64,000 bases of DNA from Amycolatopsis nigrescens CSC17Ta-90 (GTDB lineage Bacteria > Actinomycetota > Actinomycetes > Mycobacteriales > Pseudonocardiaceae): assembly GCF_000384315.1 (NCBI RefSeq), contig NZ_ARVW01000001.1:6386157-6450156 (forward strand), given 5' to 3'. Shown here piece by piece: positions 1 to 64,000 of the stretch. Position 1 is the stretch's first letter, and each line of letters begins with the position of its first letter. The position numbers and the translations under genes were made by a program. The notes under the pieces are model-generated. The model was not told where the DNA came from, searched no databases, and saw nothing but the letters and a program-made list of their open reading frames with translations.

Positions 1-77
1 TGCGGACCTTGTGCCGCGCTGGCCGGTGCGGTGACCGCGGAGAACGCCAAAAGGGCAGCAGCTATCGTAGTGAGCAT
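1..77 (-). CDS. Secreted DUF4360-like protein, cut by the left edge (signal peptide only)
   Basis: Only the first 25 codons are in the window. They read MLTTIAAALLAFSAVTAPAS followed by AAQGP, a classic Sec signal peptide with an AxA-type cleavage site. A strong ribosome site (GGAGG) lies 7 nt before the ATG. The first residues (MLTxIAAA) and the ribosome site closely match those of the next gene upstream on the same strand (267-893), so I infer a tandem paralogue of that DUF4360 protein. The body of the protein is outside the window, so the family call rests on the signal peptide and the position. Confidence 0.55.
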   Translation of the reverse strand, partial: MLTTIAAALLAFSAVTAPASAAQGP

Positions 78-266
78 TGAATTACCTCCGTGATTATGCC
101 AACTGACGGCGCCGTTCCCATTCATCGGCGCCGCGGGGCCGAGGGGGTATCAACAAACATCTCAGCGAGGGCACAGCTGAGCTTAAAAAGCGCGGCGGCC
201 GATCTTGTAGGTGAAGAGCGGTCGCCGCGCGTGTGCGGGTGAACTGAAGATCAGGAGATCAGGAGA

Positions 267-893
267 TCAGCTGCACTTCTTCCAGTGGAAGTGGTACTTG
301 GTGCTGACCCCGCCATCCGTGGAGTCCATCGTCACGAAACTGCTGCTGTTCCCCGACGAGCCTGCGCTCACCCGCAGTTCGGTGTTGACGTTGAGGTTGC
401 GTTCCTCGCCGCAGGGCGCGAAGACCAGGTGCGCGGTCTCCGTCTTGTCGGTGAACTGCCAGTTGTCGCTGTACGGCCCGCCGAACGGATGAGTGGAGCG
501 CGTTGTCGGCGACGTGCCCTGGATGTAGTAGCTGGCCTGCTGCACGGCCTGCGCGCCCTTGGCCAGATGGGCGAAACCGCGGTAGTCCGCCTGCGAAACC
601 GCGTAGGTGAAGCCCTGCGGAATGTGCAGCCGCAGGCCGAGCTGGCAGTTCTTGCGCAGGTCGGTGGGCTCGGAGCCTTCGCCTACCTGGGCGATGTAAT
701 CGCTGTAGGTCACCGTGAAGGCGGAGTTGTCGGTCGCGGTGGCGACCGCGGCCGTGCCGCGGGGGCAGCCCGAACCGTTGACCGTCACGACGTCGATGAC
801 GACCCGATCGGCGGGAGGGTCGGATTCCGCGGCGGCGGTTGGGGCGGTGAACATGGACAAGGCCATGCCGGCGGCGGCAATCATGGTTAGCAT
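267..893 (-). CDS. Secreted DUF4360 family protein
   Basis: About 208 residues with an N-terminal signal peptide (MLTMIAAAGMALSMFTAPTA, cleavage near AAAES). The mature part has the DUF4360 hallmarks: VTVNGSGCPRGT near the start, then FTVTYSDY, NCQLGLRLHIPQGF and a C-terminal KKCS. The Cys residues suggest disulphides outside the cell. DUF4360 proteins are small secreted proteins of unknown function found in actinomycetes and fungi. I chose the ATG at 893 because GGAAGG stands 7 nt upstream; a frame extending to 929 adds 12 residues ahead of the signal peptide and has no ribosome site. The partial gene at 1-77 appears to be a paralogue transcribed in the same direction. Confidence 0.8.
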   Translation of the reverse strand: MLTMIAAAGMALSMFTAPTAAAESDPPADRVVIDVVTVNGSGCPRGTAAVATATDNSAFTVTYSDYIAQVGEGSEPTDLRKNCQLGLRLHIPQGFTYAVSQADYRGFAHLAKGAQAVQQASYYIQGTSPTTRSTHPFGGPYSDNWQFTDKTETAHLVFAPCGEERNLNVNTELRVSAGSSGNSSSFVTMDSTDGGVSTKYHFHWKKCS

Positions 894-1160
894 GGAGTTA
901 CCTTCCAATAAATGACAGAATGACGGCACGGACGATCGAATTGTTGATGGAGCGCGGAGCGCGTGCGGTGTGCGTTATACGGGCACCGGTGTGGGTGACA
1001 GGCGGGGCCCTGGCCTAACTCTCGTCCTCGTCCGCCAGCCGAACAAGCCAGGTATCGACGGGTAGGGATACGTATCTATTGGGGCGGTGAAACGTTTCTG
1101 CGGCCAACTGGCCGCAGGGCAGCACCGGTACACCCATAAATTACGTACAGCGACCACTCA

Positions 1161-1210
1161 ACGTCGTGAGTGAAAAACGTTGCCAGGGCAACACTTTCCA
1201 CTCACGACGT
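1161..1210. repeat. 44-bp palindrome family, copy A (terminator-like)
   Basis: Inverted repeat whose outer arms are ACGTCGTGAGTG and CACTCACGACGT and whose inner arms are GTTGC and GCAAC around the loop CAGG. It has several mismatches (AAAACGTTGC against GCAACACTTT). It lies 4 bp beyond the stop of the choline oxidase gene, where it would end the choline operon transcript. Same family as 18885, 43261, 49320 and 55028. Confidence 0.85.
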
Positions 1211-1213
1211 CGG

Positions 1214-2761
1214 TCAGGCGTCTTCGGTGAGCAGCTGTGCCGCCTTCTCGCCGATGGCCATGGTGGTGATGCACGGGTTGACCGCGACCAGGAACGGCAT
1301 GGCCGAGCCGTCGGCCACCCGCAGGCCGTCCACCCCGCGCACCCGCAGCCTGGCGTCCAGTACCGCCAGCGGATCGTCGTCGCCGCCCATCTTCGCGGTG
1401 CACGAGGGGTGGTAGACGGTGTTGTGCGTCTTGCGCAGGTAGTCGGCGATCTCGTCGTCGCTGCGCACATCAGGGCCGGGCGCCAGCTCGGCACCGGCCC
1501 ACTCGGCCATCGCCGGCTGGGCCACGATCTCGCGGGCCAGCTTCACCCCGTAGGTCATCACCCGCATGTCGTGCGGATCGGTGAAGTAGCGCGGATCCAC
1601 CTTCGGCTTGTCCCGGAAGTCCCTGGTGCGCAGGCGGACCGTGCCGGTGGACCGGCTGCGGGTGACGTTCGGGGTGAGGCAGAACCCGTTCTCCGTGGTC
1701 GGGTAGCCGTGCCGCAGCGTGTTCAGGTCGAAGGGCACCGATCCGTAGTGGAACATCAGGTCCGGCCGGTCGAGTCCTGACTCGGTGCTGGTGAAGATGC
1801 CAATTTCCCACCATTGCGTGGAATTGGTGACCATCGGCCGTTTCGCGTCCCACTGGACCAGACCCTCCGGGTGGTCCTGCAGGTTCGCGCCGACCCCGGG
1901 GGAGTCCACCAGCACGTCCACGCCGACCTCGCGCAGATGCTCCGCCGGGCCGATCCCGGACAGCATCAGCAGCTTCGGCGTGTCGATCGCGCCGGAGCTG
2001 ACGACCACCTCGCGGCGCGCCCTGATGGTCCTGCTGTGCAGCTGGTCTTCGGTCAGGTACGCCACGCCGGTGCAGCGTTTGCCGTCGAAGGTCAGCTTCT
2101 TCGCCCGCAGCCCGGTGCGGACGTCCAGATTGGGCCGTTCGCCGATGATCGGGTGCAGGTAGGAAACCGAAGCGGAGGACCGGGTGCCGTCCTCGCGGGC
2201 GTTGATCTGGAACCAGTTCGCGCCGTGCGTGACGGTCTTGCCGGAGTTGAACTCGGTACGGGGGATACCGGCCTGCTCGCAGGCGGCCAGCAGGGCGACC
2301 CCGGTCGGGTCGTTCGGCGGCACCGAGCGGATGGTCACCGGCCCGGACCGGCCGTGGTGCTCGCCGGGGCCGTCGTTGGTCTCCAGCCGCCGGTAGAGCG
2401 GGAAGATGTCCGCGCTCGACCAGCCGGGCAGGCCGAGGGCGGCCCACTCGTCCAGGTCCTCGGCCGGTGCCCAGAAGGCGATGCAGGAATTGTGCGAAGA
2501 GCAGCCGCCGAGCACCTTTGCCCTGGCGTGGCGCAGGAAGGAGTTGCCGGACTCCTGCGGCTCGACCAGGTAGTCCCAGTCGTAGCCGGACTCCAGCAGC
2601 GCCATCCAGCGGTCCAGCTCCAGAATCGCCGGATCGTCCACATCGGACGGACCGGCCTCCAGCAGGCAGACGGTGACCGCGGGGTCCTCCGACAACCTGG
2701 CCGCCACCACCGAACCGGCGGTGCCCCCGCCGACGACCACGTAGTCGTACTCTTCGCTCAC
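1214..2761 (-). CDS. codA: Choline oxidase (GMC oxidoreductase)
   Basis: About 515 residues. A flavoenzyme that oxidises choline to glycine betaine with oxygen. The FAD-binding [16 protein letters not shown] opens the protein. GGCSSHNSC at residues 85-93 matches the choline oxidase site of covalent FAD attachment (H90 here; His99 in the Arthrobacter enzyme) with the active-site Ser92. YHP (H451) and VNP (N495) supply the catalytic His/Asn pair. Similarity as I recall the Arthrobacter globiformis enzyme runs almost end to end (for example [11 protein letters not shown] and MHYGS-type blocks), which favours an oxidase over BetA-type choline dehydrogenase. The motif is VNPC where the family usually has VNPN. 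The GTG start at 2761 overlaps the permease stop (GTGA), so translation is probably coupled; a longer frame to 3058 lies inside the permease gene and is rejected. Confidence 0.88.
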
Positions 2762-4290
2762 TTCTCCTCCTCCATGACGGTTTCGACGGGCTTGGCGGCG
2801 TGGTCGGCCAGCACGCCCACCTTGTGTCGTTGCACGAACCAGTAGTAGGCGAACCCGCCGACCGCGAAGACCGCCACGAACAGCACCGAACTCCACTGCA
2901 GGTACCAGTGGAACGGCTCGGTCGCGTTGTAGATCTCCTTGCGCGGCCAGGCCAGGTTGATCGTCATCGCGACGCCCCACAGCACCGCCAGCACGTTCAC
3001 CGGCAGGCCCCACCGGCCCAGCGAAAACCGCCCGGCTGGTGCGTTCTTCAGCGGCCACTGCCCGCGCACCCGCTTGACCAGCATCGGCACCGTGACCAGC
3101 AGGTAGGCCAGGTAGATCAGGATGATCGCCAGGCTGGTCACCGCGGAGAAGATCTGCGGCGAGTTGATGTTCACCACCAGCAGCGCGATCGCGATGACGC
3201 CGATGATGATCGCCGGCAGCACCGGGGTGCCGGTCTTCTGGCTCACCTTCGCCAGTTTCGACCCGGCGGGCAGCGCGTTGTCGCGGGCCATCGCGAAGGC
3301 GATCCGGATGGCCGCGGTGTGCACCGCCAGCACGCAGACCGTGATCGCGATGAACACGATGAACAGGAACATCCGGCCGATCGTGGAGCCGAGCGCGTCG
3401 GTGAGCACGAACTGCAGGCCGACCGTGCTCAGCTCGGGCGCGTTGATGTCCTTGACCGCCATCAGCGCGAACAGGATGATCAGCCCGCCGAGCAGGAAGG
3501 ACGCGAGCAGCGCGCGCAGGATCGCCTTGGGCGCGTTGCGGTGCGGGTCCACCGACTCTTCGCCGAGTGACGCGGCCGTGTCGAAGCCGTACATCACGTA
3601 GGACGAGGCGATCGCGGCGATCAGGAACGCGCCGAGGTAGCCGGTGGAATGGTTAGCGCCGGTGCCCAGTGTTTCGGTGACCACCTCCGGGCCCCTGGTG
3701 AAGTGCGCGGCCAGGAAGATCACCAGCAGCACCGCGAAGATCAGCTCGATGGCCACCCCGGCGCTGTTGATCCTGGCCATCAGCTTCACCCCGAACGCGT
3801 TCACCAGCGTGGTGAACAGGATCAGCAGGCTGGCCAGCAGTACGCCGTTCGCCGCGTCGGAGGTCCCGCTCCCGTCCCCGATGAACTGGAAGAAACCGGA
3901 GATCTGCGGCAGGGTCCGCTGATACGCCAGCGCGGTGGCCGAAATGGACACAATGGACGCCAGCAGCATCATCCAGCCCGCCAGCCAGGCCACGTGCGGG
4001 TTGCTCAGCTTCTTCGCCCAGTTGTAGACCGAGCCGGCGACCGGGTAGTGCGCCGCCAGCTCGGCGAACGAGAGCGCCACCATGAGCTGGCCGCCGAAGA
4101 CCAGCGGCCATGACCACCAGTAGGCCGGCCCGCCCTGGGACAGTCCCAGATAGGACAGCTGGAACACCCCGGTCAGCACCGAGATGTAGCTGATCCCGGC
4201 GGCGAAGGTGTGGAAGCTGCCCAGGGTGCGCTTGAGCTGGTTGGTATAGCCGAAATCGCTGAGTTCCTTGTCGCCCGACGCCGTGGTCAA
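2758..4290 (-). CDS. APC family permease of the choline operon
   Basis: About 510 residues and roughly 12 hydrophobic helices, a typical amino acid-polyamine-organocation transporter. The N-terminal block ([14 protein letters not shown], then [14 protein letters not shown]) resembles actinobacterial APC permeases annotated as amino acid or GABA permeases. It sits between betaine aldehyde dehydrogenase and choline oxidase and overlaps the latter by 4 bp, so I infer uptake of choline or betaine aldehyde precursors; the substrate is not shown by the sequence. Start: TTG at 4290, with GAGG 7 nt upstream, encoding [13 protein letters not shown]. The open frame runs on to 4578 into the upstream gene without a ribosome site. 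Confidence 0.8.
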
Positions 4291-4333
4291 AGGAGTTCCT
4301 CTCAGTATGGGGACCGGGATCTGACCTTCCTGC

Positions 4334-5809
4334 CTACTTCTCGCCGGAGAACCACCGCAGCGGACCGGGCCGCAGGTTCTGGTAGATGTGCTTCGCCTCC
4401 TGGTACTCCGCGAGCCCGGTCGGGCCGAGCTCGCGGCCGAACCCGGACTGCTTGTAGCCGCCCCATTCGGCCTGCGGCAGGTACGGGTGGAAGTCGTTGA
4501 TCCAGATCGTGCCGTGCCGCAGCCGGTTGGCCACCCGCTGCGCCCTGGACGCGTCGTTGGTGAACACCGCGCCGGCAAGGCCGTAGTGGGTGTCGTTGGC
4601 GATCCGGACGGCGTCGTCCTCGTCGGTGAAGGTCTCCACGGTCAGCACCGGGCCGAAGGACTCTTCGCGCACTGCGGTGCTGCCCTGGCGCACGTCGTCC
4701 AGCACGGTCGGCAGGTAGAAGTAGCCGTCCTTGAACCGCTCGTCTGCCGGACGGCGGCCGCCGGTGCGCAGCACGGCACCTTCTTCGATCGCGGTGGCCA
4801 CGTACTGCTCCACCTTTTCCCGGTGTGCGGCGGAGATCAGCGGCCCGGTCTCGGCGTCCGGGTCGAACGGCCCGCCCAGCCGGATCAGCTCGGCGCGGCG
4901 CACCACCTCGGCCACGAACTCGTCGTGGATCTCCCGCTGCACGATCAGCCGGGCGCCGGCCGAGCAGACCTGCCCGGAGTGCAGGAAGATCGCCGTGATC
5001 GCGTAGTCCACCGCGGTGTCGAAGTCGGCGTCGGCGAACACCACGTTGGGATTCTTGCCGCCCAGCTCCAACGCGACCTTCTTGACCGTGGCCGCGGCGG
5101 CGGCCGCGATCACCTTGCCGGTGGCAAGGCCGCCGGTGAACGAGACCAGGTCCACGTCCGGATGCTCGGACAGCGGCGCGCCGGCGGCGGGCCCCGCGCC
5201 GAGCACCAGGTTCGCCACCCCGGCCGGCACCCCGGCGTCGGTGAGCAGGCTCATCAGCAGCACGCAGGTGTGCGGGGTCAGCTCACTGGGCTTGAGCACG
5301 AAGGTGTTGCCCGCGGCCAGCGCCGGCGCCACCTTCCACACCGTCTGCAGCAGCGGGTAGTTCCACGGGGTGATCAGCCCGCAGACGCCGACCGGCTCGT
5401 AGACCACCCGGCTGAACGCGTCCGGGTTGCCGGTGTCCACCACCCGGCCGGCGTCCTGTCCGGCCAGCTTCCCGAAGTAGCGGAAGCAGGCCGCGATGTC
5501 GTCCATGTCGTATTCGCTTTCCACCAGCCTCTTGCCGGTGTCCAGCGACTCCGCGCGCGCGAAGGTGTCCTTGCGCTGCTCCAGCAGTTCCGCGGCGCGC
5601 AGCAGGATGTCGCCGCGCTCGGGGGCCGGGGTGGACGGCCACGGGCCGGTGTCGAAAGCGGCCCGTGCAGCTGCGATCGCCGCTTCGGTGTCCTCCCTCG
5701 TGCCCTCCGCGACCTCCGCCACCAGTGAACCGTCCGCGGGGCACCGGATCTCCCGTGTCCCGCCGGCCCGCGCGCCGACCCATTGCCCGCCGATGAAGAA
5801 GTCCGCCAT
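4334..5809 (-). CDS. betB: Betaine aldehyde dehydrogenase
   Basis: 491 residues, full length for the NAD(P)-dependent aldehyde dehydrogenase family. Visible signatures are the PWNYPLLQ cofactor loop, ALELGGKNPNVVF with the catalytic Glu, and SGQVCSAGARL with the nucleophilic Cys. It would oxidise betaine aldehyde to glycine betaine, the osmoprotectant. First gene of betB-permease-codA on the minus strand; 43 bp separate it from the permease. GGAG lies 8 nt before the ATG. The specific substrate is inferred from the adjoining choline oxidase; sequence alone supports the ALDH family. Only 59 bp separate it from the acyltransferase upstream, so whether it has its own promoter is unclear. Confidence 0.85.
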   Translation of the reverse strand: MADFFIGGQWVGARAGGTREIRCPADGSLVAEVAEGTREDTEAAIAAARAAFDTGPWPSTPAPERGDILLRAAELLEQRKDTFARAESLDTGKRLVESEYDMDDIAACFRYFGKLAGQDAGRVVDTGNPDAFSRVVYEPVGVCGLITPWNYPLLQTVWKVAPALAAGNTFVLKPSELTPHTCVLLMSLLTDAGVPAGVANLVLGAGPAAGAPLSEHPDVDLVSFTGGLATGKVIAAAAAATVKKVALELGGKNPNVVFADADFDTAVDYAITAIFLHSGQVCSAGARLIVQREIHDEFVAEVVRRAELIRLGGPFDPDAETGPLISAAHREKVEQYVATAIEEGAVLRTGGRRPADERFKDGYFYLPTVLDDVRQGSTAVREESFGPVLTVETFTDEDDAVRIANDTHYGLAGAVFTNDASRAQRVANRLRHGTIWINDFHPYLPQAEWGGYKQSGFGRELGPTGLAEYQEAKHIYQNLRPGPLRWFSGEK

Positions 5810-5868
5810 CTACCCCGCTCCAGTTTGGACACTGTGCACCCTCGAGCGCACCTTCTGAAGCGGGGATC

Positions 5869-7035
5869 TTACGCGCTCGCGCGCGCGACGCCGGTTTCGT
5901 AGTAATCCCGCGCACGTCCGTTCGAGTCGAACGCGGCGGCGATCTTCATCCCGGTCTTCTCGATCGCCTGGTAGCTCAGCAGGGCGACCGGGATGGCCAC
6001 CACCAGCAGCAGCACCGCGGTCACCCCGAAGGCGGACGCGGTCGAGCCCGACGGCAGCAGGCCGATGCCGTCCAGCGCGCGCAGCACCGGCTCGTGCCAC
6101 AGGTACAGGCTGTAGCTGGCCAGGCCGACGGTGACCAGCGGCCGCCAGCTCAGGAACCTCGGGGCGGGCACCGGGCTCAGCGTGGTGCTGGCGATCACCA
6201 GCGCGCAGCCGGCCGCGACCACGGTGTTCACGAACACGGCGGGCTCGTCGCCGGGCGGCCTGGTGGCGTGGGCAAGCACGATCACCGTCGCGCCGAGCAG
6301 CGCCGAGCCCGCCCGCCACCAGCGGGTGGTGAGCTGCACCCCGGCCGCGGCGGCCACCGCCATCAGCAGCCCGATCGCGAACAGATCGAGCTTCGCCAGC
6401 GGACCGAACCAGGTGGACCAGGACGTGACGGGCCGGTCCCAGACATAACGGGCGAGCACCTTGAAGCCGAGGCTGATCACCAGCAGCGTGCCGGCGCCGC
6501 CGATCAGGACGGCCAGCTTCGCGGCCCGGCCGGTGAGCCTGCCGCAGACCCGGTACGCGACCGCGCCGAGAACGGCCAGCAGCAGGTAGAAGTGCATCTC
6601 GTCGGCCAGCGACCAGGCCGGCCCGTTCGTCCAGAAGATGTAGTCGTCGCTGTAGACGTGGGTGAAACTCAGGTGCAGCAGCAGATCCTGCCAGTGCCCC
6701 GGCAGTTCCGGGTTGGTCACGCACCACACCACGAACACCACGATGAAGTACGCCGGCACCAGTCGGGAGACGCGCTTGATCAGGAACGCCCTTGCCGGCC
6801 GCGGTGACGACAGGCCCAGCGCGGCACGGGCCACCGGCAGGCCGAGCAGCAGCCCGGACAGCACGAAGAACATGGCCACGAACATGTCCGTGCCCATCAT
6901 CAGCTCGTGCCAGATGGTGCCTTCCAGCGGCCAGTGGCGGCCGCGGCTGAACTGGTAGGCGTGGAAGGTGGCGACCGCGATCGCGGCCAGCGCCCGGTAG
7001 ACGTCGAGCTGGTAGCGCTGCTTGGCCTCGGTCAC
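5869..7035 (-). CDS. Acyltransferase 3 family membrane protein (OafA/YrhL-like)
   Basis: 388 residues, about ten membrane helices. The N-terminus YQLDVYRALAAIAVATFHAY is the usual acyltransferase-3 opening with the conserved catalytic His in the first helix, and WSLADEMHFYLLL is the second hallmark block. Such proteins O-acylate sugars of polysaccharides, lipids or antibiotics at the inner membrane. GTG start at 7035 overlaps the stop of the glycosyltransferase (GTGA), so the two are translationally coupled and I infer that it decorates the polymer made by that enzyme. Confidence 0.85.
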   Translation of the reverse strand: MTEAKQRYQLDVYRALAAIAVATFHAYQFSRGRHWPLEGTIWHELMMGTDMFVAMFFVLSGLLLGLPVARAALGLSSPRPARAFLIKRVSRLVPAYFIVVFVVWCVTNPELPGHWQDLLLHLSFTHVYSDDYIFWTNGPAWSLADEMHFYLLLAVLGAVAYRVCGRLTGRAAKLAVLIGGAGTLLVISLGFKVLARYVWDRPVTSWSTWFGPLAKLDLFAIGLLMAVAAAAGVQLTTRWWRAGSALLGATVIVLAHATRPPGDEPAVFVNTVVAAGCALVIASTTLSPVPAPRFLSWRPLVTVGLASYSLYLWHEPVLRALDGIGLLPSGSTASAFGVTAVLLLVVAIPVALLSYQAIEKTGMKIAAAFDSNGRARDYYETGVARASA

Positions 7036-9023
7036 GCCCGCTCACCAGCCCGCTGCGGCACCTGCCTCGGCGTGATCGCCCACTTGCGCTCGCCGGTGAG
7101 CTCCTTGACCTGCGCGACCCTGGCCACGTGGTTCTTGAACTCGGTGTAGAACACCGTGGAGATCAGCAGGTACACCCGGAACCAGCCGGGATGACGGCGG
7201 ATCTCGGGCGCGGCCAGCCGCCAGGCGAACAGCACCTGGGCCGGTCCGGACGACAGGGTGTAGAGCGTGCACAGCACGAAGACGGGGACCAGCCAGTCGG
7301 TCCGGCCGAGCCCGCCGTCGCGCCAGGCGATGAACCCGATCACCGGCAGCATCTGGATCGCGATCCACGGGTAGATCTCGCGCCAGCCGAGCAGGAAGGT
7401 GAGCCCCAGCTTGTTGCGCGGGGTCAGCTCCTCCGACCGCAGCGCGGTCCGCAGATGCCGGCGGGACACCTGGAACCAGCCCTGCGCCCAGCGCACCCGC
7501 TGCTTCCACAGCGCGGAGAGGGTGGCCGGGGCGAGTTCCCTGGACAGCAGCCCGGGGTCGTTCACCACCGTGCGGCCCGACAGCAGCACCCTGATCGAGG
7601 AGTCGATGTCCTCGGTCAGCATCTCGCCGCGCATCCGGGTCTCGTGCAGCACCTGGGTGCGCCAGAAGCCGTTGGAGCCACCGAAAAGCCCGAACCCGTG
7701 CAGTTTCGCGCGGCCGGGGTGGTTCACCGCGTAGATGGACTCGAACTCCACCGCGACCATCCTGGACACCCAGGACGCGTCCCCGTTGCGGATCACGCAG
7801 TGGCCCTGCACCACGTCGGCGCCGTGGGAGAGCCAGCGCCACGCCCGGCCGAACGCGTCACGGGCCGGGTGGTGGTCCGCGTCGAACACGCCGACGAACT
7901 CGCCGGTGACGATCTCCAGTGCCGCGTTCACGTTCTGCGCCTTGGAGGTGGAGTACGGCACCTTCATCACCACCAGCCGGGAATCGGTGGCGGCCAGCGC
8001 GCGCAGGTCGTCCTCCACCGGCATCGGCTTCGGCGTGTTGTAGGCCAGGATCACCTGCAGCGGCCCGTCGTACTCCTGCTCCAGGAAGGACCGCAGGGTG
8101 TCCACGATGGTGGCCGCCTCGTTCGGCAGGTAGGCCGGGATGATCGCGGAGGCGGCCGGTTCCGGCGCGGCCGGCTGCGCCGGCGGGCGTTCCGGGTCCA
8201 GCGCGTAGAAGTTCTCCACCCAGATGATCAGCGCGGTGATCACCAGCGACGCGGTCACCACCAGGTAGGCGGTGGTGCCGAGGTCGATCCCGGCGCGGTG
8301 CGCCAGCACCAGCCCGGCGAACGGCGCGAGCACGCCGATCACCAGGGTGGCCAGCGACTGCAGGGTGGTGCGCAGCGGCCCGCCGGACCGGCGCGCGGCG
8401 CGCTGCCGCTCGCCGGAGTTCCACTTGCGCGGGATCAGGTCCACCTGCCCGGTGGCCAGCTCCACCGCCTCGGTAGCGCGGGCGACCAGGGTGGCGGGGT
8501 CCATGCTGATCGGCCGGTCCGCCGCGTCCGCCCAGCCGATCACCGGGGTGATCGTCAGGTGCTCGTCGCCGAGCTGCACCGGCAGCCTGGCCAGCCGGGT
8601 GGCGATGCTCTCCAGCCTGGCGCGGACCTGCCATTCGGCGGCCCCGCGCAGGGTGAGGATCACGCCGCCATGATCGTCGGGCGTGATCCGTTCCTGTTCG
8701 GACAACTCGGTGCGCAGGATCCAGGCGACCTGCTCCAGCACCCGGTCCACCCCGCGGCGGCCGAAGCGGGACTCGATCCTGGGCGCCTCCACGAACCGCA
8801 CCACGGCCACGTTCGGCGGGCGTCTCCTGGCGGCCGGTCTGCTCAGCACCCGCAGCGTGTGCTGGTGCCAGTGCTCGTTTTCGGCGAAGGCCGACGGCGC
8901 GGGTCTCGCCATCGGGATGATGCTGGTCTCGTCCTTGGCGCCGTTGCCGTGGAGCTCGCCGGGTCGGGATTCTCGAGTGCTGATTTCGATCGACGGCTGA
9001 ATGAACGGCACGTTCGGCGACAC
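7032..9023 (-). CDS. Membrane family 2 glycosyltransferase with an N-terminal degenerate GGDEF-like domain
   Basis: 663 residues. Residues about 225-275 form two membrane helices; about 290-520 are a processive GT2 domain with DADHH near 379 (metal-binding DxD), TED near 480 and QRVRW near 510 (the QxxRW motif of cellulose and hyaluronan synthases); more helices follow to about 620. Before this, residues about 69-205 resemble a GGDEF (diguanylate cyclase) fold: VAVVRF, then RFGRRGVDRVLEQVAWILR, a GG turn in DDHGG, LTITPVIGWADA and ATEAVELA. The GGDEF signature itself is lost, so no cyclase activity is expected; a sensing role is my inference. Coupled to the acyltransferase downstream. Start uncertain: GTG at 9023, a second GTG 12 nt further in, or ATG of MARPAPSAF are all possible, with weak ribosome sites. 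Confidence 0.8.
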   Translation of the reverse strand: MSPNVPFIQPSIEISTRESRPGELHGNGAKDETSIIPMARPAPSAFAENEHWHQHTLRVLSRPAARRRPPNVAVVRFVEAPRIESRFGRRGVDRVLEQVAWILRTELSEQERITPDDHGGVILTLRGAAEWQVRARLESIATRLARLPVQLGDEHLTITPVIGWADAADRPISMDPATLVARATEAVELATGQVDLIPRKWNSGERQRAARRSGGPLRTTLQSLATLVIGVLAPFAGLVLAHRAGIDLGTTAYLVVTASLVITALIIWVENFYALDPERPPAQPAAPEPAASAIIPAYLPNEAATIVDTLRSFLEQEYDGPLQVILAYNTPKPMPVEDDLRALAATDSRLVVMKVPYSTSKAQNVNAALEIVTGEFVGVFDADHHPARDAFGRAWRWLSHGADVVQGHCVIRNGDASWVSRMVAVEFESIYAVNHPGRAKLHGFGLFGGSNGFWRTQVLHETRMRGEMLTEDIDSSIRVLLSGRTVVNDPGLLSRELAPATLSALWKQRVRWAQGWFQVSRRHLRTALRSEELTPRNKLGLTFLLGWREIYPWIAIQMLPVIGFIAWRDGGLGRTDWLVPVFVLCTLYTLSSGPAQVLFAWRLAAPEIRRHPGWFRVYLLISTVFYTEFKNHVARVAQVKELTGERKWAITPRQVPQRAGERA

Positions 9024-9225
9024 CCCCGGTTAGTCGGTAATCCGTCCGGGCGTCACGCTACGAGGGGTGAGTGCAGGGTTGGCTAGAGTCACACCTTCAA
9101 GTGAGACAGGCTTCACATACTATCGGATTGGCGTGTTTATTTCTAACGGTTGAACGCTGTGTGACCAACGCATGCGCCGCCGCCATGGCCTGGCCGAGCA
9201 TGCGCCCCGCCGTCCGGCCGGACTT

Positions 9226-9260
9226 GCTGCTCCGTAGACTGGTCCGCTGCTCCGTAGACT
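9226..9260. repeat. 15-bp direct repeat upstream of dxs
   Basis: GCTGCTCCGTAGACT occurs at 9226-9240 and again at 9246-9260, 20 bp apart, 39 bp before the dxs start. Each unit ends in TAGACT, which fits the actinobacterial -10 pattern TAnnnT, so this may be a duplicated promoter core. A separate possible promoter (TTCAAG, 16 bp, TACTAT) is at 9096-9123. Both promoter readings are guesses. Confidence 0.6.
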
Positions 9261-9298
9261 GTGCGAGTGATCGGCGTGGCGACCAGGCGAGGTGGAGT

Positions 9299-11215
9299 GT
9301 GACGTTGCTGGATTCGGTACGGGGACCGGCCGACCTGAAGCGAATGGATCAGGATCAGCTGCCCCTGCTGGCCGACGAGATCCGCGACTTTCTGGTCGAG
9401 AAGGTGCGCCTGGCCGGCGGGCACCTCGGCCCGAACCTCGGCGTGGTCGAGCTGACCATCGCGCTGCACCGGGTGTTCTCCTCCCCGCAGGACCCGATCC
9501 TCTGGGACGTCGGGCACCAGAGCTACGTGCACAAGATCATCACCGGCCGGCACCACGAGTTCGACAAGCTGCGCCAGCTCGGCGGCGTCACCGGTTACCC
9601 GGCTCGCGCGGAGAGCGAGCACGACTTCGTGGAGAACAGCCACGCCTCCACCGCGCTGTCCTATGCGGACGGGCTGTCCAAGGCCTTTCAGCTCTCCGGC
9701 GGCGGACGGCACGCCGTCGCGGTCGTCGGCGACGGCGCGCTCACCGGCGGCATGTGCTGGGAGGCGCTGAACAACATCGCCGCCGAGCCGGGCCGCCCGG
9801 TGGTCATCGTGGTCAACGACAACGGCCGCTCGTACTCGCCGACCATCGGCGGTCTCGCCGACCACCTCGCTTCGCTGCGCCTCCAGCCCGGCTACGAGCG
9901 GCTGCTCGACGGTGGCCGCGAACTGCTCCAGCACACCCCCGTGGTGGGCAAGCCGCTCTACGCCGCGCTGCACGCCGCGAAGGCGGGCATCAAGGACGCG
10001 CTCAGCCCGCAGATGATGTTCTCCGACCTCGGCCTGAAGTACCTCGGCCCGGTGGACGGCCACGACTTCGTCGCGCTGGAGAAGGCGCTGCACAGCGCGA
10101 AGGCGTTCGGCGGCCCGGTCATCGTGCACGCGGTCACCGAGAAGGGCCACGGTTACCCGCCCGCGGTGAACCACGAGGCCGACCAGATGCACCAGACCGA
10201 CCCGATCGACCCGGACACCGGGCTGCCCAAGCCGAAGAAGGGGCTGAGCTGGACCGCGGTCTTCGGCGAAGAGCTGGCCAGGCTCGGCGACGAGCGCACG
10301 GACCTGGTCGCGATCACCGCGGCCATGCTGCGCTCCACCGGGCTGCACAAGTTCGCCGAGGCGCACCCGGACCGCTGGTTCGACGTCGGCATCGCCGAGC
10401 AGCACGCGGTCACCTCCGCGGCCGGGCTCGCGATGGGCGGTATGCACCCGGTGGTGGCGGTCTACTCGACCTTCCTCAACCGCGCCTTCGACCAGCTGCT
10501 GATGGACGTGGCGCTGCACCGGCAGCCGGTCACCCTGGTGCTCGACCGGGCCGGCATCACCGGCCCGGACGGCCCAAGCCACCACGGCATGTGGGACCTG
10601 TCGTTGCTCGGCATGGTGCCCGGCATCCGGGTGGCCGCGCCGCGCGACGCGGAGACCGTGCGCGAGGAGCTGCGGGAGGCGGTGGCCATCTCGGACGGCC
10701 CGAGCGTGCTGCGGTTCTCCAAGGGCACCGTGGTCGAGTCCGTGCCGGCGCTGGAGCGGATCGGCGACGTGGACGTGCTGCACCGGCCGCGCGCCGGGGT
10801 GGAGCCGGACGTGCTGCTGGTCGCGGTGGGCGCCTTCGCGCCGCTGGGCCTCGCCGCCGCGGACCGGCTCGCCGACCAGGGCATCGGGGTGACCGTGGTG
10901 GACCCGCGTTGGGTGCTGCCGGTGCCCGCGGAGCTGGTCGAGCTGGCCGGCCGGCATCGGCTCGTGGTCACCGTCGAGGACAGCGGGCGGCACGGCGGCT
11001 TCGGCTCGGCGCTGGCCGCCGCGCTCCGCGACGCCGACTGCGACGTCCCGTTGCGCGATCTCGCGGTGCCGCAGCGGTTTCTGGCGCACGGTTCGCGCGA
11101 GGAGGTGCTCGCCGGGATCGGCCTTACCGCACAGGACGTGGCGCGGCGGGTCACCGGCTGGGCGGCCGGCCTGATCGGCGAACCCCAGCGCGAGCCCAGC
11201 TCCACCGAAAGCTGA
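9299..11215 (+). CDS. dxs: 1-deoxy-D-xylulose-5-phosphate synthase
   Basis: 638 residues, normal DXS length. TPP enzyme that joins pyruvate and glyceraldehyde 3-phosphate in the first step of the MEP isoprenoid pathway. [16 protein letters not shown] is the typical actinobacterial N-terminus, followed by [41 protein letters not shown]...NDN (TPP motif) and VDGHD; the C-terminal transketolase half has [15 protein letters not shown] and [10 protein letters not shown]. Start taken as GTG at 9299 on homology, with a GGTGGA purine stretch just upstream; the frame continues to 9071 but that segment is not conserved-looking. Divergent from the glycosyltransferase. The genus often has more than one dxs, so essentiality cannot be judged. 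Confidence 0.93.
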
Positions 11216-11228
11216 GCTCGCGCCGGTC

Positions 11229-12740
11229 TCAGGCCAGCACGGCCGGTAGCGGGTCGGCGGTCAGCAGCCGTTCACCCGCTTGCGCCACCGAGTCGAGCAG
11301 GGCGTCGAGGTCGCGTTCGGTGGTGTGCGGGTTGAGCAGGGTGAGTTTCAGCCACACCTCGCCGTCGAACTCGGTCCGCCCGATCACCGCGGTCCCGGTG
11401 CGCAGGAGGTCGCGCCGCAGCTCCGAGTTCAGCCGGTTGCGCTCGGCGGTGTCGGTGGCGTGCACGGGCGTGGAGAACTGGAACAGCACGGTGCTCAGGG
11501 TCGGTGTGCTGTGCAGCTTCAGCCGCGGGCGCAGCCGAACTTCCGACGCGGCGTAGCGGGCGAGTTCGTGGCAGCGCTCGACCAGCCGGCCCAGCCCTTC
11601 GGTGCCCAGCGCGCGCAGGGTGACGGCCAGCTTGAACACGTCGGGCCGCCGGGTGGTGCGCAGTGAATGTCCCAGCAGGCTGGGGTAACCGGCGTCGTGG
11701 TCGTCGTCGCTGATCAGGTACTCCACCCGGCGGTCGATCACCGAGAACCGCGCGGCGTCCCGGCTGAGAAACACCCCGGCGGCCACCGGGAGCCAGCCGA
11801 GCTTGTGCAGGTCCAGCCCGATGGAGTCGGCTTCCGCGATGCCGCGCAGCAGTGGCCGCAGCCGGTCGGAGAACAGCGCGCCGCCGCCGAAGGCCGCGTC
11901 CACATGGAACCAGACCTCGTTTTCCCTTGCGATGACGGCGATTTCCGGCAGCGGGTCGATGGCGCCGAGGTCGGTGGTGCCCGCGGTGGCGACGATCGCC
12001 ATCGGCAGCCGGCCCTCGCCCACCGCCGCCGCGATCGCGCGGCGCAGCTCGTCCGGGCGCATCCGGTGCAGCTCGTCGGTGGGCACCGGCACCACGCAGT
12101 CCTCCCCGAGGCCGAGGAAACCCGCGTTGCGCGCCACCGAGAAGTGCGCCGAAGCCGAGCAGAACACCGCGGGCCTGGCGTCGGCCGGTACCCCGCTGCG
12201 GCTGGCGTCGACGTTCCGGTGCGCGCGCAGGGCGTGGTCGCGCGCGAAGAGCAGCCCCATCAGGTTGGACTCGGTGCCGCCACTGGTCACCACCCCGTCC
12301 GCGGCCGGTCCCCGGTAGCCGGCCAGCCCGGCCAGCGCCCGGATGACCAGCGGCTCCATCGCGGACGCCGCGGGCGACTGGTCCCAGGAGTCCAGCGACT
12401 GGTTCAGGGTGGCGGCGGCGAGCTCGGCGGCGACGGCAACGGCCAGCGGCGGGCAGTGCAGGTGCGCCGCGCAGGCCGGGTCCGCCGGGTCGGCCGCGCC
12501 GCGGGCGAGCAGCTCGGTGAGCGTGCGCAGCGCCTCGGTCGCGCCGGTTCCGGTGCCGGGCGCCGGGTCGCCGAGCGTGCGGCGGACCAGCGCGTCCATC
12601 TCGGCCGGGGTGCCGGCCGGGATCGGGCCGCCGCGGGTGGCGGCGCCCTTGGCCAGCGCGTCGACGACCACGGTCAGCAGTGGGTGCAGGTTCTCGTGCG
12701 GGCCGCTGATCCCGCCGGCGAGTGCGAAAGGTGACGTCAC
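11229..12740 (-). CDS. PLP-dependent decarboxylase (2,4-diaminobutyrate / aromatic amino acid decarboxylase type)
   Basis: 503 residues, group II PLP decarboxylase. Seen: LNQSLDSWDQSPAASAME, TSGGTESNLMGLL (phosphate binding), HVDAAFGGGALF (Asp on the pyridine ring) and DLHKLGWLP near residue 312 with the PLP lysine. The SWDQSPAA block resembles L-2,4-diaminobutyrate decarboxylases, but glutamate, tyrosine and DOPA decarboxylases share the fold, so the substrate is open. Last gene of a three-gene minus-strand operon, 3 bp after the adenylation-like fragment. Start ATG at 12740. The product would be an amine, which the DMT exporter of the same operon might carry. Confidence 0.82.
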   Translation of the reverse strand: MTSPFALAGGISGPHENLHPLLTVVVDALAKGAATRGGPIPAGTPAEMDALVRRTLGDPAPGTGTGATEALRTLTELLARGAADPADPACAAHLHCPPLAVAVAAELAAATLNQSLDSWDQSPAASAMEPLVIRALAGLAGYRGPAADGVVTSGGTESNLMGLLFARDHALRAHRNVDASRSGVPADARPAVFCSASAHFSVARNAGFLGLGEDCVVPVPTDELHRMRPDELRRAIAAAVGEGRLPMAIVATAGTTDLGAIDPLPEIAVIARENEVWFHVDAAFGGGALFSDRLRPLLRGIAEADSIGLDLHKLGWLPVAAGVFLSRDAARFSVIDRRVEYLISDDDHDAGYPSLLGHSLRTTRRPDVFKLAVTLRALGTEGLGRLVERCHELARYAASEVRLRPRLKLHSTPTLSTVLFQFSTPVHATDTAERNRLNSELRRDLLRTGTAVIGRTEFDGEVWLKLTLLNPHTTERDLDALLDSVAQAGERLLTADPLPAVLA

Positions 12741-12743
12741 GGG

Positions 12744-13361
12744 TCAAACTCCAATCGGGGTGAGCTGGTGGTGCGGGGTCCGCAGGCAGCCGCCGCGGTA
12801 GGTGCAGGTCAGTACCGTGTCCACGAACACGCCGGCCGCGGTGTGCGCGCCACCGGCGTCCAAAAAGGACTCCTGGCGCGGGCTGGGCACGTGCCGGGTG
12901 CGCTCGCGCAGCTCGGCGAGCAGCTCCGCGGCGGACCAGGACCGGCGGCCGCCGTCGCGTTCCAGCACCACCAGGCAGTCGGCCGAGCGCGGCCCGAGCG
13001 GCATCGCCTGCGGGCGCACCACCACCTCGGTGCCGGCGAGCGAGGCGTCGCGGCACACCCCGAAGGACAGCCGGTAGCGGGCCCCGTTGGCGCGGGCCAC
13101 CTCGTGCGGGTCGAGGCCGTGCGCGGACAGCACCACCTGCGCGTCCACCGCCCACAGCGCGAAAACGGCGCACAGCGCGGTGAAATGGGTCCGCGCGTCG
13201 ACCAGTACGGCGTGGCCGCCGTCGATGCGGTGCGCGCGGAAGGTGTGCGCGAGCTCGTCGACCTGGCGCCCGAGGGCCCGGTAGGTGATGTCCTGTTGTG
13301 CCTTGAGCCAGACGGCGTCCTGGTCGCCGTGGCCGATCAACTCCCGGAGAAACGACTCCAT
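12744..13361 (-). CDS. Stand-alone N-terminal fragment of an adenylate-forming (ANL) enzyme
   Basis: 205 residues. Residues about 25-105 match the front of AMP-binding enzymes: DITYRALGRQVDELAHTF, then a hydrophobic stretch equal to the A2 core and the NGARYRLSFG region. Where the phosphate-binding A3 loop (SGTTGxPK) should be the protein reads ERDGGRRSWSAAELLAEL, and it stops soon after, so the ATP-binding core, hinge and C-terminal domain are missing. The frame is intact and tightly packed: its ATG shares one base with the exporter stop (TGATG) and the decarboxylase follows 3 bp later. That argues for a maintained small protein over a random remnant, but a decayed gene cannot be excluded. 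Four Cys are present, two near the C-terminus (TCTYRGGC). Function unknown. Confidence 0.6.
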   Translation of the reverse strand: MESFLRELIGHGDQDAVWLKAQQDITYRALGRQVDELAHTFRAHRIDGGHAVLVDARTHFTALCAVFALWAVDAQVVLSAHGLDPHEVARANGARYRLSFGVCRDASLAGTEVVVRPQAMPLGPRSADCLVVLERDGGRRSWSAAELLAELRERTRHVPSPRQESFLDAGGAHTAAGVFVDTVLTCTYRGGCLRTPHHQLTPIGV

Positions 13362-14311
13362 CAGCCGACTTCCTTCTTCTTGTGCGTTGATTGGTGGATC
13401 CCGATGCCGAGACTCAGGCCGATGACGGCCAGCGCGATGCCGGCCACCTCGACCGGCGGCGGGGCGGTGCCGGCGTGCAGGAAGATGTAGGTCAGCGACG
13501 CGATGGTCTCGAAGACCATCAGCTGGCCCAGCAGCGAAACGGAAAGGCCGCGGGAGGCGCGGTTCCAGAACACCGTGCCGAGCCAGGACACCGCCAGGCC
13601 CAGTACCAGCGCACCCGCGGCGAGCCCGGCCAGCTGGCCGCCCGGCGCGCTCAGGTCGAGCACGAACGGCGCGGTGACCGCGGCCGGGACCAGCGTGGCG
13701 ACGCCGAGCATCGCCGACCAGTCGGCCGCCGACACCTGCGGGTTGCGGTTCAGGAAGCGGGCGTTCGCCACCGCGAACCAGGTCCACATGGCCAGTGCGG
13801 CGATCGCGCAGCCGACCCCGAGCAGCTGCCCGGCCGGCCCGTGCGAACCGACCTCCCGCCAGTCGATCTCGGTGAGGTTGACCAGCAGCACCCCGGACAG
13901 GATCAGCGTGATCGGCACCGCGAGCCGCCGCACCGGCAGCTCCTCGCTGCCGCCGCAGACGGTCACCGTGACCGGCAGGATGCCGATGATCACCGCCACC
14001 ACCGGCCCGCCGACGAACTTGACGCCGAGCACCACGAACACGTAGTAGGCGAACTCACCGACCGCGCCGAGCAGCAGGCACTGGCCGAGCACCCGCGGGC
14101 CGTAACCGGCCACCAGTGACAACCTGCCGCGTGCGGCGAGGATGAGCAGGGAGACCAGCCCGTAGGCCAGGAACCGGCTCGCGGCGATCGTCATCGCGCC
14201 GAAACCGGGCAGCAGCAAGGGAACGAACACGTCCAGGCCCCACAGCAGGCAGGCCAGGACGGCGAACGTCGCACCGCGGAGGGTGGCGGTACCGGGGGGC
14301 ACGGTCAGCAC
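13361..14311 (-). CDS. EamA/DMT family transporter
   Basis: 316 residues, about ten helices in two EamA repeats (one starting GATFAVLACLLWGLDVFVP, the second near AIAALAMWTWFAVANA). Such proteins usually export amino acids, amines or other small metabolites. It heads an operon with the adenylation-like fragment and the PLP decarboxylase. The GTG start at 14311 has no ribosome site of its own; instead it overlaps the end of an 11-codon leader peptide that does have one, so translation probably depends on termination and restart there. A GTG three codons further in (14302) is the alternative start. Confidence 0.8.
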   Translation of the reverse strand: MLTVPPGTATLRGATFAVLACLLWGLDVFVPLLLPGFGAMTIAASRFLAYGLVSLLILAARGRLSLVAGYGPRVLGQCLLLGAVGEFAYYVFVVLGVKFVGGPVVAVIIGILPVTVTVCGGSEELPVRRLAVPITLILSGVLLVNLTEIDWREVGSHGPAGQLLGVGCAIAALAMWTWFAVANARFLNRNPQVSAADWSAMLGVATLVPAAVTAPFVLDLSAPGGQLAGLAAGALVLGLAVSWLGTVFWNRASRGLSVSLLGQLMVFETIASLTYIFLHAGTAPPPVEVAGIALAVIGLSLGIGIHQSTHKKKEVG

Positions 14312-14340
14312 GGGGGCCCGGCCACGGCGAGCAGGCGCAT
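14305..14340 (-). CDS. Putative 11-residue leader peptide MRLLAVAGPPC
   Basis: Reads ATG to TGA with an AAAGGG ribosome site 10 nt upstream, the only good site ahead of the transporter operon. Its TGA stop (14307-14305) lies just after the transporter GTG (14311-14309), so the two overlap in different frames (GTGCTGA). The arrangement fits translational coupling or attenuation. The consecutive proline codons near the stop could slow a ribosome. Inferred from sequence only. Confidence 0.4.
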   Translation of the reverse strand: MRLLAVAGPPC

Positions 14341-14862
14341 CTGTTCGTCACCCTTTCGAAGGCAGGTCGAATACGCCCGGTGGGTGGCCGGGCATTGTTT
14401 CGGAGATTCTGCTGCCGAATGGCTTTTCGGAGACGGAGGCTGGTGCTGCGGGTAATCGCTGCGAAATTGACCGTAACACCGGCGCAATCTCGTTTACAAC
14501 GACGACGGTACCCCGTTCTCCGATGCTGAGAACGTGCGGTGGCGCGCCCGGATCGGGGCGGGTTTTCTGTTGGTAAAGGACTGCTGCTCGCGGTTCAGTG
14601 CCGTTTTACCCGCGCCATGGCTGCGGTTTGGCCTGTGTCAGCGGAAGTAAAGCGTTCTCTCGGAAGCGGGGGTTCGCGGAGTGAACAGGACCACTTCCGG
14701 GAAGATCTTAACATCAAATGAACGCCGGAATCTGGCGCTTGTCGACGAAACTCTGCCGACGCGCCGGTGAATGTCAGCAATGCGCGCGCGGGCGTCATTA
14801 GATTAGTTTGCTTAACGCATTGGTCAGCTTTTCGGCCTGTTCCGTCAGAATTGCCGGCGCCG
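14341..14862. other. 522-bp region without a convincing gene
   Basis: Lies between the aldehyde dehydrogenase end and the leader peptide. It is less GC-rich than its surroundings at 14600-14830. Short open frames here lack ribosome sites and typical codon bias. A candidate minus-strand promoter for the transporter operon is TTGTAA (complement of 14494-14499), an 18-bp spacer and TACGGT (complement of 14470-14475). No terminator hairpin is obvious behind the dehydrogenase gene. Confidence 0.4.
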
Positions 14863-16266
14863 CTACTCGAACCGGGTCATCACGTGCTTGACCCTGGTGT
14901 ACTCGGCGAGCGAATACGCGGACAGGTCCTTGCCGTGGCCGGAGTGCCCGAACCCGCCGTGCGGCATCTCGGCGACCAGCGGGCCGTGCGTGTTGACCCA
15001 CACGCAACCGAAGTCCAGCTCCGCGGAGACCCGCACCGCGCGGGAGTGGTCCCTGGTCCACACCGACGACGCGAGGCCATACGGCACGCCGTTGGCCAGC
15101 GCGAGCGCTTCGGCCTCGTCGGCGAACTTCTGCACGGTGACCACCGGGCCGAAGATCTCCTCCCGCACGATCTCGTCGGACTGGCGCAGGTGCGAGATCA
15201 CGGTGGGGGAGAAGTAGAACCCGTGGTCGCCGGCGCGCGTGCCGCCGGTCCGCACCCTGGCGTGCGCGGGCAGCCGCTCGACAAGGCCGCGGACCCGGTC
15301 GAGCTGGGCCGCGCTGTTCAGCGGCCCGAAGTCGGTGCCGGGCCGGTACCGCGCGGCTTGTGCGGACAGCTCGGCGACCAGGTCGTCGTGGATCGACTCG
15401 TGCACCAGCACCCGGCTGCCCGCGGTGCAGTCCTGCCCGGCGTTGTAGAAGGCCGCGCCGAGTATCCCGGCCGCGGTGTCCGCCGGGTCGGTGTCCTGGA
15501 ACACCAGCAGCGGCGCGTTGCCGCCGAGCTCCAGGTGGGTCCGCTTGAGGTCGGCCGCGGCCACCGTGGCCACGTCGATGCCGGCCCTGGTGGAACCGGT
15601 TATCGAGACCAGCTCGGTGATCGGGTGCCGGACCAGCGCCCTGCCGGTCTCGCGATCCCCGCACAGCACGTTGAACACGCCGGGCGGCAGGAACTCCGCG
15701 GCCGTCTTCGCCAGCAGCACCGCGCTGCTCGGGGTGGTCTCGGCGGGCTTGAGCACCACGGTGTTCCCGGCGGCCAGCGCGGGCGCGATCTTCCAGATCG
15801 CCATCATCAGCGGATAGTTCCACGGCGCGATCTGCGCGCAGACCCCGATCGGTTCGCGCCGGATGACCGAAGTGTGCCCCGGCGCGTACTCTCCGGCGGC
15901 GCTGCCTTCGGGCAACCTGGCGGCACCGGCGAAAAACCGCAGCGCGCTCACGCTTTCCGGGATCTCCTCGGCCAGCACCACCTGGCGGATCTTGCCGGTC
16001 TCGCGCACTTCGGCATCGGCGAACTCGTCGGCCCGGCGTTCCAGCGCGTCCGCGATTCCGAGCAGGGCCTGCTGGCGCTGCGCGGGCGTGCTCCGCCGCC
16101 AGCCTGCGAACGCCCGCTCCGCCGCGGTCAGTGCAGCGTCCACATCAGACTGTCCGGAAAGGACGCTGGTGCCGAAGACCTCGCCGGTGCGGGGGTCGGT
16201 TAGGTCCAGGGTCCGCCCGCTCACGGCCGGTGTCTCCTTGCCGTCGACGAAGTTTCCTACAGTCAC
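14863..16266 (-). CDS. Aldehyde dehydrogenase, 4-guanidinobutyraldehyde / 4-aminobutyraldehyde type
   Basis: 467 residues. Core ALDH motifs: APWNYPLMMAIWK, HLELGGNAPLLVF (Glu) and YNAGQDCTAGSRVLV (Cys). The N-terminus (NFVDGKETPAVSGRTLDLTDP) and the GQDCTAGSR motif are those of aminobutyraldehyde dehydrogenases. Its GTG start is 1 bp after the stop of the TPP enzyme, so the two are co-translated. With a ureohydrolase and a TPP decarboxylase-like enzyme in the same operon I infer that it oxidises 4-guanidinobutyraldehyde to 4-guanidinobutyrate (KauB role). 4-Aminobutyraldehyde from putrescine is the alternative substrate. Confidence 0.83.
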   Translation of the reverse strand: MTVGNFVDGKETPAVSGRTLDLTDPRTGEVFGTSVLSGQSDVDAALTAAERAFAGWRRSTPAQRQQALLGIADALERRADEFADAEVRETGKIRQVVLAEEIPESVSALRFFAGAARLPEGSAAGEYAPGHTSVIRREPIGVCAQIAPWNYPLMMAIWKIAPALAAGNTVVLKPAETTPSSAVLLAKTAAEFLPPGVFNVLCGDRETGRALVRHPITELVSITGSTRAGIDVATVAAADLKRTHLELGGNAPLLVFQDTDPADTAAGILGAAFYNAGQDCTAGSRVLVHESIHDDLVAELSAQAARYRPGTDFGPLNSAAQLDRVRGLVERLPAHARVRTGGTRAGDHGFYFSPTVISHLRQSDEIVREEIFGPVVTVQKFADEAEALALANGVPYGLASSVWTRDHSRAVRVSAELDFGCVWVNTHGPLVAEMPHGGFGHSGHGKDLSAYSLAEYTRVKHVMTRFE

Positions 16267-16267
16267 G

Positions 16268-17911
16268 TCAGTTCTCCAGATGGGTAGGGGCGAACATGCG
16301 CAGCAAAGCGGGCAGGACCACCACGCTGGGCCCCGGTGCGCGCAGGGCCGCGGCCAGGTCGGCGCCGATATCGTCCACAGAGGACAGTTTAGCGTCGATG
16401 CCGAAAGCCTTGGCCAGTGCCACGAAGTCCGGCCTGGCCAGCTCGGTGGCGGTGGTGTGGCCGAAGGCGCCGGTGAGGTACTCGCGCAGGATGCCGTAAC
16501 CGCCGTCGTCCACGATCAGCCAGGTGACGTCCAGCCCGTGCTGCACGGCGGTGGCCAGCTCGCCGAGGCCGTACATCGCGCCACCGTCCCCGGACACCGC
16601 GAGCACCGGCCCGCCGGTGGCGGCCGCCGCGCCGAGCGCGCCGGGCAGGCCGTAGCCGAGCCCGCCGGCACCCTGCGCGGTGTGCATCGGCGCGCCGTCG
16701 GCGTTCCAGGCCGACCAGGCCCAGTAGCCGAGGATGGTCATGTCCCAGAAGCTGGGCGTGCCCGGCGGCAGCGCGGCCCGGACGTCGGCCAGTACGCGCT
16801 GCTCCAGGTCGAGGGACTGCCCGGCCAGCCTCGCGCGCACCTTCGCCAGCAGCTCGGCGACCGCCGCTTCAGCCTTCCCGTCGGCCGCGCGGGCGGTGAC
16901 CCCGGCCGCCAGCTCGGCCAGTGCGAGCCTGGCATCGGCGTGGATACCGAGCGCCGGATGGTTCGACTCCAGCTTGCCGGGGTCCGCCTCGATCTGGATC
17001 ACCCTGCCGCGCGGCGCGAACCGGTGGTAGTTGCTGGACAGCTCGCCGAGCCCGGAACCGGCCACCAGCAGCACGTCGGCGCCGGCCAGGAACTCGGTGC
17101 TGTGCCAGTCCTCCAGCCAGCCCTGCCCGGACAGCGGATGGTCCCAGCCGAACGCGCCCTTGCCGCCGAAGGTGCACAGCACCGGCGCCCGCAGCGCTTC
17201 GGCCAGCGCGCGCAGCTCGGCGCCGGCGCCCGCCCTGGCCACCCCGCCGCCGGCCAGGATCACCGGGTTCACCGCTCCGTCGAGCAGCCGCACCGCCTCC
17301 GCCACCAGATCCGGCAACGGCTTCAGCGGCGCGGGCGCGGCGGGCACCGACCTGATCGCCGGCAGCGCGACCGGGGCGAGCAGCACGTCCTGCGGGATCT
17401 CCACCCAAACCGGGCCGTACGGTGCGGTCGCCGCGCTCTCCCAGGCGGCCCGCAGCGCGGTGGGGATCTGGCTCGCCGTGCGGGCGAGATGCACCGACTT
17501 CACCACGTCGCGGAAACTGGCCTGCTGGTCGGGCAGCTCGTGCAGGTAGCCGTGCCGACCGCCGCCGAGCCCGGCCGCCGGGACCTGGCTGGAGATGCCG
17601 AGCACCGGCACCGACGCGGCCATGGACTCCTGCAGCGAGGACAGGGTGAGCAGCGCGCCAGGACCGGTGGAGACGATCATCGGGGTGACCGGCACCGGAC
17701 CGGTCGGATCGAGGCCAAGCCTGGCGCGGGCGTGGCCGTCCGCGGCGAAGGCCAGGTTGTTCTCCACCCGCGCGCTCACCAGGCGCAGGCCGGGAGCCCT
17801 GCGCAGGGCCTCGAACAGGCCGAGCGCGTGCTGGCCTGGCAGGCCGAACACGGTGTCCGCGCCGAGCGCGCGCAGGGTTTCCACGACCAGGTCGCCGCCG
17901 ATCCGGCTCAT
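16268..17911 (-). CDS. TPP-dependent decarboxylase, acetolactate synthase-like; candidate 2-ketoarginine decarboxylase
   Basis: 547 residues with the three domains of the pyruvate oxidase/acetolactate synthase family. The catalytic Glu is in [16 protein letters not shown] near residue 49; the TPP motif is [12 protein letters not shown] to VDDGG near 440-470. It does not carry the partner subunit of anabolic acetolactate synthase, and its genes are not near ilvC or ilvN. ATG overlaps the ureohydrolase stop (ATGA). In Pseudomonas, AruI, an acetolactate synthase homologue, decarboxylates 2-ketoarginine to 4-guanidinobutyraldehyde; the neighbours here supply exactly the following two steps, so I infer an AruI-like role. 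Direct homology to AruI was not tested. Confidence 0.7.
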
Positions 17912-18858
17912 CGGGCAGTACCGAGGCTGAGCAGGCTCACCAGGTCGTAGGCCACGTGCGACGCGGCGATGGCGGTGATCTCGGCGTGGTCGTAGGCGGG
18001 CGCCAGTTCCACCACGTCCGCGCCGATCAGGTTGCAGCCCGCCAGTCCGCGCAGGATCTCCAGCAGCTCACGGCTGGTCATGCCGCCCGCCTCCGGGGTT
18101 CCGGTGCCGGGCGCGTGCGCCGGGTCGAGCACGTCGATGTCCACCGAGACGTACAGCGGCCGGTCGCCGATCCGCTGGCGCAGCGCGTCCACCGTCTCGG
18201 CGACCCCGCGCCGCAGCACGTCCCCGGAGGTCACGATGCCGAAGCCGAGCCGCCGGTCCTCCTCGAGGTCGCGCTTGCCGTAGAGCGGGCCGCGGGTGCC
18301 GACGTGGGAAAGCGCGCTGGTGTCCAGGATTCCCTCCTCGGAGGCCCGCCGGAACGGGGTGCCGTGCGTGTACGGCTCGCCGAAGTAGGTGTCCCAGGTG
18401 TCCAGATGCGCGTCGAAGTGCAGCAGCGCGACCGGCCCGTGCCGGTTCGCCGCCGCCCGCAGCAGCGGCAGCGCGATGGTGTGGTCACCGCCGACGGTGA
18501 CCAGCCTGGTGCCGTCCGCGGTGAGCGACTCCGCCTCCTGCTGCAGGGTTTCGATCGCTTCGCCGATGTTGAACGGGTTCACTGCGATGTCGCCGGCGTC
18601 CACCACCTGCTTGGTGGCGAACGGCGAGACGTCCAGTTCGGGGTGGTAGGGCCGCAGCAGCCGGCTCGCCTCGCGGACCGCGGCCGGGCCGAACCGGGCG
18701 CCGGGGCGGTAGGAGACCCCGGCGTCGAAGGGCACGCCGACCACCGCCACGTCCGCGCGCTCGACCTGGTCCGCCCTCGGCAGCCTGGCGAAGGTGGCGA
18801 ACCCGGCGAACCGGGGCACCTTCGACGAATCCACCGGGCCAACGGGCTGCTCGCTCAA
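17908..18858 (-). CDS. Ureohydrolase (guanidinobutyrase / agmatinase family)
   Basis: About 316 residues. Binuclear manganese ureohydrolase motifs are complete: [21 protein letters not shown] and [19 protein letters not shown]. These enzymes release urea from agmatine, guanidinobutyrate or related guanidines. Start chosen as TTG at 18858 ([14 protein letters not shown]) because AAGGAG lies 6 nt upstream; a frame to 18912 would begin inside palindrome copy B. Overlaps the TPP gene by 4 bp. In context it would convert 4-guanidinobutyrate to 4-aminobutyrate plus urea. Agmatinase is the common automatic label, but no arginine decarboxylase is nearby. Confidence 0.82.
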
Positions 18859-18884
18859 AATCCGCTCCTTCGTCGCGTCAGGGG

Positions 18885-18928
18885 TCGTGAGTGAAAAGTG
18901 TTGCTCCGGCAACGTTTTCCACTCACGA
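18885..18928. repeat. 44-bp palindrome family, copy B
   Basis: TCGTGAGTGAAAAGTGTTGC, loop TCCG, GCAACGTTTTCCACTCACGA. It overlaps the 3' end of the symporter gene and supplies its TGA stop (18925-18923). It separates the symporter from the ureohydrolase, both on the minus strand, so it may reduce read-through between them. Confidence 0.88.
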
Positions 18929-20374
18929 GGTACTCAATGGCTCGACGGCTTTGTCTTGGCCGTGCAGCCGCTCGTCCCAGGCGGTCAGCACGTCCGCCGG
19001 GGTGCGCGGGCTGAGCAGGCTGCCCAGCAGGTAGGCCACCAGGCTCGCACCGAGGCCGTAGTAGATCGGTTCGTTCGCGTCCATCCCCTCGGTGATCATG
19101 GACACGATCACCACCACCGAACCGGTGACCATGGACGCCAGCGCCCCGGCCCTGGTGCCGCGCTTCCAGAGCAACGCGCCGAGGATGGCCACCAGCAGGC
19201 CGCCGACGAGCACGTTGTAGGCCACCGTCAGCGCGTTCACCACGTCGGTCACCACCATCGCGATCCCGATCGCGAGCACGCCGAGTACCAGCGTGGTCAA
19301 CCGGTTCCGGTTCACCGAGTCCGATTCGGACAGTCGGGAACCGTCCTTGCGGCGCAGTTTCCCGAGCAGGTCGTTGGTGCTCACCGTGGAGCAGGCGATC
19401 AGCGCGCCGCTCGCGGTGGACATCAGCGCGGACAGCGCCGCCGCCAGCACCAGCCCGCGCAGGCCAGTGGGCAGCAGGTCCTCGACCACGGTGGCGAACG
19501 CGTCCTGCGCGGAGGCCAGGCTCGGGTACAGCGCCTTCGCTGCGGTGCCGATCAGCGCCCCGGCCACCGCGTAGACCAGGCAGTAGACCCCGGCGAGGAT
19601 GCCGCCGCCGGTGGCAACGCGGGGAGTGCGCGCGGTGAACACCCGCTGCCAGATGTCCTGGCCGATCAGCAGCCCGAAGCCGTACACCAGGACATAGGTG
19701 AAGATCGTCTCGCCGCCGATGGCGGTGAAGGAGAAGTAGCTCGCGTCCAGCCGTTCGCCGATCCCCTCGAATCCGCCCGCCGAGCTGATCGCCACCGGCA
19801 GCAGGATGGCCAGCATGCCGATCATCATGATCACGAACTGGGCGATGTCGGTGAGCGTGATCGACCACATGCCGCCGAGCACCGAGTAGAGCACCACGAT
19901 CGACCCGCCGATCGCGATACCGGCCACGCTCGGCACGTCGAACAGCACCTTGAAGATCGTCGCGAAGGCCAGCGTCGAGGTGACCGTGAGCATCAGCGTG
20001 TAGACCCACATGACCACCCCGGAGATCGCCGTGGTGGAGCCGCCGTAGCGCAGATCCAGCATCTCGCCGACGGTGTACACGCGCAGTTTCACCAGCCGCC
20101 TGGCGAACACCGCGTGCAGCACCAGGATGCCGAGCCCGATGGTGATCACCAGCCAGGCGCCGGAGACGCCGTAGGTGTAGCCGAGCTTGACCCCGCCGAT
20201 GGTGGACGCGCCGCCGAGCACGACCGCGGACATCGTGCCGGAGTACATGAACCAGCCCAGCCGCCGGCCGGCCACCAGGTAGTCGGACCTGGTCTTGGCC
20301 AGCCGCAGCCCGGCCCAGCCGATCCCGATCATTCCGGCGATGTAGGCCGCGATCACCGCGAAGTCACCGGCCAC
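18923..20374 (-). CDS. Sodium:solute symporter (SSS family)
   Basis: 483 residues with 13 or so membrane helices. The family signature spans residues 30-60 ([19 protein letters not shown], then GGASTIGG) and the [26 protein letters not shown] region matches the Na+-binding helix of the LeuT-fold symporters. GTG start at 20374 with GGAGGA 5 nt upstream. It leads the catabolic operon below it and is divergent from the PucR regulator, so I infer uptake of the guanidino compound or arginine-related substrate that the operon degrades. The last codons and stop are provided by the palindromic repeat. Confidence 0.85.
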
Positions 20375-20430
20375 GGTGTCCTCCTCTTGTCCGGAGCTGT
20401 TCGGGCCACCGTAGGTTCGCTTTCCGCTCG

Positions 20431-20448
20431 CGGATTCTGGATAATCCG
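20431..20448. promoter_or_regulatory. Candidate PucR operator CGGATT-N6-AATCCG
   Basis: Perfect 6-bp inverted repeat (CGGATT CTGGAT AATCCG) in the 102-bp gap between the divergent symporter (start 20374) and PucR (start 20477) genes. The position suits a shared operator. Not experimentally known to me. Confidence 0.45.
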
Positions 20449-20476
20449 ACCAGTTTCGAGCCTGAATGGGGTCATA

Positions 20477-21994
20477 GTGACCACGAATCCCGAACCGGTC
20501 GTCACCGAGGTGAACGTGCCGCTACGTGCCGTCGCCGGCAACTCGGAGCTGGACCTGCGGGTGATCCCGGAGACCGTGCGTCCCGGCGCGCTCGACCAGC
20601 CGGTGCGCTGGGCGCACGTCAGCGAGCTGCGGGACCCAGCGCCCTACCTGCTCGGCGCGGAACTGCTGCTGACCGCCGGGGTGAACCTGCCGTCCGGGCC
20701 GCATGAGGTGGACGCCTACGTCCGTCGCCTGCGCGACAGCGGGATCACCGCGCTCGGCTTCGGGGTGACGCCGTCGCTGCACGAGCGGCTGCCCGACTCG
20801 CTGCGCCGCGCCTGCGCCCGGCACGGCCTGCCCCTGCTGGTCGCCCAGCCGAAGACCCCGTTCCTGGCGATCAGCCGGGCGGTCGCGGTCGCGATCGCCG
20901 AGGCGAACCAGCGGGAACAGCGCCGGGTCACCGAGGCGCGGGAGGCGCTCACCAGGGCGGCCGGCGACGGCCTCGGTGAGCTCGCCGGCACGCTCGCCGA
21001 CCGGCTGGACGGCTGGATCGCGCTGGTCGGCGCGGATGGTGAACTCGCCGTCGAACGCGGTGCGCCGACGCCGCTACCGGCGGAGGTGCGCGATCTGCTC
21101 GCCACCCTGCGCGGCGGCAGCGGTATCCGCACCGCCACCACCGAACTGGACGGCGGCGTTTTCGTGGTCGCGCAGCCGGTCTATCCGCAGGCCACCGCGT
21201 CGCAGCTGCTGGTGGCCGGGCGGACCCGGCGGTTCGACGGAACCGATCGGGTGATTCTCGCGGTCGGGGCCGCCCTGCTCGGCCTGGTCGCCACGGCGGG
21301 GCCGGACCTGGCGCGGCTCGGCGCCGCGGCCACCGGGCTGCTGCTTGGCCGGGCCGGCCAGGACCGGGTGCTGGCCGAGCTGCTGGTCGAGGGCGAATAC
21401 CGGGTGGTCGCGGGCGTTCCGTACCGGCGCGGCCCCGGCGCGACCGAGGCCGGGTACGACTGGTTGCGGGCGCGGCTGGGCACCCCGCTGGTCCGGCTCG
21501 GCGAGGACGGCGGCTTCACCGCGATCGTCGGCGCCGGCGTGGGCGATGCCCGCGGTGCCTGGCTGGACCAGCTGCGCGCGCACGGCTGGCTGGCCGTGGC
21601 CGGCGGCCCGGTGCGCGCGGACCGGCTGGTGGCCGCCGCCGGTGAGCTGGACGCGCTGCTGGCCAGGGCCAGGGCACTGCAACGGCCGGTGCGCGCGCAG
21701 ACCGGGCTCGGCCTCGCCGACGTGGTCGCGCCGGAGGCCGCCGTCGGGTTCGCGGCCAGGGTGCTGGCTCCGCTGCGTGAGCTCGATCGCACCCGCCCGG
21801 ACGCCAACCTGGTGCGTACCCTGCGCGCCTGGCTGGCCTGCCACGGCGGCTGGGACCGCACGGCCACCGCGCTTGGCGTGCACCGCAACAGCGTGCGGCA
21901 CCGCATCCGCCAGGTCGAGCGCGCGCTCGGGGTGGACCTGGCCGACCCGGAGACCAGGATGGAGCTGTGGTTCGCCCTGCGGTGGGAAGACTGA
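20477..21994 (+). CDS. PucR family transcriptional regulator
   Basis: 505 residues. The N-terminal purine-catabolism-type sensor region ends in the HGLPLLVAQPKTPFLAISRAV block, a typical PucR feature; a GAF-like middle follows; the C-terminal HTH_30 reads LVRTLRAWLACHGGWDRTATALGVHRNSVRHRIRQVERALG. GTG start at 20477 (MTTNPEPVVTEVNV) with GGGG 5-9 nt upstream; the frame is open far upstream but that part mirrors the opposite gene. Divergent from the symporter operon, which it probably controls, responding to the catabolic substrate. Confidence 0.85.
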   Translation: MTTNPEPVVTEVNVPLRAVAGNSELDLRVIPETVRPGALDQPVRWAHVSELRDPAPYLLGAELLLTAGVNLPSGPHEVDAYVRRLRDSGITALGFGVTPSLHERLPDSLRRACARHGLPLLVAQPKTPFLAISRAVAVAIAEANQREQRRVTEAREALTRAAGDGLGELAGTLADRLDGWIALVGADGELAVERGAPTPLPAEVRDLLATLRGGSGIRTATTELDGGVFVVAQPVYPQATASQLLVAGRTRRFDGTDRVILAVGAALLGLVATAGPDLARLGAAATGLLLGRAGQDRVLAELLVEGEYRVVAGVPYRRGPGATEAGYDWLRARLGTPLVRLGEDGGFTAIVGAGVGDARGAWLDQLRAHGWLAVAGGPVRADRLVAAAGELDALLARARALQRPVRAQTGLGLADVVAPEAAVGFAARVLAPLRELDRTRPDANLVRTLRAWLACHGGWDRTATALGVHRNSVRHRIRQVERALGVDLADPETRMELWFALRWED

Positions 21995-22049
21995 ACCGGG
22001 TTCGCGACCGTGTCAGGTCGTTCTCAGGAAACTGTGGCACCTTGATGAC

Positions 22050-22727
22050 GTGCGGATATTGGTAGTAGAAGACGAAGAGCCACTCGCCGAGGCGATCGCA
22101 CGCGGCCTGCGCCGGGAAGGCATGGCCGTTGACGTCGCGCTCAACGGTGACGACGGGCACGAGAAGGCCACCGTCACCCGCTACGACGTGGTGCTGCTGG
22201 ACCGCGACCTGCCCGGGATGTCCGGCGACGACCTCTGCAAGGAGATCGTCGCCTCCGGTGAGCTGACCAGGGTGCTGATGCTGACCGCGAGCGGCGCGGT
22301 CAGCGACCGGGTGTCCGGGCTGTCCCTCGGTGCGGACGACTACCTGGCCAAGCCGTTCGCCTTCCCCGAGCTGGTGGCCAGGGTGCGCGCGCTCGGCCGC
22401 CGGGCCACCCCGGCCGCGCCGCCGCTGCTCACCGCCGGTGACGTCCGGCTGGACCCGGCCAAGCGGACCGTGCGCCGCAGCAGCGGCCCGATCGAGCTGA
22501 CCCGCAAGGAGTTCGGCGTGCTCGAGGTGCTGCTCTCCGCGAACGGCTCGGTGGTCAGCAGCGAGGAGCTGCTGGAGCGGGTCTGGGACGAGAACGCGGA
22601 CCCGTTCACCACGACCGTGCGGGTCACCGTGATGACCCTGCGCAAGAAGCTGGGCGAGCCTGGGATCATCGAGACCGTGGTGGGTTCCGGTTACCGGGTG
22701 CCAGACTCGGGCACCAAAACGGGGTGA
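22050..22727 (+). CDS. OmpR-family response regulator, CutR-like
   Basis: 225 residues. Receiver domain with E8-D9 acidic pair and phospho-acceptor D51 (VVLLDRDLPG), T in MLTASG and K in YLAKPF; then a winged-helix DNA-binding domain ending VRVTVMTLRKKLG...GSGYRV. The LDRDLPG and TRVLMLTASG blocks are those of Streptomyces CutR as I remember it. GTG start at 22050 with only a weak ribosome site (AGGAAA). A direct repeat TCAGG at 22013 and 22024, 11 bp apart, lies just upstream and could be an autoregulatory site. The kinase gene overlaps its stop. Confidence 0.88.
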   Translation: MRILVVEDEEPLAEAIARGLRREGMAVDVALNGDDGHEKATVTRYDVVLLDRDLPGMSGDDLCKEIVASGELTRVLMLTASGAVSDRVSGLSLGADDYLAKPFAFPELVARVRALGRRATPAAPPLLTAGDVRLDPAKRTVRRSSGPIELTRKEFGVLEVLLSANGSVVSSEELLERVWDENADPFTTTVRVTVMTLRKKLGEPGIIETVVGSGYRVPDSGTKTG

Positions 22728-23890
22728 GGCGCCCCCCGGGGTTGTTTCCCGCGCGCAGCCTGCGTGCGCGGATCACGTTGCTGGCCACGGCACTGGCCGC
22801 CGGGGTCAGCCTGGTGCTGCTCTGGCTGGCCTGGTCGCTGGTCGGCGACTCGGTGGCCGCGGTGCCCCAGCTGCCATCGGGCACCCCGGTGCGGGTGGAC
22901 GGCGTGGACGTGGACGCTTCGGTGCTCGCCGAGCACCTGCGCCAGCACGCCAGGGACAAGGTGCTGGTGGCGGGCGCGATCGCGTTCTGCTTCGTGGTCG
23001 CGGCCACCGCCATCCTGTCCTGGACGCTGACCTCGCGGGTGCTGCGGCCGTTGCGGGACATCACCGGCACCGCCCGGCGGCTGTCCGTGGAGTCGATGGG
23101 GGAGCGCATCGGCGAACTGAGCTCCACCGGCGAGCTGGCCGAGCTGGCCGGCACCTTCGACGCGATGCTGGACCGGCTGCAGGCCGCTTTCGAGGCGCAG
23201 CGCCATTTCGTCGCCAATGCCAGCCACGAGCTGCGCACCCCGCTTTCGGTGATCCGCACCGAGCTGGACGTGACCCTGTCCGACGACCAGGCCGACGAGG
23301 CCGAGCTGCGCCGGATGGCGGCGGTGGTGCGCGACGCCACCGGCCGGGCCGGTCAGCTGGTCGAGTCGCTGCTGCTGCTGGCCCGCACGGACGGCGCCGG
23401 GCTGGTGCTGACCGAGCCGGTGGATCTGGCCGCGGTGGTGGCCAGCGCGTGGCGCGCGGTGCGCGACGAGGCCGAGGACCGCGGGATCCGGGCCGAGTTC
23501 CACACCGTGGCGGCCCCGTCGATCGGCGACCCGGCGCTGCTCGAGCGGGTGGCCGGCAACCTGCTGGAGAACGCCGTCCGGCACAACGTGACCGGCGGCT
23601 GGCTCGAGGTGCGCACCGAGGCCGACGCGCGCTGGTCGATGCTGCGGGTCCGGTCCTCCGGCGGCCTGATCGATCCGGCCGCGGTGGCCGAGCTGTTCGA
23701 ACCGTTCCGCCGGGCCGGGGTGGCGCGCACCGCGCGTTCCGGTGCCGGGCTGGGGCTGTCCATCGTGCGGGCCGCGGTGCACGCGCACGGCGGCGCGGTG
23801 GCGGCGGAGCCCGTGGTCGGCGGGGGGCTTTCGGTGGTCGTCCGGCTGCCCGCGCTGCCGGAGCCGGCGACGGCGGCTACGTTGCGGTAA
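22724..23890 (+). CDS. Sensor histidine kinase, CutS-like
   Basis: 388 residues. Helix 1 at about 15-37, an outside loop of about 45 residues (DSVAAVPQLP onward), helix 2 at about 88-108, HAMP, then HisKA with the phospho-His in FVANASHELRTPLS (about 168) and an HATPase domain with NLLENAVRHN and SGAGLGLSIV. The outside loop contains no cysteine; I recall a conserved cysteine pair in Streptomyces CutS, so sensing may differ. GTG start overlaps the regulator stop (GTGA). Confidence 0.87.
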   Translation: MRRPPGLFPARSLRARITLLATALAAGVSLVLLWLAWSLVGDSVAAVPQLPSGTPVRVDGVDVDASVLAEHLRQHARDKVLVAGAIAFCFVVAATAILSWTLTSRVLRPLRDITGTARRLSVESMGERIGELSSTGELAELAGTFDAMLDRLQAAFEAQRHFVANASHELRTPLSVIRTELDVTLSDDQADEAELRRMAAVVRDATGRAGQLVESLLLLARTDGAGLVLTEPVDLAAVVASAWRAVRDEAEDRGIRAEFHTVAAPSIGDPALLERVAGNLLENAVRHNVTGGWLEVRTEADARWSMLRVRSSGGLIDPAAVAELFEPFRRAGVARTARSGAGLGLSIVRAAVHAHGGAVAAEPVVGGGLSVVVRLPALPEPATAATLR

Positions 23891-24714
23891 TGGTCCCTGC
23901 CATCGAGCTCAACAACGGCGTCCGGATGCCCACCCTCGGTTTCGGCGTCTACAAGATCAGCGACGAAGAGGTCGAGCGCGCCGTGCGTGCGGCCGTGGAG
24001 GCCGGTTACCGCAGCATCGACACCGCGACGCTCTACCGCAACGAGCGCGGGGTCGGGTCCGCGGTGCGGGCCAGTGGCCTGCCGCGCGAGGAGCTGTTCG
24101 TCACCACCAAGCTGTGGAACACCGAGCACGGCCACGACCAGGCGCTGCGGGCGTTCGACACCAGCCTGCGCGAGCTGGGCCTGGACTACGTGGACCTCTA
24201 CCTGATCCACTGGCCGGTGCCGAGCGAAGACCGCTACGTGGAGACCTGGCGGGCGCTGGAGAAGATCCTCGCCGACGGCAGGGCGCGGGCGATCGGGGTG
24301 TCGAACTTCAAGCAGTCGCACCTGCGGCGGCTGCTGGACGAGACCGACGTGGTGCCCGCGGTGAACCAGGTGGAGCTGCATCCGAAGCTGCAGCAGCCGG
24401 AGCTGCGCGGGTTCCACCAGGAGCACGGGATCGTCACCGAGGCGTGGGCCCCGCTGGCACGTGGCGGGGACCTGCTGGGCGAGCAGGTGATCCGCACCGT
24501 GGCCGCCAAGCACGGCAAGTCCCCGGCTCAGGCGGTGCTTCGCTGGCACCTCGAGATGGGCCATGTGGTGATCCCGAAATCCGTTACCCCGCAACGGATC
24601 GCCGAGAACATCGAGGTGTTCGACTTCGAGCTGGACAGCCAGGACATCGCCGCCATCGCGACCCTGGAGTGCGGCGGCCGCACCGGCGCGGACCCGGACG
24701 AACTCGGCCTGTAG
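23890..24714 (+). CDS. Aldo/keto reductase
   Basis: 274 residues, AKR5-like (2,5-diketogluconate reductase type). Catalytic tetrad visible: Asp and Tyr in SIDTATLYRNE, Lys in VTTKLWN, His in YLIHWP; the NADPH site includes IPKSVTPQRIAEN. Its ATG shares a base with the kinase stop (TAATG), so it is co-translated with the two-component system; this suggests it belongs to the stress output or is simply carried on the same transcript. Substrate unknown. Confidence 0.87.
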   Translation: MVPAIELNNGVRMPTLGFGVYKISDEEVERAVRAAVEAGYRSIDTATLYRNERGVGSAVRASGLPREELFVTTKLWNTEHGHDQALRAFDTSLRELGLDYVDLYLIHWPVPSEDRYVETWRALEKILADGRARAIGVSNFKQSHLRRLLDETDVVPAVNQVELHPKLQQPELRGFHQEHGIVTEAWAPLARGGDLLGEQVIRTVAAKHGKSPAQAVLRWHLEMGHVVIPKSVTPQRIAENIEVFDFELDSQDIAAIATLECGGRTGADPDELGL

Positions 24715-24721
24715 CAACTAT

Positions 24722-24748
24722 GTAGCACAATTCTGAAGATTGAGCTAC
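24722..24748. promoter_or_regulatory. Candidate operator of the toxin-antitoxin pair
   Basis: Inverted repeat with 10-bp arms and one mismatch: GTAGCACAAT, 7-bp spacer, ATTGAGCTAC. It is 10 bp before the antitoxin GTG, where type II antitoxins usually bind to repress their own operon. Confidence 0.5.
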
Positions 24749-24757
24749 GATACCGGG

Positions 24758-25042
24758 GTGGACACCGAGCTGATCGGCCAGCGCGAGCTGCGCAACGACA
24801 ACGCGGAAATCATGCGCCGGGTCGAGGCAGGTGAGAGCTTCACCGTGACGCGCAACGGAAAGCCGATCGCCGACCTGGTGCCGCACCACCGTGTCGTCGA
24901 GGTGCCGCGCGGGGTTTCCGCCGGTGAGCTGGTCGGGATCCTCCAGGCCCTGCCGCCGATCGACGTCGACCAGTGGCGGCGGGAGCGGGAAGAGGACGAC
25001 CTGGTCTTCGGGCCGGACGACGTCGGAGAGGGCGCCGGGTGA
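24758..25042 (+). CDS. Phd/YefM family antitoxin
   Basis: 94 residues. The N-terminal DNA-binding fold is recognisable: GQRELRNDNAEIMRRVEAGESFTVTRNGKPIADLVPH. The C-terminal part, rich in acidic residues (EREEDDLVFGPDDVGEG), would wrap the toxin. I chose GTG at 24758; a TTG at 24740 falls inside the probable operator. Its TGA overlaps the toxin GTG. Confidence 0.85.
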   Translation: MDTELIGQRELRNDNAEIMRRVEAGESFTVTRNGKPIADLVPHHRVVEVPRGVSAGELVGILQALPPIDVDQWRREREEDDLVFGPDDVGEGAG

Positions 25043-25434
25043 GCGGCAGGGTCCTGTTCGACACCTCGGTGATCATCGACTCCGCCGGTGTCCGGCTCGG
25101 CTCGTTCAGCGACGCGGAGCCGGTGGTGAGCGCGGTGACCGTCGCCGAACTGGCCTACGGCCTCGACACGCGTGACCCGATCGAGCGGCACAACCGGCTG
25201 GAGCGCTACCACGCCGTGCTCGACCGGATGGCCGTGCTGGCCTTCGACAAACCGGCCGCCACCTTCTACGGCACCCTCGCGGCACTGGTCCGGCAGTCCG
25301 GCCGCGATCCGCGGCCGCGGCGGATGGACCTGCAGATCGCCGCGACCGCCGTCGCGCACCGGATCCCGGTCGTCACCCGCAACGGCAAGGACTTCGCCGG
25401 CCTGGAGCGGCTTCTTCAGGTGATCGCCGTCTAG
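25039..25434 (+). CDS. PIN domain toxin (VapC family ribonuclease)
   Basis: 131 residues. The four acidic residues of the PIN active site are present: D8 (LFDTSV), E37 (VAELAYG), D97 (RRMDLQIAATA) and D118 (RNGKDF). VapC toxins cut tRNA or rRNA. GTG start overlaps the antitoxin stop by 3 bp (GTGA). The stop overlaps the end of the convergent AraC gene by 4 bp. Confidence 0.88.
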   Translation: MSGRVLFDTSVIIDSAGVRLGSFSDAEPVVSAVTVAELAYGLDTRDPIERHNRLERYHAVLDRMAVLAFDKPAATFYGTLAALVRQSGRDPRPRRMDLQIAATAVAHRIPVVTRNGKDFAGLERLLQVIAV

Positions 25435-26366
25435 CCGGTGCGCACCGTGCTCGGCCGTACGCCGCGTACGCGTTTGAAGGCCGCGCTGAACGCGAAGCCG
25501 TCCGCGTAACCGACCTTGGCCGCCACCGCGGCCACCGTCGCGTCCTCGTGGCGCAGCAGGTCCGCCGCCAGGGTCATCCGCCAGCCGGTCAGGTAGGACA
25601 GCGGTGGTTCCCCGACCAGCTCGGTGAACCGCTTCGCCAGCGTGGCACGGGAGACGCCGGCTTCGGCGGCCAGCGCGGCCACCGTCCACGGCCGCGCCGG
25701 AGCGTCGTGCACCGCGCGCAGCACGGTGCCCACCACCGGATCGCCGAGCGCGCGGTACCAGGCGGGCGGCTCCGCCTCCGGCCGGTCGAACCAGTCCCGC
25801 AGGGTGGCCACCAGCAGCAGGTCGAGCAGGCGGTCCAGGATCACCTGCTGGCCGGGCCGGTCGGCGGCGATCTCGCGGGCGAGCAGCTCGAACTCCGGGC
25901 ACGGCGTGCCGTCCGCCGGCACCACCAGTATCGGCGGCAACGCGGCGAGCAGCCGGTCGCAGACCACCCCGGACGCGCGGCAGGCGCCGACCAGCATGGT
26001 GGACGTGCCGCCGCCGGAAGGGCTGCCCCAGCTGCGCGGGCCGAGCCGGTTCCGCTCGCTCAGGTCCTCCCCGGTTTCGGTGCTGGTGCACCGATCGGGC
26101 CCGTACACGACGATCGTGGGCTCGCTGCCGGGCCGGTCGGTGAGCACGAACGGTGCCGGCCCGCGCACCAGCGCGACGTCGCCTTGGAGCAGCGAGATGG
26201 GCTCCGCGTCCTGCCCGATGAGCCAGCCGTCGCCGCACATCATCGCGCACATGCTCAGCTCGGCGTCGTGGGCGAAGCGCATCGACCATGGCGGCGAAAG
26301 CACGGACCGGCCGAACATCGCACTGTCGGCGCGGATCCCGCGGAGGAGATCAGCGAAGGCGTCCAC
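25431..26366 (-). CDS. AraC family regulator with cupin sensor domain
   Basis: 311 residues. N-terminal AraC-type cupin (residues about 1-180, with WLIGQ and LQGDVALVRGPAPF), then two HTH motifs at the C-terminus: WTVAALAAEAGVSRATLAKRF and ATVAAVAAKVGYADGFAFSA, followed by the KRVRGVRPS tail. GTG start at 26366 with a weak ribosome site. Divergent from the NmrA-type gene, whose expression it probably controls; such pairs are common in actinomycetes and proteobacteria. Confidence 0.87.
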   Translation of the reverse strand: MDAFADLLRGIRADSAMFGRSVLSPPWSMRFAHDAELSMCAMMCGDGWLIGQDAEPISLLQGDVALVRGPAPFVLTDRPGSEPTIVVYGPDRCTSTETGEDLSERNRLGPRSWGSPSGGGTSTMLVGACRASGVVCDRLLAALPPILVVPADGTPCPEFELLAREIAADRPGQQVILDRLLDLLLVATLRDWFDRPEAEPPAWYRALGDPVVGTVLRAVHDAPARPWTVAALAAEAGVSRATLAKRFTELVGEPPLSYLTGWRMTLAADLLRHEDATVAAVAAKVGYADGFAFSAAFKRVRGVRPSTVRTG

Positions 26367-26381
26367 CCCGGCAGCTTAGAC

Positions 26382-26410
26382 GATTGGACATCGAATCCAG
26401 CTTTCCAATC
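26382..26410. promoter_or_regulatory. Candidate operator between the AraC and NmrA genes
   Basis: GATTGGA at 26382-26388 and its exact complement TCCAATC at 26404-26410, in the 80-bp divergent gap. Likely AraC-family binding site or part of one; inference from symmetry and position only. Confidence 0.4.
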
Positions 26411-26446
26411 ATGGAACGTCCAGTCGCGCACCGGTTGACTGGGCCC

Positions 26447-27250
26447 ATGACCGAACAACCGATCCTGGTCCTCGGGGCCACCGGCAAGACCGGCCGCCGG
26501 GTGGCCGACCGGCTCCGCGCCGACGGGCAGCGGGTCCGCGCGGCCTCCCGTTCCGGCGAGACCCGCTTCGACTGGACCGAACCGTCCACTTGGGACAGTG
26601 CACTGTCCGGGGTGCGGGCGGCCTTTCTGGTCGCGCCGGAGGACGAACCCGGCGTGCCGCCCGAGTTCGTCCGGCGCGCCGCAGAACACGGTGTCCCGCG
26701 GCTGGTCCTGCTCTCCGCACGCGGGGTGGAGGAGCTTGGCGACGACGCCCTGCTCGCCGCCGAGCACGCGGTTCGCGGGTCCGGCGCCGAGTGGACGATC
26801 CTGCGGCCGAGCTGGTTCGACCAGAACTTCGACGAGGGCATGTTCCGGCCCGCGCTGCTGGCCGGTGAGCTGGTGCTGCCGGTGGGGGACGGGCTGGAGC
26901 CGTTCATCGACGCCGGCGACATCGCCGACGTGGCCGTCGCCGCGCTGACCGGCGACGGGCACGCGGGCCGGACCTACGAGCTGACCGGTCCGCGTGCGCT
27001 GTCCTTCGCCGAAGCTGTCGGGCTCATCGCCTCCGCGTCCGGCCGGCCGATCCGCTTCACCGACCTGCCGGCCGAGCAGTTCGCAGCCGCCCAGCTGGCC
27101 GACGGTGTGCCCAAGGAAGCCGTCGACCTGCTGACCGAGCTGTTCGAGACGATCCGCCTCAGCCGCAACGCCGCCGTCACCGACGACGTCCGCCACGTCC
27201 TCGGCCGCCCGCCCCGCGACTTCACCACCTACGCCACCACCTGGCGCTGA
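26447..27250 (+). CDS. NmrA-like NAD(P)H-binding oxidoreductase
   Basis: 267 residues. Rossmann motif LGATGKTGRRVADRL at the N-terminus, then RPSWFDQNF and the DIADVAVAAL block typical of atypical short-chain dehydrogenases related to NmrA and quinone-dependent azoreductase-like proteins. No YxxxK catalytic pair is obvious, so it may sense redox cofactor or act on quinones. Start ATG at 26447; the ribosome site is poor, and a leaderless or short-leader transcript is possible. Divergent from an AraC regulator. Confidence 0.82.
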   Translation: MTEQPILVLGATGKTGRRVADRLRADGQRVRAASRSGETRFDWTEPSTWDSALSGVRAAFLVAPEDEPGVPPEFVRRAAEHGVPRLVLLSARGVEELGDDALLAAEHAVRGSGAEWTILRPSWFDQNFDEGMFRPALLAGELVLPVGDGLEPFIDAGDIADVAVAALTGDGHAGRTYELTGPRALSFAEAVGLIASASGRPIRFTDLPAEQFAAAQLADGVPKEAVDLLTELFETIRLSRNAAVTDDVRHVLGRPPRDFTTYATTWR

Positions 27251-27282
27251 CCCCCTGCCAACCGTCCTTGGCCAGACGCGGG

Positions 27283-29394
27283 TCAGGCGATGGGGACGCT
27301 GGCGACACCGGGGGCGAGGAAGGGCTTCCCGGTGACCTTCTCCGACACGCCGGTGCGGTCCAGGTACGGGGTGATCCCGCCAAGCCAGAACGGCCAGCCG
27401 GCGCCGAGCAGCAGGCACAGGTCGATGTCCTGCGCCTCGGCGACCACGCCCTCGTCGAGCATGATCCGCACCTCCTCGGCCATCGCGCCCAGCGCCCGCG
27501 CGCGGACCTCGTCGGCGGTGGACGGCCGGTCCTCCTGCTGCCACAGGGCGGCGACCTCGGGGTCGACCGTCGCGTTCCCTTTATCGTCCCAGACCCAGAC
27601 CCCGGACTTGCCCGCGTCGACGAACCGGCGCAGGTTCTCGCTCACCTTGAACCGGTCCGGGAAAGCCTCGTGCAGGGTGTCGCCGACGTGCAGCGCGATG
27701 GCGGGGCCGACCAACTGCATCAGGGTCAGCGGCGACATCGGCAGGCCGAGCGGTTCGAGCGCGCGGTCGGCCACCTCGAACGGGGTGCCCTCGTCGGCCG
27801 CGGTCAGCACCTCGCCGAGAAACCGCAGCAGCAGCCGGTTCACCACGAAGGCGGGCGCGTCCTTCACCAGCACGCTGGACTTCTTCAGCTGCTTGCCGAC
27901 CGAGAAGGCGGTGGCCAGCGAGGCGTCGTCGGTCCGCTCGCCGCGCACGATCTCCAACAGCGGCAGTACCGCGACCGGGTTGAAGAAGTGGAAGCCGACC
28001 ACGCGCTCCGGGTGCTCGAGCTTGGCCGCCATCTCGGTGATGGACAGCGACGACGTGTTCGTGGCCAGGATCGCCTCGGCGCTGACGTGCTGCTCGACCT
28101 CGGCGAAGACCTGCTGCTTGACGCCGAGCTCCTCGAACACCGCCTCGATCACGAAGTCGGCGTCGGCGAAGGCGGACTTGTCCAGCGAACCGGAGACCAG
28201 CGCCTTGAGCCGGTTCGACTCGTCCGGCGAGATCCGCTTCTTGCCCAGCAGCTTGTCGATTTCGTCGTGCACGTAGGACACGCCCTTGTCGACCCTGGCC
28301 TTGTCGATGTCGGTGAGCACCACCGGCACCTTCAGCCTGCGCACGAACAGCAACGCGAGCTGGCTGGCCATCAGGCCGGCGCCGACGATGCCGACCTTGG
28401 ACACCTTGCGGGCCAGCGACTTGTCCGGCGCACCGGCCGGCCGCTTCGCCCGCTTGTTGACCAGGTTGAACGAGTACAACCCGGTACGCACGGTGTCGTT
28501 CATCAGCAGCTCGGCCAGCGCGTCGGTCTCGGCCGCGTAGCCGCGCTCGAGGTCGTTCTCCCTGGCCAGCTCCAGCAGCTCGACGGTCTTGACCGCGCCG
28601 GGCGACGCACCCTTGGTCTTGCCGTCCACAACGGACTTGGCGCGGGCGATCGCGGCGTCCCAGCCGCCCCCGCGGTCGATCTCCCGGCGAGTCGGGGTCA
28701 GCTCCCCGCGCACCACCTTGGCCAGCCACAGCAGCGACTGCTCCAGGAAGTCGGCCGAGCCGAGCACCACGTCCACGATGCCGAGCTCGGCGGCCTTGGC
28801 CACGTTGAGCATCTTGTTCTGGTTCAGCGCGTTCTCGATGATCACGGTGACCGCGGCGTCCGGGCCGATCAGGTTCGGCAGCAGCTGCGTGCCGCCCCAG
28901 CCCGGGATCAGGCCGAGGAACACCTCGGGGAACGAGATGGCCGCGGTGTTCTCCGACAGCGTGCGGTAGTGGCACGAAAGCGCCAGCTCGAGCCCGCCGC
29001 CCATCACCGCGCCGTTGACGAGGGCGAAGGTCGGGATGGTGGTCTCGGTCAGCCGCCGGAACACGTCGTGCCCGGTCTGCGCGATCTGCCTGGCCAGCCC
29101 CGGCTCGGAGACCTGCTCGACCCCGGAGAGGTCCGCGCCGACCGCGAAGATGAACGGCTTGCCGGTCACCGCGATCGCGGCCGGTTCGGCGGCGAACGCC
29201 TCGTCCAGTGCGGCGTTCAGGCTCACCAGCCCCTGCGGGCCGAAGGTGGACGGCCGGGTGTGGTCGTGCCCGTTGTCGATGGTGATCAGCGCGACCTGCT
29301 TGTCCAGCCCCGGCACGGAGATCAGCCGGGTGACGGCCTCGGTCACCACCTCGTCGGGGAAGGCGGCCTTCGCCTGCTCAGCGGAAAAAGTCAT
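27283..29394 (-). CDS. fadB: Fatty-acid oxidation enzyme: enoyl-CoA hydratase / 3-hydroxyacyl-CoA dehydrogenase
   Basis: About 703 residues. N-terminal crotonase domain with NGAVMGGGLELALSC (oxyanion hole and Glu) and FPEVFLGLIPGWGG; middle NAD-binding domain starting KVGIVGAGLMASQLALLF near residue 331; 3HCDH domains with VVGFHFFNPVAVLPLLEIV and KDAPAFVVNRLLLRFL. It hydrates and oxidises acyl-CoA in the beta-oxidation cycle. ATG at 29394 shares a base with the thiolase stop (TGATG) and has GGGAG 7 nt upstream; a GTG one codon earlier is possible. Confidence 0.92.
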   Translation of the reverse strand: MTFSAEQAKAAFPDEVVTEAVTRLISVPGLDKQVALITIDNGHDHTRPSTFGPQGLVSLNAALDEAFAAEPAAIAVTGKPFIFAVGADLSGVEQVSEPGLARQIAQTGHDVFRRLTETTIPTFALVNGAVMGGGLELALSCHYRTLSENTAAISFPEVFLGLIPGWGGTQLLPNLIGPDAAVTVIIENALNQNKMLNVAKAAELGIVDVVLGSADFLEQSLLWLAKVVRGELTPTRREIDRGGGWDAAIARAKSVVDGKTKGASPGAVKTVELLELARENDLERGYAAETDALAELLMNDTVRTGLYSFNLVNKRAKRPAGAPDKSLARKVSKVGIVGAGLMASQLALLFVRRLKVPVVLTDIDKARVDKGVSYVHDEIDKLLGKKRISPDESNRLKALVSGSLDKSAFADADFVIEAVFEELGVKQQVFAEVEQHVSAEAILATNTSSLSITEMAAKLEHPERVVGFHFFNPVAVLPLLEIVRGERTDDASLATAFSVGKQLKKSSVLVKDAPAFVVNRLLLRFLGEVLTAADEGTPFEVADRALEPLGLPMSPLTLMQLVGPAIALHVGDTLHEAFPDRFKVSENLRRFVDAGKSGVWVWDDKGNATVDPEVAALWQQEDRPSTADEVRARALGAMAEEVRIMLDEGVVAEAQDIDLCLLLGAGWPFWLGGITPYLDRTGVSEKVTGKPFLAPGVASVPIA

Positions 29395-30626
29395 CACTTA
29401 GCTCCCTCGAAAGCCGGGTTCTCCCAGATCACGGTGCCGCCCATGCCGATCCCGATGCACATCGTGGTGATGCCGTAGCGGACGTCGGGGCGCTCGGCGA
29501 ACTGCCGGGAAAGCTGGGTCATCAGCCGCACCCCGGAGGAGGCCAGCGGGTGGCCGCAGGCGATCGCGCCGCCCCACGGGTTCACCCGCTCGTCGTCCTG
29601 GTCGATCCCGAAGTGGTCCAGGAAGGCCAGTACCTGCACCGCGAACGCCTCGTTGATCTCGAACAGGCCGATGTCCGAAATGGACAGTCCGGTGCGGGCG
29701 AGCACCTTTTCGGTGGCCGGCACCGGGCCGAGGCCCATCACCTCCGGCTCCACCCCGGCGAAGGAGTAGCCGACCAGCCGCATGCCGACCGGCAGGCCGA
29801 GCTCGCGGGCGGTGTCCTCGTCGGCCAAGATCGCGCCGGTCGCGCCGTCGTTGAGCCCGGCCGCGTTGCCCGCGGTGACCCGGCCGTGCGGGCGGAACGG
29901 GGTCTTCAACCCGGCCAGCTGCTCCACCGTGGTGCCGGGCCGCGGCGGCTCGTCCTCGGTGGCCAATCCCCAGCCCAGTTCTTCGGAGCGGGTGGCCACC
30001 GGCACCAGCTCCGGGCCGATCTTGCCGGCCTTGACCGCGTCCGCGTAGCGCTCCTGGCTGCGGGCGGCGTAGGCGTCGGTGCGCTGCTTGGTGATCGACG
30101 GGTGCCGGTCGTGCACGTTCTCCGCGGTCTGGCCCATCACCAGCGCGGTGGGGTCGACCAGCTTGTCCGCCACGATCCGCGGGTTCGGGTCCACGCCCTC
30201 GCCCATCGGGTGCCTGCCCATGTGCTCGACCCCGCCGGCGATGGCGAGGTCGTAGGCGCCGAAGCCGATCCCGCTCGCGATCGTGGTCACCGCGGTCATC
30301 GCGCCGGCGCACATCCGGTCGATGGCGAACCCGGGCACCGACTTGGGCAGCCCGGACAGCAGCGCGGCGGTCCGGCCGATGGTCAGGCCCTGGTCGCCGA
30401 TCTGCGTGGTCGCCGCGACGGCGACCTCGTCCACGCGCTCCGGCGGCAGTTCCGGATGCCGGCGCAGCAGTTCGCGGATGACCTTGACGACCAGGTCGTC
30501 GGCACGGGTTCCGGCGTAGATGCCCTTGTCGCCTGCCTTGCCGAACGGGGTGCGCACCCCTTCGACGAAGGCCACGTTGCGCACGGCTCGCGCGTTCGGC
30601 GCGAGCGGCGTTGCGGGTGAGCCCAC
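29394..30626 (-). CDS. fadA: Acetyl-CoA C-acyltransferase (3-ketoacyl-CoA thiolase)
   Basis: 410 residues. Nucleophilic Cys in DRMCAGAMTAV (near 104), His in GGAIACGHPLASSG and second Cys in TTMCIGIGMGG. It performs the last, thiolytic step of beta-oxidation and forms the usual complex with FadB, encoded directly behind it. GTG start at 30626 (MGSPATPLAPNARAVRNV) with GAGGAG 6 nt upstream; the frame extends to 30770 over two possible operators and is not used. Confidence 0.92.
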   Translation of the reverse strand: MGSPATPLAPNARAVRNVAFVEGVRTPFGKAGDKGIYAGTRADDLVVKVIRELLRRHPELPPERVDEVAVAATTQIGDQGLTIGRTAALLSGLPKSVPGFAIDRMCAGAMTAVTTIASGIGFGAYDLAIAGGVEHMGRHPMGEGVDPNPRIVADKLVDPTALVMGQTAENVHDRHPSITKQRTDAYAARSQERYADAVKAGKIGPELVPVATRSEELGWGLATEDEPPRPGTTVEQLAGLKTPFRPHGRVTAGNAAGLNDGATGAILADEDTARELGLPVGMRLVGYSFAGVEPEVMGLGPVPATEKVLARTGLSISDIGLFEINEAFAVQVLAFLDHFGIDQDDERVNPWGGAIACGHPLASSGVRLMTQLSRQFAERPDVRYGITTMCIGIGMGGTVIWENPAFEGAK

Positions 30627-30672
30627 GAATTGCTCCTCGGTATTGGGGAATCCTGAGGCGACCATAGCCCTT

Positions 30673-30703
30673 GTTACCGATGGGTAACCAGGGGCGTACC
30701 CCT
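30673..30703. promoter_or_regulatory. Two adjacent inverted repeats upstream of fadAB
   Basis: GTTACCGATGGGTAAC (30673-30688; 6-bp arms, 4-bp spacer) and, 1 bp further, AGGGGCGTACCCCT (30690-30703; 5-bp arms). They lie 47-77 bp before the thiolase start on the promoter side. Likely binding sites for a fatty-acid-responsive repressor; no such regulator gene is next to them. Confidence 0.45.
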
Positions 30704-30762
30704 GACGAGTGGCCCAACACACCCGCTCGACGCCGAATGGCGGCTTCTTCCCGTTGGCAAAC

Positions 30763-30815
30763 GAGCCCAACGTGACGTTTGGCTCGTTCTATTGGCCGAA
30801 CGTCACGTTGGGCTC
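30763..30815. terminator. Long hairpin behind RNase D
   Basis: GAGCCCAACGTGACGTTTGG at 30763-30782 and its near-perfect complement at 30796-30815 (one mismatch), with a 13-nt loop. It begins 19 bp past the RNase D stop and would form a 20-bp stem in that transcript. There is no U-tract, as is usual in actinomycetes. Confidence 0.65.
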
Positions 30816-30833
30816 GCCGGATGGGGAGCGGGA

Positions 30834-32093
30834 TCAGGCGGCGGTGGCCTGCAGGGCCTTGGTGATCTCCGCGGTGGTCAGCTCGACCTGCCACGGCCGT
30901 GCGCCACCGGCGCGCAGCACCTCGGCGACGCCGGCTTCGCCGCGGTCCTCCGGCGGGCGCCAGCAGGTGCGGCGCAGCAGGTCGGGCAGCAGCAGGTTCT
31001 CCACCGGCAGCCGGTGGTGCTCGGCGAGCTTGGTCAGCGCGGCCCTGGCCGCGGTCAGCCTGGCCGCCGCGTCCGGGTCCTTGTCCGCCCACCGGTTCGG
31101 CGGCGGCGGGCCGTCGCTGGGCTGGGACGGGTTGGGCAGCTCTTCGCGCGGCAAGGTGCGCGCGTGCTGCAGGTGCCGCAGCCAGCTGCTGGTGTACTTG
31201 CGCTGCACGCGGCCGCCGAACACCGGCAGTGCCTGCAACTCGGCCACCGTGCTGGGCTCGGCGAGCACCGCGTTCACGATCGCGCTGTCCGGCAGCACCC
31301 GGCTCGGTGCGCGGTCGCGCTTGCGGGCGAGCTCGTCACGGGCCTGCCAGAGCGCCCGCACCGCGGCGAGGCCGCGCGCGGTGCGCACCTTGTGGATGCC
31401 GGAGGTGCGGCGCCACGGCTCGGCCCTCGGTGCCGCGGCGGGTGCGGTGCGGATCGCCTCGAACTCCTGGTGCGCCCACTCCAGCTTGCCCTGGGCGGCC
31501 AGCTCGGCCTCCAGCTTTTCGCGCAGCGGGATGAGCAGCTCCACGTCCAGTGCCGCGTAGTTCAGCCAGTCCACCGGCAGCGGCCGTTTGGACCAGTCCG
31601 CCGCGCTATGCCCCTTTTCGAGCTGGTAGCCGAGCAGCCGCTCGACCAGGGTGCCCAGCGCGACCCGGTCGTAGCCGGCCAGCCTGCCCGCCAGCTCGGA
31701 GTCGAACAGGCTCGCCGGGTGCAGCCCCAGCTCGGCCAGGCAGGGCAGATCCTGGCTGGCGGCGTGCAGCACCCACTCCGCGTCGTTGAGCACGGCGGCC
31801 AGCGGGTCCAGCTCGCCCTCCAGGGCGATCGGGTCCACCAGCGACGTGCCGGCGCCCTCCCGGCGGAGCTGGACCAGATAGGCCTTGGGCCAGTACCGGT
31901 AGCCGGAAGCACGTTCGGTGTCCACCGCGACGGCACCGGTGCCGGCCGCCAGTTCGCGGCAGGCGTCGGCCAGCGCGACCGGGTCGACGATGACCGGCGG
32001 GGTGCCCTCCGCGGGTTCCTTCAGCAGGATGGGCGCAGTCGCCCCAGCGGTGTCTTCGTCGATGCCGTCGGCCCCACGATCTGCGGTTTCCAC
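30834..32093 (-). CDS. rnd: Ribonuclease D
   Basis: 419 residues. DEDD exonuclease domain with D58 and E60 (VAVDTERASGYRY), D in AASQDLPCL and the final Tyr/Asp in LNYAALDVELL; then an HRDC domain around residues 230-310. RNase D trims the 3' ends of tRNA and other stable RNAs. GTG start at 32093 has no Shine-Dalgarno site; TAGGGT ends 8 nt before it, which fits a -10 box and leaderless translation. Neighbouring DUF3000 and hem genes match the conserved actinobacterial order. Confidence 0.9.
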   Translation of the reverse strand: METADRGADGIDEDTAGATAPILLKEPAEGTPPVIVDPVALADACRELAAGTGAVAVDTERASGYRYWPKAYLVQLRREGAGTSLVDPIALEGELDPLAAVLNDAEWVLHAASQDLPCLAELGLHPASLFDSELAGRLAGYDRVALGTLVERLLGYQLEKGHSAADWSKRPLPVDWLNYAALDVELLIPLREKLEAELAAQGKLEWAHQEFEAIRTAPAAAPRAEPWRRTSGIHKVRTARGLAAVRALWQARDELARKRDRAPSRVLPDSAIVNAVLAEPSTVAELQALPVFGGRVQRKYTSSWLRHLQHARTLPREELPNPSQPSDGPPPPNRWADKDPDAAARLTAARAALTKLAEHHRLPVENLLLPDLLRRTCWRPPEDRGEAGVAEVLRAGGARPWQVELTTAEITKALQATAA

Positions 32094-32161
32094 AAGTATC
32101 GACCCTACGGGACGGGCGTACCGCGCCTGGTCCGCCCGTCCCCCGGGTTCGTTCTGGTACG

Positions 32162-32878
32162 TCAGCGGATTACGCCTGCGCGCATCGCCAGCGCCACCAT
32201 CTGTGCCCTGTCCCCGGTGCCGAGCTTGCGCCCGATGCGGGACAGGTGTGACTTCACCGTGAGCGCGGAGAGGCTGAGTTCCTCTCCGATCTCCTTGTTG
32301 GACTGGCCATCGGCGACGAGCTGCAGCACCTCGACCTCGCGTGCGGACAGCTCACGCGGGGTGTTGTCGGTGCCGGCAACCCTGGTGCCGGTGGCCAGGA
32401 CCGGTGCCACGCTGGGATCTGCGTACACGCCGCCCTCGAGCACCCTGCGCACGCCATCGGTGACTACCACCGGCGACGCTGACTTGAGCAGGTATGCCTG
32501 AGCTCCGGCCTGGAACGCCGACCTCACCGCGTACGGATCGTCGGACGATGCGAGCACCACGACCCGAGGCCAGCCATGGCTACGGAGTTCCGTAACCAGC
32601 TCGATGCCACTGCCATCGGGCAGGCCGAGATCGAGAATTGCCAGGTCACATGGCCCAGTGGCCGTTGCCCTCGCTCTCGCCTCGGCTACCGTGGCAGCCT
32701 CGTGTACGGTGCCCGCACCCATTTGTGCGAGTCGTGCGGCAATCGCCTCTCTCAGTAACGGGTGGTCGTCGACCACCAGCACTGAGAAAAGCTCCTCCCG
32801 CGGATGCGGAACCATGCTCGCCGGCAAAGCACCGGCTGGCGTGGATCTGACGGCCTGAGATAAGCCGACGGCAGCCAC
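32162..32878 (-). CDS. NarL/FixJ family response regulator (orphan)
   Basis: About 238 residues. Receiver: VLVVDDHPLLREA, phospho-Asp in LAILDLGLPDGSG, K in YLLKSASP. C-terminal LuxR-type HTH: LSAREVEVLQLVADGQSNKEIGEEL and LTVKSHLSRIGRKL. No kinase gene is near, so its input is unknown. GTG start at 32878 chosen for AGGGAGG 7 nt upstream; the frame extends 14 codons more. It lies between DUF3000 and RNase D, in the same direction. Confidence 0.87.
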   Translation of the reverse strand: MAAVGLSQAVRSTPAGALPASMVPHPREELFSVLVVDDHPLLREAIAARLAQMGAGTVHEAATVAEARARATATGPCDLAILDLGLPDGSGIELVTELRSHGWPRVVVLASSDDPYAVRSAFQAGAQAYLLKSASPVVVTDGVRRVLEGGVYADPSVAPVLATGTRVAGTDNTPRELSAREVEVLQLVADGQSNKEIGEELSLSALTVKSHLSRIGRKLGTGDRAQMVALAMRAGVIR

Positions 32879-33507
32879 GTCACTACCTCCCTGGAGTCGG
32901 TCGTGCCCCCCGACCGGCACCGGGACTTTCGGCCAATCAGCCGCGCCAGCTTTAGACCGAAAGTGGTGTCGTCGAAGGCACTCTAGCCGCCCGAGCGGGT
33001 CTGCGGGGGGATCGAACGGGTATCTATCCCGATCGAGTAGTTACTCCCGGGCATCGTTGTCACACGATCGGGCTAGTACACGGCCGGTGGCTAACGGATG
33101 GCCCTATGAACACGATGCAGTATGAATGATTATCGGGTTGTGGGCGTGCAGACGGTGCGTGCAAACGCTCACGCTGTTCCCCGGCAAGGTCGTCACGAGT
33201 GCGTCAGGTCGCGGAATGACCGATTTTCCAGGCGGTGATCTTGCCGGGTCCGCCGGACTCGCCGGTCCGGCGAACCCGCGCGCGAGTGCGGCGGGCGGCC
33301 GGCTCGTCGCCGCCAGGAGCGACGGCGGAGCCGGTCCGGACCTGAAGTTGATGTTGCCGTCCGTGACTGAGCGTGTCTCACGATAGTGGCCTAGCGCCGG
33401 TCACCCGGGCAAGGTGCCGTGCGGTGGCATTTGCGCGCGGGGGGCGGCGCCCGCCCGGCAGGGCACCCCGGCGGCGTTAGCCCGTCTGCGAGGCGCTCAG
33501 GAGGTGC
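32879..33507. other. 629-bp region without a convincing gene
   Basis: Upstream of the orphan response regulator and downstream of DUF3000. The stretch 32950-33120 is comparatively AT-rich and probably holds the regulator promoter. A GC-rich inverted repeat (CGCCGGA at 33251, TCCGGCG at 33266) may end the DUF3000 transcript. Short frames at 33126-33386 and 33193-33381 have poor codon bias and no recognisable product. Confidence 0.4.
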
Positions 33508-34071
33508 TCAGGAGGTCTGGCGCTGCCCGAAGAAGGTGACGCCCACCGGCGGCAGCCCGGCCACGCTGGACATGAGCTGGCAGAACGCCTCGCCGTGCGG
33601 GCGCAGTTCGGCGTCGGTCGGGGTCCAGGATGCCCGGAGCTCGAGGTCGTCGGTCCTGGCCGGGCCGGAAATGTCGCCGAACCGGGCCGAGGAGGTCTCG
33701 GTGACCGTGCCGCCCAGCGCGGTCCAGGTGGCGCCGGAGCTTTCCAGCGCGTCGGTCAGCCAGGACCAGCCGACCGCCGGCAGGAACGGGTCGGTGGCCA
33801 GTTCGCGGTCGAGCTCGGCCCGCACGTAGACGACGAGGCGGAGCACGCCGTCCCAGTTCTCCTGGCCGTCCGGGTCGTGCAGCAGCACCAGCCTGCCCGA
33901 GGCCAGCACGTCCGCCGGCCCGGTGGTCTCGCAGCTCAGGGCGTAGGACCACGGCGCGAGCCGCTGCGGCGGACGCATGCTCTCCAGGGTCACTTCCGGC
34001 CGGGGCCGGACGGATTGCAGCGCCGCGACAGCCTCACGGAACAAGTCGGGCGCCTGCGTCATCGCGGTCAC
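33508..34071 (-). CDS. DUF3000 family protein
   Basis: About 187 residues. The opening MTAMTQAPDLFREAVAAL and the middle block RLAPWSYALS, GRLVLLHDPDGQENWDG are the signature of the actinobacterial DUF3000 family, whose function is unknown. The gene is conserved beside hemE and RNase D in many actinobacteria. GTG at 34071 or ATG at 34062 could be the start; both lack a strong ribosome site. Divergent from hemE. Confidence 0.8.
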   Translation of the reverse strand: MTAMTQAPDLFREAVAALQSVRPRPEVTLESMRPPQRLAPWSYALSCETTGPADVLASGRLVLLHDPDGQENWDGVLRLVVYVRAELDRELATDPFLPAVGWSWLTDALESSGATWTALGGTVTETSSARFGDISGPARTDDLELRASWTPTDAELRPHGEAFCQLMSSVAGLPPVGVTFFGQRQTS

Positions 34072-34193
34072 GAACTCGACTTTAAGGCGCCGACGGCGCG
34101 CGAAGCGCGCAAGACGCGCCGAGACACGGCGATAAGGAAGAGGCAGCTTTGCCGAGGGCAACGGACGCCACCAGTGCCACCGGTGGCACCATA

Positions 34194-35285
34194 ATGAGGA
34201 TGCCTACCACTGCTGAGACGCGGCCACAACCCGCCCGCCGCGAGCTCTCCGAAGCCCCGTTCCTGGTCGCCGCCCGCGGCGGGAAACCGGCCAGGCTGCC
34301 GGTCTGGTTCATGCGGCAGGCGGGCCGGTCGCTGCCGGAGTACCGCGCCCTGCGCGAGGGCGTGCCGATGCTGGACGCCTGCTTCGACCCGGAGATGCTG
34401 GCCGAGGTGACGCTGCAGCCGGTGCGCCGGCACGGGGTGGACGCGGCGATCCTGTTCAGCGACATCGTGGTGCCGCTGAAGGCGGCCGGGCTGGACATCG
34501 ACATCGTGCCGGGCACCGGCCCGGTGGTGGCTTCGCCGGTGCGCGACGCGGCCGCGGTGGCCGCCGTGCCGCTGCTCGACCCGGAGCAGGTCGCGCCGGT
34601 CGCGGACGGGGTGCGGCTGCTGGTCGAGCGGCTCGGCAGCACGCCGCTGATCGGGTTCGCCGGCGCACCGTTCACCCTGGCCTCCTACCTGATCGAGGGC
34701 GGGCCGAGCCGCAACCACGAGCACACCAAGGCGTTGATGCACGCCGACCCCGAGCTCTGGCACTCACTCGCCGGCAGGCTCGCCGACGTCGCGCTGACCT
34801 TCCTGCGCGCCCAGCTGGACGCCGGGGTGGACGCGGTGCAGCTGTTCGACTCCTGGGCCGGCGCGCTCTCGCCGAGGGACTACCGCGAGTTCGTGCTGCC
34901 GCATTCGGCCAGGGTGCTGGCCGGGGTGGCGGAGTACGGCGTGCCGCGGATCCACTTCGGCGTCGGCACCGGTGAGCTGCTCACGGCGATGCGCGACGCC
35001 GGTGCGGACGTGGTCGGCGTGGACTGGCGGGTCCCGCTGGACGAGGCCGTGCGGCGCCTTTCAGTGCCCGATTCGGCACCGGACCACGCTCGCCCGGTGG
35101 TGCAGGGCAATCTCGACCCGGCGCTGCTGCTCGCGTCCTGGCCGGTGGTGGAGGCCGAGGTGCGCCGGATCGCCGCCGAGGGCAAGGCCGCCGCGGGGCA
35201 CATCTTCAACCTCGGCCACGGCGTGCTGCCCGGTACCGACCCGGAGGTGCTGACCAGGGTCGTCGAGCTGGTCCACCGGCTGTGA
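34194..35285 (+). CDS. hemE: Uroporphyrinogen decarboxylase
   Basis: About 363 residues. [17 protein letters not shown] is the substrate-binding URO-D signature 1 and [17 protein letters not shown] signature 2; the conserved Asp is in AAILFSDIV. It converts uroporphyrinogen III to coproporphyrinogen III. Start ATG at 34194 or 34200; neither has a good ribosome site, and CATAAT at 34190-34195 looks like a -10 box, so a leaderless transcript starting near 34200 is possible. First gene of hemE-hemY-chdC; its stop overlaps the hemY GTG. Confidence 0.93.
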
Positions 35286-36715
35286 CCGGGCCACTCGGCG
35301 AGCCGCGGCACGTCGCGGTGGTCGGCGGCGGGATCTCCGGGCTGACCGCCGCCTACCGGCTTCGGCGGCTGCTCGGCGACCGGGTGACCGTCACGGTGGT
35401 CGAGTCCACCGGTTCGCTCGGCGGCAAGCTGCGCACGGCCGAGGTCGCCGGCAGGCCGTTCGACCTCGGCGCGGAGGCCTTCCTGGCCCGCCGCCCGGAG
35501 GCGCTCGCGCTGGTCGAGGAGATCGGCCTTGCCGGGGTGCTGACCCATCCGACCAGGGCGCGGGCCACCATCCGCGCCGGCGGTACCGCGGCCGGGCTGC
35601 CCGGCGGCACCGTGATGGGCGTGCCCGGGTCGGCGGAGGCGGTGGCCGGACTGCTGTCCCCGGACGGCGCGCGCCGGGTCGCGGCCGAACCGGAACTGCC
35701 GCCGGTGACGTTGCCGGAGACCGACGTCCGGCTCGGCCCGCTGCTGCGGGAACGGTTCGGCGACGAGCTGGTCGACCGGCTGGTGGACCCGCTGCTCGGC
35801 GGGGTCTACGCCGGCGGGGCGGACGGGCTCGGTCTGCGCGCCACCATGCCCGGCCTTGCCGCGAAACTGGACGGCGGCGCCGGCTCGCTCACCGCGGCCG
35901 CCGCGGCACTGCTGCCCGCCACCCCGTCGGCCTCGCCGGTGTTCGGCACGCTGCTCGGCGGGCTGGGCGTCCTGGTGGACCGGCTCACCGAGCTGGCGAA
36001 GCCGGAGGTCCGGCTGGGCGTTCCAGTGCGTTCGCTGCGGCGCAGGCCGTCCGGCTGGCGGCTCGAACTCGGCGCGGCCGCCTACGCGCACGCGCCGGAG
36101 GACGCCGTGCTGGACGTGGACGCGGTGCTGCTCGCGGTGCCCGCTCCGGCGGCGAGGCGGCTGCTCGCGGAGGCGGCACCGGCGGCCTCCGCCGCACTCG
36201 GCGAGGTGGAGCTGGCCTCGATGGCGGTCGTCGGCCTGGCCTACCCGCCCGGTACCGGGCTGCCGGACGCGTCCGGGGTGCTGATCGGCGCGGGGGAGCG
36301 CGATGCCTCCGGCCGACCGCTGGCGGCGAAGGCGTTCACCTTCTCGGCCCGGAAATGGGCCCACTACGGCGAACCCGGCGGGCCGGTGCTGCTGCGCGGC
36401 TCGGTCGGCCGGTTCGGCGAGCCCGGCGCGCTGGACGCGACCGACGAGGAGCTGGTCCGCCTGGTACGCGCGGACCTGGCGGAGGTGAGCGGGCTGACCG
36501 CCGAGCCGGTCGACGTGTTGGTGCACCGCTGGGGCGGCGGGCTGCCGCAGTACGGCGCCGGGCACGCGGAGCGGGTCGGCCGGATCGAGCGCGCGCTGGC
36601 CGCGGTGCCCGGGCTGGAACTGGCCGGGGCGGTACTGCACGGCGTCGGCATCCCGGCCTGCGTCGCCACCGCGGACGCCGCGGCGGTCCGCGTCACGTCC
36701 GGCCTGGCTCCCTGA
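35282..36715 (+). CDS. hemY: Coproporphyrinogen III / protoporphyrinogen oxidase
   Basis: 477 residues. FAD-binding [48 protein letters not shown], and the C-terminal [20 protein letters not shown]. In actinobacteria this enzyme (also called CgoX) oxidises coproporphyrinogen III to coproporphyrin III in the coproporphyrin-dependent haem route. GTG start at 35282 overlaps the hemE stop by 4 bp. The presence of chdC next door supports this route over the protoporphyrin route. Confidence 0.92.
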
Positions 36716-36748
36716 CGCCTCTCAGCGGGCGAGTGCCAAGATGGGCGC

Positions 36749-37441
36749 ATGGCGCGGCTTAACTACAACGAGCTCAACGACACCATTCGCTACACCGCAT
36801 GGTCGGTGTTCCAGGTCCAGCCGGGGCGGCTGCCCGAGGACCGCGGGCCGGCGGCCCGTGAGACCACCGAGTACCTGGATGCCTTGGCGGACAAGGGTGT
36901 CGTGGTGCGCGGGATGTACGACGTGGCCGGCCTCCGCGCCGACGCGGACTTTATGGTCTGGTGGCACGCCGAGGAGATCGAGCAGGTTCAGGCCGCCTAC
37001 AACGGCTTCCGCCGCACCCCGCTCGGTCGCGTGTCCACTCCGGTCTGGAGCCAGGTCGCGCTGCACCGGCCCGCCGAGTTCAACAAGAGCCACGTGCCCG
37101 CCTTCCTGGCCGGTGAAGAGGCGCGCAAGTTCATCTGCGTGTACCCCTTCGTGCGGTCCTACGAGTGGTACCTGCTGCCGGACGACGAGCGCCGCAAGAT
37201 GCTCGCCGACCACGGCAAGGAGGCCAGGGACTACCCGGACGTCCGCGCGAACACGGTCGCGTCCTTCGCACTCGGCGACTACGAGTGGATCCTCGCCTTC
37301 GAGGCCGACGAACTGCACCGGATCGTCGACCTGATGCGCCACCTTCGCGGCACCGAAGCGCGGCTTCACGTGCGCGAGGAGATCCCGTTCTACACCGGCA
37401 CCAGGGTGGCGCCGTCGGAGCTCATCGCCGCCCTGCCCTGA
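36749..37441 (+). CDS. chdC: Coproheme decarboxylase (HemQ/ChdC)
   Basis: 230 residues, chlorite dismutase family. [20 protein letters not shown] at the N-terminus; [13 protein letters not shown] carries the catalytic Tyr; [15 protein letters not shown] carries the proximal haem-ligand His. It makes haem b from coproheme, the last step in Gram-positive bacteria. 33 bp after hemY on the same strand. Convergent with the helicase partner gene, whose stop is 15 bp away. Confidence 0.92.
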
Positions 37442-37456
37442 CACACGTGGGCCGGT

Positions 37457-38662
37457 TCAGCGGTCGAGCTGGGTGAGCTGGGCGGCGAGGGCGGACATAC
37501 CGGCCTTCATCGCCAGGTCGTACAGCGTCGCGGTGTTCATCGCGCCGAGCTCCAGCTGACGGGAAATCCTGGCGATCCGCTCGTGCACGTCGGCCGGGGT
37601 CCGTTCGCGGGCGCCGAGGTAGGCGTCGACGCGCAGCAGCAGGGACTGCCGGCGGACCCGCTCATCGGTGCACCAGACGTGGAAGAAGTTCTTGCCCCGC
37701 ACCACGAACGAGCCGAGCTTGCGCAGCGGGAGCGGCCCGTCTTTGGTGAACGCGGAGCCGGGCAGGGTGACCCGCCATGCGCCGTGCTCGTCCAGGGTGG
37801 GCTTGGCGGTGGTCAGGTCCCGCTCGCTCAGCCAGTCCTTCATCCAGTCGATCTCGGTGCGCGCGATCCGGTCCTCGGTCTCCAGCAGGCCCAGCACGTC
37901 CGGGCTCTGCTCGCACAGCGCGGTGACGTCCAGGTCGGGCTCGACGCCGGCCTGGGTGTAGGCGAGGTGGCGCACCCGCTTCCCGTCCTGCACCGCGCGG
38001 ACCAGGTACAGCGGCAGGTAGACGCGGTCCTCGGCAACACTCTCCGGGCCGTCCATCCTGGTCGGCAGGTTGAAGTGGTCCCGTTCCGGGTTGCCGGCCA
38101 GCTCGGTGAGCGCCTCCCGGCGGAACGGGTACGGGCTCAGCAGCCGCAGGAACTTCGAGCCGCCGGGCGAGTCCAGCGCCGCCGCCAGCCGGTCTTCGGG
38201 CAGCAGGGTGACCGTGCGCGAGTGGTAGTAGGGCCGGGTCAGCGGGCGCGAACCGAACGCGTCGAAGTACAGCCGCCGCCGGTCCCCGGCGGTCACCACG
38301 TAGCGCACCTGGTCGCGGACGGAGGCGGCGCCGAGCGTGGTGAGCGTGAACCGGCCGCCCGACTCGGCCAGGTGCCCGATCGCGGCGAGCGAGCGCAGCG
38401 CCCGGTCCACCAGCTTCTCCTCGATGGCGAAGAACGCGGCCAGCTCGGCGGTGGTCTGCAGGCCGGCTTCGGCGATCCCGCGTTCGAGGTAGCGGTCGAT
38501 CAGCTGGTACGGCTCGCCTTCGGTGACCGTCGAGCGCACCTCGACCCGCCACAGCGGCAGCAGCACGGTGAAGATCCTGGTGGGCACGGTGTCCTGGTCG
38601 AAGGCGGCGTCCTCCAGCGCGCGCTCGGCCGGGTACCGGATCAGCCTGGTGTCGGTCCTCAT
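37457..38662 (-). CDS. Unknown winged-helix protein paired with the helicase
   Basis: 401 residues, no family recognised. No signal peptide or membrane helix. Residues about 50-115 (YQLIDRYLERGIAEAGLQTT to GHLAESGGRFTLTTLGAASV) look like a winged-helix domain with a beta wing. The rest is mixed alpha/beta with conserved-looking blocks PYYHSRTVTLLPEDRL, DRVYLPLYLV and RGKNFFHVWC. I do not see a HKD phospholipase motif, a PD-(D/E)xK motif or a TIR/Sir2 pattern. Its ATG is 2 bp after the helicase stop, so the two are almost certainly co-translated and act together. A nucleic-acid adaptor for the helicase is my inference. Confidence 0.75.
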   Translation of the reverse strand: MRTDTRLIRYPAERALEDAAFDQDTVPTRIFTVLLPLWRVEVRSTVTEGEPYQLIDRYLERGIAEAGLQTTAELAAFFAIEEKLVDRALRSLAAIGHLAESGGRFTLTTLGAASVRDQVRYVVTAGDRRRLYFDAFGSRPLTRPYYHSRTVTLLPEDRLAAALDSPGGSKFLRLLSPYPFRREALTELAGNPERDHFNLPTRMDGPESVAEDRVYLPLYLVRAVQDGKRVRHLAYTQAGVEPDLDVTALCEQSPDVLGLLETEDRIARTEIDWMKDWLSERDLTTAKPTLDEHGAWRVTLPGSAFTKDGPLPLRKLGSFVVRGKNFFHVWCTDERVRRQSLLLRVDAYLGARERTPADVHERIARISRQLELGAMNTATLYDLAMKAGMSALAAQLTQLDR

Positions 38663-38664
38663 GG

Positions 38665-41634
38665 TCAGATGTCACCGGTCCACGCGCCGAGTTCGGCCAG
38701 CCGGTCGCGCACCTCGCCGTAGCCGCGCAGGTCCCCGCGCGCCTTGGTGTACTCGTGCAGGGATTTCGCCATTGCGCGGAAACCGGGGTCCTTCGCGGCG
38801 GACAGCGTGGCCAGGTCGCCGACCAGCACGAGCTGCCGGGTGGCGCGGGTGAAGGCCGCGTTCGCCCGGCGCGGATCCTTCAGCAGGCCGATGTCGCCCT
38901 CCGGGTTGCTGCGGGTGAAGCCGTACAGCAGCACGTCGCGTTCGCCGTGCACCGAGTCGGCGGTGCCCACGTTCAGCCCGACGGCCTGCGCGTCGCCGAG
39001 CACCCCGGTCAGCACCTTGGTGATCCAGGCGACCTGCGCGCGGTAGGGCACCACGAGCGCCCAGGTCTCGCCGCGCCGGTGGTAGAAGCCGGCCAGCTCG
39101 ATCAGCAGCTTCGCCTCGGCCGGGTTGAGGTAACCGCGCTGCCGCCAGGGTTCGCGTGCGTCGCCCGGCCGTTCGACCCGTTGCTCCGCGGGCAGCGCGG
39201 AGGTGTCCACGAAGGCCAGCGGACTGTGGAACAAGGGATCTGTGCCTGCACTGCTGTCCGGCTTCCGCTCTGTCCGCAGCTTTCCCTGGTAGAAGGTGCC
39301 GGAGACGAAGTCGGCGATCGCGGCCGGCATCCGGCGCTGCTGGTTCAGCCGGAGCAGGTTGCTCTCCGGCAGCCGGGTGGCCAGCAGCTCGAACGCGCTG
39401 CGCGTCATCAGCCCGCGCAGGTCGCCGTCCTCGGCGCTCGGGCCCCACCGGTCCACGTCCGAGTCCTGCAGGGGCGGCGGCTGCTGGTGGTCGCCCACCA
39501 GCACCCCCCGCCTGGCCCTGGTCAGCGGCACCATCGCCTCGGCGAGGCCGATCCGGCCCGCCTCCTGCACGATCGCGAGGTCGAACTCGGCGTCCGCCAT
39601 TTCCGGCCGGGAGGACGCGCCCGAGCCGGTGGTGGCGACCACGTCGGCGTAGCGGATCAGCTCGGGGTAGAGCTGCTTGTCGCTCGCGCCGGAGACCTCG
39701 GCGCGCCAGTCGGCCAGCAGTTTCGCCCGGACGGCGAGCAGCGGCAGTCGCTGCTGCAGCCAGCCGCGGAGCGTGGCCAGGTCCTGCGCGATCGCTTCTC
39801 CCTCGATACCGGTGCGCACCGGCGGCGGCTGGTCGACCGCGCTGATCGCCACGGTCGCCGCCTTAGCCGCGGTCAGTGCGGCCTCCACGCTCACGGCGAC
39901 CCGGCGGCTCGCTTCGCCGAGCGCGGCCGTGGCGGCCTGCACCGACGGTTCGTTCTGGGTGACGGCCTCCAGCCGCCGCCTGGCCTCTTCCAGCTCGGCC
40001 TGCTTCCGGGTGCCGTTGGCGCGCAGCCGGATGCTGTTCTCGCGCTCGGCCTCCAGCCGCCGGTCCCACCAGCCGGCCTGCACCCGGTGCACGGCGCCGA
40101 GCACCGGCCGTTCGGAGCGGGACCTGGCGGCGCCGGTCTGCTCGGTCAGCTGCAGCACCCGGCTCTGGCTCAGCTCCAGCGATTCCGCGCACTTCCCGAT
40201 CTCGGCGGTGAGCCGGTCCACGGCGGCCTGAGCTTCCCCGCCGGCGGCGACCCTGGCCGCGGCCAGCGAGGACCGGGCCGCCACCTCTTCGGCCAATGCC
40301 GCGTTCAGCCGCTCGGTCCTGCTGCCGAGTTCGCCGACCCACGGCCCGGCCACGTCGATGTCCTCGTAGGCGGCCAGCGACTGCTCGGTGGCGCTCAGGA
40401 TGCCGGTGCGCAGCGCCGCGGCGTGGCGCTCCAGCCGGTACGGCTCGCCGTCCGGGGTGATCTCGCCGGGATGGCCGACCCGGACGCTGACCAGTTCGGC
40501 TGGCAGCTTGGCCAGCAGCCGGTCCGCGGCCAGGTCGGTCTTCGAGGTGACCAGCACCCGGCCGCGGGCGAGCGCGGAGGCGCGGGCGATCTGGCCGATC
40601 AGCCGGGTCCGGCCGGTGCCGGGCGGGCCGAGCACCAGCAGCAGGTCGTCCACCGCGACGGCCTTGCGGAACGCGTCCAGCTGGTCGGCGTCCAGCGCTT
40701 CGGCCGGTTCGGCCGGTACCGGCTGCAACGGCCGCAGCCGCTGGTCGACCAGCACGGACAGCAGGCCGTTGTCGCCGGCGGGCCGGTCACGCAGCAGCGC
40801 GACCGCGTCCCGCTGCCTGCCGAACACGGCCCGGCTCGGCGTCATCTCCAGCTCGCCCTGCTGGATCAGGTGCTGCCCGTCCACCGGCCGGTCGAACCGG
40901 ATGGTCGCGAACCGACCGGCCAGCCGGGTCACCTGGCCGCGTGGCGCCGCGTCGCCGTGCACCCGGACGAAAGCGCCTTGGCTCAGCGCTCGGCCGTCGG
41001 TCAGCTCGAACTGGAAGATCGAGTGGGCGCCGTCCAGCCGGTCGTCGACGGGTTTCACCGCGCGGTACGGGAACGGCCCTGCCGAGGCGGCGGCCTCCAT
41101 GGTGATCTGCTCGGAGGCGTCGATCAGCCGGTCCAGCCGGTCGAGGAAGGCCAGGTGCGCGGTGTCCGGCGCCGGGCTGCGGCGGCGCGCGTCCAGCTCG
41201 GTGGTCAGGCCCTGCCAGTCGGCCCACAGCCGTGGCCAGTAGGTGTCGGTCCCCGGCGGGACCTGCCTGGTCTCGAACACGGTCAGCCAGCCGCCCGGTC
41301 GCAGCAGCAGATGGCCTTCGGAGAGGTCGTGGTGGTCGCGGATGCGCAGCGGGCTGATCGACGCGATCGTGTAAGCGTCCCGCCGGCGGCTCACGAAGAG
41401 CCGGGCCACGTAGGTCCTGCCGTAGAGCAGCAGGCTCCAGTCCTGCCCGTCGCCCCACGGCTTGCCGAGCCTGGCCGGCACGCCGTCCAGCCGGGCGTTC
41501 AGGTCGGCCTGGAGCTGTTCGAGCCCGAACGGCACCGTGGGGTGGTCGCGGACCTGCCGGCCGAGGAGTGCGGCCAGCTTGCTGTCCGGTACCAGGACGA
41601 TCGGTCCCGGCAGGCCGACGGCGCGAAACGGCAT
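38665..41634 (-). CDS. Divergent Upf1/DNA2-like SF1 helicase
   Basis: 989 residues. N-terminal about 320 residues are unfamiliar. Helicase motifs: I GPPGTGRT (near 335), Ia LVTSKTDLAADRLL, II LAIVQEAGR (near 686; the family has DEA, here QEA), III VGDHQQPPP, IV region LNQQRRMPAAIADFVSGTFY, V GTADSVHGERDVLLYGF, VI RRANAAFTRATRQLVLVGD (near 928). Between Ia and II lies an inserted coiled coil, roughly residues 430-600 (AELEEARRRLEAV and similar). No nuclease domain is visible at either end. The Asp to Gln change in motif II and the VHGE variant in V set it apart from housekeeping relatives. Operon with the 401-residue partner; divergent from the CoA transferase. Confidence 0.82.
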   Translation of the reverse strand: MPFRAVGLPGPIVLVPDSKLAALLGRQVRDHPTVPFGLEQLQADLNARLDGVPARLGKPWGDGQDWSLLLYGRTYVARLFVSRRRDAYTIASISPLRIRDHHDLSEGHLLLRPGGWLTVFETRQVPPGTDTYWPRLWADWQGLTTELDARRRSPAPDTAHLAFLDRLDRLIDASEQITMEAAASAGPFPYRAVKPVDDRLDGAHSIFQFELTDGRALSQGAFVRVHGDAAPRGQVTRLAGRFATIRFDRPVDGQHLIQQGELEMTPSRAVFGRQRDAVALLRDRPAGDNGLLSVLVDQRLRPLQPVPAEPAEALDADQLDAFRKAVAVDDLLLVLGPPGTGRTRLIGQIARASALARGRVLVTSKTDLAADRLLAKLPAELVSVRVGHPGEITPDGEPYRLERHAAALRTGILSATEQSLAAYEDIDVAGPWVGELGSRTERLNAALAEEVAARSSLAAARVAAGGEAQAAVDRLTAEIGKCAESLELSQSRVLQLTEQTGAARSRSERPVLGAVHRVQAGWWDRRLEAERENSIRLRANGTRKQAELEEARRRLEAVTQNEPSVQAATAALGEASRRVAVSVEAALTAAKAATVAISAVDQPPPVRTGIEGEAIAQDLATLRGWLQQRLPLLAVRAKLLADWRAEVSGASDKQLYPELIRYADVVATTGSGASSRPEMADAEFDLAIVQEAGRIGLAEAMVPLTRARRGVLVGDHQQPPPLQDSDVDRWGPSAEDGDLRGLMTRSAFELLATRLPESNLLRLNQQRRMPAAIADFVSGTFYQGKLRTERKPDSSAGTDPLFHSPLAFVDTSALPAEQRVERPGDAREPWRQRGYLNPAEAKLLIELAGFYHRRGETWALVVPYRAQVAWITKVLTGVLGDAQAVGLNVGTADSVHGERDVLLYGFTRSNPEGDIGLLKDPRRANAAFTRATRQLVLVGDLATLSAAKDPGFRAMAKSLHEYTKARGDLRGYGEVRDRLAELGAWTGDI

Positions 41635-41905
41635 CGGTGCTCCTCAGGACGGGCGGTCGTGACCGGCTCGGCGGGTGGGCGCGAGGCTGGTTCGTCCCAG
41701 GCCCAGGTCACGCGGCCGTTGGCACGCGGATCCGGCGGCCTGGGGCGAGGTGCGCACCGGTTGCTCTGCGCACGCGTCCAGCCCCATGCGTTCGCAGCCT
41801 ACTCACCCATGCGTGTCATGTTGGCAGGTCGCGGTGGTCGGTTCGGTAGATGATGTCGCCGATCTCTCAGCCACTGGTGGGACCGGCCGGGCAGAGAATG
41901 AGGTC

Positions 41906-43270
41906 ATGGCGAATCTCGACACGGATCTCGGCGAGCTGTGGCGGGCGCTCACCGGTGAGCCGCTCGAACCGGGTGCGGTGGCCTTCACCGGGGCGGAGTC
42001 CGTGCTGCCAGGCCCGTTCCGGGTGGCCGCCGCGGCGGCTACCTCCGTCGCCGCCACCACCCTCGCCGCGGCCGAGCTGCTGCGGCTGCGCGGCGTCGAG
42101 CCGGGGCGGGTCTCGGTGGACCTCGGGCACGCGGCGGCGGCGTTCCGCAGCGAGCGGTACCTGCTGGTGGACGGCGGCCCGCCCGGTGACGTGTGGGCGG
42201 AGCTCTCCGGCGATTACCGGGCCGCCGACGGCTGGGTGCGGCTGCACTGCAACTACCCGCAGCACGCGGCCGCGGCCTGCCGCGCACTCGGGGTGCCGGA
42301 GAGTAGGGAGGCCGTCACCGAAGCGGTGGCGGCGCGCGGCGCCTGGCAGGTGCAGGAGGAGGTGCTCGCCGCCGGCGGCGCGGCCGCCGCGCTGCGGTCC
42401 CGCGCGGACTGGCTGGCGCATCCGCAGGGCCGGGCGGTGACCGGACTGCCGCTGGCCGAGCTGACCAGGACCGGCCACGCCGCGCCGGTTCCGCTACCCG
42501 ATTCCGGGCGGCCGCTCGGCGGGGTCAGGGTGCTGGAGCTGACGCATGTGATCGCGGGCCCGGTGGCCGGTCGCACGTTGGCCGCGCACGGCGCCGACGT
42601 GCTGCACATCGGGGCCGCGCACCTGCCGGTGGTGCGGCCGCTGGTGATCGACACCGGGCTTGGCAAGCGCTCCGCCTGGCTCGACCTGCGTACCGACGCC
42701 GGCCGGGACCGGCTCTGGGCGCTGATCGCCGGGGCCGACGTGTTCATCCAGTCCTTCCGGCCCGGCGCGCTGGCCGGACTGGGTTTCAGCGCGGACCGGC
42801 TGGCCGCGGCCAGGCCGGGGCTGGTGCAGATCGAGCTGAACGCCTACGGCTGGGCCGGTCCGTGGGCCGGGCGCCGCGGCTTCGACAGCCTGGTGCAGCT
42901 CGCCACCGGTATCGCGGCCGAGGGTGCGGCGGACGCCCCGGTGCCGCTACCGGCGCAGGCGCTCGACCACGCGACCGGCTGGCTGGCCGCGGCCGTCGCG
43001 ATGACCGCGCTGCGCCGCCGGGCGGCCGAGGGCGGCGGCTGGCGGGCCAGGCTGGCGCTCGCCCGCACCGGCGAATGGCTGGACTCCCTCGGCGGCAAGG
43101 ACCCGGCCGCCACCGAACCCGACCTGACCGCCCTACTCACCACCACGCAAAGCCAGTTCGGCGAACTGACCCACGTCCGCGCCCCCGGCGCCCTACCCGC
43201 ATCCAATCCACAATGGACACACGGCTCCCCGCTGCCCGGCGGCGATTCCCCCAACTGGCCTCGTGAGTGA
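41906..43270 (+). CDS. CaiB/BaiF family CoA transferase
   Basis: 454 residues. The C-terminal half carries the class III CoA-transferase core: GVRVLELTHVIAGPVAGRTLAAHGADVLHI, GLGKRSAWLDLRTDAGRDRL, FIQSFRPGALAGLGFS and FDSLVQLATG with the likely catalytic Asp. The first 200 residues are a second, weaker CaiB-like region (SVAATTLAAAELLRLRG), an arrangement seen in some actinobacterial members. Start ATG at 41906 (MANLDTDLGELW). The last codons and TGA stop fall in palindrome copy C. Substrate unknown; no acyl-CoA pathway genes adjoin it. Confidence 0.82.
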   Translation: MANLDTDLGELWRALTGEPLEPGAVAFTGAESVLPGPFRVAAAAATSVAATTLAAAELLRLRGVEPGRVSVDLGHAAAAFRSERYLLVDGGPPGDVWAELSGDYRAADGWVRLHCNYPQHAAAACRALGVPESREAVTEAVAARGAWQVQEEVLAAGGAAAALRSRADWLAHPQGRAVTGLPLAELTRTGHAAPVPLPDSGRPLGGVRVLELTHVIAGPVAGRTLAAHGADVLHIGAAHLPVVRPLVIDTGLGKRSAWLDLRTDAGRDRLWALIAGADVFIQSFRPGALAGLGFSADRLAAARPGLVQIELNAYGWAGPWAGRRGFDSLVQLATGIAAEGAADAPVPLPAQALDHATGWLAAAVAMTALRRRAAEGGGWRARLALARTGEWLDSLGGKDPAATEPDLTALLTTTQSQFGELTHVRAPGALPASNPQWTHGSPLPGGDSPNWPRE

Positions 43271-43304
43271 AAAGTGTTGCTCTGGCAACACTTTTCACTC
43301 ACGA
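43261..43304. repeat. 44-bp palindrome family, copy C, with both stop codons of a convergent pair
   Basis: TCGTGAGTGAAAAGTGTTGC, loop TCTG, then the exact complement of the left arm: a perfect 20-bp stem. The CoA transferase stop (43268-43270, plus) lies in the left arm and the stop of the minus-strand gene (43301-43299) in the right arm. Likely bidirectional terminator. Confidence 0.9.
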
Positions 43305-43634
43305 CCGCCACCAGGGGAAACGTCGGCGCGGCCTGGGCAGCTCGCCTCGTTCGACGAGCCATTCGGCGAAGGCGTCCGCGTCCTGGCGGGCCCTGGTGCC
43401 CTCGGCACGCGGATGGCCGGCGGCGTAGGCGTCGAACAGCGCCCGGTACCGGTCCCCGAGCGCATCCGGCAGGTCCGGCCGCAGATACCCGACGACGGAC
43501 CGGCGCTTGGCGCGCAACGCCTGCACCTCGGTGCGCAGCCGGTCCTGGTCGAACCCGGCCGGTGCCGAACCGCCGGCGAGCAGCGCACGCAGCAATTCCG
43601 CCTGCTGCGCGGCCAACCGCTCCCGCCCGCTCAT
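43299..43634 (-). CDS. Small partner protein of the DUF692 enzyme
   Basis: 111 residues. ATG at 43634 overlaps the DUF692 stop (ATGA). The sequence AELLRALLAGGSAPAGFDQD, then YLRPDLPDALGDRYRALFDAYAAGHP and DADAFAEWLVERG, looks like a short relative of the helical partner proteins (DUF2063/MbnC type) that accompany MNIO enzymes, and I recall a family named after SCO6045 with this size and position. Expected to dock with the DUF692 enzyme and bind its substrate. The stop codon lies in palindrome copy C. The open frame extends upstream to 44006 but that part is antisense-frame shadow of DUF692. Confidence 0.7.
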   Translation of the reverse strand: MSGRERLAAQQAELLRALLAGGSAPAGFDQDRLRTEVQALRAKRRSVVGYLRPDLPDALGDRYRALFDAYAAGHPRAEGTRARQDADAFAEWLVERGELPRPRRRFPWWRS

Positions 43635-44446
43635 CCCGGGGACACCACCGCGCGGATCGAGGCCAGCGTCGCGGCCAGCTCGGTGTCGCTCGGGTAGTTC
43701 TCGTCGTGCTCCAGCAGCACCCCCGGCGGATCGGTCCGGCGGCGCAGTTCGGCGAGCAGGTCCAGCACCTCGGGCCGGACCGGGTGCGCGTGCGTGTCGT
43801 GGTAGACCCCGTCGCGCTCGACACCGCCGGCCACGTGCACGTAGGCGAGTCGTTCCAGCGGGATCTCGTCCAGGAACCGCTCGGGGTCGGTGCCCAGGTT
43901 GCGGGCGTTGGCGTAGAGGTTCGCCACGTCCACGATCAGCAGGCAGCCGGTGCGCTCGGTCAGCTCGCGCAGGAACGCGGCCTCGGTCAGCTGGGCGTCC
44001 GGCCATTCGATCAGCGCGGCGATGTTCTCCAGCGCGAACGGCACACCGACGATCGACTGGGTCAGCTTCACGTTGTCCACCAGCACGTCCAGCGCTTCCC
44101 TGGTGCGCGGCAGCGGGATCAGGTGACCGGCGTCCAGCCCGCCGGCCCGCACGAAGCAGACGTGGTCGCTGGCCAGCGGGGCGTCCAGCGCGGCGGCGAG
44201 GCCGGCCAGGTGCTCGATTCGGCGGGTGTCCACCGGCTCGGCGCCGCCGAGCGAGAGCGACACCGCGTGCGGCAGCACCGGCAGGCCGCGTTCGCGGAGT
44301 TTCGCCAGCGCTTCCGGCAGGTGGTCGGTGTGCAGGTTCTCCGCGACCACCTCGACCCAGTCCACCCCGGGCAGCCTGGCCACCGACAGGTCGATCTCCG
44401 GCCGCCAGCCGATGCCGACGCCCAGCTCAGTCACATCCACCCCCAC
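43631..44446 (-). CDS. DUF692 (MNIO) multinuclear iron oxidative enzyme
   Basis: 271 residues, TIM barrel. The metal ligands of the family are all visible: H60 (LPHAVSLSLGG), D94-H95 (SDHVCF), E140-N141, D173 to N176 (VDVANLYAN), H204 (YVHVAGG), D217 and H219 (YHDTHAH) and E246 (LLEHDEN). Known members (MbnB, TglH) modify cysteine or other residues of ribosomal peptides using iron and oxygen. GTG start at 44446 after a GGGGG stretch; a GTG four codons further in (giving MTELGVGIGW) is equally plausible. Downstream of msrB, upstream of its small partner. No precursor peptide is recognisable in the window. Confidence 0.87.
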   Translation of the reverse strand: MGVDVTELGVGIGWRPEIDLSVARLPGVDWVEVVAENLHTDHLPEALAKLRERGLPVLPHAVSLSLGGAEPVDTRRIEHLAGLAAALDAPLASDHVCFVRAGGLDAGHLIPLPRTREALDVLVDNVKLTQSIVGVPFALENIAALIEWPDAQLTEAAFLRELTERTGCLLIVDVANLYANARNLGTDPERFLDEIPLERLAYVHVAGGVERDGVYHDTHAHPVRPEVLDLLAELRRRTDPPGVLLEHDENYPSDTELAATLASIRAVVSPG

Positions 44447-44464
44447 CAGACCCCCTCGCCCTGG

Positions 44465-44908
44465 TTACGGCTTGGGCACCAGCTTCAGCGAGATCGAGTT
44501 GATGCAGTACCGCTGGTCGGTGGGGGTGTCGTAGCCCTCGCCCTCGAACACGTGCCCGAGGTGGCTGTGGCAGGAGCCGCAGAGCACCTCGATGCGCTTC
44601 ATGCCCATCGCGCGGTCTTCGCGCAGCAGCACCGCGTCCGAGTCCGCGGGGTCGAAGAAGGACGGCCAGCCGCAGTGGCTTTCGAACTTGGTGTCGCTGC
44701 GGAACAGTTCGGCGCCGCAGGCGCGGCATTCGTAGACGCCGGTGGTCTTGGTGTCGTTGTACTCGCCGGTGTACGGGCGTTCGGTGGCGGCCTGGCGCAG
44801 CACCGCGTACTCCTCCGGTGCCAGCTGCTCCCGCCATTCCTGCTCGGACTTCACCACTCGGGGAGTGGCGCCGACGACGGGTTTCATGCCGGGTTTCATG
44901 CTTTCCAC
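44465..44908 (-). CDS. msrB: Peptide-methionine (R)-S-oxide reductase
   Basis: 147 residues. Zinc site C61/C64 (YECRACG) and C110/C113 (VLCGSCHSHLGHVF); catalytic C135 in QRYCINS; GGWPSFF-type block (HCGWPSFFDP). It repairs methionine-R-sulfoxide in proteins with thioredoxin. GTG at 44908 has GGAG 4 nt upstream; ATG three codons later is also possible. Second gene in the operon membrane protein-msrB-DUF692-partner, so an oxidative-stress or metal link to the MNIO enzyme is conceivable. Confidence 0.93.
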   Translation of the reverse strand: MESMKPGMKPVVGATPRVVKSEQEWREQLAPEEYAVLRQAATERPYTGEYNDTKTTGVYECRACGAELFRSDTKFESHCGWPSFFDPADSDAVLLREDRAMGMKRIEVLCGSCHSHLGHVFEGEGYDTPTDQRYCINSISLKLVPKP

Positions 44909-44909
44909 G

Positions 44910-45215
44910 TTACTCCGACAGCCATTGCACAGCCCGTACCAGGATGTCCCACGAGGCCACGATCACGCCCACCATGATGAGGGTCACCACCACCGCAGCC
45001 AGCCAGTAACGCAGCCCGCCCAGGCGGTTACTGGACTCGGCGAAGTCGGCCACGCCGTTGATCGACGCTTCGACGGTGAACGCCGGCTCGCAGCGTTCGA
45101 TCCGGTCCAGATGCGCGGCGAAGGCCTGCGCTTCGGGATCCTGGGGGTCGAGCCCGACCAGGTCCTCCTGAAAACGGGGACTCTGGTTCGGCCCGGTACA
45201 TCCGGTATCGGCCAT
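44910..45215 (-). CDS. Small single-span membrane protein
   Basis: 101 residues. A hydrophilic N-terminal part of about 68 residues (GLDPQDPEAQAFAAHLDRIE) and one membrane helix near the C-terminus (YWLAAVVVTLIMVGVIVASW). Start ATG at 45215 (MADTGCTGPNQSP). It ends 1 bp before the msrB start, so it is the first gene of that operon. No family recognised. Confidence 0.65.
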   Translation of the reverse strand: MADTGCTGPNQSPRFQEDLVGLDPQDPEAQAFAAHLDRIERCEPAFTVEASINGVADFAESSNRLGGLRYWLAAVVVTLIMVGVIVASWDILVRAVQWLSE

Positions 45216-45269
45216 GGTTCTACGGTAAGCCAGACGCCCCGTCCGACGCACTCCTTGCCAGGACGCGTC

Positions 45270-46856
45270 TCAGCCGAGCCTGGTGTCCGCGTCGATCTTC
45301 ATCCCGGACTCGGTGTTCGCCACGCGGAACGCCTTGCGCCCGCTTCCTTCGAGGTTCACGTACATGTTGACCGAGCCGTCCGCGCTCGCGCCGTTGTCGG
45401 CGAACGCCTTGGACGCGCTCACCGAGCCCTTCTCGTTCCAGTACTCCTGGAACCGCTGCTGGCTGCCGAAGACCTGCTGGGCCGCGGGGGTGAGCATGTC
45501 CCAGGCGGCCGGGGAGCCCTTGGCGCCGAAGTAGTCGATGACCAGGTTGCCGGCCTGGCTGAAGCCGACCTGGCCGGAGCTCTTCGCCTTGCCGAGCCCG
45601 GCGGGTGCGGGCGAGCTGGCCGACGGCGGGGCCGGGGACTGGGAGGGAGCGGAACTGGCGGCCGGTGGCGGAGTCGAGTCCGGGTCGCCGTTCGAGGAGT
45701 TGAGCACCAGGAACACCACCAGCGCGACCACGGCCACGCCGGCGACCACGGCGCCGGCGAGCAGGCCCTTGCGCTTGGCGGCCGAGGCCGGTTTCGGCGC
45801 GCCGTTGCGGACCGGCGCCGCGGCGGTCGGCGCGGGCGGCGGGGTCGCGGGGCGAGGTACGAAGGCGGCGGTGGGCGTCCGCGGCGGGGTTGGCGGGTTG
45901 CCGGCGCGTGCCCACGGGGGTCTTTCCCCGGCGGGCAGCCCGCGGCCGGGAGTGTCCAGCGGCGCGCCGGCCGGCTGGCGGCCGGGCTGGTAGAGCGGCG
46001 GCGAGACCTGGAGCCCGATGGCACCGGCCGGGGCGGGTTCGCCGTTGGCCAGCGCGGCCAGCCGGTCGCGGGCCTCGGCCATGGTCGGCCGCTCCTCCGG
46101 CTCGGCGCGCAGCAGGCTCATCAGCAGCGCGGTGGCCTGCCCGGACTGCCGTGGCGGGATCACCTGACCGTTCGCCGCGGTGTAGAGCAGCGCGAGCTGG
46201 TTGGTGCTGTTTCCGTACGGCGGCTGGCCTTCCAGCGCGTGGTAGAGCGTGGCGCCGAGGGAGAAGACGTCCGAAGCGGGCCCGGGGTCGGAGCCGCGCG
46301 CCAGCTCGGGCGCCAGGTAGGCCGGGGTGCCGCCGATCAGCCCGGTCTGGGTGAGGGTGAGGTCACCGGTGGCGCGTGAGATGCCGAAGTCGGTGATCTT
46401 GGTGACGCCGCCGTCGTCGATCAGGATGTTGCCCGGTTTGACGTCCCGGTGCACGATCCCGGCGCGGTGCGCGGCGACCAGCGCGGCGGCCACCTGCTCG
46501 CCGATCCTGGCCACCTTGGTCAGCGGCAGCGTCGGCTGCTCGGCCAGCACCGCGGACAGGCTCTTGGACGGCAGGTACTCGGTCACCAGGCACGGGTCGC
46601 CGCCGTGCTCGGCGATGTCGAACACCACGATCGCGTTGGGGTGCTGGAAGCGCGCGGCGTTCCTCGCCTCGCGCATGGCGCGCTGGCGGACGTTGTCCCG
46701 TTCCGCGTCGGACAGTCCAGGCTGGGCCAGGATCTGCTTGATGGCCACGGATCGTTCCAGGCGCTCGTCGACCGCACGCCACACGACACCCATGGCGCCG
46801 CTACCAATGTGCTCAACGACGCGATAGTGCCCTGCGATCAGCTGGCCGGTATCGAT
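45270..46856 (-). CDS. Membrane Ser/Thr protein kinase (PknB type), start codon unusual
   Basis: About 528 residues. Kinase domain: glycine loop IGSGAMG (18-23), K40 in VAIKQI, HRDVKPGN, TDFGIS, and APE (AYLAPELA). A Pro-rich linker follows, then one membrane helix near 361-385 (LLAGAVVAGVAVVALVVFLV) and an outside domain of about 140 residues (VGFSQAGNLVIDYFGAKGS). The first ATG (46793) is inside the glycine loop; extending upstream to the in-frame TAA there is no ATG, GTG or TTG. A strong AGGAG site lies 8 nt before an ATC codon at 46856 (then DTGQLIAGHYRVVEHIG), the best start by position. Function: phospho-signalling from an external cue. Confidence 0.82.
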   Translation of the reverse strand: MDTGQLIAGHYRVVEHIGSGAMGVVWRAVDERLERSVAIKQILAQPGLSDAERDNVRQRAMREARNAARFQHPNAIVVFDIAEHGGDPCLVTEYLPSKSLSAVLAEQPTLPLTKVARIGEQVAAALVAAHRAGIVHRDVKPGNILIDDGGVTKITDFGISRATGDLTLTQTGLIGGTPAYLAPELARGSDPGPASDVFSLGATLYHALEGQPPYGNSTNQLALLYTAANGQVIPPRQSGQATALLMSLLRAEPEERPTMAEARDRLAALANGEPAPAGAIGLQVSPPLYQPGRQPAGAPLDTPGRGLPAGERPPWARAGNPPTPPRTPTAAFVPRPATPPPAPTAAAPVRNGAPKPASAAKRKGLLAGAVVAGVAVVALVVFLVLNSSNGDPDSTPPPAASSAPSQSPAPPSASSPAPAGLGKAKSSGQVGFSQAGNLVIDYFGAKGSPAAWDMLTPAAQQVFGSQQRFQEYWNEKGSVSASKAFADNGASADGSVNMYVNLEGSGRKAFRVANTESGMKIDADTRLG

Positions 46857-46972
46857 GGCGCCTACTCCTCGGAAACTTCCGCATTAGTGGCTTGACCGCG
46901 CGCGAACAATCGGGTCGCGCACTCGGACGAGTGTAGCGGGCGTGCTGAACTGCGCGCCGTCAGCCGCGCCGG

Positions 46973-47644
46973 TCAAGACGTTGCGGGCACGGATTCCTTG
47001 GGCGGCAAGGGTTGCCTCGTTGTGCGGCGGATCACCCGGTAAAGCCCGAACGCGCCGGCCAGTGCGAAACCCGCGTAGCAGACGAGCAGTGCCGGTGGTG
47101 TGCCGCCGGTGAGCGCGTCCCCGAGCACGACCACCGCGACCGTGCCGGGCAGGCTGCCCAGCACGCTGCCGAGCAGGTACGGCGCGAACCGGATGGTGGA
47201 AATCCCGCAGCAGTAGCTGAACGGCGCGAACGGCACCATCGGGATCAGCCGCAGGGACGCGACCGCGACCACCCCGCCGCCGGCCAGCCGTTCGTTCACC
47301 GCGCGGACCGGGGTCCGGTGCAGGTGCCTGGCGACCAGGTCGCGGCCGAGCGCCCTGGCGAGCAGGAAACCGAGCGTGGCCGAGATCGCGGTCGCGGTGA
47401 TCGCGACCCCGATCCCCACCGCGTTGCCGAGCAGCAGCCCGGCCGCGAGGTTGAAGACCGTGCGTGGCACCGGCGCGACAGTCAGTACCGAATAGGCCGC
47501 GAGGAACAGCAGTGCGGCCACTCCTCCGGCGCCGGCCGCCCAGTCGCGCAGTTCGGCCGGACTGGGCAGGGGGAGCAGCAGCGCCGCGACGGCCAGCGCC
47601 GCGAGTACCGCGAGCGCGAGCACGAGTTTGGTGCGGCGGGCCAT
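46973..47644 (-). CDS. TVP38/TMEM64 (DedA-like) membrane protein
   Basis: 223 residues, about six hydrophobic segments. SNARE-associated Golgi/DedA superfamily marks: PRTVFNLAAGLLLGNAVGIGV, LGFLLARALGRDLV and RLIPMVPFAPFSYCCGIS. Members help move or flip lipids; the exact role is not known. Start ATG at 47644 (MARRTKLVLAL). Divergent from the acetyltransferase with a 66-bp gap. Confidence 0.82.
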   Translation of the reverse strand: MARRTKLVLALAVLAALAVAALLLPLPSPAELRDWAAGAGGVAALLFLAAYSVLTVAPVPRTVFNLAAGLLLGNAVGIGVAITATAISATLGFLLARALGRDLVARHLHRTPVRAVNERLAGGGVVAVASLRLIPMVPFAPFSYCCGISTIRFAPYLLGSVLGSLPGTVAVVVLGDALTGGTPPALLVCYAGFALAGAFGLYRVIRRTTRQPLPPKESVPATS

Positions 47645-47710
47645 GCTGTCACGGTAAGCCACGGTAAAAATCCGGTGACCAGCACACCGCGGATGTGCTG
47701 CCCTGAGCCG

Positions 47711-48280
47711 ATGATCAATGTAGAGGCCTTTCGCGACCAGCCGGAACTGCGTGGTGAGCGGGTTGTCCTGAAGCAGGTCGACGAGACGTACGCCGACGAC
47801 TACTGGCGGTTGCTGCACGACCCGGAGGCGATCCGGCTCACCGGCACGCACGAGGTCCCGGCCAGGGCGGAGATCGAACCGTGGCTGGCCGGGAAGCCGG
47901 GCCGGGACGACCGGGCGGACTGGGCGATCCTGCTGGCCGGAGACGACACAGACGGCGCGTTCCTCGGCGAGGTGGTGCTGAACGAGGTGGACCAGCACAA
48001 CGAGTCGGCGAACTTCCGGATCGCGCTCACCGGCCCGCTGGCCTTCGGGCAGGGCTACGGCTCCGAGGCGACTTCGCTGGTGCTCGACTTCGCGTTCTCC
48101 GACGCCGGCCTGCACCGGGTGGCGCTCGAGGTGTTCGACTTCAACCCGCGGGCGAGGCGGGTGTACGAGAGGTGCGGGTTCGTCACCGAGGGCATCCGCC
48201 GCGACGCGCTGCGCTGGGACGGCACGTGGCACGACGCGATCGCGATGTCCGTGCTCGCCACGGATCTGCCGCTACGGTGA
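47711..48280 (+). CDS. GNAT family N-acetyltransferase (RimJ/RimL type)
   Basis: 189 residues. LRGERVVLKQVDETYADDYWRLL is the usual N-terminus; the acetyl-CoA loop is GQGYGSEATSLVLDFAF; the end has NPRARRVYERCGFVTEGIRRDALRWDGTWHD, typical of RimJ/RimL-like members that acetylate protein N-termini, sugars or drugs. ATG at 47711 chosen; ATG at 47693 would add six residues. Four bp before the polymerase gene, so likely co-transcribed. Confidence 0.82.
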   Translation: MINVEAFRDQPELRGERVVLKQVDETYADDYWRLLHDPEAIRLTGTHEVPARAEIEPWLAGKPGRDDRADWAILLAGDDTDGAFLGEVVLNEVDQHNESANFRIALTGPLAFGQGYGSEATSLVLDFAFSDAGLHRVALEVFDFNPRARRVYERCGFVTEGIRRDALRWDGTWHDAIAMSVLATDLPLR

Positions 48281-48284
48281 AGCC

Positions 48285-49304
48285 GTGGCCAAACACGGTG
48301 AGGCGATCGAGTTCGAAGTCGGCGGGCGCGCGGTGCGGGTGTCCAGTCCGGACAAGGTGTACTTCCCCGACCGCGGCATCACCAAGCGCGAGGTGGTGGA
48401 GCACTACATCGCGCTCGGCGGCCCGCTGCTGCGTGCGATCGGTGAGCGCCCGACCACGCTGAAGCGTTTCCCGGACGGCATCTCCGGCGAGTTCTTCTAC
48501 GCCAAGCGCGTGCCCAAGGGCGCGCCGGAGTGGGTGGACAAGGTCGAGATCACCTTCCCGTCCGGCCGGAAGGCGGAGGAGGTCTGCCCGACCGAGCCCG
48601 CGGTGTTCGCCTGGGCGGCCAACCTCGGCACCCTCGACTTCCACCCGTGGCCGGTGCGGCGCCCGGACGTGGACCATCCCGACGAGCTGCGCATCGACGT
48701 GGACCCGCCCGACGAGGCGGGTTTCGAGGATGCCGTGCGCGTGGCCGCCACCGTCCGCGAGGTGCTCGCCGACGCCGGGCTGACCGGCTACCCGAAGACT
48801 TCCGGCGGTCGCGGCGTGCACGTCCTGGTGCGGATCCGGCCGGAATGGGACTTCATCGCGGTCCGGCACGCGGTGATCGCGCTCGGTCGCGAGGTGGAGC
48901 GCCGGGCCCCGGGGCAGGCGACCATCGCGTGGTGGAAAGAGGAGCGCGAGGGCCGCGTCTTCATCGACTACAACCAGGCCGCGCGGGACCGGACGGTGGC
49001 GTCCACCTGGTCGGTCCGCGGCACCGGGCGGGCCACCGTGTCCACCCCGCTGACCTGGGAGCAGCTCACCGAGGTGCATCCCGACGACTTCGACGTGCGC
49101 ACCGCGGCGGCCTGGTTCGCCGAGCACGGCGACCCGCACGAGGCGATGGACGCCGAGGCGTTCGGCCTGGAGACCGCGCTGGAGTGGTACGACCGCGACG
49201 AGCGCGACCACGGCCAGGCCGAGATGCCCTACCCGCCCGACTATCCGAAAATGCCCGGCGAACCCAAGCGCGTCCAGCCCTCCAAAGCCCGCTCCGACAC
49301 CTGA
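48285..49304 (+). CDS. LigD-type DNA polymerase/primase (PolDom), stand-alone
   Basis: 339 residues. Archaeo-eukaryotic primase fold: SSPDKVYFPDRGITKREVVEHY, metal-binding Asp pair in LRIDVDPPD, SGGRGVHVLVRI and third Asp in VFIDYNQAARDRT; WSVRGTGRATVSTPL is the closing block. Such proteins fill gaps in nonhomologous end joining or other break repair. No ligase or nuclease domain is fused and no Ku gene is in the window. GTG start at 48285 with a GGTGAAG site. Copy D of the palindrome follows its stop. Confidence 0.87.
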   Translation: MAKHGEAIEFEVGGRAVRVSSPDKVYFPDRGITKREVVEHYIALGGPLLRAIGERPTTLKRFPDGISGEFFYAKRVPKGAPEWVDKVEITFPSGRKAEEVCPTEPAVFAWAANLGTLDFHPWPVRRPDVDHPDELRIDVDPPDEAGFEDAVRVAATVREVLADAGLTGYPKTSGGRGVHVLVRIRPEWDFIAVRHAVIALGREVERRAPGQATIAWWKEEREGRVFIDYNQAARDRTVASTWSVRGTGRATVSTPLTWEQLTEVHPDDFDVRTAAAWFAEHGDPHEAMDAEAFGLETALEWYDRDERDHGQAEMPYPPDYPKMPGEPKRVQPSKARSDT

Positions 49305-49319
49305 CCCGCAGGTCAGACG

Positions 49320-49363
49320 TCGTGAGTGAAAAGTGTTGCTGGGGCAACAGTTATCACTCACGA
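49320..49363. repeat. 44-bp palindrome family, copy D
   Basis: TCGTGAGTGAAAAGTGTTGC, loop TGGG, then GCAACAGTTATCACTCACGA (two mismatches against the left arm). 15 bp after the polymerase stop and 44 bp before the next gene on the same strand; likely terminator. Confidence 0.88.
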
Positions 49364-49407
49364 CGCCGCCCCCGGAATTCGCCCGAGCGCTAAGCGTTGA
49401 AATAGCT

Positions 49408-50415
49408 GTGACCTCATCCGTCAGGTTTTCGGTGCTCGATCGGTCGCGGACGCGTCAGGGACGGCCGCACGGGGAGGCGCTGGGGGAGACGGTCCAGTTC
49501 GCGAAGGAAGCCGAAGCGCTGGGGTATCACCGGTTCTGGGTCTCCGAGCACCACAGCGTGCCGGGTGTGGCCGGGTCGGCACCGACCGTGCTCGCCGCCG
49601 CGGTGGCCGCGGCCACCGGGCGGATCAGGGTCGGCACCGGCGGCGTGATGCTGCCGAACCACCAGCCGCTGGTGGTCGCCGAGCAGTTCGGTGTGCTGGA
49701 CTCGCTGTTCCCCGGCCGGATCGATATGGGCCTTGGTCGCTCGGTCGGCTTCACCGACGGCATCCGCGGCGCGCTCGGCCGGGACAAGGACGTGGCCGAG
49801 CACTTCGGCGAACAGGTCCGCGAGCTGCTCGGCTACTTCTCCGGCACGCAGCAGGAGCACCCCGGCGTGCACGCGTACCCGGCCGAGGGCCTGCGCGTGC
49901 CGGCTTTCCTGCTGGCCACCGGCGCCGGTGCGGATCTCGCCGCCGAGCTGGGCCTGCCGCTGGTGATCGGCGCGTTCCGCGGTGAGGGCCCGATGCTGGA
50001 CGCCATCGCCCGCTACCGCGACAACTACCGTCCGTCCGGCTGGTCACCGGCGCCGTACGTGGTGCTTTCCCAGACGGTCGCCGTCGCGGATTCCGTCCAG
50101 CAGGCCCGCCGGCTGCTGGTGCCCGAGGCGTGGTCGACCGCGTACTCCCGCACGCACGGCGTTTTCCCGCCGCTCCAGTCCGCCGAGCAGGTGCTGTCGC
50201 TGCCGATGACCGACCGCGAGCGCCGGATCTTCGAGCAGGGCCTGGAGGGTCACGTGCTCGGCACCGAGGAGCAGGTCGCGGACCGGCTCGGCGGCTTGGT
50301 CGAGCGCAGCGGCGCGGCCGAGGTACTGGTCACCACCAGCACCTACGACCGCGCGGAAATGCTGGAGACCTACACCCGCCTCGCCGCCCTCGCGTCCCTC
50401 CCCGTCCCCGCCTGA
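49408..50415 (+). CDS. LLM-class flavin-dependent oxidoreductase
   Basis: 335 residues, bacterial luciferase-like TIM barrel. FSVLDRSRTRQG at the start, ALGYHRFWVSEHHSVPGVAGSAP (the conserved EHH motif), IRVGTGGVMLPNHQPLVVAEQF and RIDMGLGRS are standard for the FMN-dependent subgroup near alkanal monooxygenase and MsnO-like proteins. Substrate unknown. GTG at 49408 (MTSSVRFSVLD); the frame upstream comes from the palindrome. Convergent with TetR. Confidence 0.85.
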   Translation: MTSSVRFSVLDRSRTRQGRPHGEALGETVQFAKEAEALGYHRFWVSEHHSVPGVAGSAPTVLAAAVAAATGRIRVGTGGVMLPNHQPLVVAEQFGVLDSLFPGRIDMGLGRSVGFTDGIRGALGRDKDVAEHFGEQVRELLGYFSGTQQEHPGVHAYPAEGLRVPAFLLATGAGADLAAELGLPLVIGAFRGEGPMLDAIARYRDNYRPSGWSPAPYVVLSQTVAVADSVQQARRLLVPEAWSTAYSRTHGVFPPLQSAEQVLSLPMTDRERRIFEQGLEGHVLGTEEQVADRLGGLVERSGAAEVLVTTSTYDRAEMLETYTRLAALASLPVPA

Positions 50416-50423
50416 ACACGCAC

Positions 50424-50488
50424 GGCAAATAGCCGGCTATTTGCCCTTCCGGGACGCTCGCCATAGGGCAAATAGTCGGCTATTTGCC
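50424..50488. repeat. Tandem 22-bp palindromes between convergent genes
   Basis: A perfect palindrome with half-site GGCAAATAGCC (50424-50445) and, 21 bp later, a second copy with one changed base (50467-50488). The second one contains the TetR stop codon (TAG, 50482-50480). The two copies could also pair with each other into one larger hairpin. Probably a bidirectional terminator; a different family from the 44-bp element. Confidence 0.8.
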
Positions 50489-51160
50489 GGGGGCGGGGAG
50501 TTCGTGGGGCGGCGGGAGGCGGCGGTGGGGGTCGAGCGTGACGCCGCCGGTGCGCAGGGTGTGGTCGAGGATCGTCCAGATGACGGCGGTGAGCTGGGCG
50601 ACCAGGTCGTCGCGGGTGTACGGGCCATGCCGGTCCAGCCAGCGGGTGCTCGCGGAGTGCACGTAGCCGACGATGCCGAAGGCGGTGGTCTCGGCCGGCG
50701 CCGGGTCGAGGTCGAAGGCCAGCAGGTAGCCGGTGAACAGCTCGGTAAGGTGCTCGCCGATCGCGGTCGGGATGTCGGTGTACTCCTCGTGCTCGGCCGG
50801 GGAGTTCTGGATCAGATAGCGGTAGAGCGGGGTGTGCTCGGTCAGCCAGCGCAGGTGCGTGTCGATCGCGGTGGTGATCATCTGCATCGGGGTGCCCTGC
50901 GGGTTCCACACCGGCGCCAGCTCGATCGTGATCAGCTCGCGCGCCCGCTGCGAGATCGCCCGCTGGAGGTCGGCCGCGTCGGTGAAATGCTTGTACAGCC
51001 GCGTTCTGGCCACCCCGGCCTTTTCCGCGATCTGCTCGGTGGACACCTCGGGCCCGTGCTCGGCGATGGCGGCGAGCGCCGCGTCGACGAACTCCGCGCG
51101 CCGCCGCTGGTGCTGACCCGCCCAGCGGGTGGCGCGTCCGTCGGCCGAAGCTGCTGACAT
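50480..51160 (-). CDS. TetR family regulator
   Basis: 226 residues. N-terminal HTH: FVDAALAAIAEHGPEVSTEQIAEKAGVARTRLYKHFTDAADLQRAI. The C-terminal ligand domain is of the TetR_C type seen beside lipid or oxygenase genes. Divergent from the diiron oxygenase, with a palindrome between; it very likely represses that gene and itself. Its stop codon is in the tandem palindrome. Confidence 0.85.
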   Translation of the reverse strand: MSAASADGRATRWAGQHQRRRAEFVDAALAAIAEHGPEVSTEQIAEKAGVARTRLYKHFTDAADLQRAISQRARELITIELAPVWNPQGTPMQMITTAIDTHLRWLTEHTPLYRYLIQNSPAEHEEYTDIPTAIGEHLTELFTGYLLAFDLDPAPAETTAFGIVGYVHSASTRWLDRHGPYTRDDLVAQLTAVIWTILDHTLRTGGVTLDPHRRLPPPHELPAPGK

Positions 51161-51171
51161 GACCGAAGTCT

Positions 51172-51201
51172 AGCTGTACCCTGCGGGTAGCTAGTACAGC
51201 T
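51172..51201. promoter_or_regulatory. Candidate TetR operator
   Basis: AGCTGTAC and GTACAGCT as perfect 8-bp arms around 14 bp; inside is TACCCTGCGGGTA, a second short palindrome. It fills the 67-bp gap between the divergent TetR and diiron oxygenase genes. Nested symmetry of this size is typical of TetR sites. Confidence 0.55.
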
Positions 51202-51227
51202 CGTACCCCTTATCGCGGAGGTCCGCA

Positions 51228-52115
51228 ATGGCGCAGACCAGGGACCCGGACGTGACAGCTCAGCGGCTGCTCACGTCCTCGGTGCGCAACTCCTTTGACC
51301 CGGACCTCGACGTCGACTGGGAAGCCCCGCTCGCCGAGGGCAAGTACTTCATGCCGCCGGAGCGGATGTCGCTCTACGGCACCCGGCTGTGGGACGGGCT
51401 GTCCGAGGAGCAGCGGATCGAGCTGTCCAAGCACGAGATCGCCAGCATCATGAGCGTCGGCCTGTGGTTCGAGATCATCCTGATCCAGATGCTCGCGCGG
51501 TACGCCTACGACCTCGACCCCCGCGGCGCGCACGCCCAGTACGCGCTGACCGAGATCGGCGACGAGACCCGCCATTCGATCATGTTCGCCCGCGCCGCTG
51601 AGCGCCTCGGCGTGCCGAAGTACGGCGCGCCAAGGATCGTGCACAACGCGGCCAGGCTGTTCAAGGCGGTGGCCAGCGGCCCGTCCATGTTCGGCAGCGT
51701 GCTGGTCGCCGAGGAGACCACGGACCGGCTCCAGCGCTCGATGATGGACGACGAGAACATCCAGCCGCTGATCCGGTCGGTGAACCGGATTCACGTCGTC
51801 GAAGAAGCGCGGCACGTGCGATACGCGCGTGAAGAAGTAAGCCGTACGATGCCGAAGCTGAGTAAAGCGGGCGTACGCATGCATCGCACGCGTACGGCGG
51901 TGGTGTCCTTCGCGGTGGTGGATTCCTTGGTGGACTCGAATATCTACCGAAGCGTCGGCATCGCGCCCGCCGAGGGCCGCGCGGCCGCGCTGGCGAATCC
52001 GCACTTCCACCAGACGCGCCGGTGGATGGCCGAGAAGATCGTGCCCTTCCTGCGGGACGAAGGGTTGATCGGCGGCCGCAGCATTGCCTTGTGGCACAAG
52101 GCTCATCTCATCTGA
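51228..52115 (+). CDS. AurF-family diiron oxygenase
   Basis: 295 residues, all helical. Diiron ligands seen as LSKHEIASIM, LTEIGDETRHSIMFAR (ExxxH), LVAEETTD and VVEEARHVRYAREE (second ExxxH). The family includes the p-aminobenzoate N-oxygenase AurF, but many members near TetR genes in actinomycetes have no known substrate. GGAGG lies 6 nt before the ATG. Divergent from TetR, single-gene transcript. No amine or arene pathway genes adjoin it. Confidence 0.82.
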   Translation: MAQTRDPDVTAQRLLTSSVRNSFDPDLDVDWEAPLAEGKYFMPPERMSLYGTRLWDGLSEEQRIELSKHEIASIMSVGLWFEIILIQMLARYAYDLDPRGAHAQYALTEIGDETRHSIMFARAAERLGVPKYGAPRIVHNAARLFKAVASGPSMFGSVLVAEETTDRLQRSMMDDENIQPLIRSVNRIHVVEEARHVRYAREEVSRTMPKLSKAGVRMHRTRTAVVSFAVVDSLVDSNIYRSVGIAPAEGRAAALANPHFHQTRRWMAEKIVPFLRDEGLIGGRSIALWHKAHLI

Positions 52116-52209
52116 GCCGGATTACCACCGGGACAGCGCGTACGACTTTCCGGGGAATGGCCCGTGTTTCGTGTCATAAAGGTCGGTGCCCGGGTTTACC
52201 TTCGAGCAC

Positions 52210-53115
52210 ATGAAGGATCAGGAACCAACCCTGCGCGCCCGCGAACTGGGCGAAGAGGTCACCCTCGTGATGGAGGAGGCCGGGCTCAACGGCCGGCAGC
52301 TGGCTATCCGGCTCGGCTGGTCCACCGCCAAGGTTTCCCGGTTGTTGAGCGGAAAACGCCCGGTCAGCGAAGTCGACCTGGCCTACCTGCTCGGCACCTG
52401 CAACGCCAGCCGCGAACGCACCAAACGCCTGCTGAAACTCTGGCGCGAGGTCAGCATGCCAGTCTGGCTGGAGACCCACAGTGAACGCCTGCCCGAACAA
52501 CTACGCTCCTACATCACGCACGAGCATCAGGCAGCGTTCATCGGGGACTATCAGGCCACCCTTGTGCCGGGATTGTTGCAGACTGCCGATTACGCCAGGT
52601 CGGCGATGATTGGCACAAAAACGCTGACCATGGAGGAAATCGCCAGCCGCGTACCGGCTCGACTTGAGCGGCAGAGGGTCTTCACAGAGGCACGCAAAGC
52701 TGAGTTCGCCTTCTTCGTGCATGAGTTCGCGCTGCGCCTCCCGGTGGGTGGCCCTGCCGTGATGTCCGCGCAGTTACATCGTCTTCTGGAGATGTCTGTG
52801 CGGCCTTACTTGAAGCTGCGGGTGGTGCCAGCGGAAATCGGTAGCCATCCAGCCGCGCTGGGGTCCTTTATTCTGATGGATTTCACCGAGTTCAGGTCCG
52901 TAGTCTATCTGGAAAGTGAGCTATCCGCGCAGTTCCTTGAGGTGCCCGCGCAGGTATCCATCTATCGGCGCATCCTCAAGTCACTGGCGGAGGTCGCGCT
53001 GGATGAGGGAGAATCCCGAGAGCTGATTGCCAACTTGGCAACCGGGCTCTATGGGTACCGAGAGGACTGCGATGACTTCGCTACTGCCAGAAGGGATTGC
53101 CTGGCGTACGAGTAG
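52210..53115 (+). CDS. XRE-type regulator with DUF5753
   Basis: About 301 residues. HTH_31 at the N-terminus (LGEEVTLVMEEAGLNGRQLAIRLGWSTAKVSRLLSGKR), followed by the DUF5753 domain (YQATLVPGLLQTADYARS, LERQRVFTEARKAEFAFFVHE, PAEIGSHPAALGSFILMDF). Codon use is less GC-extreme in the second half. ATG at 52210 (MKDQEPTLRAREL) preferred; GTG at 52186 has a ribosome site too close. Overlaps the DUF397 gene by 44 bp. Such pairs are multi-copy regulatory modules in morphologically complex actinomycetes (WhiJ-like). Confidence 0.88.
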   Translation: MKDQEPTLRARELGEEVTLVMEEAGLNGRQLAIRLGWSTAKVSRLLSGKRPVSEVDLAYLLGTCNASRERTKRLLKLWREVSMPVWLETHSERLPEQLRSYITHEHQAAFIGDYQATLVPGLLQTADYARSAMIGTKTLTMEEIASRVPARLERQRVFTEARKAEFAFFVHEFALRLPVGGPAVMSAQLHRLLEMSVRPYLKLRVVPAEIGSHPAALGSFILMDFTEFRSVVYLESELSAQFLEVPAQVSIYRRILKSLAEVALDEGESRELIANLATGLYGYREDCDDFATARRDCLAYE

Positions 53116-53257
53116 CTACACGGGTAACAATGGCGCATGCGTGGAGGTGGCGGCTACTCCGTCCGAGGTACATGTCCGCGACACCAAGAACCGCACCGGC
53201 GGCGTGCTCACCTTCGACAACCTCCAGTGGCGGGCGTTCCTCAGCGCCCTTCGCTAG
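53072..53257 (+). CDS. DUF397 protein
   Basis: 61 residues. WRTSSYTGNNGACVEVAATP, VHVRDTKNRTGGVLTF and WRAFLSALR are the full DUF397 signature. These small proteins act with the adjacent XRE-DUF5753 regulator, probably as antagonist. Start ATG at 53072, inside the regulator gene, with AGAGG 7 nt upstream. Its TAG stop shares bases with the stop of the convergent Lrp gene. Confidence 0.88.
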   Translation: MTSLLPEGIAWRTSSYTGNNGACVEVAATPSEVHVRDTKNRTGGVLTFDNLQWRAFLSALR

Positions 53258-53757
53258 CGCTGCCAGCCGTCGTGCCGGGTGGCGCGGAGGTAGTTCTCGG
53301 CGGGCGGCTCCACCGGCCGTCCGTCGTAGTGCGTGGACAGCACCACCGAGGAACGCATCTCGCCGTGCTTCCCGATCCTCTCCAGCACACCCTCCAGATG
53401 CTCCAGTGACGCGGTCCGCAGCTTGAGCATCGAGCAGTGGTCACCACTGAGCTTGTGGATCTCCACCACCTCGGGATAGTCCTCGGCGGTGCTCGTCTTC
53501 AGCAGGCAGGTCGCCAGCGTGCACTGAAGCTGCACGAACGCGGTGATCGGATAGCCGGTGCGCCGGGCGTCCACCCGCGCGTGATAGCCGGTGATCACCC
53601 CGGACTCCTCCAGCCGGCGCACCCGTTCCGCCACCGCGGGCGCGGACAGGTTGACCCGGCGGCCCAGCTCCTTGAACGAGAGCCTGCCGTCCTCCTGCAA
53701 CTCGTCGATCAGCTTCCAGTCCAGGTCATCGAGGTTTCTTTCCGAACGAAAGGTCAT
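53254..53757 (-). CDS. Lrp/AsnC family regulator
   Basis: 167 residues. LDDLDWKLIDELQEDGRLSF, then FKELGRRVNLSAPAVAERVRRLEESGVITGYHARV is the Lrp HTH and linker; the RAM sensor domain follows (ITAFVQLQC, HKLSGDHCSMLKLR). ATG at 53757 (MTFRSERNL). Divergent from the MFS transporter with a 95-bp gap, so it may control export of an amino acid or drug. Confidence 0.87.
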   Translation of the reverse strand: MTFRSERNLDDLDWKLIDELQEDGRLSFKELGRRVNLSAPAVAERVRRLEESGVITGYHARVDARRTGYPITAFVQLQCTLATCLLKTSTAEDYPEVVEIHKLSGDHCSMLKLRTASLEHLEGVLERIGKHGEMRSSVVLSTHYDGRPVEPPAENYLRATRHDGWQR

Positions 53758-53852
53758 GGCCCCCATCTTCCGTGACTTGGCCCGGTCGCGGTGCCCGAAT
53801 GCCGTTCTTCGTGTCTTCGGTCCCTGCCTTTTCCTGCCTAGCATTACTGATC

Positions 53853-55037
53853 ATGAATCTGCTGGGGGAGGCCCGGACCGCCGGGCGCACGCGTTCGATG
53901 ATCGCCCTTTTCCTGGGCGTCGCCTGCATGAACACCGCGATGGTCGGGGCCAGCACCGCGGGCACGCTGATCGCCGGGCAGCACAGTCCCGGCCTGAGCG
54001 GCGTGCCGAGCGCCGCCGGCGTGCTCGGCACCGCGCTCGGTGCGCTCGCTTCCGGCAGCCTGATCTCCCGGCTCGGCAGCCGGGCCGCGCTGCTGTCGGG
54101 CTACGGCCTCGCGGCCGTGGGCGCGTGGGTCGCCTTCGCCGGCGCGATCGCAGACCTCCTTCCGGTGCTGCTCGTCGGGATGCTGCTGCTCGGCGTCGGC
54201 AACGGCGGCGCCCAGCTTTCGCGCTATGTGGCCGCCGCGCTGTATCCGGCCGCACGCAAGGGAACCGCGCTTTCCGCGATCCTCTGGGCCGGTACCGTCG
54301 GCGCCCTGGCCGGTCCGGCGCTGATGGCACCCGCCGCCGCGGTCGCGACCGGGCTGGGGCTGCCCGAACTGTCCGGGCCGTACGCGGCTTCCGCACTGGT
54401 CACCCTCGCCGCCGCTGCCGCCACCGCCGTCCTCCCGCGCCTTCGCGCCACGACGGCCGCTTCGCCACGCCCGCCGCTGAAGCGAGCGGATCTCGTTACG
54501 GCGCTTCGGCATCGCTCCGTGCGGCTGCCGCTGGCCGCGATGGTCGGCGCGCACGTGGCGATGGTCGCGGTGATGACGATGACCCCGCCGCAACTGCACG
54601 ACCACGGGCACGGCCTCGGCGTGGTCGGCTTCATCCTGAGCGCGCACATGATCGGCATGTTCGCGCTTTCCCCGCTGACCGGCCGGATCGCCGACCGCGT
54701 CGGCGGCAGGGTGACGATCGCCCTCGGCATCGCCACCCTCGTCGTCGCGGGCCTGCTCGCCGCCGCCCTGCCCACCGCGCACTCCACCGGACTGCCGATC
54801 GCGCTGTTCCTGCTCGGCTACGGCTGGAACCTGGCCTTCGTCGGCGGCAGCGCCATCCTGTCCCGCGAACAGCCCCAGCTCCAGGGCATCGTGGACGCCT
54901 TCGCCTGGGGCTCCTCCGTCCTCTCCAGCCTTCTCGCGGGCCAGCTCTTCGCCCAAAGCGGCTACCCGTCCGTCGCCCTCGCCGCCACCGTCCTCGCCCT
55001 TCTCCCCGCCCTACTCCTCACCAAGGGTCGTGAGTGA
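53853..55037 (+). CDS. MFS transporter
   Basis: 394 residues, 12 helices. Helix 1 begins RTRSMIALFLGVACMNTAMVG; LISRLGSRAALLSGYG and GRIADRVGGRVTIALG are the two MFS cytoplasmic loop motifs. Substrate unknown. Divergent from an Lrp regulator. ATG at 53853. The final residues GRE and the TGA stop are encoded in the left arm of palindrome copy E. Confidence 0.85.
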   Translation: MNLLGEARTAGRTRSMIALFLGVACMNTAMVGASTAGTLIAGQHSPGLSGVPSAAGVLGTALGALASGSLISRLGSRAALLSGYGLAAVGAWVAFAGAIADLLPVLLVGMLLLGVGNGGAQLSRYVAAALYPAARKGTALSAILWAGTVGALAGPALMAPAAAVATGLGLPELSGPYAASALVTLAAAAATAVLPRLRATTAASPRPPLKRADLVTALRHRSVRLPLAAMVGAHVAMVAVMTMTPPQLHDHGHGLGVVGFILSAHMIGMFALSPLTGRIADRVGGRVTIALGIATLVVAGLLAAALPTAHSTGLPIALFLLGYGWNLAFVGGSAILSREQPQLQGIVDAFAWGSSVLSSLLAGQLFAQSGYPSVALAATVLALLPALLLTKGRE

Positions 55038-55071
55038 AAAGTGTTGCCCCAGCAACACTTTTCACTCACGA
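55028..55071. repeat. 44-bp palindrome family, copy E, with both stop codons of a convergent pair
   Basis: TCGTGAGTGAAAAGTGTTGC, loop CCCA, then the exact complement of the left arm. The MFS stop (55035-55037) is in the left arm and the PucR-type stop (55068-55066) in the right arm, the same layout as copy C. Confidence 0.9.
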
Positions 55072-56637
55072 CGTCAGGCGGAGTTGTAGCTGGGCCAAGA
55101 GGCGTTGTTCGGCGTCGGTGAGGTCGAGGCCGGAGACCTCCTCGGCGCGGCGGATGCGGTACCGCAACGTGTTCGGGTGGATGTTCAGCTTTGACGCCGC
55201 CGCGCGGACGTCGCCGAAAGCGTCCAGGTACGCGAGCACCGACGGGACCAGGCTGCCGCCGTGCCCGGCGTCGTGCTCGGCCAGCGCGGTCAGCCGGGGA
55301 TCGCGGATTCTCTTCTGCTGCCCCAAGAAATCCAGTATCTCGGAAAGCAGGACGTGCGCGCGGACGTCGGCCAGCGCGGCCACTTCGCCGGTCCAGCGTC
55401 CGCGCGCCATCGCGTCCAGCACGCGGTCCGCGTCCGCGCGCGAGGACGCCGTTTCGGCCAGCCGGGGCACCACCCCGCCCAGCGCGGCGTGCACCGGCAG
55501 CTCCAGATGACTCCGCGCGGCACCGACGATTTCCTTCAGCAGAGCTAAAATCCCGGACTCCGCGGCTCCGGTGAGGTCGGGCAGCAGCACATAAACGCGG
55601 CCACCGGCCTCGGTCACCAGCGCGCTGCGCCGATAGGCCGCGGTGTGCACGGAGATCAGGTTTACCAGCTCCGCGCGATGCAACTGCCGTCCGGTACCGG
55701 CCTCCCGGTGCAGCGCGAACGCGGCGACCACCGCCGGCCTGGCCGGGTCCGCGCCGATGTCGTCCGCCATCGAGCCGGCGTCCAGCCGCCCGTCCAGCAG
55801 ACGGGCCAGCAGGTCCTCGCGCCAGCGCGGGCCGGCGCTGGACTCGGTGCGGTGGCGGATCAGCTGCGGGGCCAGCGTCCGGCTGGCGCCCAGCAGCGCG
55901 GTTTCCGCGCTTTCGGTGAGCGGCGCCGACCCCTCCTGCACCCAGATCACGCCCAGCGGCTGCGAACCCGCGTGGATCCCGGCCGCGATCCGCCGCCTGA
56001 TCCCGAGATCGGGCCGTTCCTCAACGCGCACAACACCTTCACCGGCCCGGAGCCGCTGATAGATACCCCAGTCGCGGAGCATCGCGAGATAGCGCTCCGG
56101 CCCCTGCTTGCCCAGGATCGACAGCCGCCGCAGCTCGTCCACTTCGTCGCCGGAGCGGGAGTACGCGAGCACGCGCGCCGCGGTGTCCTCGATGCTGACC
56201 AGCCCGCCGGTGACCGTGGCGACGGTCTGCGCCAGGGAGAACAGGTCGCCGAGAAGTTCGCCGGTCTCCGCCTCGCCACCGGCGCGCCCGGCGTTGACCA
56301 CGTCCCTGGCCAGCGCCTCCACCTGATCCCAGCGGGCCTCCGTGCGCACCGCGAGCAACGCGACGCCCGCCTCGGCCGCGGCGTCCGCCAGCTCCGCGCC
56401 GCCCTTCACCGCGACGGCCGTCGCTTCGCTGCGCCCGGCCGCCCTGATCGCGGGCAGCGCCGCCCGGCCGCGGGCGCCGATCACCAGCACCAGGTCGCCC
56501 GGTTTGGCCTCCGGCGGATCCTCCGGATCGTGGATCACCACGTCGCTGACCTGCACGCCGAGGCCGCCCGGTGCGGTCAGCACCTCCACCAGCGGGTCGC
56601 CGAGGGTGCTCAGCAGATGACGCAGGGTTTCGGACAT
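55066..56637 (-). CDS. PucR family regulator of proline catabolism (PutR-like)
   Basis: 523 residues. N-terminal PucR sensor part (LHLLSTLG-type opening, GDLVLVIGARGRAALPAI), a central GGDEF-like GAF region (GLVSIEDTAARVLAYS), and C-terminal HTH_30: VLAYLDAFGDVRAAASKLNIHPNTLRYRIRRAEEVSGLDL. Divergent from pruA-putB; in Streptomyces a PutR regulator sits at the same place and activates those genes in response to proline. The stop codon lies in palindrome copy E. A 16-bp palindrome is 8 bp before its start codon. Confidence 0.85.
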   Translation of the reverse strand: MSETLRHLLSTLGDPLVEVLTAPGGLGVQVSDVVIHDPEDPPEAKPGDLVLVIGARGRAALPAIRAAGRSEATAVAVKGGAELADAAAEAGVALLAVRTEARWDQVEALARDVVNAGRAGGEAETGELLGDLFSLAQTVATVTGGLVSIEDTAARVLAYSRSGDEVDELRRLSILGKQGPERYLAMLRDWGIYQRLRAGEGVVRVEERPDLGIRRRIAAGIHAGSQPLGVIWVQEGSAPLTESAETALLGASRTLAPQLIRHRTESSAGPRWREDLLARLLDGRLDAGSMADDIGADPARPAVVAAFALHREAGTGRQLHRAELVNLISVHTAAYRRSALVTEAGGRVYVLLPDLTGAAESGILALLKEIVGAARSHLELPVHAALGGVVPRLAETASSRADADRVLDAMARGRWTGEVAALADVRAHVLLSEILDFLGQQKRIRDPRLTALAEHDAGHGGSLVPSVLAYLDAFGDVRAAASKLNIHPNTLRYRIRRAEEVSGLDLTDAEQRLLAQLQLRLTS

Positions 56638-56644
56638 CGGTACC

Positions 56645-56660
56645 TTGTTCGATCGGACAA
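56645..56660. promoter_or_regulatory. Candidate PutR operator
   Basis: TTGTTCGATCGGACAA, a 16-bp palindrome with one mismatched pair. It is 8 bp upstream of the PutR-like start and 98 bp upstream of pruA, in the only promoter region of the locus. Confidence 0.45.
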
Positions 56661-56758
56661 AGAGGTGATCTCAAGACTAGCCGTAGGGACAAGACTTGGC
56701 CGCCGGAGCGGACCTAACGTGAGTCCACCAACGCAGGAGTACTTCGTCAGGAGCCGCC

Positions 56759-58387
<1,629 letters not shown>

Positions 58388-58407
58388 TTTTTCGCAGGAG
58401 GTTCGCC

Positions 58408-59337
58408 ATGTTGCGTGCACCTTTGCTGGCCGCCGCCAGGTCCACCCGGATGCGGTCGCTCGTGGAAGCGGTACCGGCGACCAGGGCGGTGGTCCGCCGG
58501 TTCGTCGCCGGGGCGCAGACCCCGGACGCGGTACGGGTGGCGCGGGAACTCGCCGCCGGTGGCCGCCGGGTCACCCTGGACCACCTCGGTGAGGACACCA
58601 CCGACCGCGGCCAGGCGGAGACCACCGTCAAGGCGTACGCGACGTTGCTGCGCGCGCTCGACGAGCGCGGGCTGGCCGAAGGCGCGGACGTCTCGGTGAA
58701 GCTCTCCGCGGTGGGGCAGAACCTGCCCGCGGACGGGGAACGGGTCGCGCTGGAGAACGCGCGGGTGATCTGCACCGAGGCGGCTGCCGTCGGCGCGACC
58801 GTCACCCTGGACATGGAGGACCACACCACCACGGACTCCACCCTCGGCATCCTCCGCGAGCTGCGGGCGGATTTCCCTTGGGCGGGCGCGGTTCTGCAGG
58901 CGTACCTGCGGCGAACCGAGACGGACTGCGCCGAGCTTTCCGGTCCAGGCTCACGGGTTCGGCTGTGCAAGGGCGCCTACGCGGAGCCCGCTTCGGTTGC
59001 GTTCCAAGAGAAGTCCGAAGTGGACAAGTCCTATGTGCGCTGCCTGCGGGTGCTGATGAGCGGCTCCGGCTACCCGATGGTCGCTTCGCACGACCCGCGG
59101 ATGGTCGCGATCGCCGAGCACCTGGTCGGTCAGCTGGGCCGGTCGCCTGCCGACCACGAGTTCCAGATGCTCTACGGCATCCGCCCGGACGAACAGCGCC
59201 GCATCGCCGCCGACGGCCACACCATGCGCGTCTACGTGCCCTACGGCGATGAGTGGTACGGCTACTTCATGCGCCGCCTCGCCGAGCGCCCGGCCAACCT
59301 GGCCTTCTTCCTCCGCGCCCTCGCCACCCGCTCCTAG
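58408..59337 (+). CDS. putB: Proline dehydrogenase
   Basis: 309 residues, the monofunctional actinobacterial form. FAD barrel blocks: GRRVTLDHLGEDT, SVKLSAVGQNL, VTLDMEDHTTTDSTLGILREL, GAVLQAYLRRTETDC, RLCKGAYAEP, VASHDPRM, FQMLYGIRPDEQRR and VYVPYGDEWYGYFMRRLAERPAN. It oxidises proline to P5C. AGGAGG 6 nt before the ATG. Followed by a strong hairpin. Confidence 0.93.
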   Translation: MLRAPLLAAARSTRMRSLVEAVPATRAVVRRFVAGAQTPDAVRVARELAAGGRRVTLDHLGEDTTDRGQAETTVKAYATLLRALDERGLAEGADVSVKLSAVGQNLPADGERVALENARVICTEAAAVGATVTLDMEDHTTTDSTLGILRELRADFPWAGAVLQAYLRRTETDCAELSGPGSRVRLCKGAYAEPASVAFQEKSEVDKSYVRCLRVLMSGSGYPMVASHDPRMVAIAEHLVGQLGRSPADHEFQMLYGIRPDEQRRIAADGHTMRVYVPYGDEWYGYFMRRLAERPANLAFFLRALATRS

Positions 59338-59361
59338 CCCCGCCCCGCGCTCCTGGGTGAG

Positions 59362-59416
59362 TGCAGCGAAGGCCACCTTGCCTGCGTTCAACGCAGCGAA
59401 GGTGGCCTTCGCTGCA
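59362..59416. terminator. Hairpin between convergent putB and a hypothetical gene
   Basis: TGCAGCGAAGGCCACCTT at 59362-59379 and its exact complement at 59399-59416; the 19-nt loop contains a second copy of the start of the arm (GCAGCGAA overlaps). An 18-bp perfect stem, 25 bp after putB and 13 bp from the end of the minus-strand gene; bidirectional terminator. Confidence 0.75.
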
Positions 59417-59428
59417 TGCGGCCAGGGG

Positions 59429-59890
59429 CTAAGCGCTGAACTTGACGCCGGACCAGTAGATCGGGGTCAGGCTGGTGAGGCGGTCCGGCGGGGTGCGGAT
59501 GACGGCGAAGTCGCTGAGGTAAGCGCGCCCGTCGTCCCAGACGCCCCGCAGGTGCAGCACCAGCGTCGGCGTGGACGTCGGGTGGTCGTGGTAGGAGCTG
59601 CCGATGATCACCGGCGCGATCGTGCCCGGGGTCTGGTGGCTTCGCTGGGCGCCGTCCAGCAGGAACGCGCAGTTGCCGGTGCCGGGGGAGACGGCCTCGC
59701 ACAGCTCGGAAAACCGGCCCGCCTGCGCCATTTCGACGGTCTGCTGGAGCAGCTGTTGGGCTTCCACTCGTTCGATGGGGCGGGTCAGATCGGCCTGGGG
59801 CTCGTTCTGGAGGGCCACCACGAGCATCGGCACCCCCAAGGTCAGCGTCACCGCCAGCACAAAAAGCGCCACTTGCCTGCGTGATCTCAT
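59429..59890 (-). CDS. Membrane-anchored hypothetical protein
   Basis: 153 residues. An uncleaved or signal-anchor helix near the N-terminus (QVALFVLAVTLTLGVPMLVVA) and an outside domain of about 120 residues with two Cys (SELCEAV, GNCAFLL). The layout, with AQAGRFSELCEAV then a TP/PV-rich beta part, recalls small actinobacterial secreted proteins with an NTF2-like fold; that is a guess. ATG at 59890 after a GGGGG stretch. Confidence 0.6.
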   Translation of the reverse strand: MRSRRQVALFVLAVTLTLGVPMLVVALQNEPQADLTRPIERVEAQQLLQQTVEMAQAGRFSELCEAVSPGTGNCAFLLDGAQRSHQTPGTIAPVIIGSSYHDHPTSTPTLVLHLRGVWDDGRAYLSDFAVIRTPPDRLTSLTPIYWSGVKFSA

Positions 59891-59974
59891 CCGCCCGCCC
59901 CCTGTCGCCCCGAGGAAGGCTATCGCTTAAAGCCGCCTGCTACGGTGGAATGGAGTGATCGGGAAGGAAGAACA

Positions 59975-60004
59975 GTGATAGGCGACGACGACATCTCCGG
60001 GTGA
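59975..60004 (+). CDS. Putative 9-residue leader peptide upstream of ABC-F
   Basis: GTG ATA GGC GAC GAC GAC ATC TCC GGG TGA, encoding MIGDDDISG. A very good ribosome site (GGAAGGAAG) stands 4 nt upstream. It precedes a strong hairpin and then the ABC-F gene, 129 bp away. Layout of ribosome-mediated attenuation, as known for other resistance ABC-F and erm genes. Three Asp codons in a row could be the stall point. Confidence 0.5.
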   Translation: MIGDDDISG

Positions 60005-60018
60005 CCCCGGAAGTGAGC

Positions 60019-60058
60019 GGCCACCGGCAGACGCGCGGAAAGCGCGGTCGCCGTGGCC
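60019..60058 (+). promoter_or_regulatory. Attenuator-like hairpin between leader and ABC-F
   Basis: GGCCAC pairs with GTGGCC, CGGC with GCCG, and an inner CGCG-type stem closes on a GGAAA loop. Calculated by eye only. It sits after the leader stop, where a stalled ribosome could change its folding. No T-run follows, so termination would have to be Rho-type or the hairpin acts on translation. Confidence 0.45.
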
Positions 60059-60133
60059 CTTCAGTCGTTCCCTGAATCCTGTTCGCCGCTGGGCGGCCCC
60101 GGTACGCCCGCCTCACCCTTCGAGGGCTCTTCC

Positions 60134-61756
60134 ATGTCCGACGCGTTCGTCATCTGCTCCGACCTTTCCTTCTCCTGGCCCGACGACACCCCCGTTTTCC
60201 AGGATCTGACCTGCACCGTGGGCGGCGGCCGCACCGGCCTCGTCGCACCGAACGGCGCCGGCAAGAGCACCCTGCTCAAGCTGATCGCCGGCGAGCTCCG
60301 GCCCAGCGGCGGGACCGTGTCCGTCAAGGGAATGCTGGGCTATCTCCCGCAGAGCCTGCCTTTCGCCGGGGAGCTGACCGTCGCCGAAGTGCTCGGCATC
60401 GCGTCGGTGCTCGAAGCGCTGGGCGCCATCGAGTCCGGCGACGCGAGCGAGGAGCACTTCACCACGATCGGCAACGACTGGGACATCGAGGAACGCACCC
60501 GCGCCCAGCTCGACCGGCTCGGCCTCGGGGACGTCTCGCTCACCCGGCGGTTGCCCACCCTCAGCGGCGGCCAGGTCGTCTCGCTCGGCCTGGCGGCGCA
60601 GCTGCTGAAGCGGCCAGACGTGCTGCTGCTCGACGAACCGACCAACAACCTCGATCTCGACGCGCGCCGCAAGCTCTACAGCGTGCTCGACGACTGGACC
60701 GGCTGTCTGCTGCTGGTCAGCCACGACCGGGAGCTGCTCGACCGGATGGACCGCATCGCCGAACTGGACCGGGGCGAAGTGCGGTTCTACGGCGGGACTT
60801 TCACCGAGTACCAGGCGGCGGTGCGGGCCGCGCGGGAGGTCGCCGAGAAGAACGTGCGTAACGCCGAGCAGGAGGTCAAAAGGGAGAAGCGGGAGATGCA
60901 GCAGGCTCGCGAGCGCGCCGCGCGCCGGGCCAGCAACGCGTCCCGCAACCTCAAGAACGCCGGTCTGCCGAAGATCTTCGCCGGGACGATGAAGCGGAAC
61001 GCGCAGGAGTCGGCGGGCAAGGCCAACGAGACGCACGCCGCGCGGGTCGGTGACGCCAAGGCCAGGCTCGACGAGGCGAGCCGGGCGCTGCGCGACGAGC
61101 AGAAGATCGCGCTCGAGCTGCCGGGCACCAACGTCCCCGCCGGGCGCACGGTGTTCATCGGCAAGGGGATGCAGGTCCGTTACGGCGAGCGGGAGTTGTT
61201 CGCCGGGGAGGGCGCCGACCTGGAGATTCGCGGGCCGGAACGGATCGCGCTGACCGGCCCCAACGGCTCCGGCAAGTCGACCCTGCTGCGCGTGATCAAC
61301 GGCGAGCTTGAGCCGTCCGGCGGCGAGACCAGGCGGGCCGACGGCCGGGTCGCCTACCTGTCCCAGCGCCTCGACCTGCTGGACCTCGACCGCACGGTGG
61401 CGGAGAACCTGGCCGCGTTCGCGCCAGGGATGCCGCCGGCGCAGCGGATGAACCTGCTCGCGCGCTTCCTGTTCCGGGGCTCCCGCATCCACCTGCCGGC
61501 CGGGGTGCTCTCCGGCGGCGAGCGGCTGCGCGCCACCCTGGCCTGCGTGCTGTGCGCGGAACCGGCGCCCCAGCTGCTGCTCCTGGACGAGCCGACGAAC
61601 AATCTCGACCTGGTCAGCGTCGCCCAGCTGGAGAACGCGCTGAACGCCTACCAGGGCGCGTTCGTCGTGGTCAGCCACGATGAACGCTTCCTCGCCGAGA
61701 TCAACCTGACCCGCTCACTCCTGCTCTCCGCCGGCTGCCTACTGGAGCCACACTGA
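60134..61756 (+). CDS. ABC-F ATPase (ribosome protection / antibiotic resistance type)
   Basis: 540 residues, two ABC domains and no membrane part. First domain: APNGAGKST (near 40), LSGGQ (near 143), [13 protein letters not shown]. Linker about 215-320, charged and helical ([20 protein letters not shown], a coiled hairpin). Second: GPNGSGKST (near 377), [31 protein letters not shown] proteins bind the ribosomal E site; those with long linkers in actinomycetes often give resistance to macrolides, lincosamides or pleuromutilins. ATG at 60134 with GAGGG 7 nt upstream. The leader peptide and hairpin suggest drug-induced expression. Housekeeping EttA-like function is the alternative. Confidence 0.87.
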
Positions 61757-61863
61757 CGGGGCGGGTGTTCACACCGTCAGGGAATCGACACCGCCGGGCT
61801 GGTCGCTGAAAGATCGTTTTGTACCGATCTCCGGTGCATCTTCCGAAGAAAGCCGGGTTCATC

Positions 61864-62064
61864 GTGCGTATTGCGAAAAAGTCCGCCTTCGCGGCGGCGG
61901 TCGCCGTGGCCGCTATCGTCGCGTTCTCGCCGGTCGCCGGCGCGACCACGACAGCTACCACTACCACCCAGGGCCTGGTCGGGGGTCTTCTCGGCGGAAG
62001 CGGCTCCGGCTCGGTGGACGGCCTCCTTGGCGGTGTGGGCGAACTCCTCGAGGGCCTCCTCTAG
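61864..62064 (+). CDS. Very small secreted hydrophobic peptide
   Basis: 66 residues. GTG at 61864: a signal peptide (RIAKKSAFAAAVAVAAIVAF, cleavage after VAGA) followed by only about 37 residues: a TTTATTTT stretch, then GLVGGLLGGSGSGSVDGLLG and a tail GVGELLEGLL. The mature part is a Gly/Leu-rich repeat with no Cys. It resembles no chaplin or lantibiotic I know. A strong hairpin terminator follows. Codon bias fits a real gene; no family assigned. Confidence 0.6.
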   Translation: MRIAKKSAFAAAVAVAAIVAFSPVAGATTTATTTTQGLVGGLLGGSGSGSVDGLLGGVGELLEGLL

Positions 62065-62090
62065 GACGCCACGTCACCTCGGCGCACAAC

Positions 62091-62124
62091 TTGAGGGGCC
62101 GGTCGTGCTCGACCGGCCCCTCAA
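62091..62124. terminator. Bidirectional hairpin terminator
   Basis: TTGAGGGGCCGGTCG, loop TGCT, CGACCGGCCCCTCAA: a perfect 15-bp stem with a tetraloop, between the small secreted peptide (plus) and thioredoxin (minus). The A/T ends give short U-tracts in both directions. Confidence 0.8.
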
Positions 62125-62133
62125 GAACAGTTG

Positions 62134-62493
62134 CTACTCCGCGGCGGCGGCTTTGGCCTTGACCTCTTCCATGTCCAGGGCGCGGGCCTGGGAGATGAGG
62201 TCCTCCAGGGTCGACTCCGGCAGCGCGCCCGGGTTCGCGTAGACGAGGGTCTGGTCCCGGATGACCGCCAGGGTCGGGATCGAACGCACCTCGAACGCGG
62301 CGGCGAGCTGGGTCTGCTCTTCGGTGTTCACCGAGGCGAACACGATGTCCTCGTGGTTCTCGGACACCTTCTCGTAGACCGGCGCGAACTGGCGGCAGGG
62401 CCCGCACCAGCTCGCCCAGAAGTCGATCAGGACGAACTCGTTGCCGGACACGACCTCGTCGAAGTTCTCGGTGGTCAATTCGACAGTGCTCAT
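62134..62493 (-). CDS. trxA: Thioredoxin
   Basis: 119 residues. LIDFWASWCGPCRQFAPV with the redox pair C30/C33, cis-Pro in RSIPTLAVIRD. The C-terminus is longer than E. coli thioredoxin by about 10 residues (DMEEVKAKAAAAE), common in actinobacteria. ATG at 62493. It would reduce MsrB, ribonucleotide reductase and other disulphides. Divergent from DUF2630 with an 87-bp gap. Confidence 0.92.
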   Translation of the reverse strand: MSTVELTTENFDEVVSGNEFVLIDFWASWCGPCRQFAPVYEKVSENHEDIVFASVNTEEQTQLAAAFEVRSIPTLAVIRDQTLVYANPGALPESTLEDLISQARALDMEEVKAKAAAAE

Positions 62494-62580
62494 AGCGCGT
62501 TCAACGAACGAGTGGCCGTGCACATTCCCCGCTTGATCGGCGTACCGTCGTGCCGGACGAACCCCATGGAGGAGCTGACG

Positions 62581-62823
62581 ATGGCCGACCGGGAAATTCT
62601 CAGCCGGATCGACGAGCTGATCGCCGAAGAGCACGAGCTGCGCGCGCGGGCCACCGGCAGCGGGCTCACCGCCGCCGAACAGGGCCGCCTCGGTGAGCTG
62701 GAGCAGCGGCTCGACCAGTGCTGGGACCTGCTGCGCCAGCGCCGGGCGCGGGCCGAGTTCGCGGTGAACCCGGACGAAGCGCGGCCGCGGCCGGTCAACG
62801 AGGTCGAGTCCTACCAGCAGTAG
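62581..62823 (+). CDS. DUF2630 family protein
   Basis: 80 residues, highly charged and helical. ILSRIDELIAEEHELRAR, then RLGELEQRLDQCWDLLRQRRARAEFG-type tail (AEFAVNPDEARPRPVNEVE) is the DUF2630 signature. Unknown function. ATG at 62581 with GGAGGAG 6 nt upstream. The EEP gene starts 2 bp after its stop, so the two share a transcript. Confidence 0.85.
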   Translation: MADREILSRIDELIAEEHELRARATGSGLTAAEQGRLGELEQRLDQCWDLLRQRRARAEFAVNPDEARPRPVNEVESYQQ

Positions 62824-62825
62824 AC

Positions 62826-63644
62826 ATGCGACTGCTCCGCCTGGCGACCGCCGTAGTGGCCGTCGTCTTCCTGCTCGGATCGATGACGGCCACAGCGGCC
62901 ACCCCGAGTGCGCTGCGCGTGCTCAGCTACAACATCCACGCCGGCATCGGTGCCGACGCCAAGCTGGACCTGGCCAGGACCGCGCGCGTGATCACGGACA
63001 GCGGTGCGGACGTGGTCGGGCTGCAAGAGGTCGACGTGCACTGGTCGGCCCGCAGCGGCTACGCCGATCAGGCGGCGGAACTGGCCGCGCTGACCGGCAT
63101 GCGGGTGTACTTCGCGCCGATCTACCGGCTGGAGCCGGAGTCGGGGCACACCGAGCCGCGGCAGTACGGGGTGGCGCTGCTGAGCCGGTATCCGATTCTC
63201 GCCGGATGGAACCACCAGCTCACCCGGTTGTCCACAGTGGACCCCAATCCGGTGCCGGCCCCAGCGCCGGGGTTCGCCGAGGTGCTGCTGCGCGTGCCCG
63301 GCGGGCCGCTGCGCGCCTATGTCACCCATCTGGACTTCCGGCCGGACCCGGCGATCCGCCAGGTCCAGGTCGGGGAGACGGTGCACATCCTGGACCGCCA
63401 TCGCGGCAGGCAGGTGCTCTTCGGCGACTTCAACGCCGAACCCTCCGCACCCGAACTGGCCCCGCTGTTCGGACGGCTGCCGGACGCCTGGCCGTATCCG
63501 TCCGGCGGGCTCACCTATCCGGCGCAGGCGCCGGTCAAGCGCATCGACTACGTGACGTCTTCCCTCGTCGCCCGTTCCGCGCAGGTGCCCGTCACACCAG
63601 CTTCCGACCACCTGCCCGTGCTCACCGAGCTTTCCCTTCGGTGA
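62826..63644 (+). CDS. Secreted endonuclease/exonuclease/phosphatase family protein
   Basis: 272 residues. Signal peptide 1-25 (LATAVVAVVFLLGSMTATAA). EEP core: LSYNIHAGIG, VVGLQEVD (Glu), YVTHLDFRPDP, QVLFGDFNAEPSAPE, and the final ASDHLPVLTEL with Asp-His. These enzymes cleave DNA, phospholipid heads or inositol phosphates; the substrate is not set by sequence. ATG at 62826. Its 3' end overlaps the convergent transporter gene by 23 bp. Confidence 0.87.
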   Translation: MRLLRLATAVVAVVFLLGSMTATAATPSALRVLSYNIHAGIGADAKLDLARTARVITDSGADVVGLQEVDVHWSARSGYADQAAELAALTGMRVYFAPIYRLEPESGHTEPRQYGVALLSRYPILAGWNHQLTRLSTVDPNPVPAPAPGFAEVLLRVPGGPLRAYVTHLDFRPDPAIRQVQVGETVHILDRHRGRQVLFGDFNAEPSAPELAPLFGRLPDAWPYPSGGLTYPAQAPVKRIDYVTSSLVARSAQVPVTPASDHLPVLTELSLR

Positions 63645-64000
63645 GCTTGGCCGGACGAAGGGTGGCGAAGCAGACCGCGGCGATCACCACCGCGCAGCCG
63701 GTGAATTGCAACGGGCTGGGGTCCTCGCCGAGCACGACGACGCCGAGCAGCACCGCGATGATCGGTTGCAACAGCAGCAGGGTCGCGCCAACACTGGCGG
63801 ACAGTCTCGGCAGTGCGGCGGCGACGAACAGCCAGCCCACTGCCTGCCCGGACACGGCCAGCGCGATCAGCCAGCCGAACGAGGGCCAGCCGGGCGTGAG
63901 GTCGACCCCGTGCCATGGCAGCCCGATCGCCAGCGCCACCGCGCCGGCCGCGATGGTGGCCACGCAGACCGTCTGCGCCTGCGTGCCGGGCCCGCTGCCG
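63622..64000 (-). CDS. EamA/DMT family transporter, C-terminal part, cut by the right edge
   Basis: The last 125 codons or so are in the window, open to the edge. About four helices in the second EamA repeat: MATIAAGAVALAIGLPW, FGWLIALAVSGQAVGWLFVAAALPRL, GATLLLLQPIIAVLLGVVVLGEDPSPLQFTG-type block and IAAVCFATL. Probable small-metabolite exporter. The stop overlaps the EEP gene tail to tail. Confidence 0.82.
   Translation of the reverse strand, partial: GSGPGTQAQTVCVATIAAGAVALAIGLPWHGVDLTPGWPSFGWLIALAVSGQAVGWLFVAAALPRLSASVGATLLLLQPIIAVLLGVVVLGEDPSPLQFTGCAVVIAAVCFATLRPAKLTEGKAR

Follow-up and report, generated by a model that had tools for sequence, protein, structure and literature searches.

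The described system closest to the gene pair analysed here is Mokosh. In the passages of PMC10952713 that concern it, a PLD-like (HKD) nuclease is given for Mokosh and a NERD domain for Mokosh type I, and an excerpt of PMC11291487 states that Mokosh degrades viral transcripts. A genome of the same class (G294, locus L088) carries a full MkoA (kinase and helicase, 1155 aa) beside MkoB (winged-helix part and PLDc_2, 470 aa). No NERD domain is seen in this MkoA up to 0.01, and the domain may therefore not hold for every Mokosh type I unit. Other points of comparison are the SF1B helicases IGHMBP2, Upf1 and Senataxin and the helicase-like protein of the PLuB system.

The pair lies in a 64-kb stretch of Amycolatopsis nigrescens DNA (64,000 nucleotides, called the window throughout). 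Its two genes are arranged in tandem on the minus strand, opposite in direction to chdC and coaT, and the partner begins 2 bp behind the helicase. The features are as follows.

38665..41634, minus strand: Upf1-like SF1B helicase of 989 aa, encoded by the first gene of the pair, with degenerate ATPase motifs and a relation to the helicase half of MkoA
40705..41634, minus strand: helicase N-terminal region, residues 1-310, much of which can be aligned with the part of MkoA that separates kinase and motor (hhalign)
40609..40611, minus strand: helicase residue 342 in Walker A, Arg as against Lys in relatives (alignments)
39844..40359, minus strand: long helical (coiled-coil-like) arm, helicase residues 426-597, between motifs Ia and II (AlphaFold2 model)
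39565..39567, minus strand: helicase residue 690 in motif II (Walker B), Gln as against Asp in relatives (alignments)
38935..38955, minus strand: helicase motif V region, residues 894-900, SVHGERD; SFQGGERD of the relatives is one residue longer (alignments)
37457..38662, minus strand: partner, 401 aa, with a winged-helix N-terminal domain related to the MkoB N-terminus, a C-terminal half without recognised fold and no HKD motif
38306..38518, minus strand: MarR-like winged helix in the partner, residues 49-119
37442..41905, no strand: segment between chdC (end at 37441) and coaT (likely start at 41906, from homolog alignment) that is absent from relatives

Both genes are confirmed with the sizes and spacing of the preliminary description, and the QEA of motif II, the VHGE of motif V and the coiled-coil-like arm between motifs Ia and II are all present in the window helicase.

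Likeness to Mokosh and to other SF1B helicases

The pair had been described as unfamiliar, which does not hold in light of the profile matches of both proteins to Mokosh. The helicase matches the PADLOC MkoA profile with an E-value of 3.1e-77, and an intact relative (P0122) reaches 7.4e-106 over positions 326-1095 of the 1112 in the profile; the partner matches MkoB with 7.4e-12 over its residues 31-143. When the helicase family is aligned with the full MkoA of G294 using hhalign (probability 100, E 1.4e-53), query residues from 53 on correspond to MkoA residues from 332 on, that is, from behind the kinase onward. The partner family aligns with the G294 MkoB over 119 columns of the winged-helix part (E 2.4e-5, probability 75.6).

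The helicase motor corresponds to Pfam AAA_11/AAA_12. The AlphaFold2 model of the protein (mb58fad7d00af, pLDDT 90.0) has long helices at residues 426-597, and a Foldseek search with this model reveals a resemblance to Ighmbp2, Senataxin and Upf1. The likeness to these SF1B helicases thus concerns both sequence and fold, whereas the long helical arm and the operon partner set the window helicase apart, and its score for the IGHMBP2 family (TIGR00376) is 174.7 bits, below the cut-off of 348.9. The motor is also similar to that of the PLuB helicase-like protein (NF040671, E 6.7e-40), a comparison of the motor only, in which the score of 136.4 bits is below the cut-off of 999; a literature search for the phrase “PLuB system” found no paper.

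The structure model of the partner (pLDDT 94.8), together with a fold search, bears out the winged-helix region that had been proposed, which is MarR-like and comprises residues 49-119. Matches of the whole-partner model in the PDB and among BFVD viral folds cover mainly these residues, and none of those listed covers the C-terminal half. The motif HxKx4D is present in none of 88 partner homologs, one of which contains a looser match, and Pfam finds no PLD domain in the partner, no kinase in the window pair and, among matches up to E 1, no NERD domain in either window protein. The earlier statement that the pair contains no HKD, TIR or PD-(D/E)xK parts therefore stands for HKD, and for the others as far as Pfam can see.

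As in Mokosh type I, a Upf1-like helicase stands next to a protein with the same winged-helix domain at its N-terminus, and the alignment extends over much of the region that precedes the motor. Additionally, the kinase domain of the L088 MkoA lies N-terminal to the helicase, a position comparable to that of the pseudokinase gene before the helicase in relatives of the window pair. In these relatives, however, the kinase is a separate gene with lost catalytic residues, and it was not found in the window genome; the PLD nuclease half of MkoB is absent from the window partner, and the window motor is without its catalytic residues. The pair is thus related to Mokosh, yet it lacks the defining features, which are the fused kinase and the PLD nuclease.

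Gene content of the relatives and the insertion site

In a scan of named genomes, the partner is found at 28 loci, of which L032 and L033 are partial, and the helicase adjoins it at 25 of the 28. The view of a two-gene system is not supported, since most relatives have a third, pseudokinase-like gene. One of the 25 loci with both genes (L023) is cut at a contig end, and in 22 of the remaining 24 assessable loci this gene immediately precedes the helicase and either ends a few dozen bases or less before the helicase start or overlaps it; only L006 (A. anabasis) and L026 have no such gene there. Of the 22 upstream genes, 21 have lost the VAIK-type lysine of the kinase region and 20 the HRD aspartate, but all keep the DFG-type aspartate; judged from these residues, the upstream gene encodes a pseudokinase.

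The N-terminal part of the pseudokinase varies among the loci. SEFIR and TIR_2 domains are present in L007 and L011, with SEFIR below the cut-off in L030, and PNP_UDP_1 and BTAD are present in L024 and L019, respectively. In two Actinomadura loci (L013 and L022), a separate BTAD (SARP-like) gene precedes the pseudokinase gene, as against the fusion in L019. At others, Pfam sees the kinase part alone, and some of the N-termini are short. A literature search, with coverage mostly outside subscription journals, recognised no description of this three-gene set.

The family pseudokinase was not found in the window genome among 150 scored of 242 candidates (best profile match 2.4e-16), nor in Amycolatopsis anabasis among 150 scored of 313 (4.2e-16). 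These values are at the level of ordinary kinases; in two genomes that have all three genes, the same profile gives 1.1e-94 and 2.6e-97. Loss of the kinase need not kill the motor, because the helicase of L026, which likewise has no upstream kinase, deviates at only 4 near-invariant positions.

Kinase matches to the MkoA profile were rejected as specific evidence for a relation to Mokosh, as an ordinary window kinase matches this profile better (6.8e-27) than the pseudokinases do (5e-11 to 1.3e-7). The window contains an ordinary Ser/Thr kinase with HRD and DFG motifs at 45270-46793, which is most likely the one window protein that matches many PADLOC kinase profiles, including MkoA, and gives a warning on such matches.

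Several other loci have a related gene content. A further kinase-helicase-winged-helix arrangement is found in G262 (L089:1995-12560), where a kinase-like gene, a Upf1-like helicase (1179 aa) and a 512-aa gene matched by the MkoB N-terminus are followed by a gene for what seems to be a 787-aa AAA+ protein with an N-terminal coiled coil. In Kibdelosporangium persicum (L025), a partner without helicase adjoins relatives of the four genes that lie downstream of the full set in A. pittospori (L007), two of which match the PDC-M28B and mad8 profiles. In two Amycolatopsis loci, related genes of 638 and 631 aa stand after the partner (L009:11212-13128 and, in A. suaedae, L011:11274-13169); the 638-aa gene overlaps the end of the partner and has no Pfam or PADLOC match.

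The proposed insertion of the pair into a conserved block is supported by a comparison of the chdC locus in 20 other genomes of the genus, covering about 1.5 kb on each side of chdC. In 19 of these, coaT adjoins chdC (at a distance of about 0.4 kb in G004) and the pair is absent; in several, the coaT alignment extended back to its start reaches the chdC stop. In the twentieth (G013), coaT is not seen near chdC, and the pair is likewise absent within about 1.5 kb. A. anabasis has the pair at the same chdC-coaT site, and a quick tree places its helicase as sister to the window helicase (SH-aLRT 99); the simplest reading is thus an insertion that both inherited from a common ancestor. The pair is accessory, as had been supposed: of 80 genomes of the genus, 8 contain the partner, and of 397 in the order, 12 do (both counts include the window genome). 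Copies also exist elsewhere, as in G004, where chdC and coaT stand without the pair and a three-gene copy is located about 4 Mb away. As to phage origin, a viral contig scan with the partner as query gave 16 pattern matches and no relative. Between the two borders there is no direct repeat of 10 to 14 bp and one 10-bp inverted match, and the 64-kb window contains no tRNA. A RiPP modification enzyme of the MbnB_TglH_ChrH type (3.1e-82) is encoded at 43631-44446, between coaT and msrB, and a relative of it is found near chdC in G013.

The neighbours of the relatives were compared with PADLOC profiles, using 129 of 135 proteins from 23 loci; six were left out (three from L023, two from L024 and one from L031), and the gene calls are rough, so that some are not real genes. 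Among 25 of the 46 families matched, bSEFIR is found in 5 proteins and DrmA, DrmD and DpdB in 2 each. None of these four is present among 25 of the 33 families matched by the 51 other window proteins, which served as a control. Of ten neighbour proteins run singly, five have a match, two of them to bSEFIR (L007 and L011), and five have none. The SEFIR and DISARM/Dpd-type matches lend weak support to a defence setting.

The motor of the window helicase

Walker A reads GPPGTGKT in the relatives and GPPGTGRT in the window helicase, and motif II reads VDEAG and VQEAG, respectively. Lys occupies the column of residue 342 in all 100 other rows of a 101-row alignment and in 24 of the 25 relatives' rows of a second alignment, where the remaining row has a gap. 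In the column of residue 690, Asp is present in 99 of the 101 rows, the others being the window (Q) and P0179 (E); in the second alignment it is present in 24 of the 25 relatives' rows, and L018 has E. Since P0179 and L018 both keep the Walker A lysine, the window helicase alone among the relatives examined lacks both this lysine and the Walker B aspartate. A motif II change as a trait of the family was rejected, because the relatives have a normal motif II and QEA is peculiar to the window copy.

The changes are not confined to these two residues. The window helicase deviates at 18 of 121 near-invariant columns, as against a median of 2 for 61 proteins, and only P0179 and P0224 (19 each) have more deviations. 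Seventeen of the 18 are in the motor, but as 109 of the 121 columns belong to it, this share says little in itself. In the partner, 1 of 63 such columns is changed. The helicase is also altered at conserved positions in motifs Ia, III, V and VI, and residues of motifs Ia and V usually touch nucleic acid in SF1 helicases; the motif VI arginine and the QRRMP stretch are kept. When the N-terminal identity is subtracted from that of the motor, the window helicase is the lowest of 61 proteins (0.107; next 0.119), although by the ratio of the two P0129 (1.20) falls below it (1.21). From these alterations, the window helicase is inferred to be unable to hydrolyse ATP or translocate. An ATP-driven function of this copy is very unlikely, and static binding of nucleic acid is possible.

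The A. anabasis copy keeps both K and D and deviates at 13 of 121 helicase columns and 6 of 65 partner columns. These deviations in both proteins fit a general relaxation in the lineage of the two copies, and the end branch of the window helicase in the tree (0.39) is hardly longer than that of its sister (0.37).

A second degenerate helicase, P0179 from a metagenome, is located elsewhere in the tree; its motif II (VEDAG) and motif V are altered, and its Walker A lysine is intact.

Remnant, decay or receptor

It is proposed, with a probability of about 0.66, that the pair is the remnant of a three-gene Mokosh-related system and that the window helicase is ATPase-dead and is either kept in an ATP-independent role or slowly decaying. 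The defence role suggested in the preliminary description is the one to which the relatives point, and the window pair is judged to be a reduced derivative, ATPase-dead by sequence, of a Mokosh-related accessory system that is probably defensive.

Plain decay is the serious rival, though an unlikely one: the first gene would have been lost and the useless system would be going by drift, with the open frames reflecting the short time elapsed. The many changed residues of the motor agree with this, as do NG86 dN/dS values between the window and A. anabasis of approximately 0.71 for the helicase and 0.56 for the partner, compared with 0.11 for chdC and 0.15 for msrB (coaT, with only 8 codons, was left out). 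Synonymous sites are near saturation in this comparison, and dN/dS was rejected as a decisive test because the fourfold sites are near it as well. In six pairs that include neither the window nor A. anabasis and whose fourfold distance is 0.35 to 0.39, helicase identity ranges from 0.53 to 0.74; for the window and A. anabasis it is 0.54. Against drift, both frames are open over 1390 codons. Had the motor accumulated its changes neutrally, the helicase should also have acquired 4.3 to 6.9 stops, a figure that varies with the mutation model; it has none (chance approximately 0.001 to 0.014). Additionally, GC3 is 0.94 and 0.96 in the helicase and partner, like that of chdC (0.93) and msrB (0.92), and the partner is changed at only the one conserved column. 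The helicase frame could be open just through translational coupling to the partner 2 bp behind, and retention of at least the partner is favoured.

A still-active defence is quite improbable. In such a case, the non-hydrolysing helicase would serve as a receptor for an effector encoded elsewhere, comparable to the inactive STAND NTPases of ternary conflict systems, which the relevant part of PMC8195603 proposes as nucleic-acid receptors. Like the window helicase, these are NTPases whose motifs have eroded, and the effector domains of their systems are exchangeable, but they are STAND ATPases and not helicases, and the comparison is an analogy only. The conservation of the partner and the retained motif VI arginine and QRRMP stretch are consistent with a receptor of this kind, whereas the result of the pseudokinase search in the window genome and the changed residues of motifs Ia and V argue against it. 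A housekeeping pair for RNA/DNA surveillance in actinobacteria, which the Ighmbp2/Senataxin/Upf1 fold and the site common to two Amycolatopsis species might suggest, was rejected as extremely improbable in view of the sparse distribution of the partner and the copies at other sites, which differ from the presence at one locus in nearly all actinobacteria that such a role would imply.

For the three-gene system of which the pair is proposed to be a remnant, the full form would comprise a pseudokinase with an exchangeable, often effector-like N-terminal domain, a Upf1-like helicase with a long helical arm, and the winged-helix partner. The helicase and partner may form a nucleic-acid sensor in which ATP turnover gates recognition, and the pseudokinase adaptor may then switch on its own N-terminal effector (SEFIR/TIR-like or a nucleoside phosphorylase), which would result in abortive infection. 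Such wiring would be similar to that of the conflict systems of PMC8195603, whose effector domains can likewise be exchanged. In the window copy, the helicase could at best bind nucleic acid as a static scaffold for the partner, acting as an ATP-independent receptor or regulator, or else the copy may be drifting slowly towards loss. A broader proposal is tentative, with odds that fall short of even: actinobacteria may have a three-gene immune system, so far undescribed, that is related to Mokosh but split into more genes. In it, a pseudokinase adaptor would link the helicase and winged-helix sensor to an effector, its N-terminus being swappable among SEFIR/TIR-like, phosphorylase and SARP-like types, and the window lineage may have been stripped to a motor-dead helicase and partner that are retained as an ATP-independent nucleic-acid receptor or regulator.

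A helicase pair that had appeared unknown is now linked to Mokosh, and a third, pseudokinase gene with exchangeable N-termini is exposed in the relatives. This points to a way in which sensors of the Mokosh type could be connected to various killing domains. Copies without the adaptor or the motor allow the need for each part to be tested in nature. If the dead helicase is indeed kept in frame, it would be the prokaryotic equivalent of nucleic-acid receptors that work without ATPase activity.
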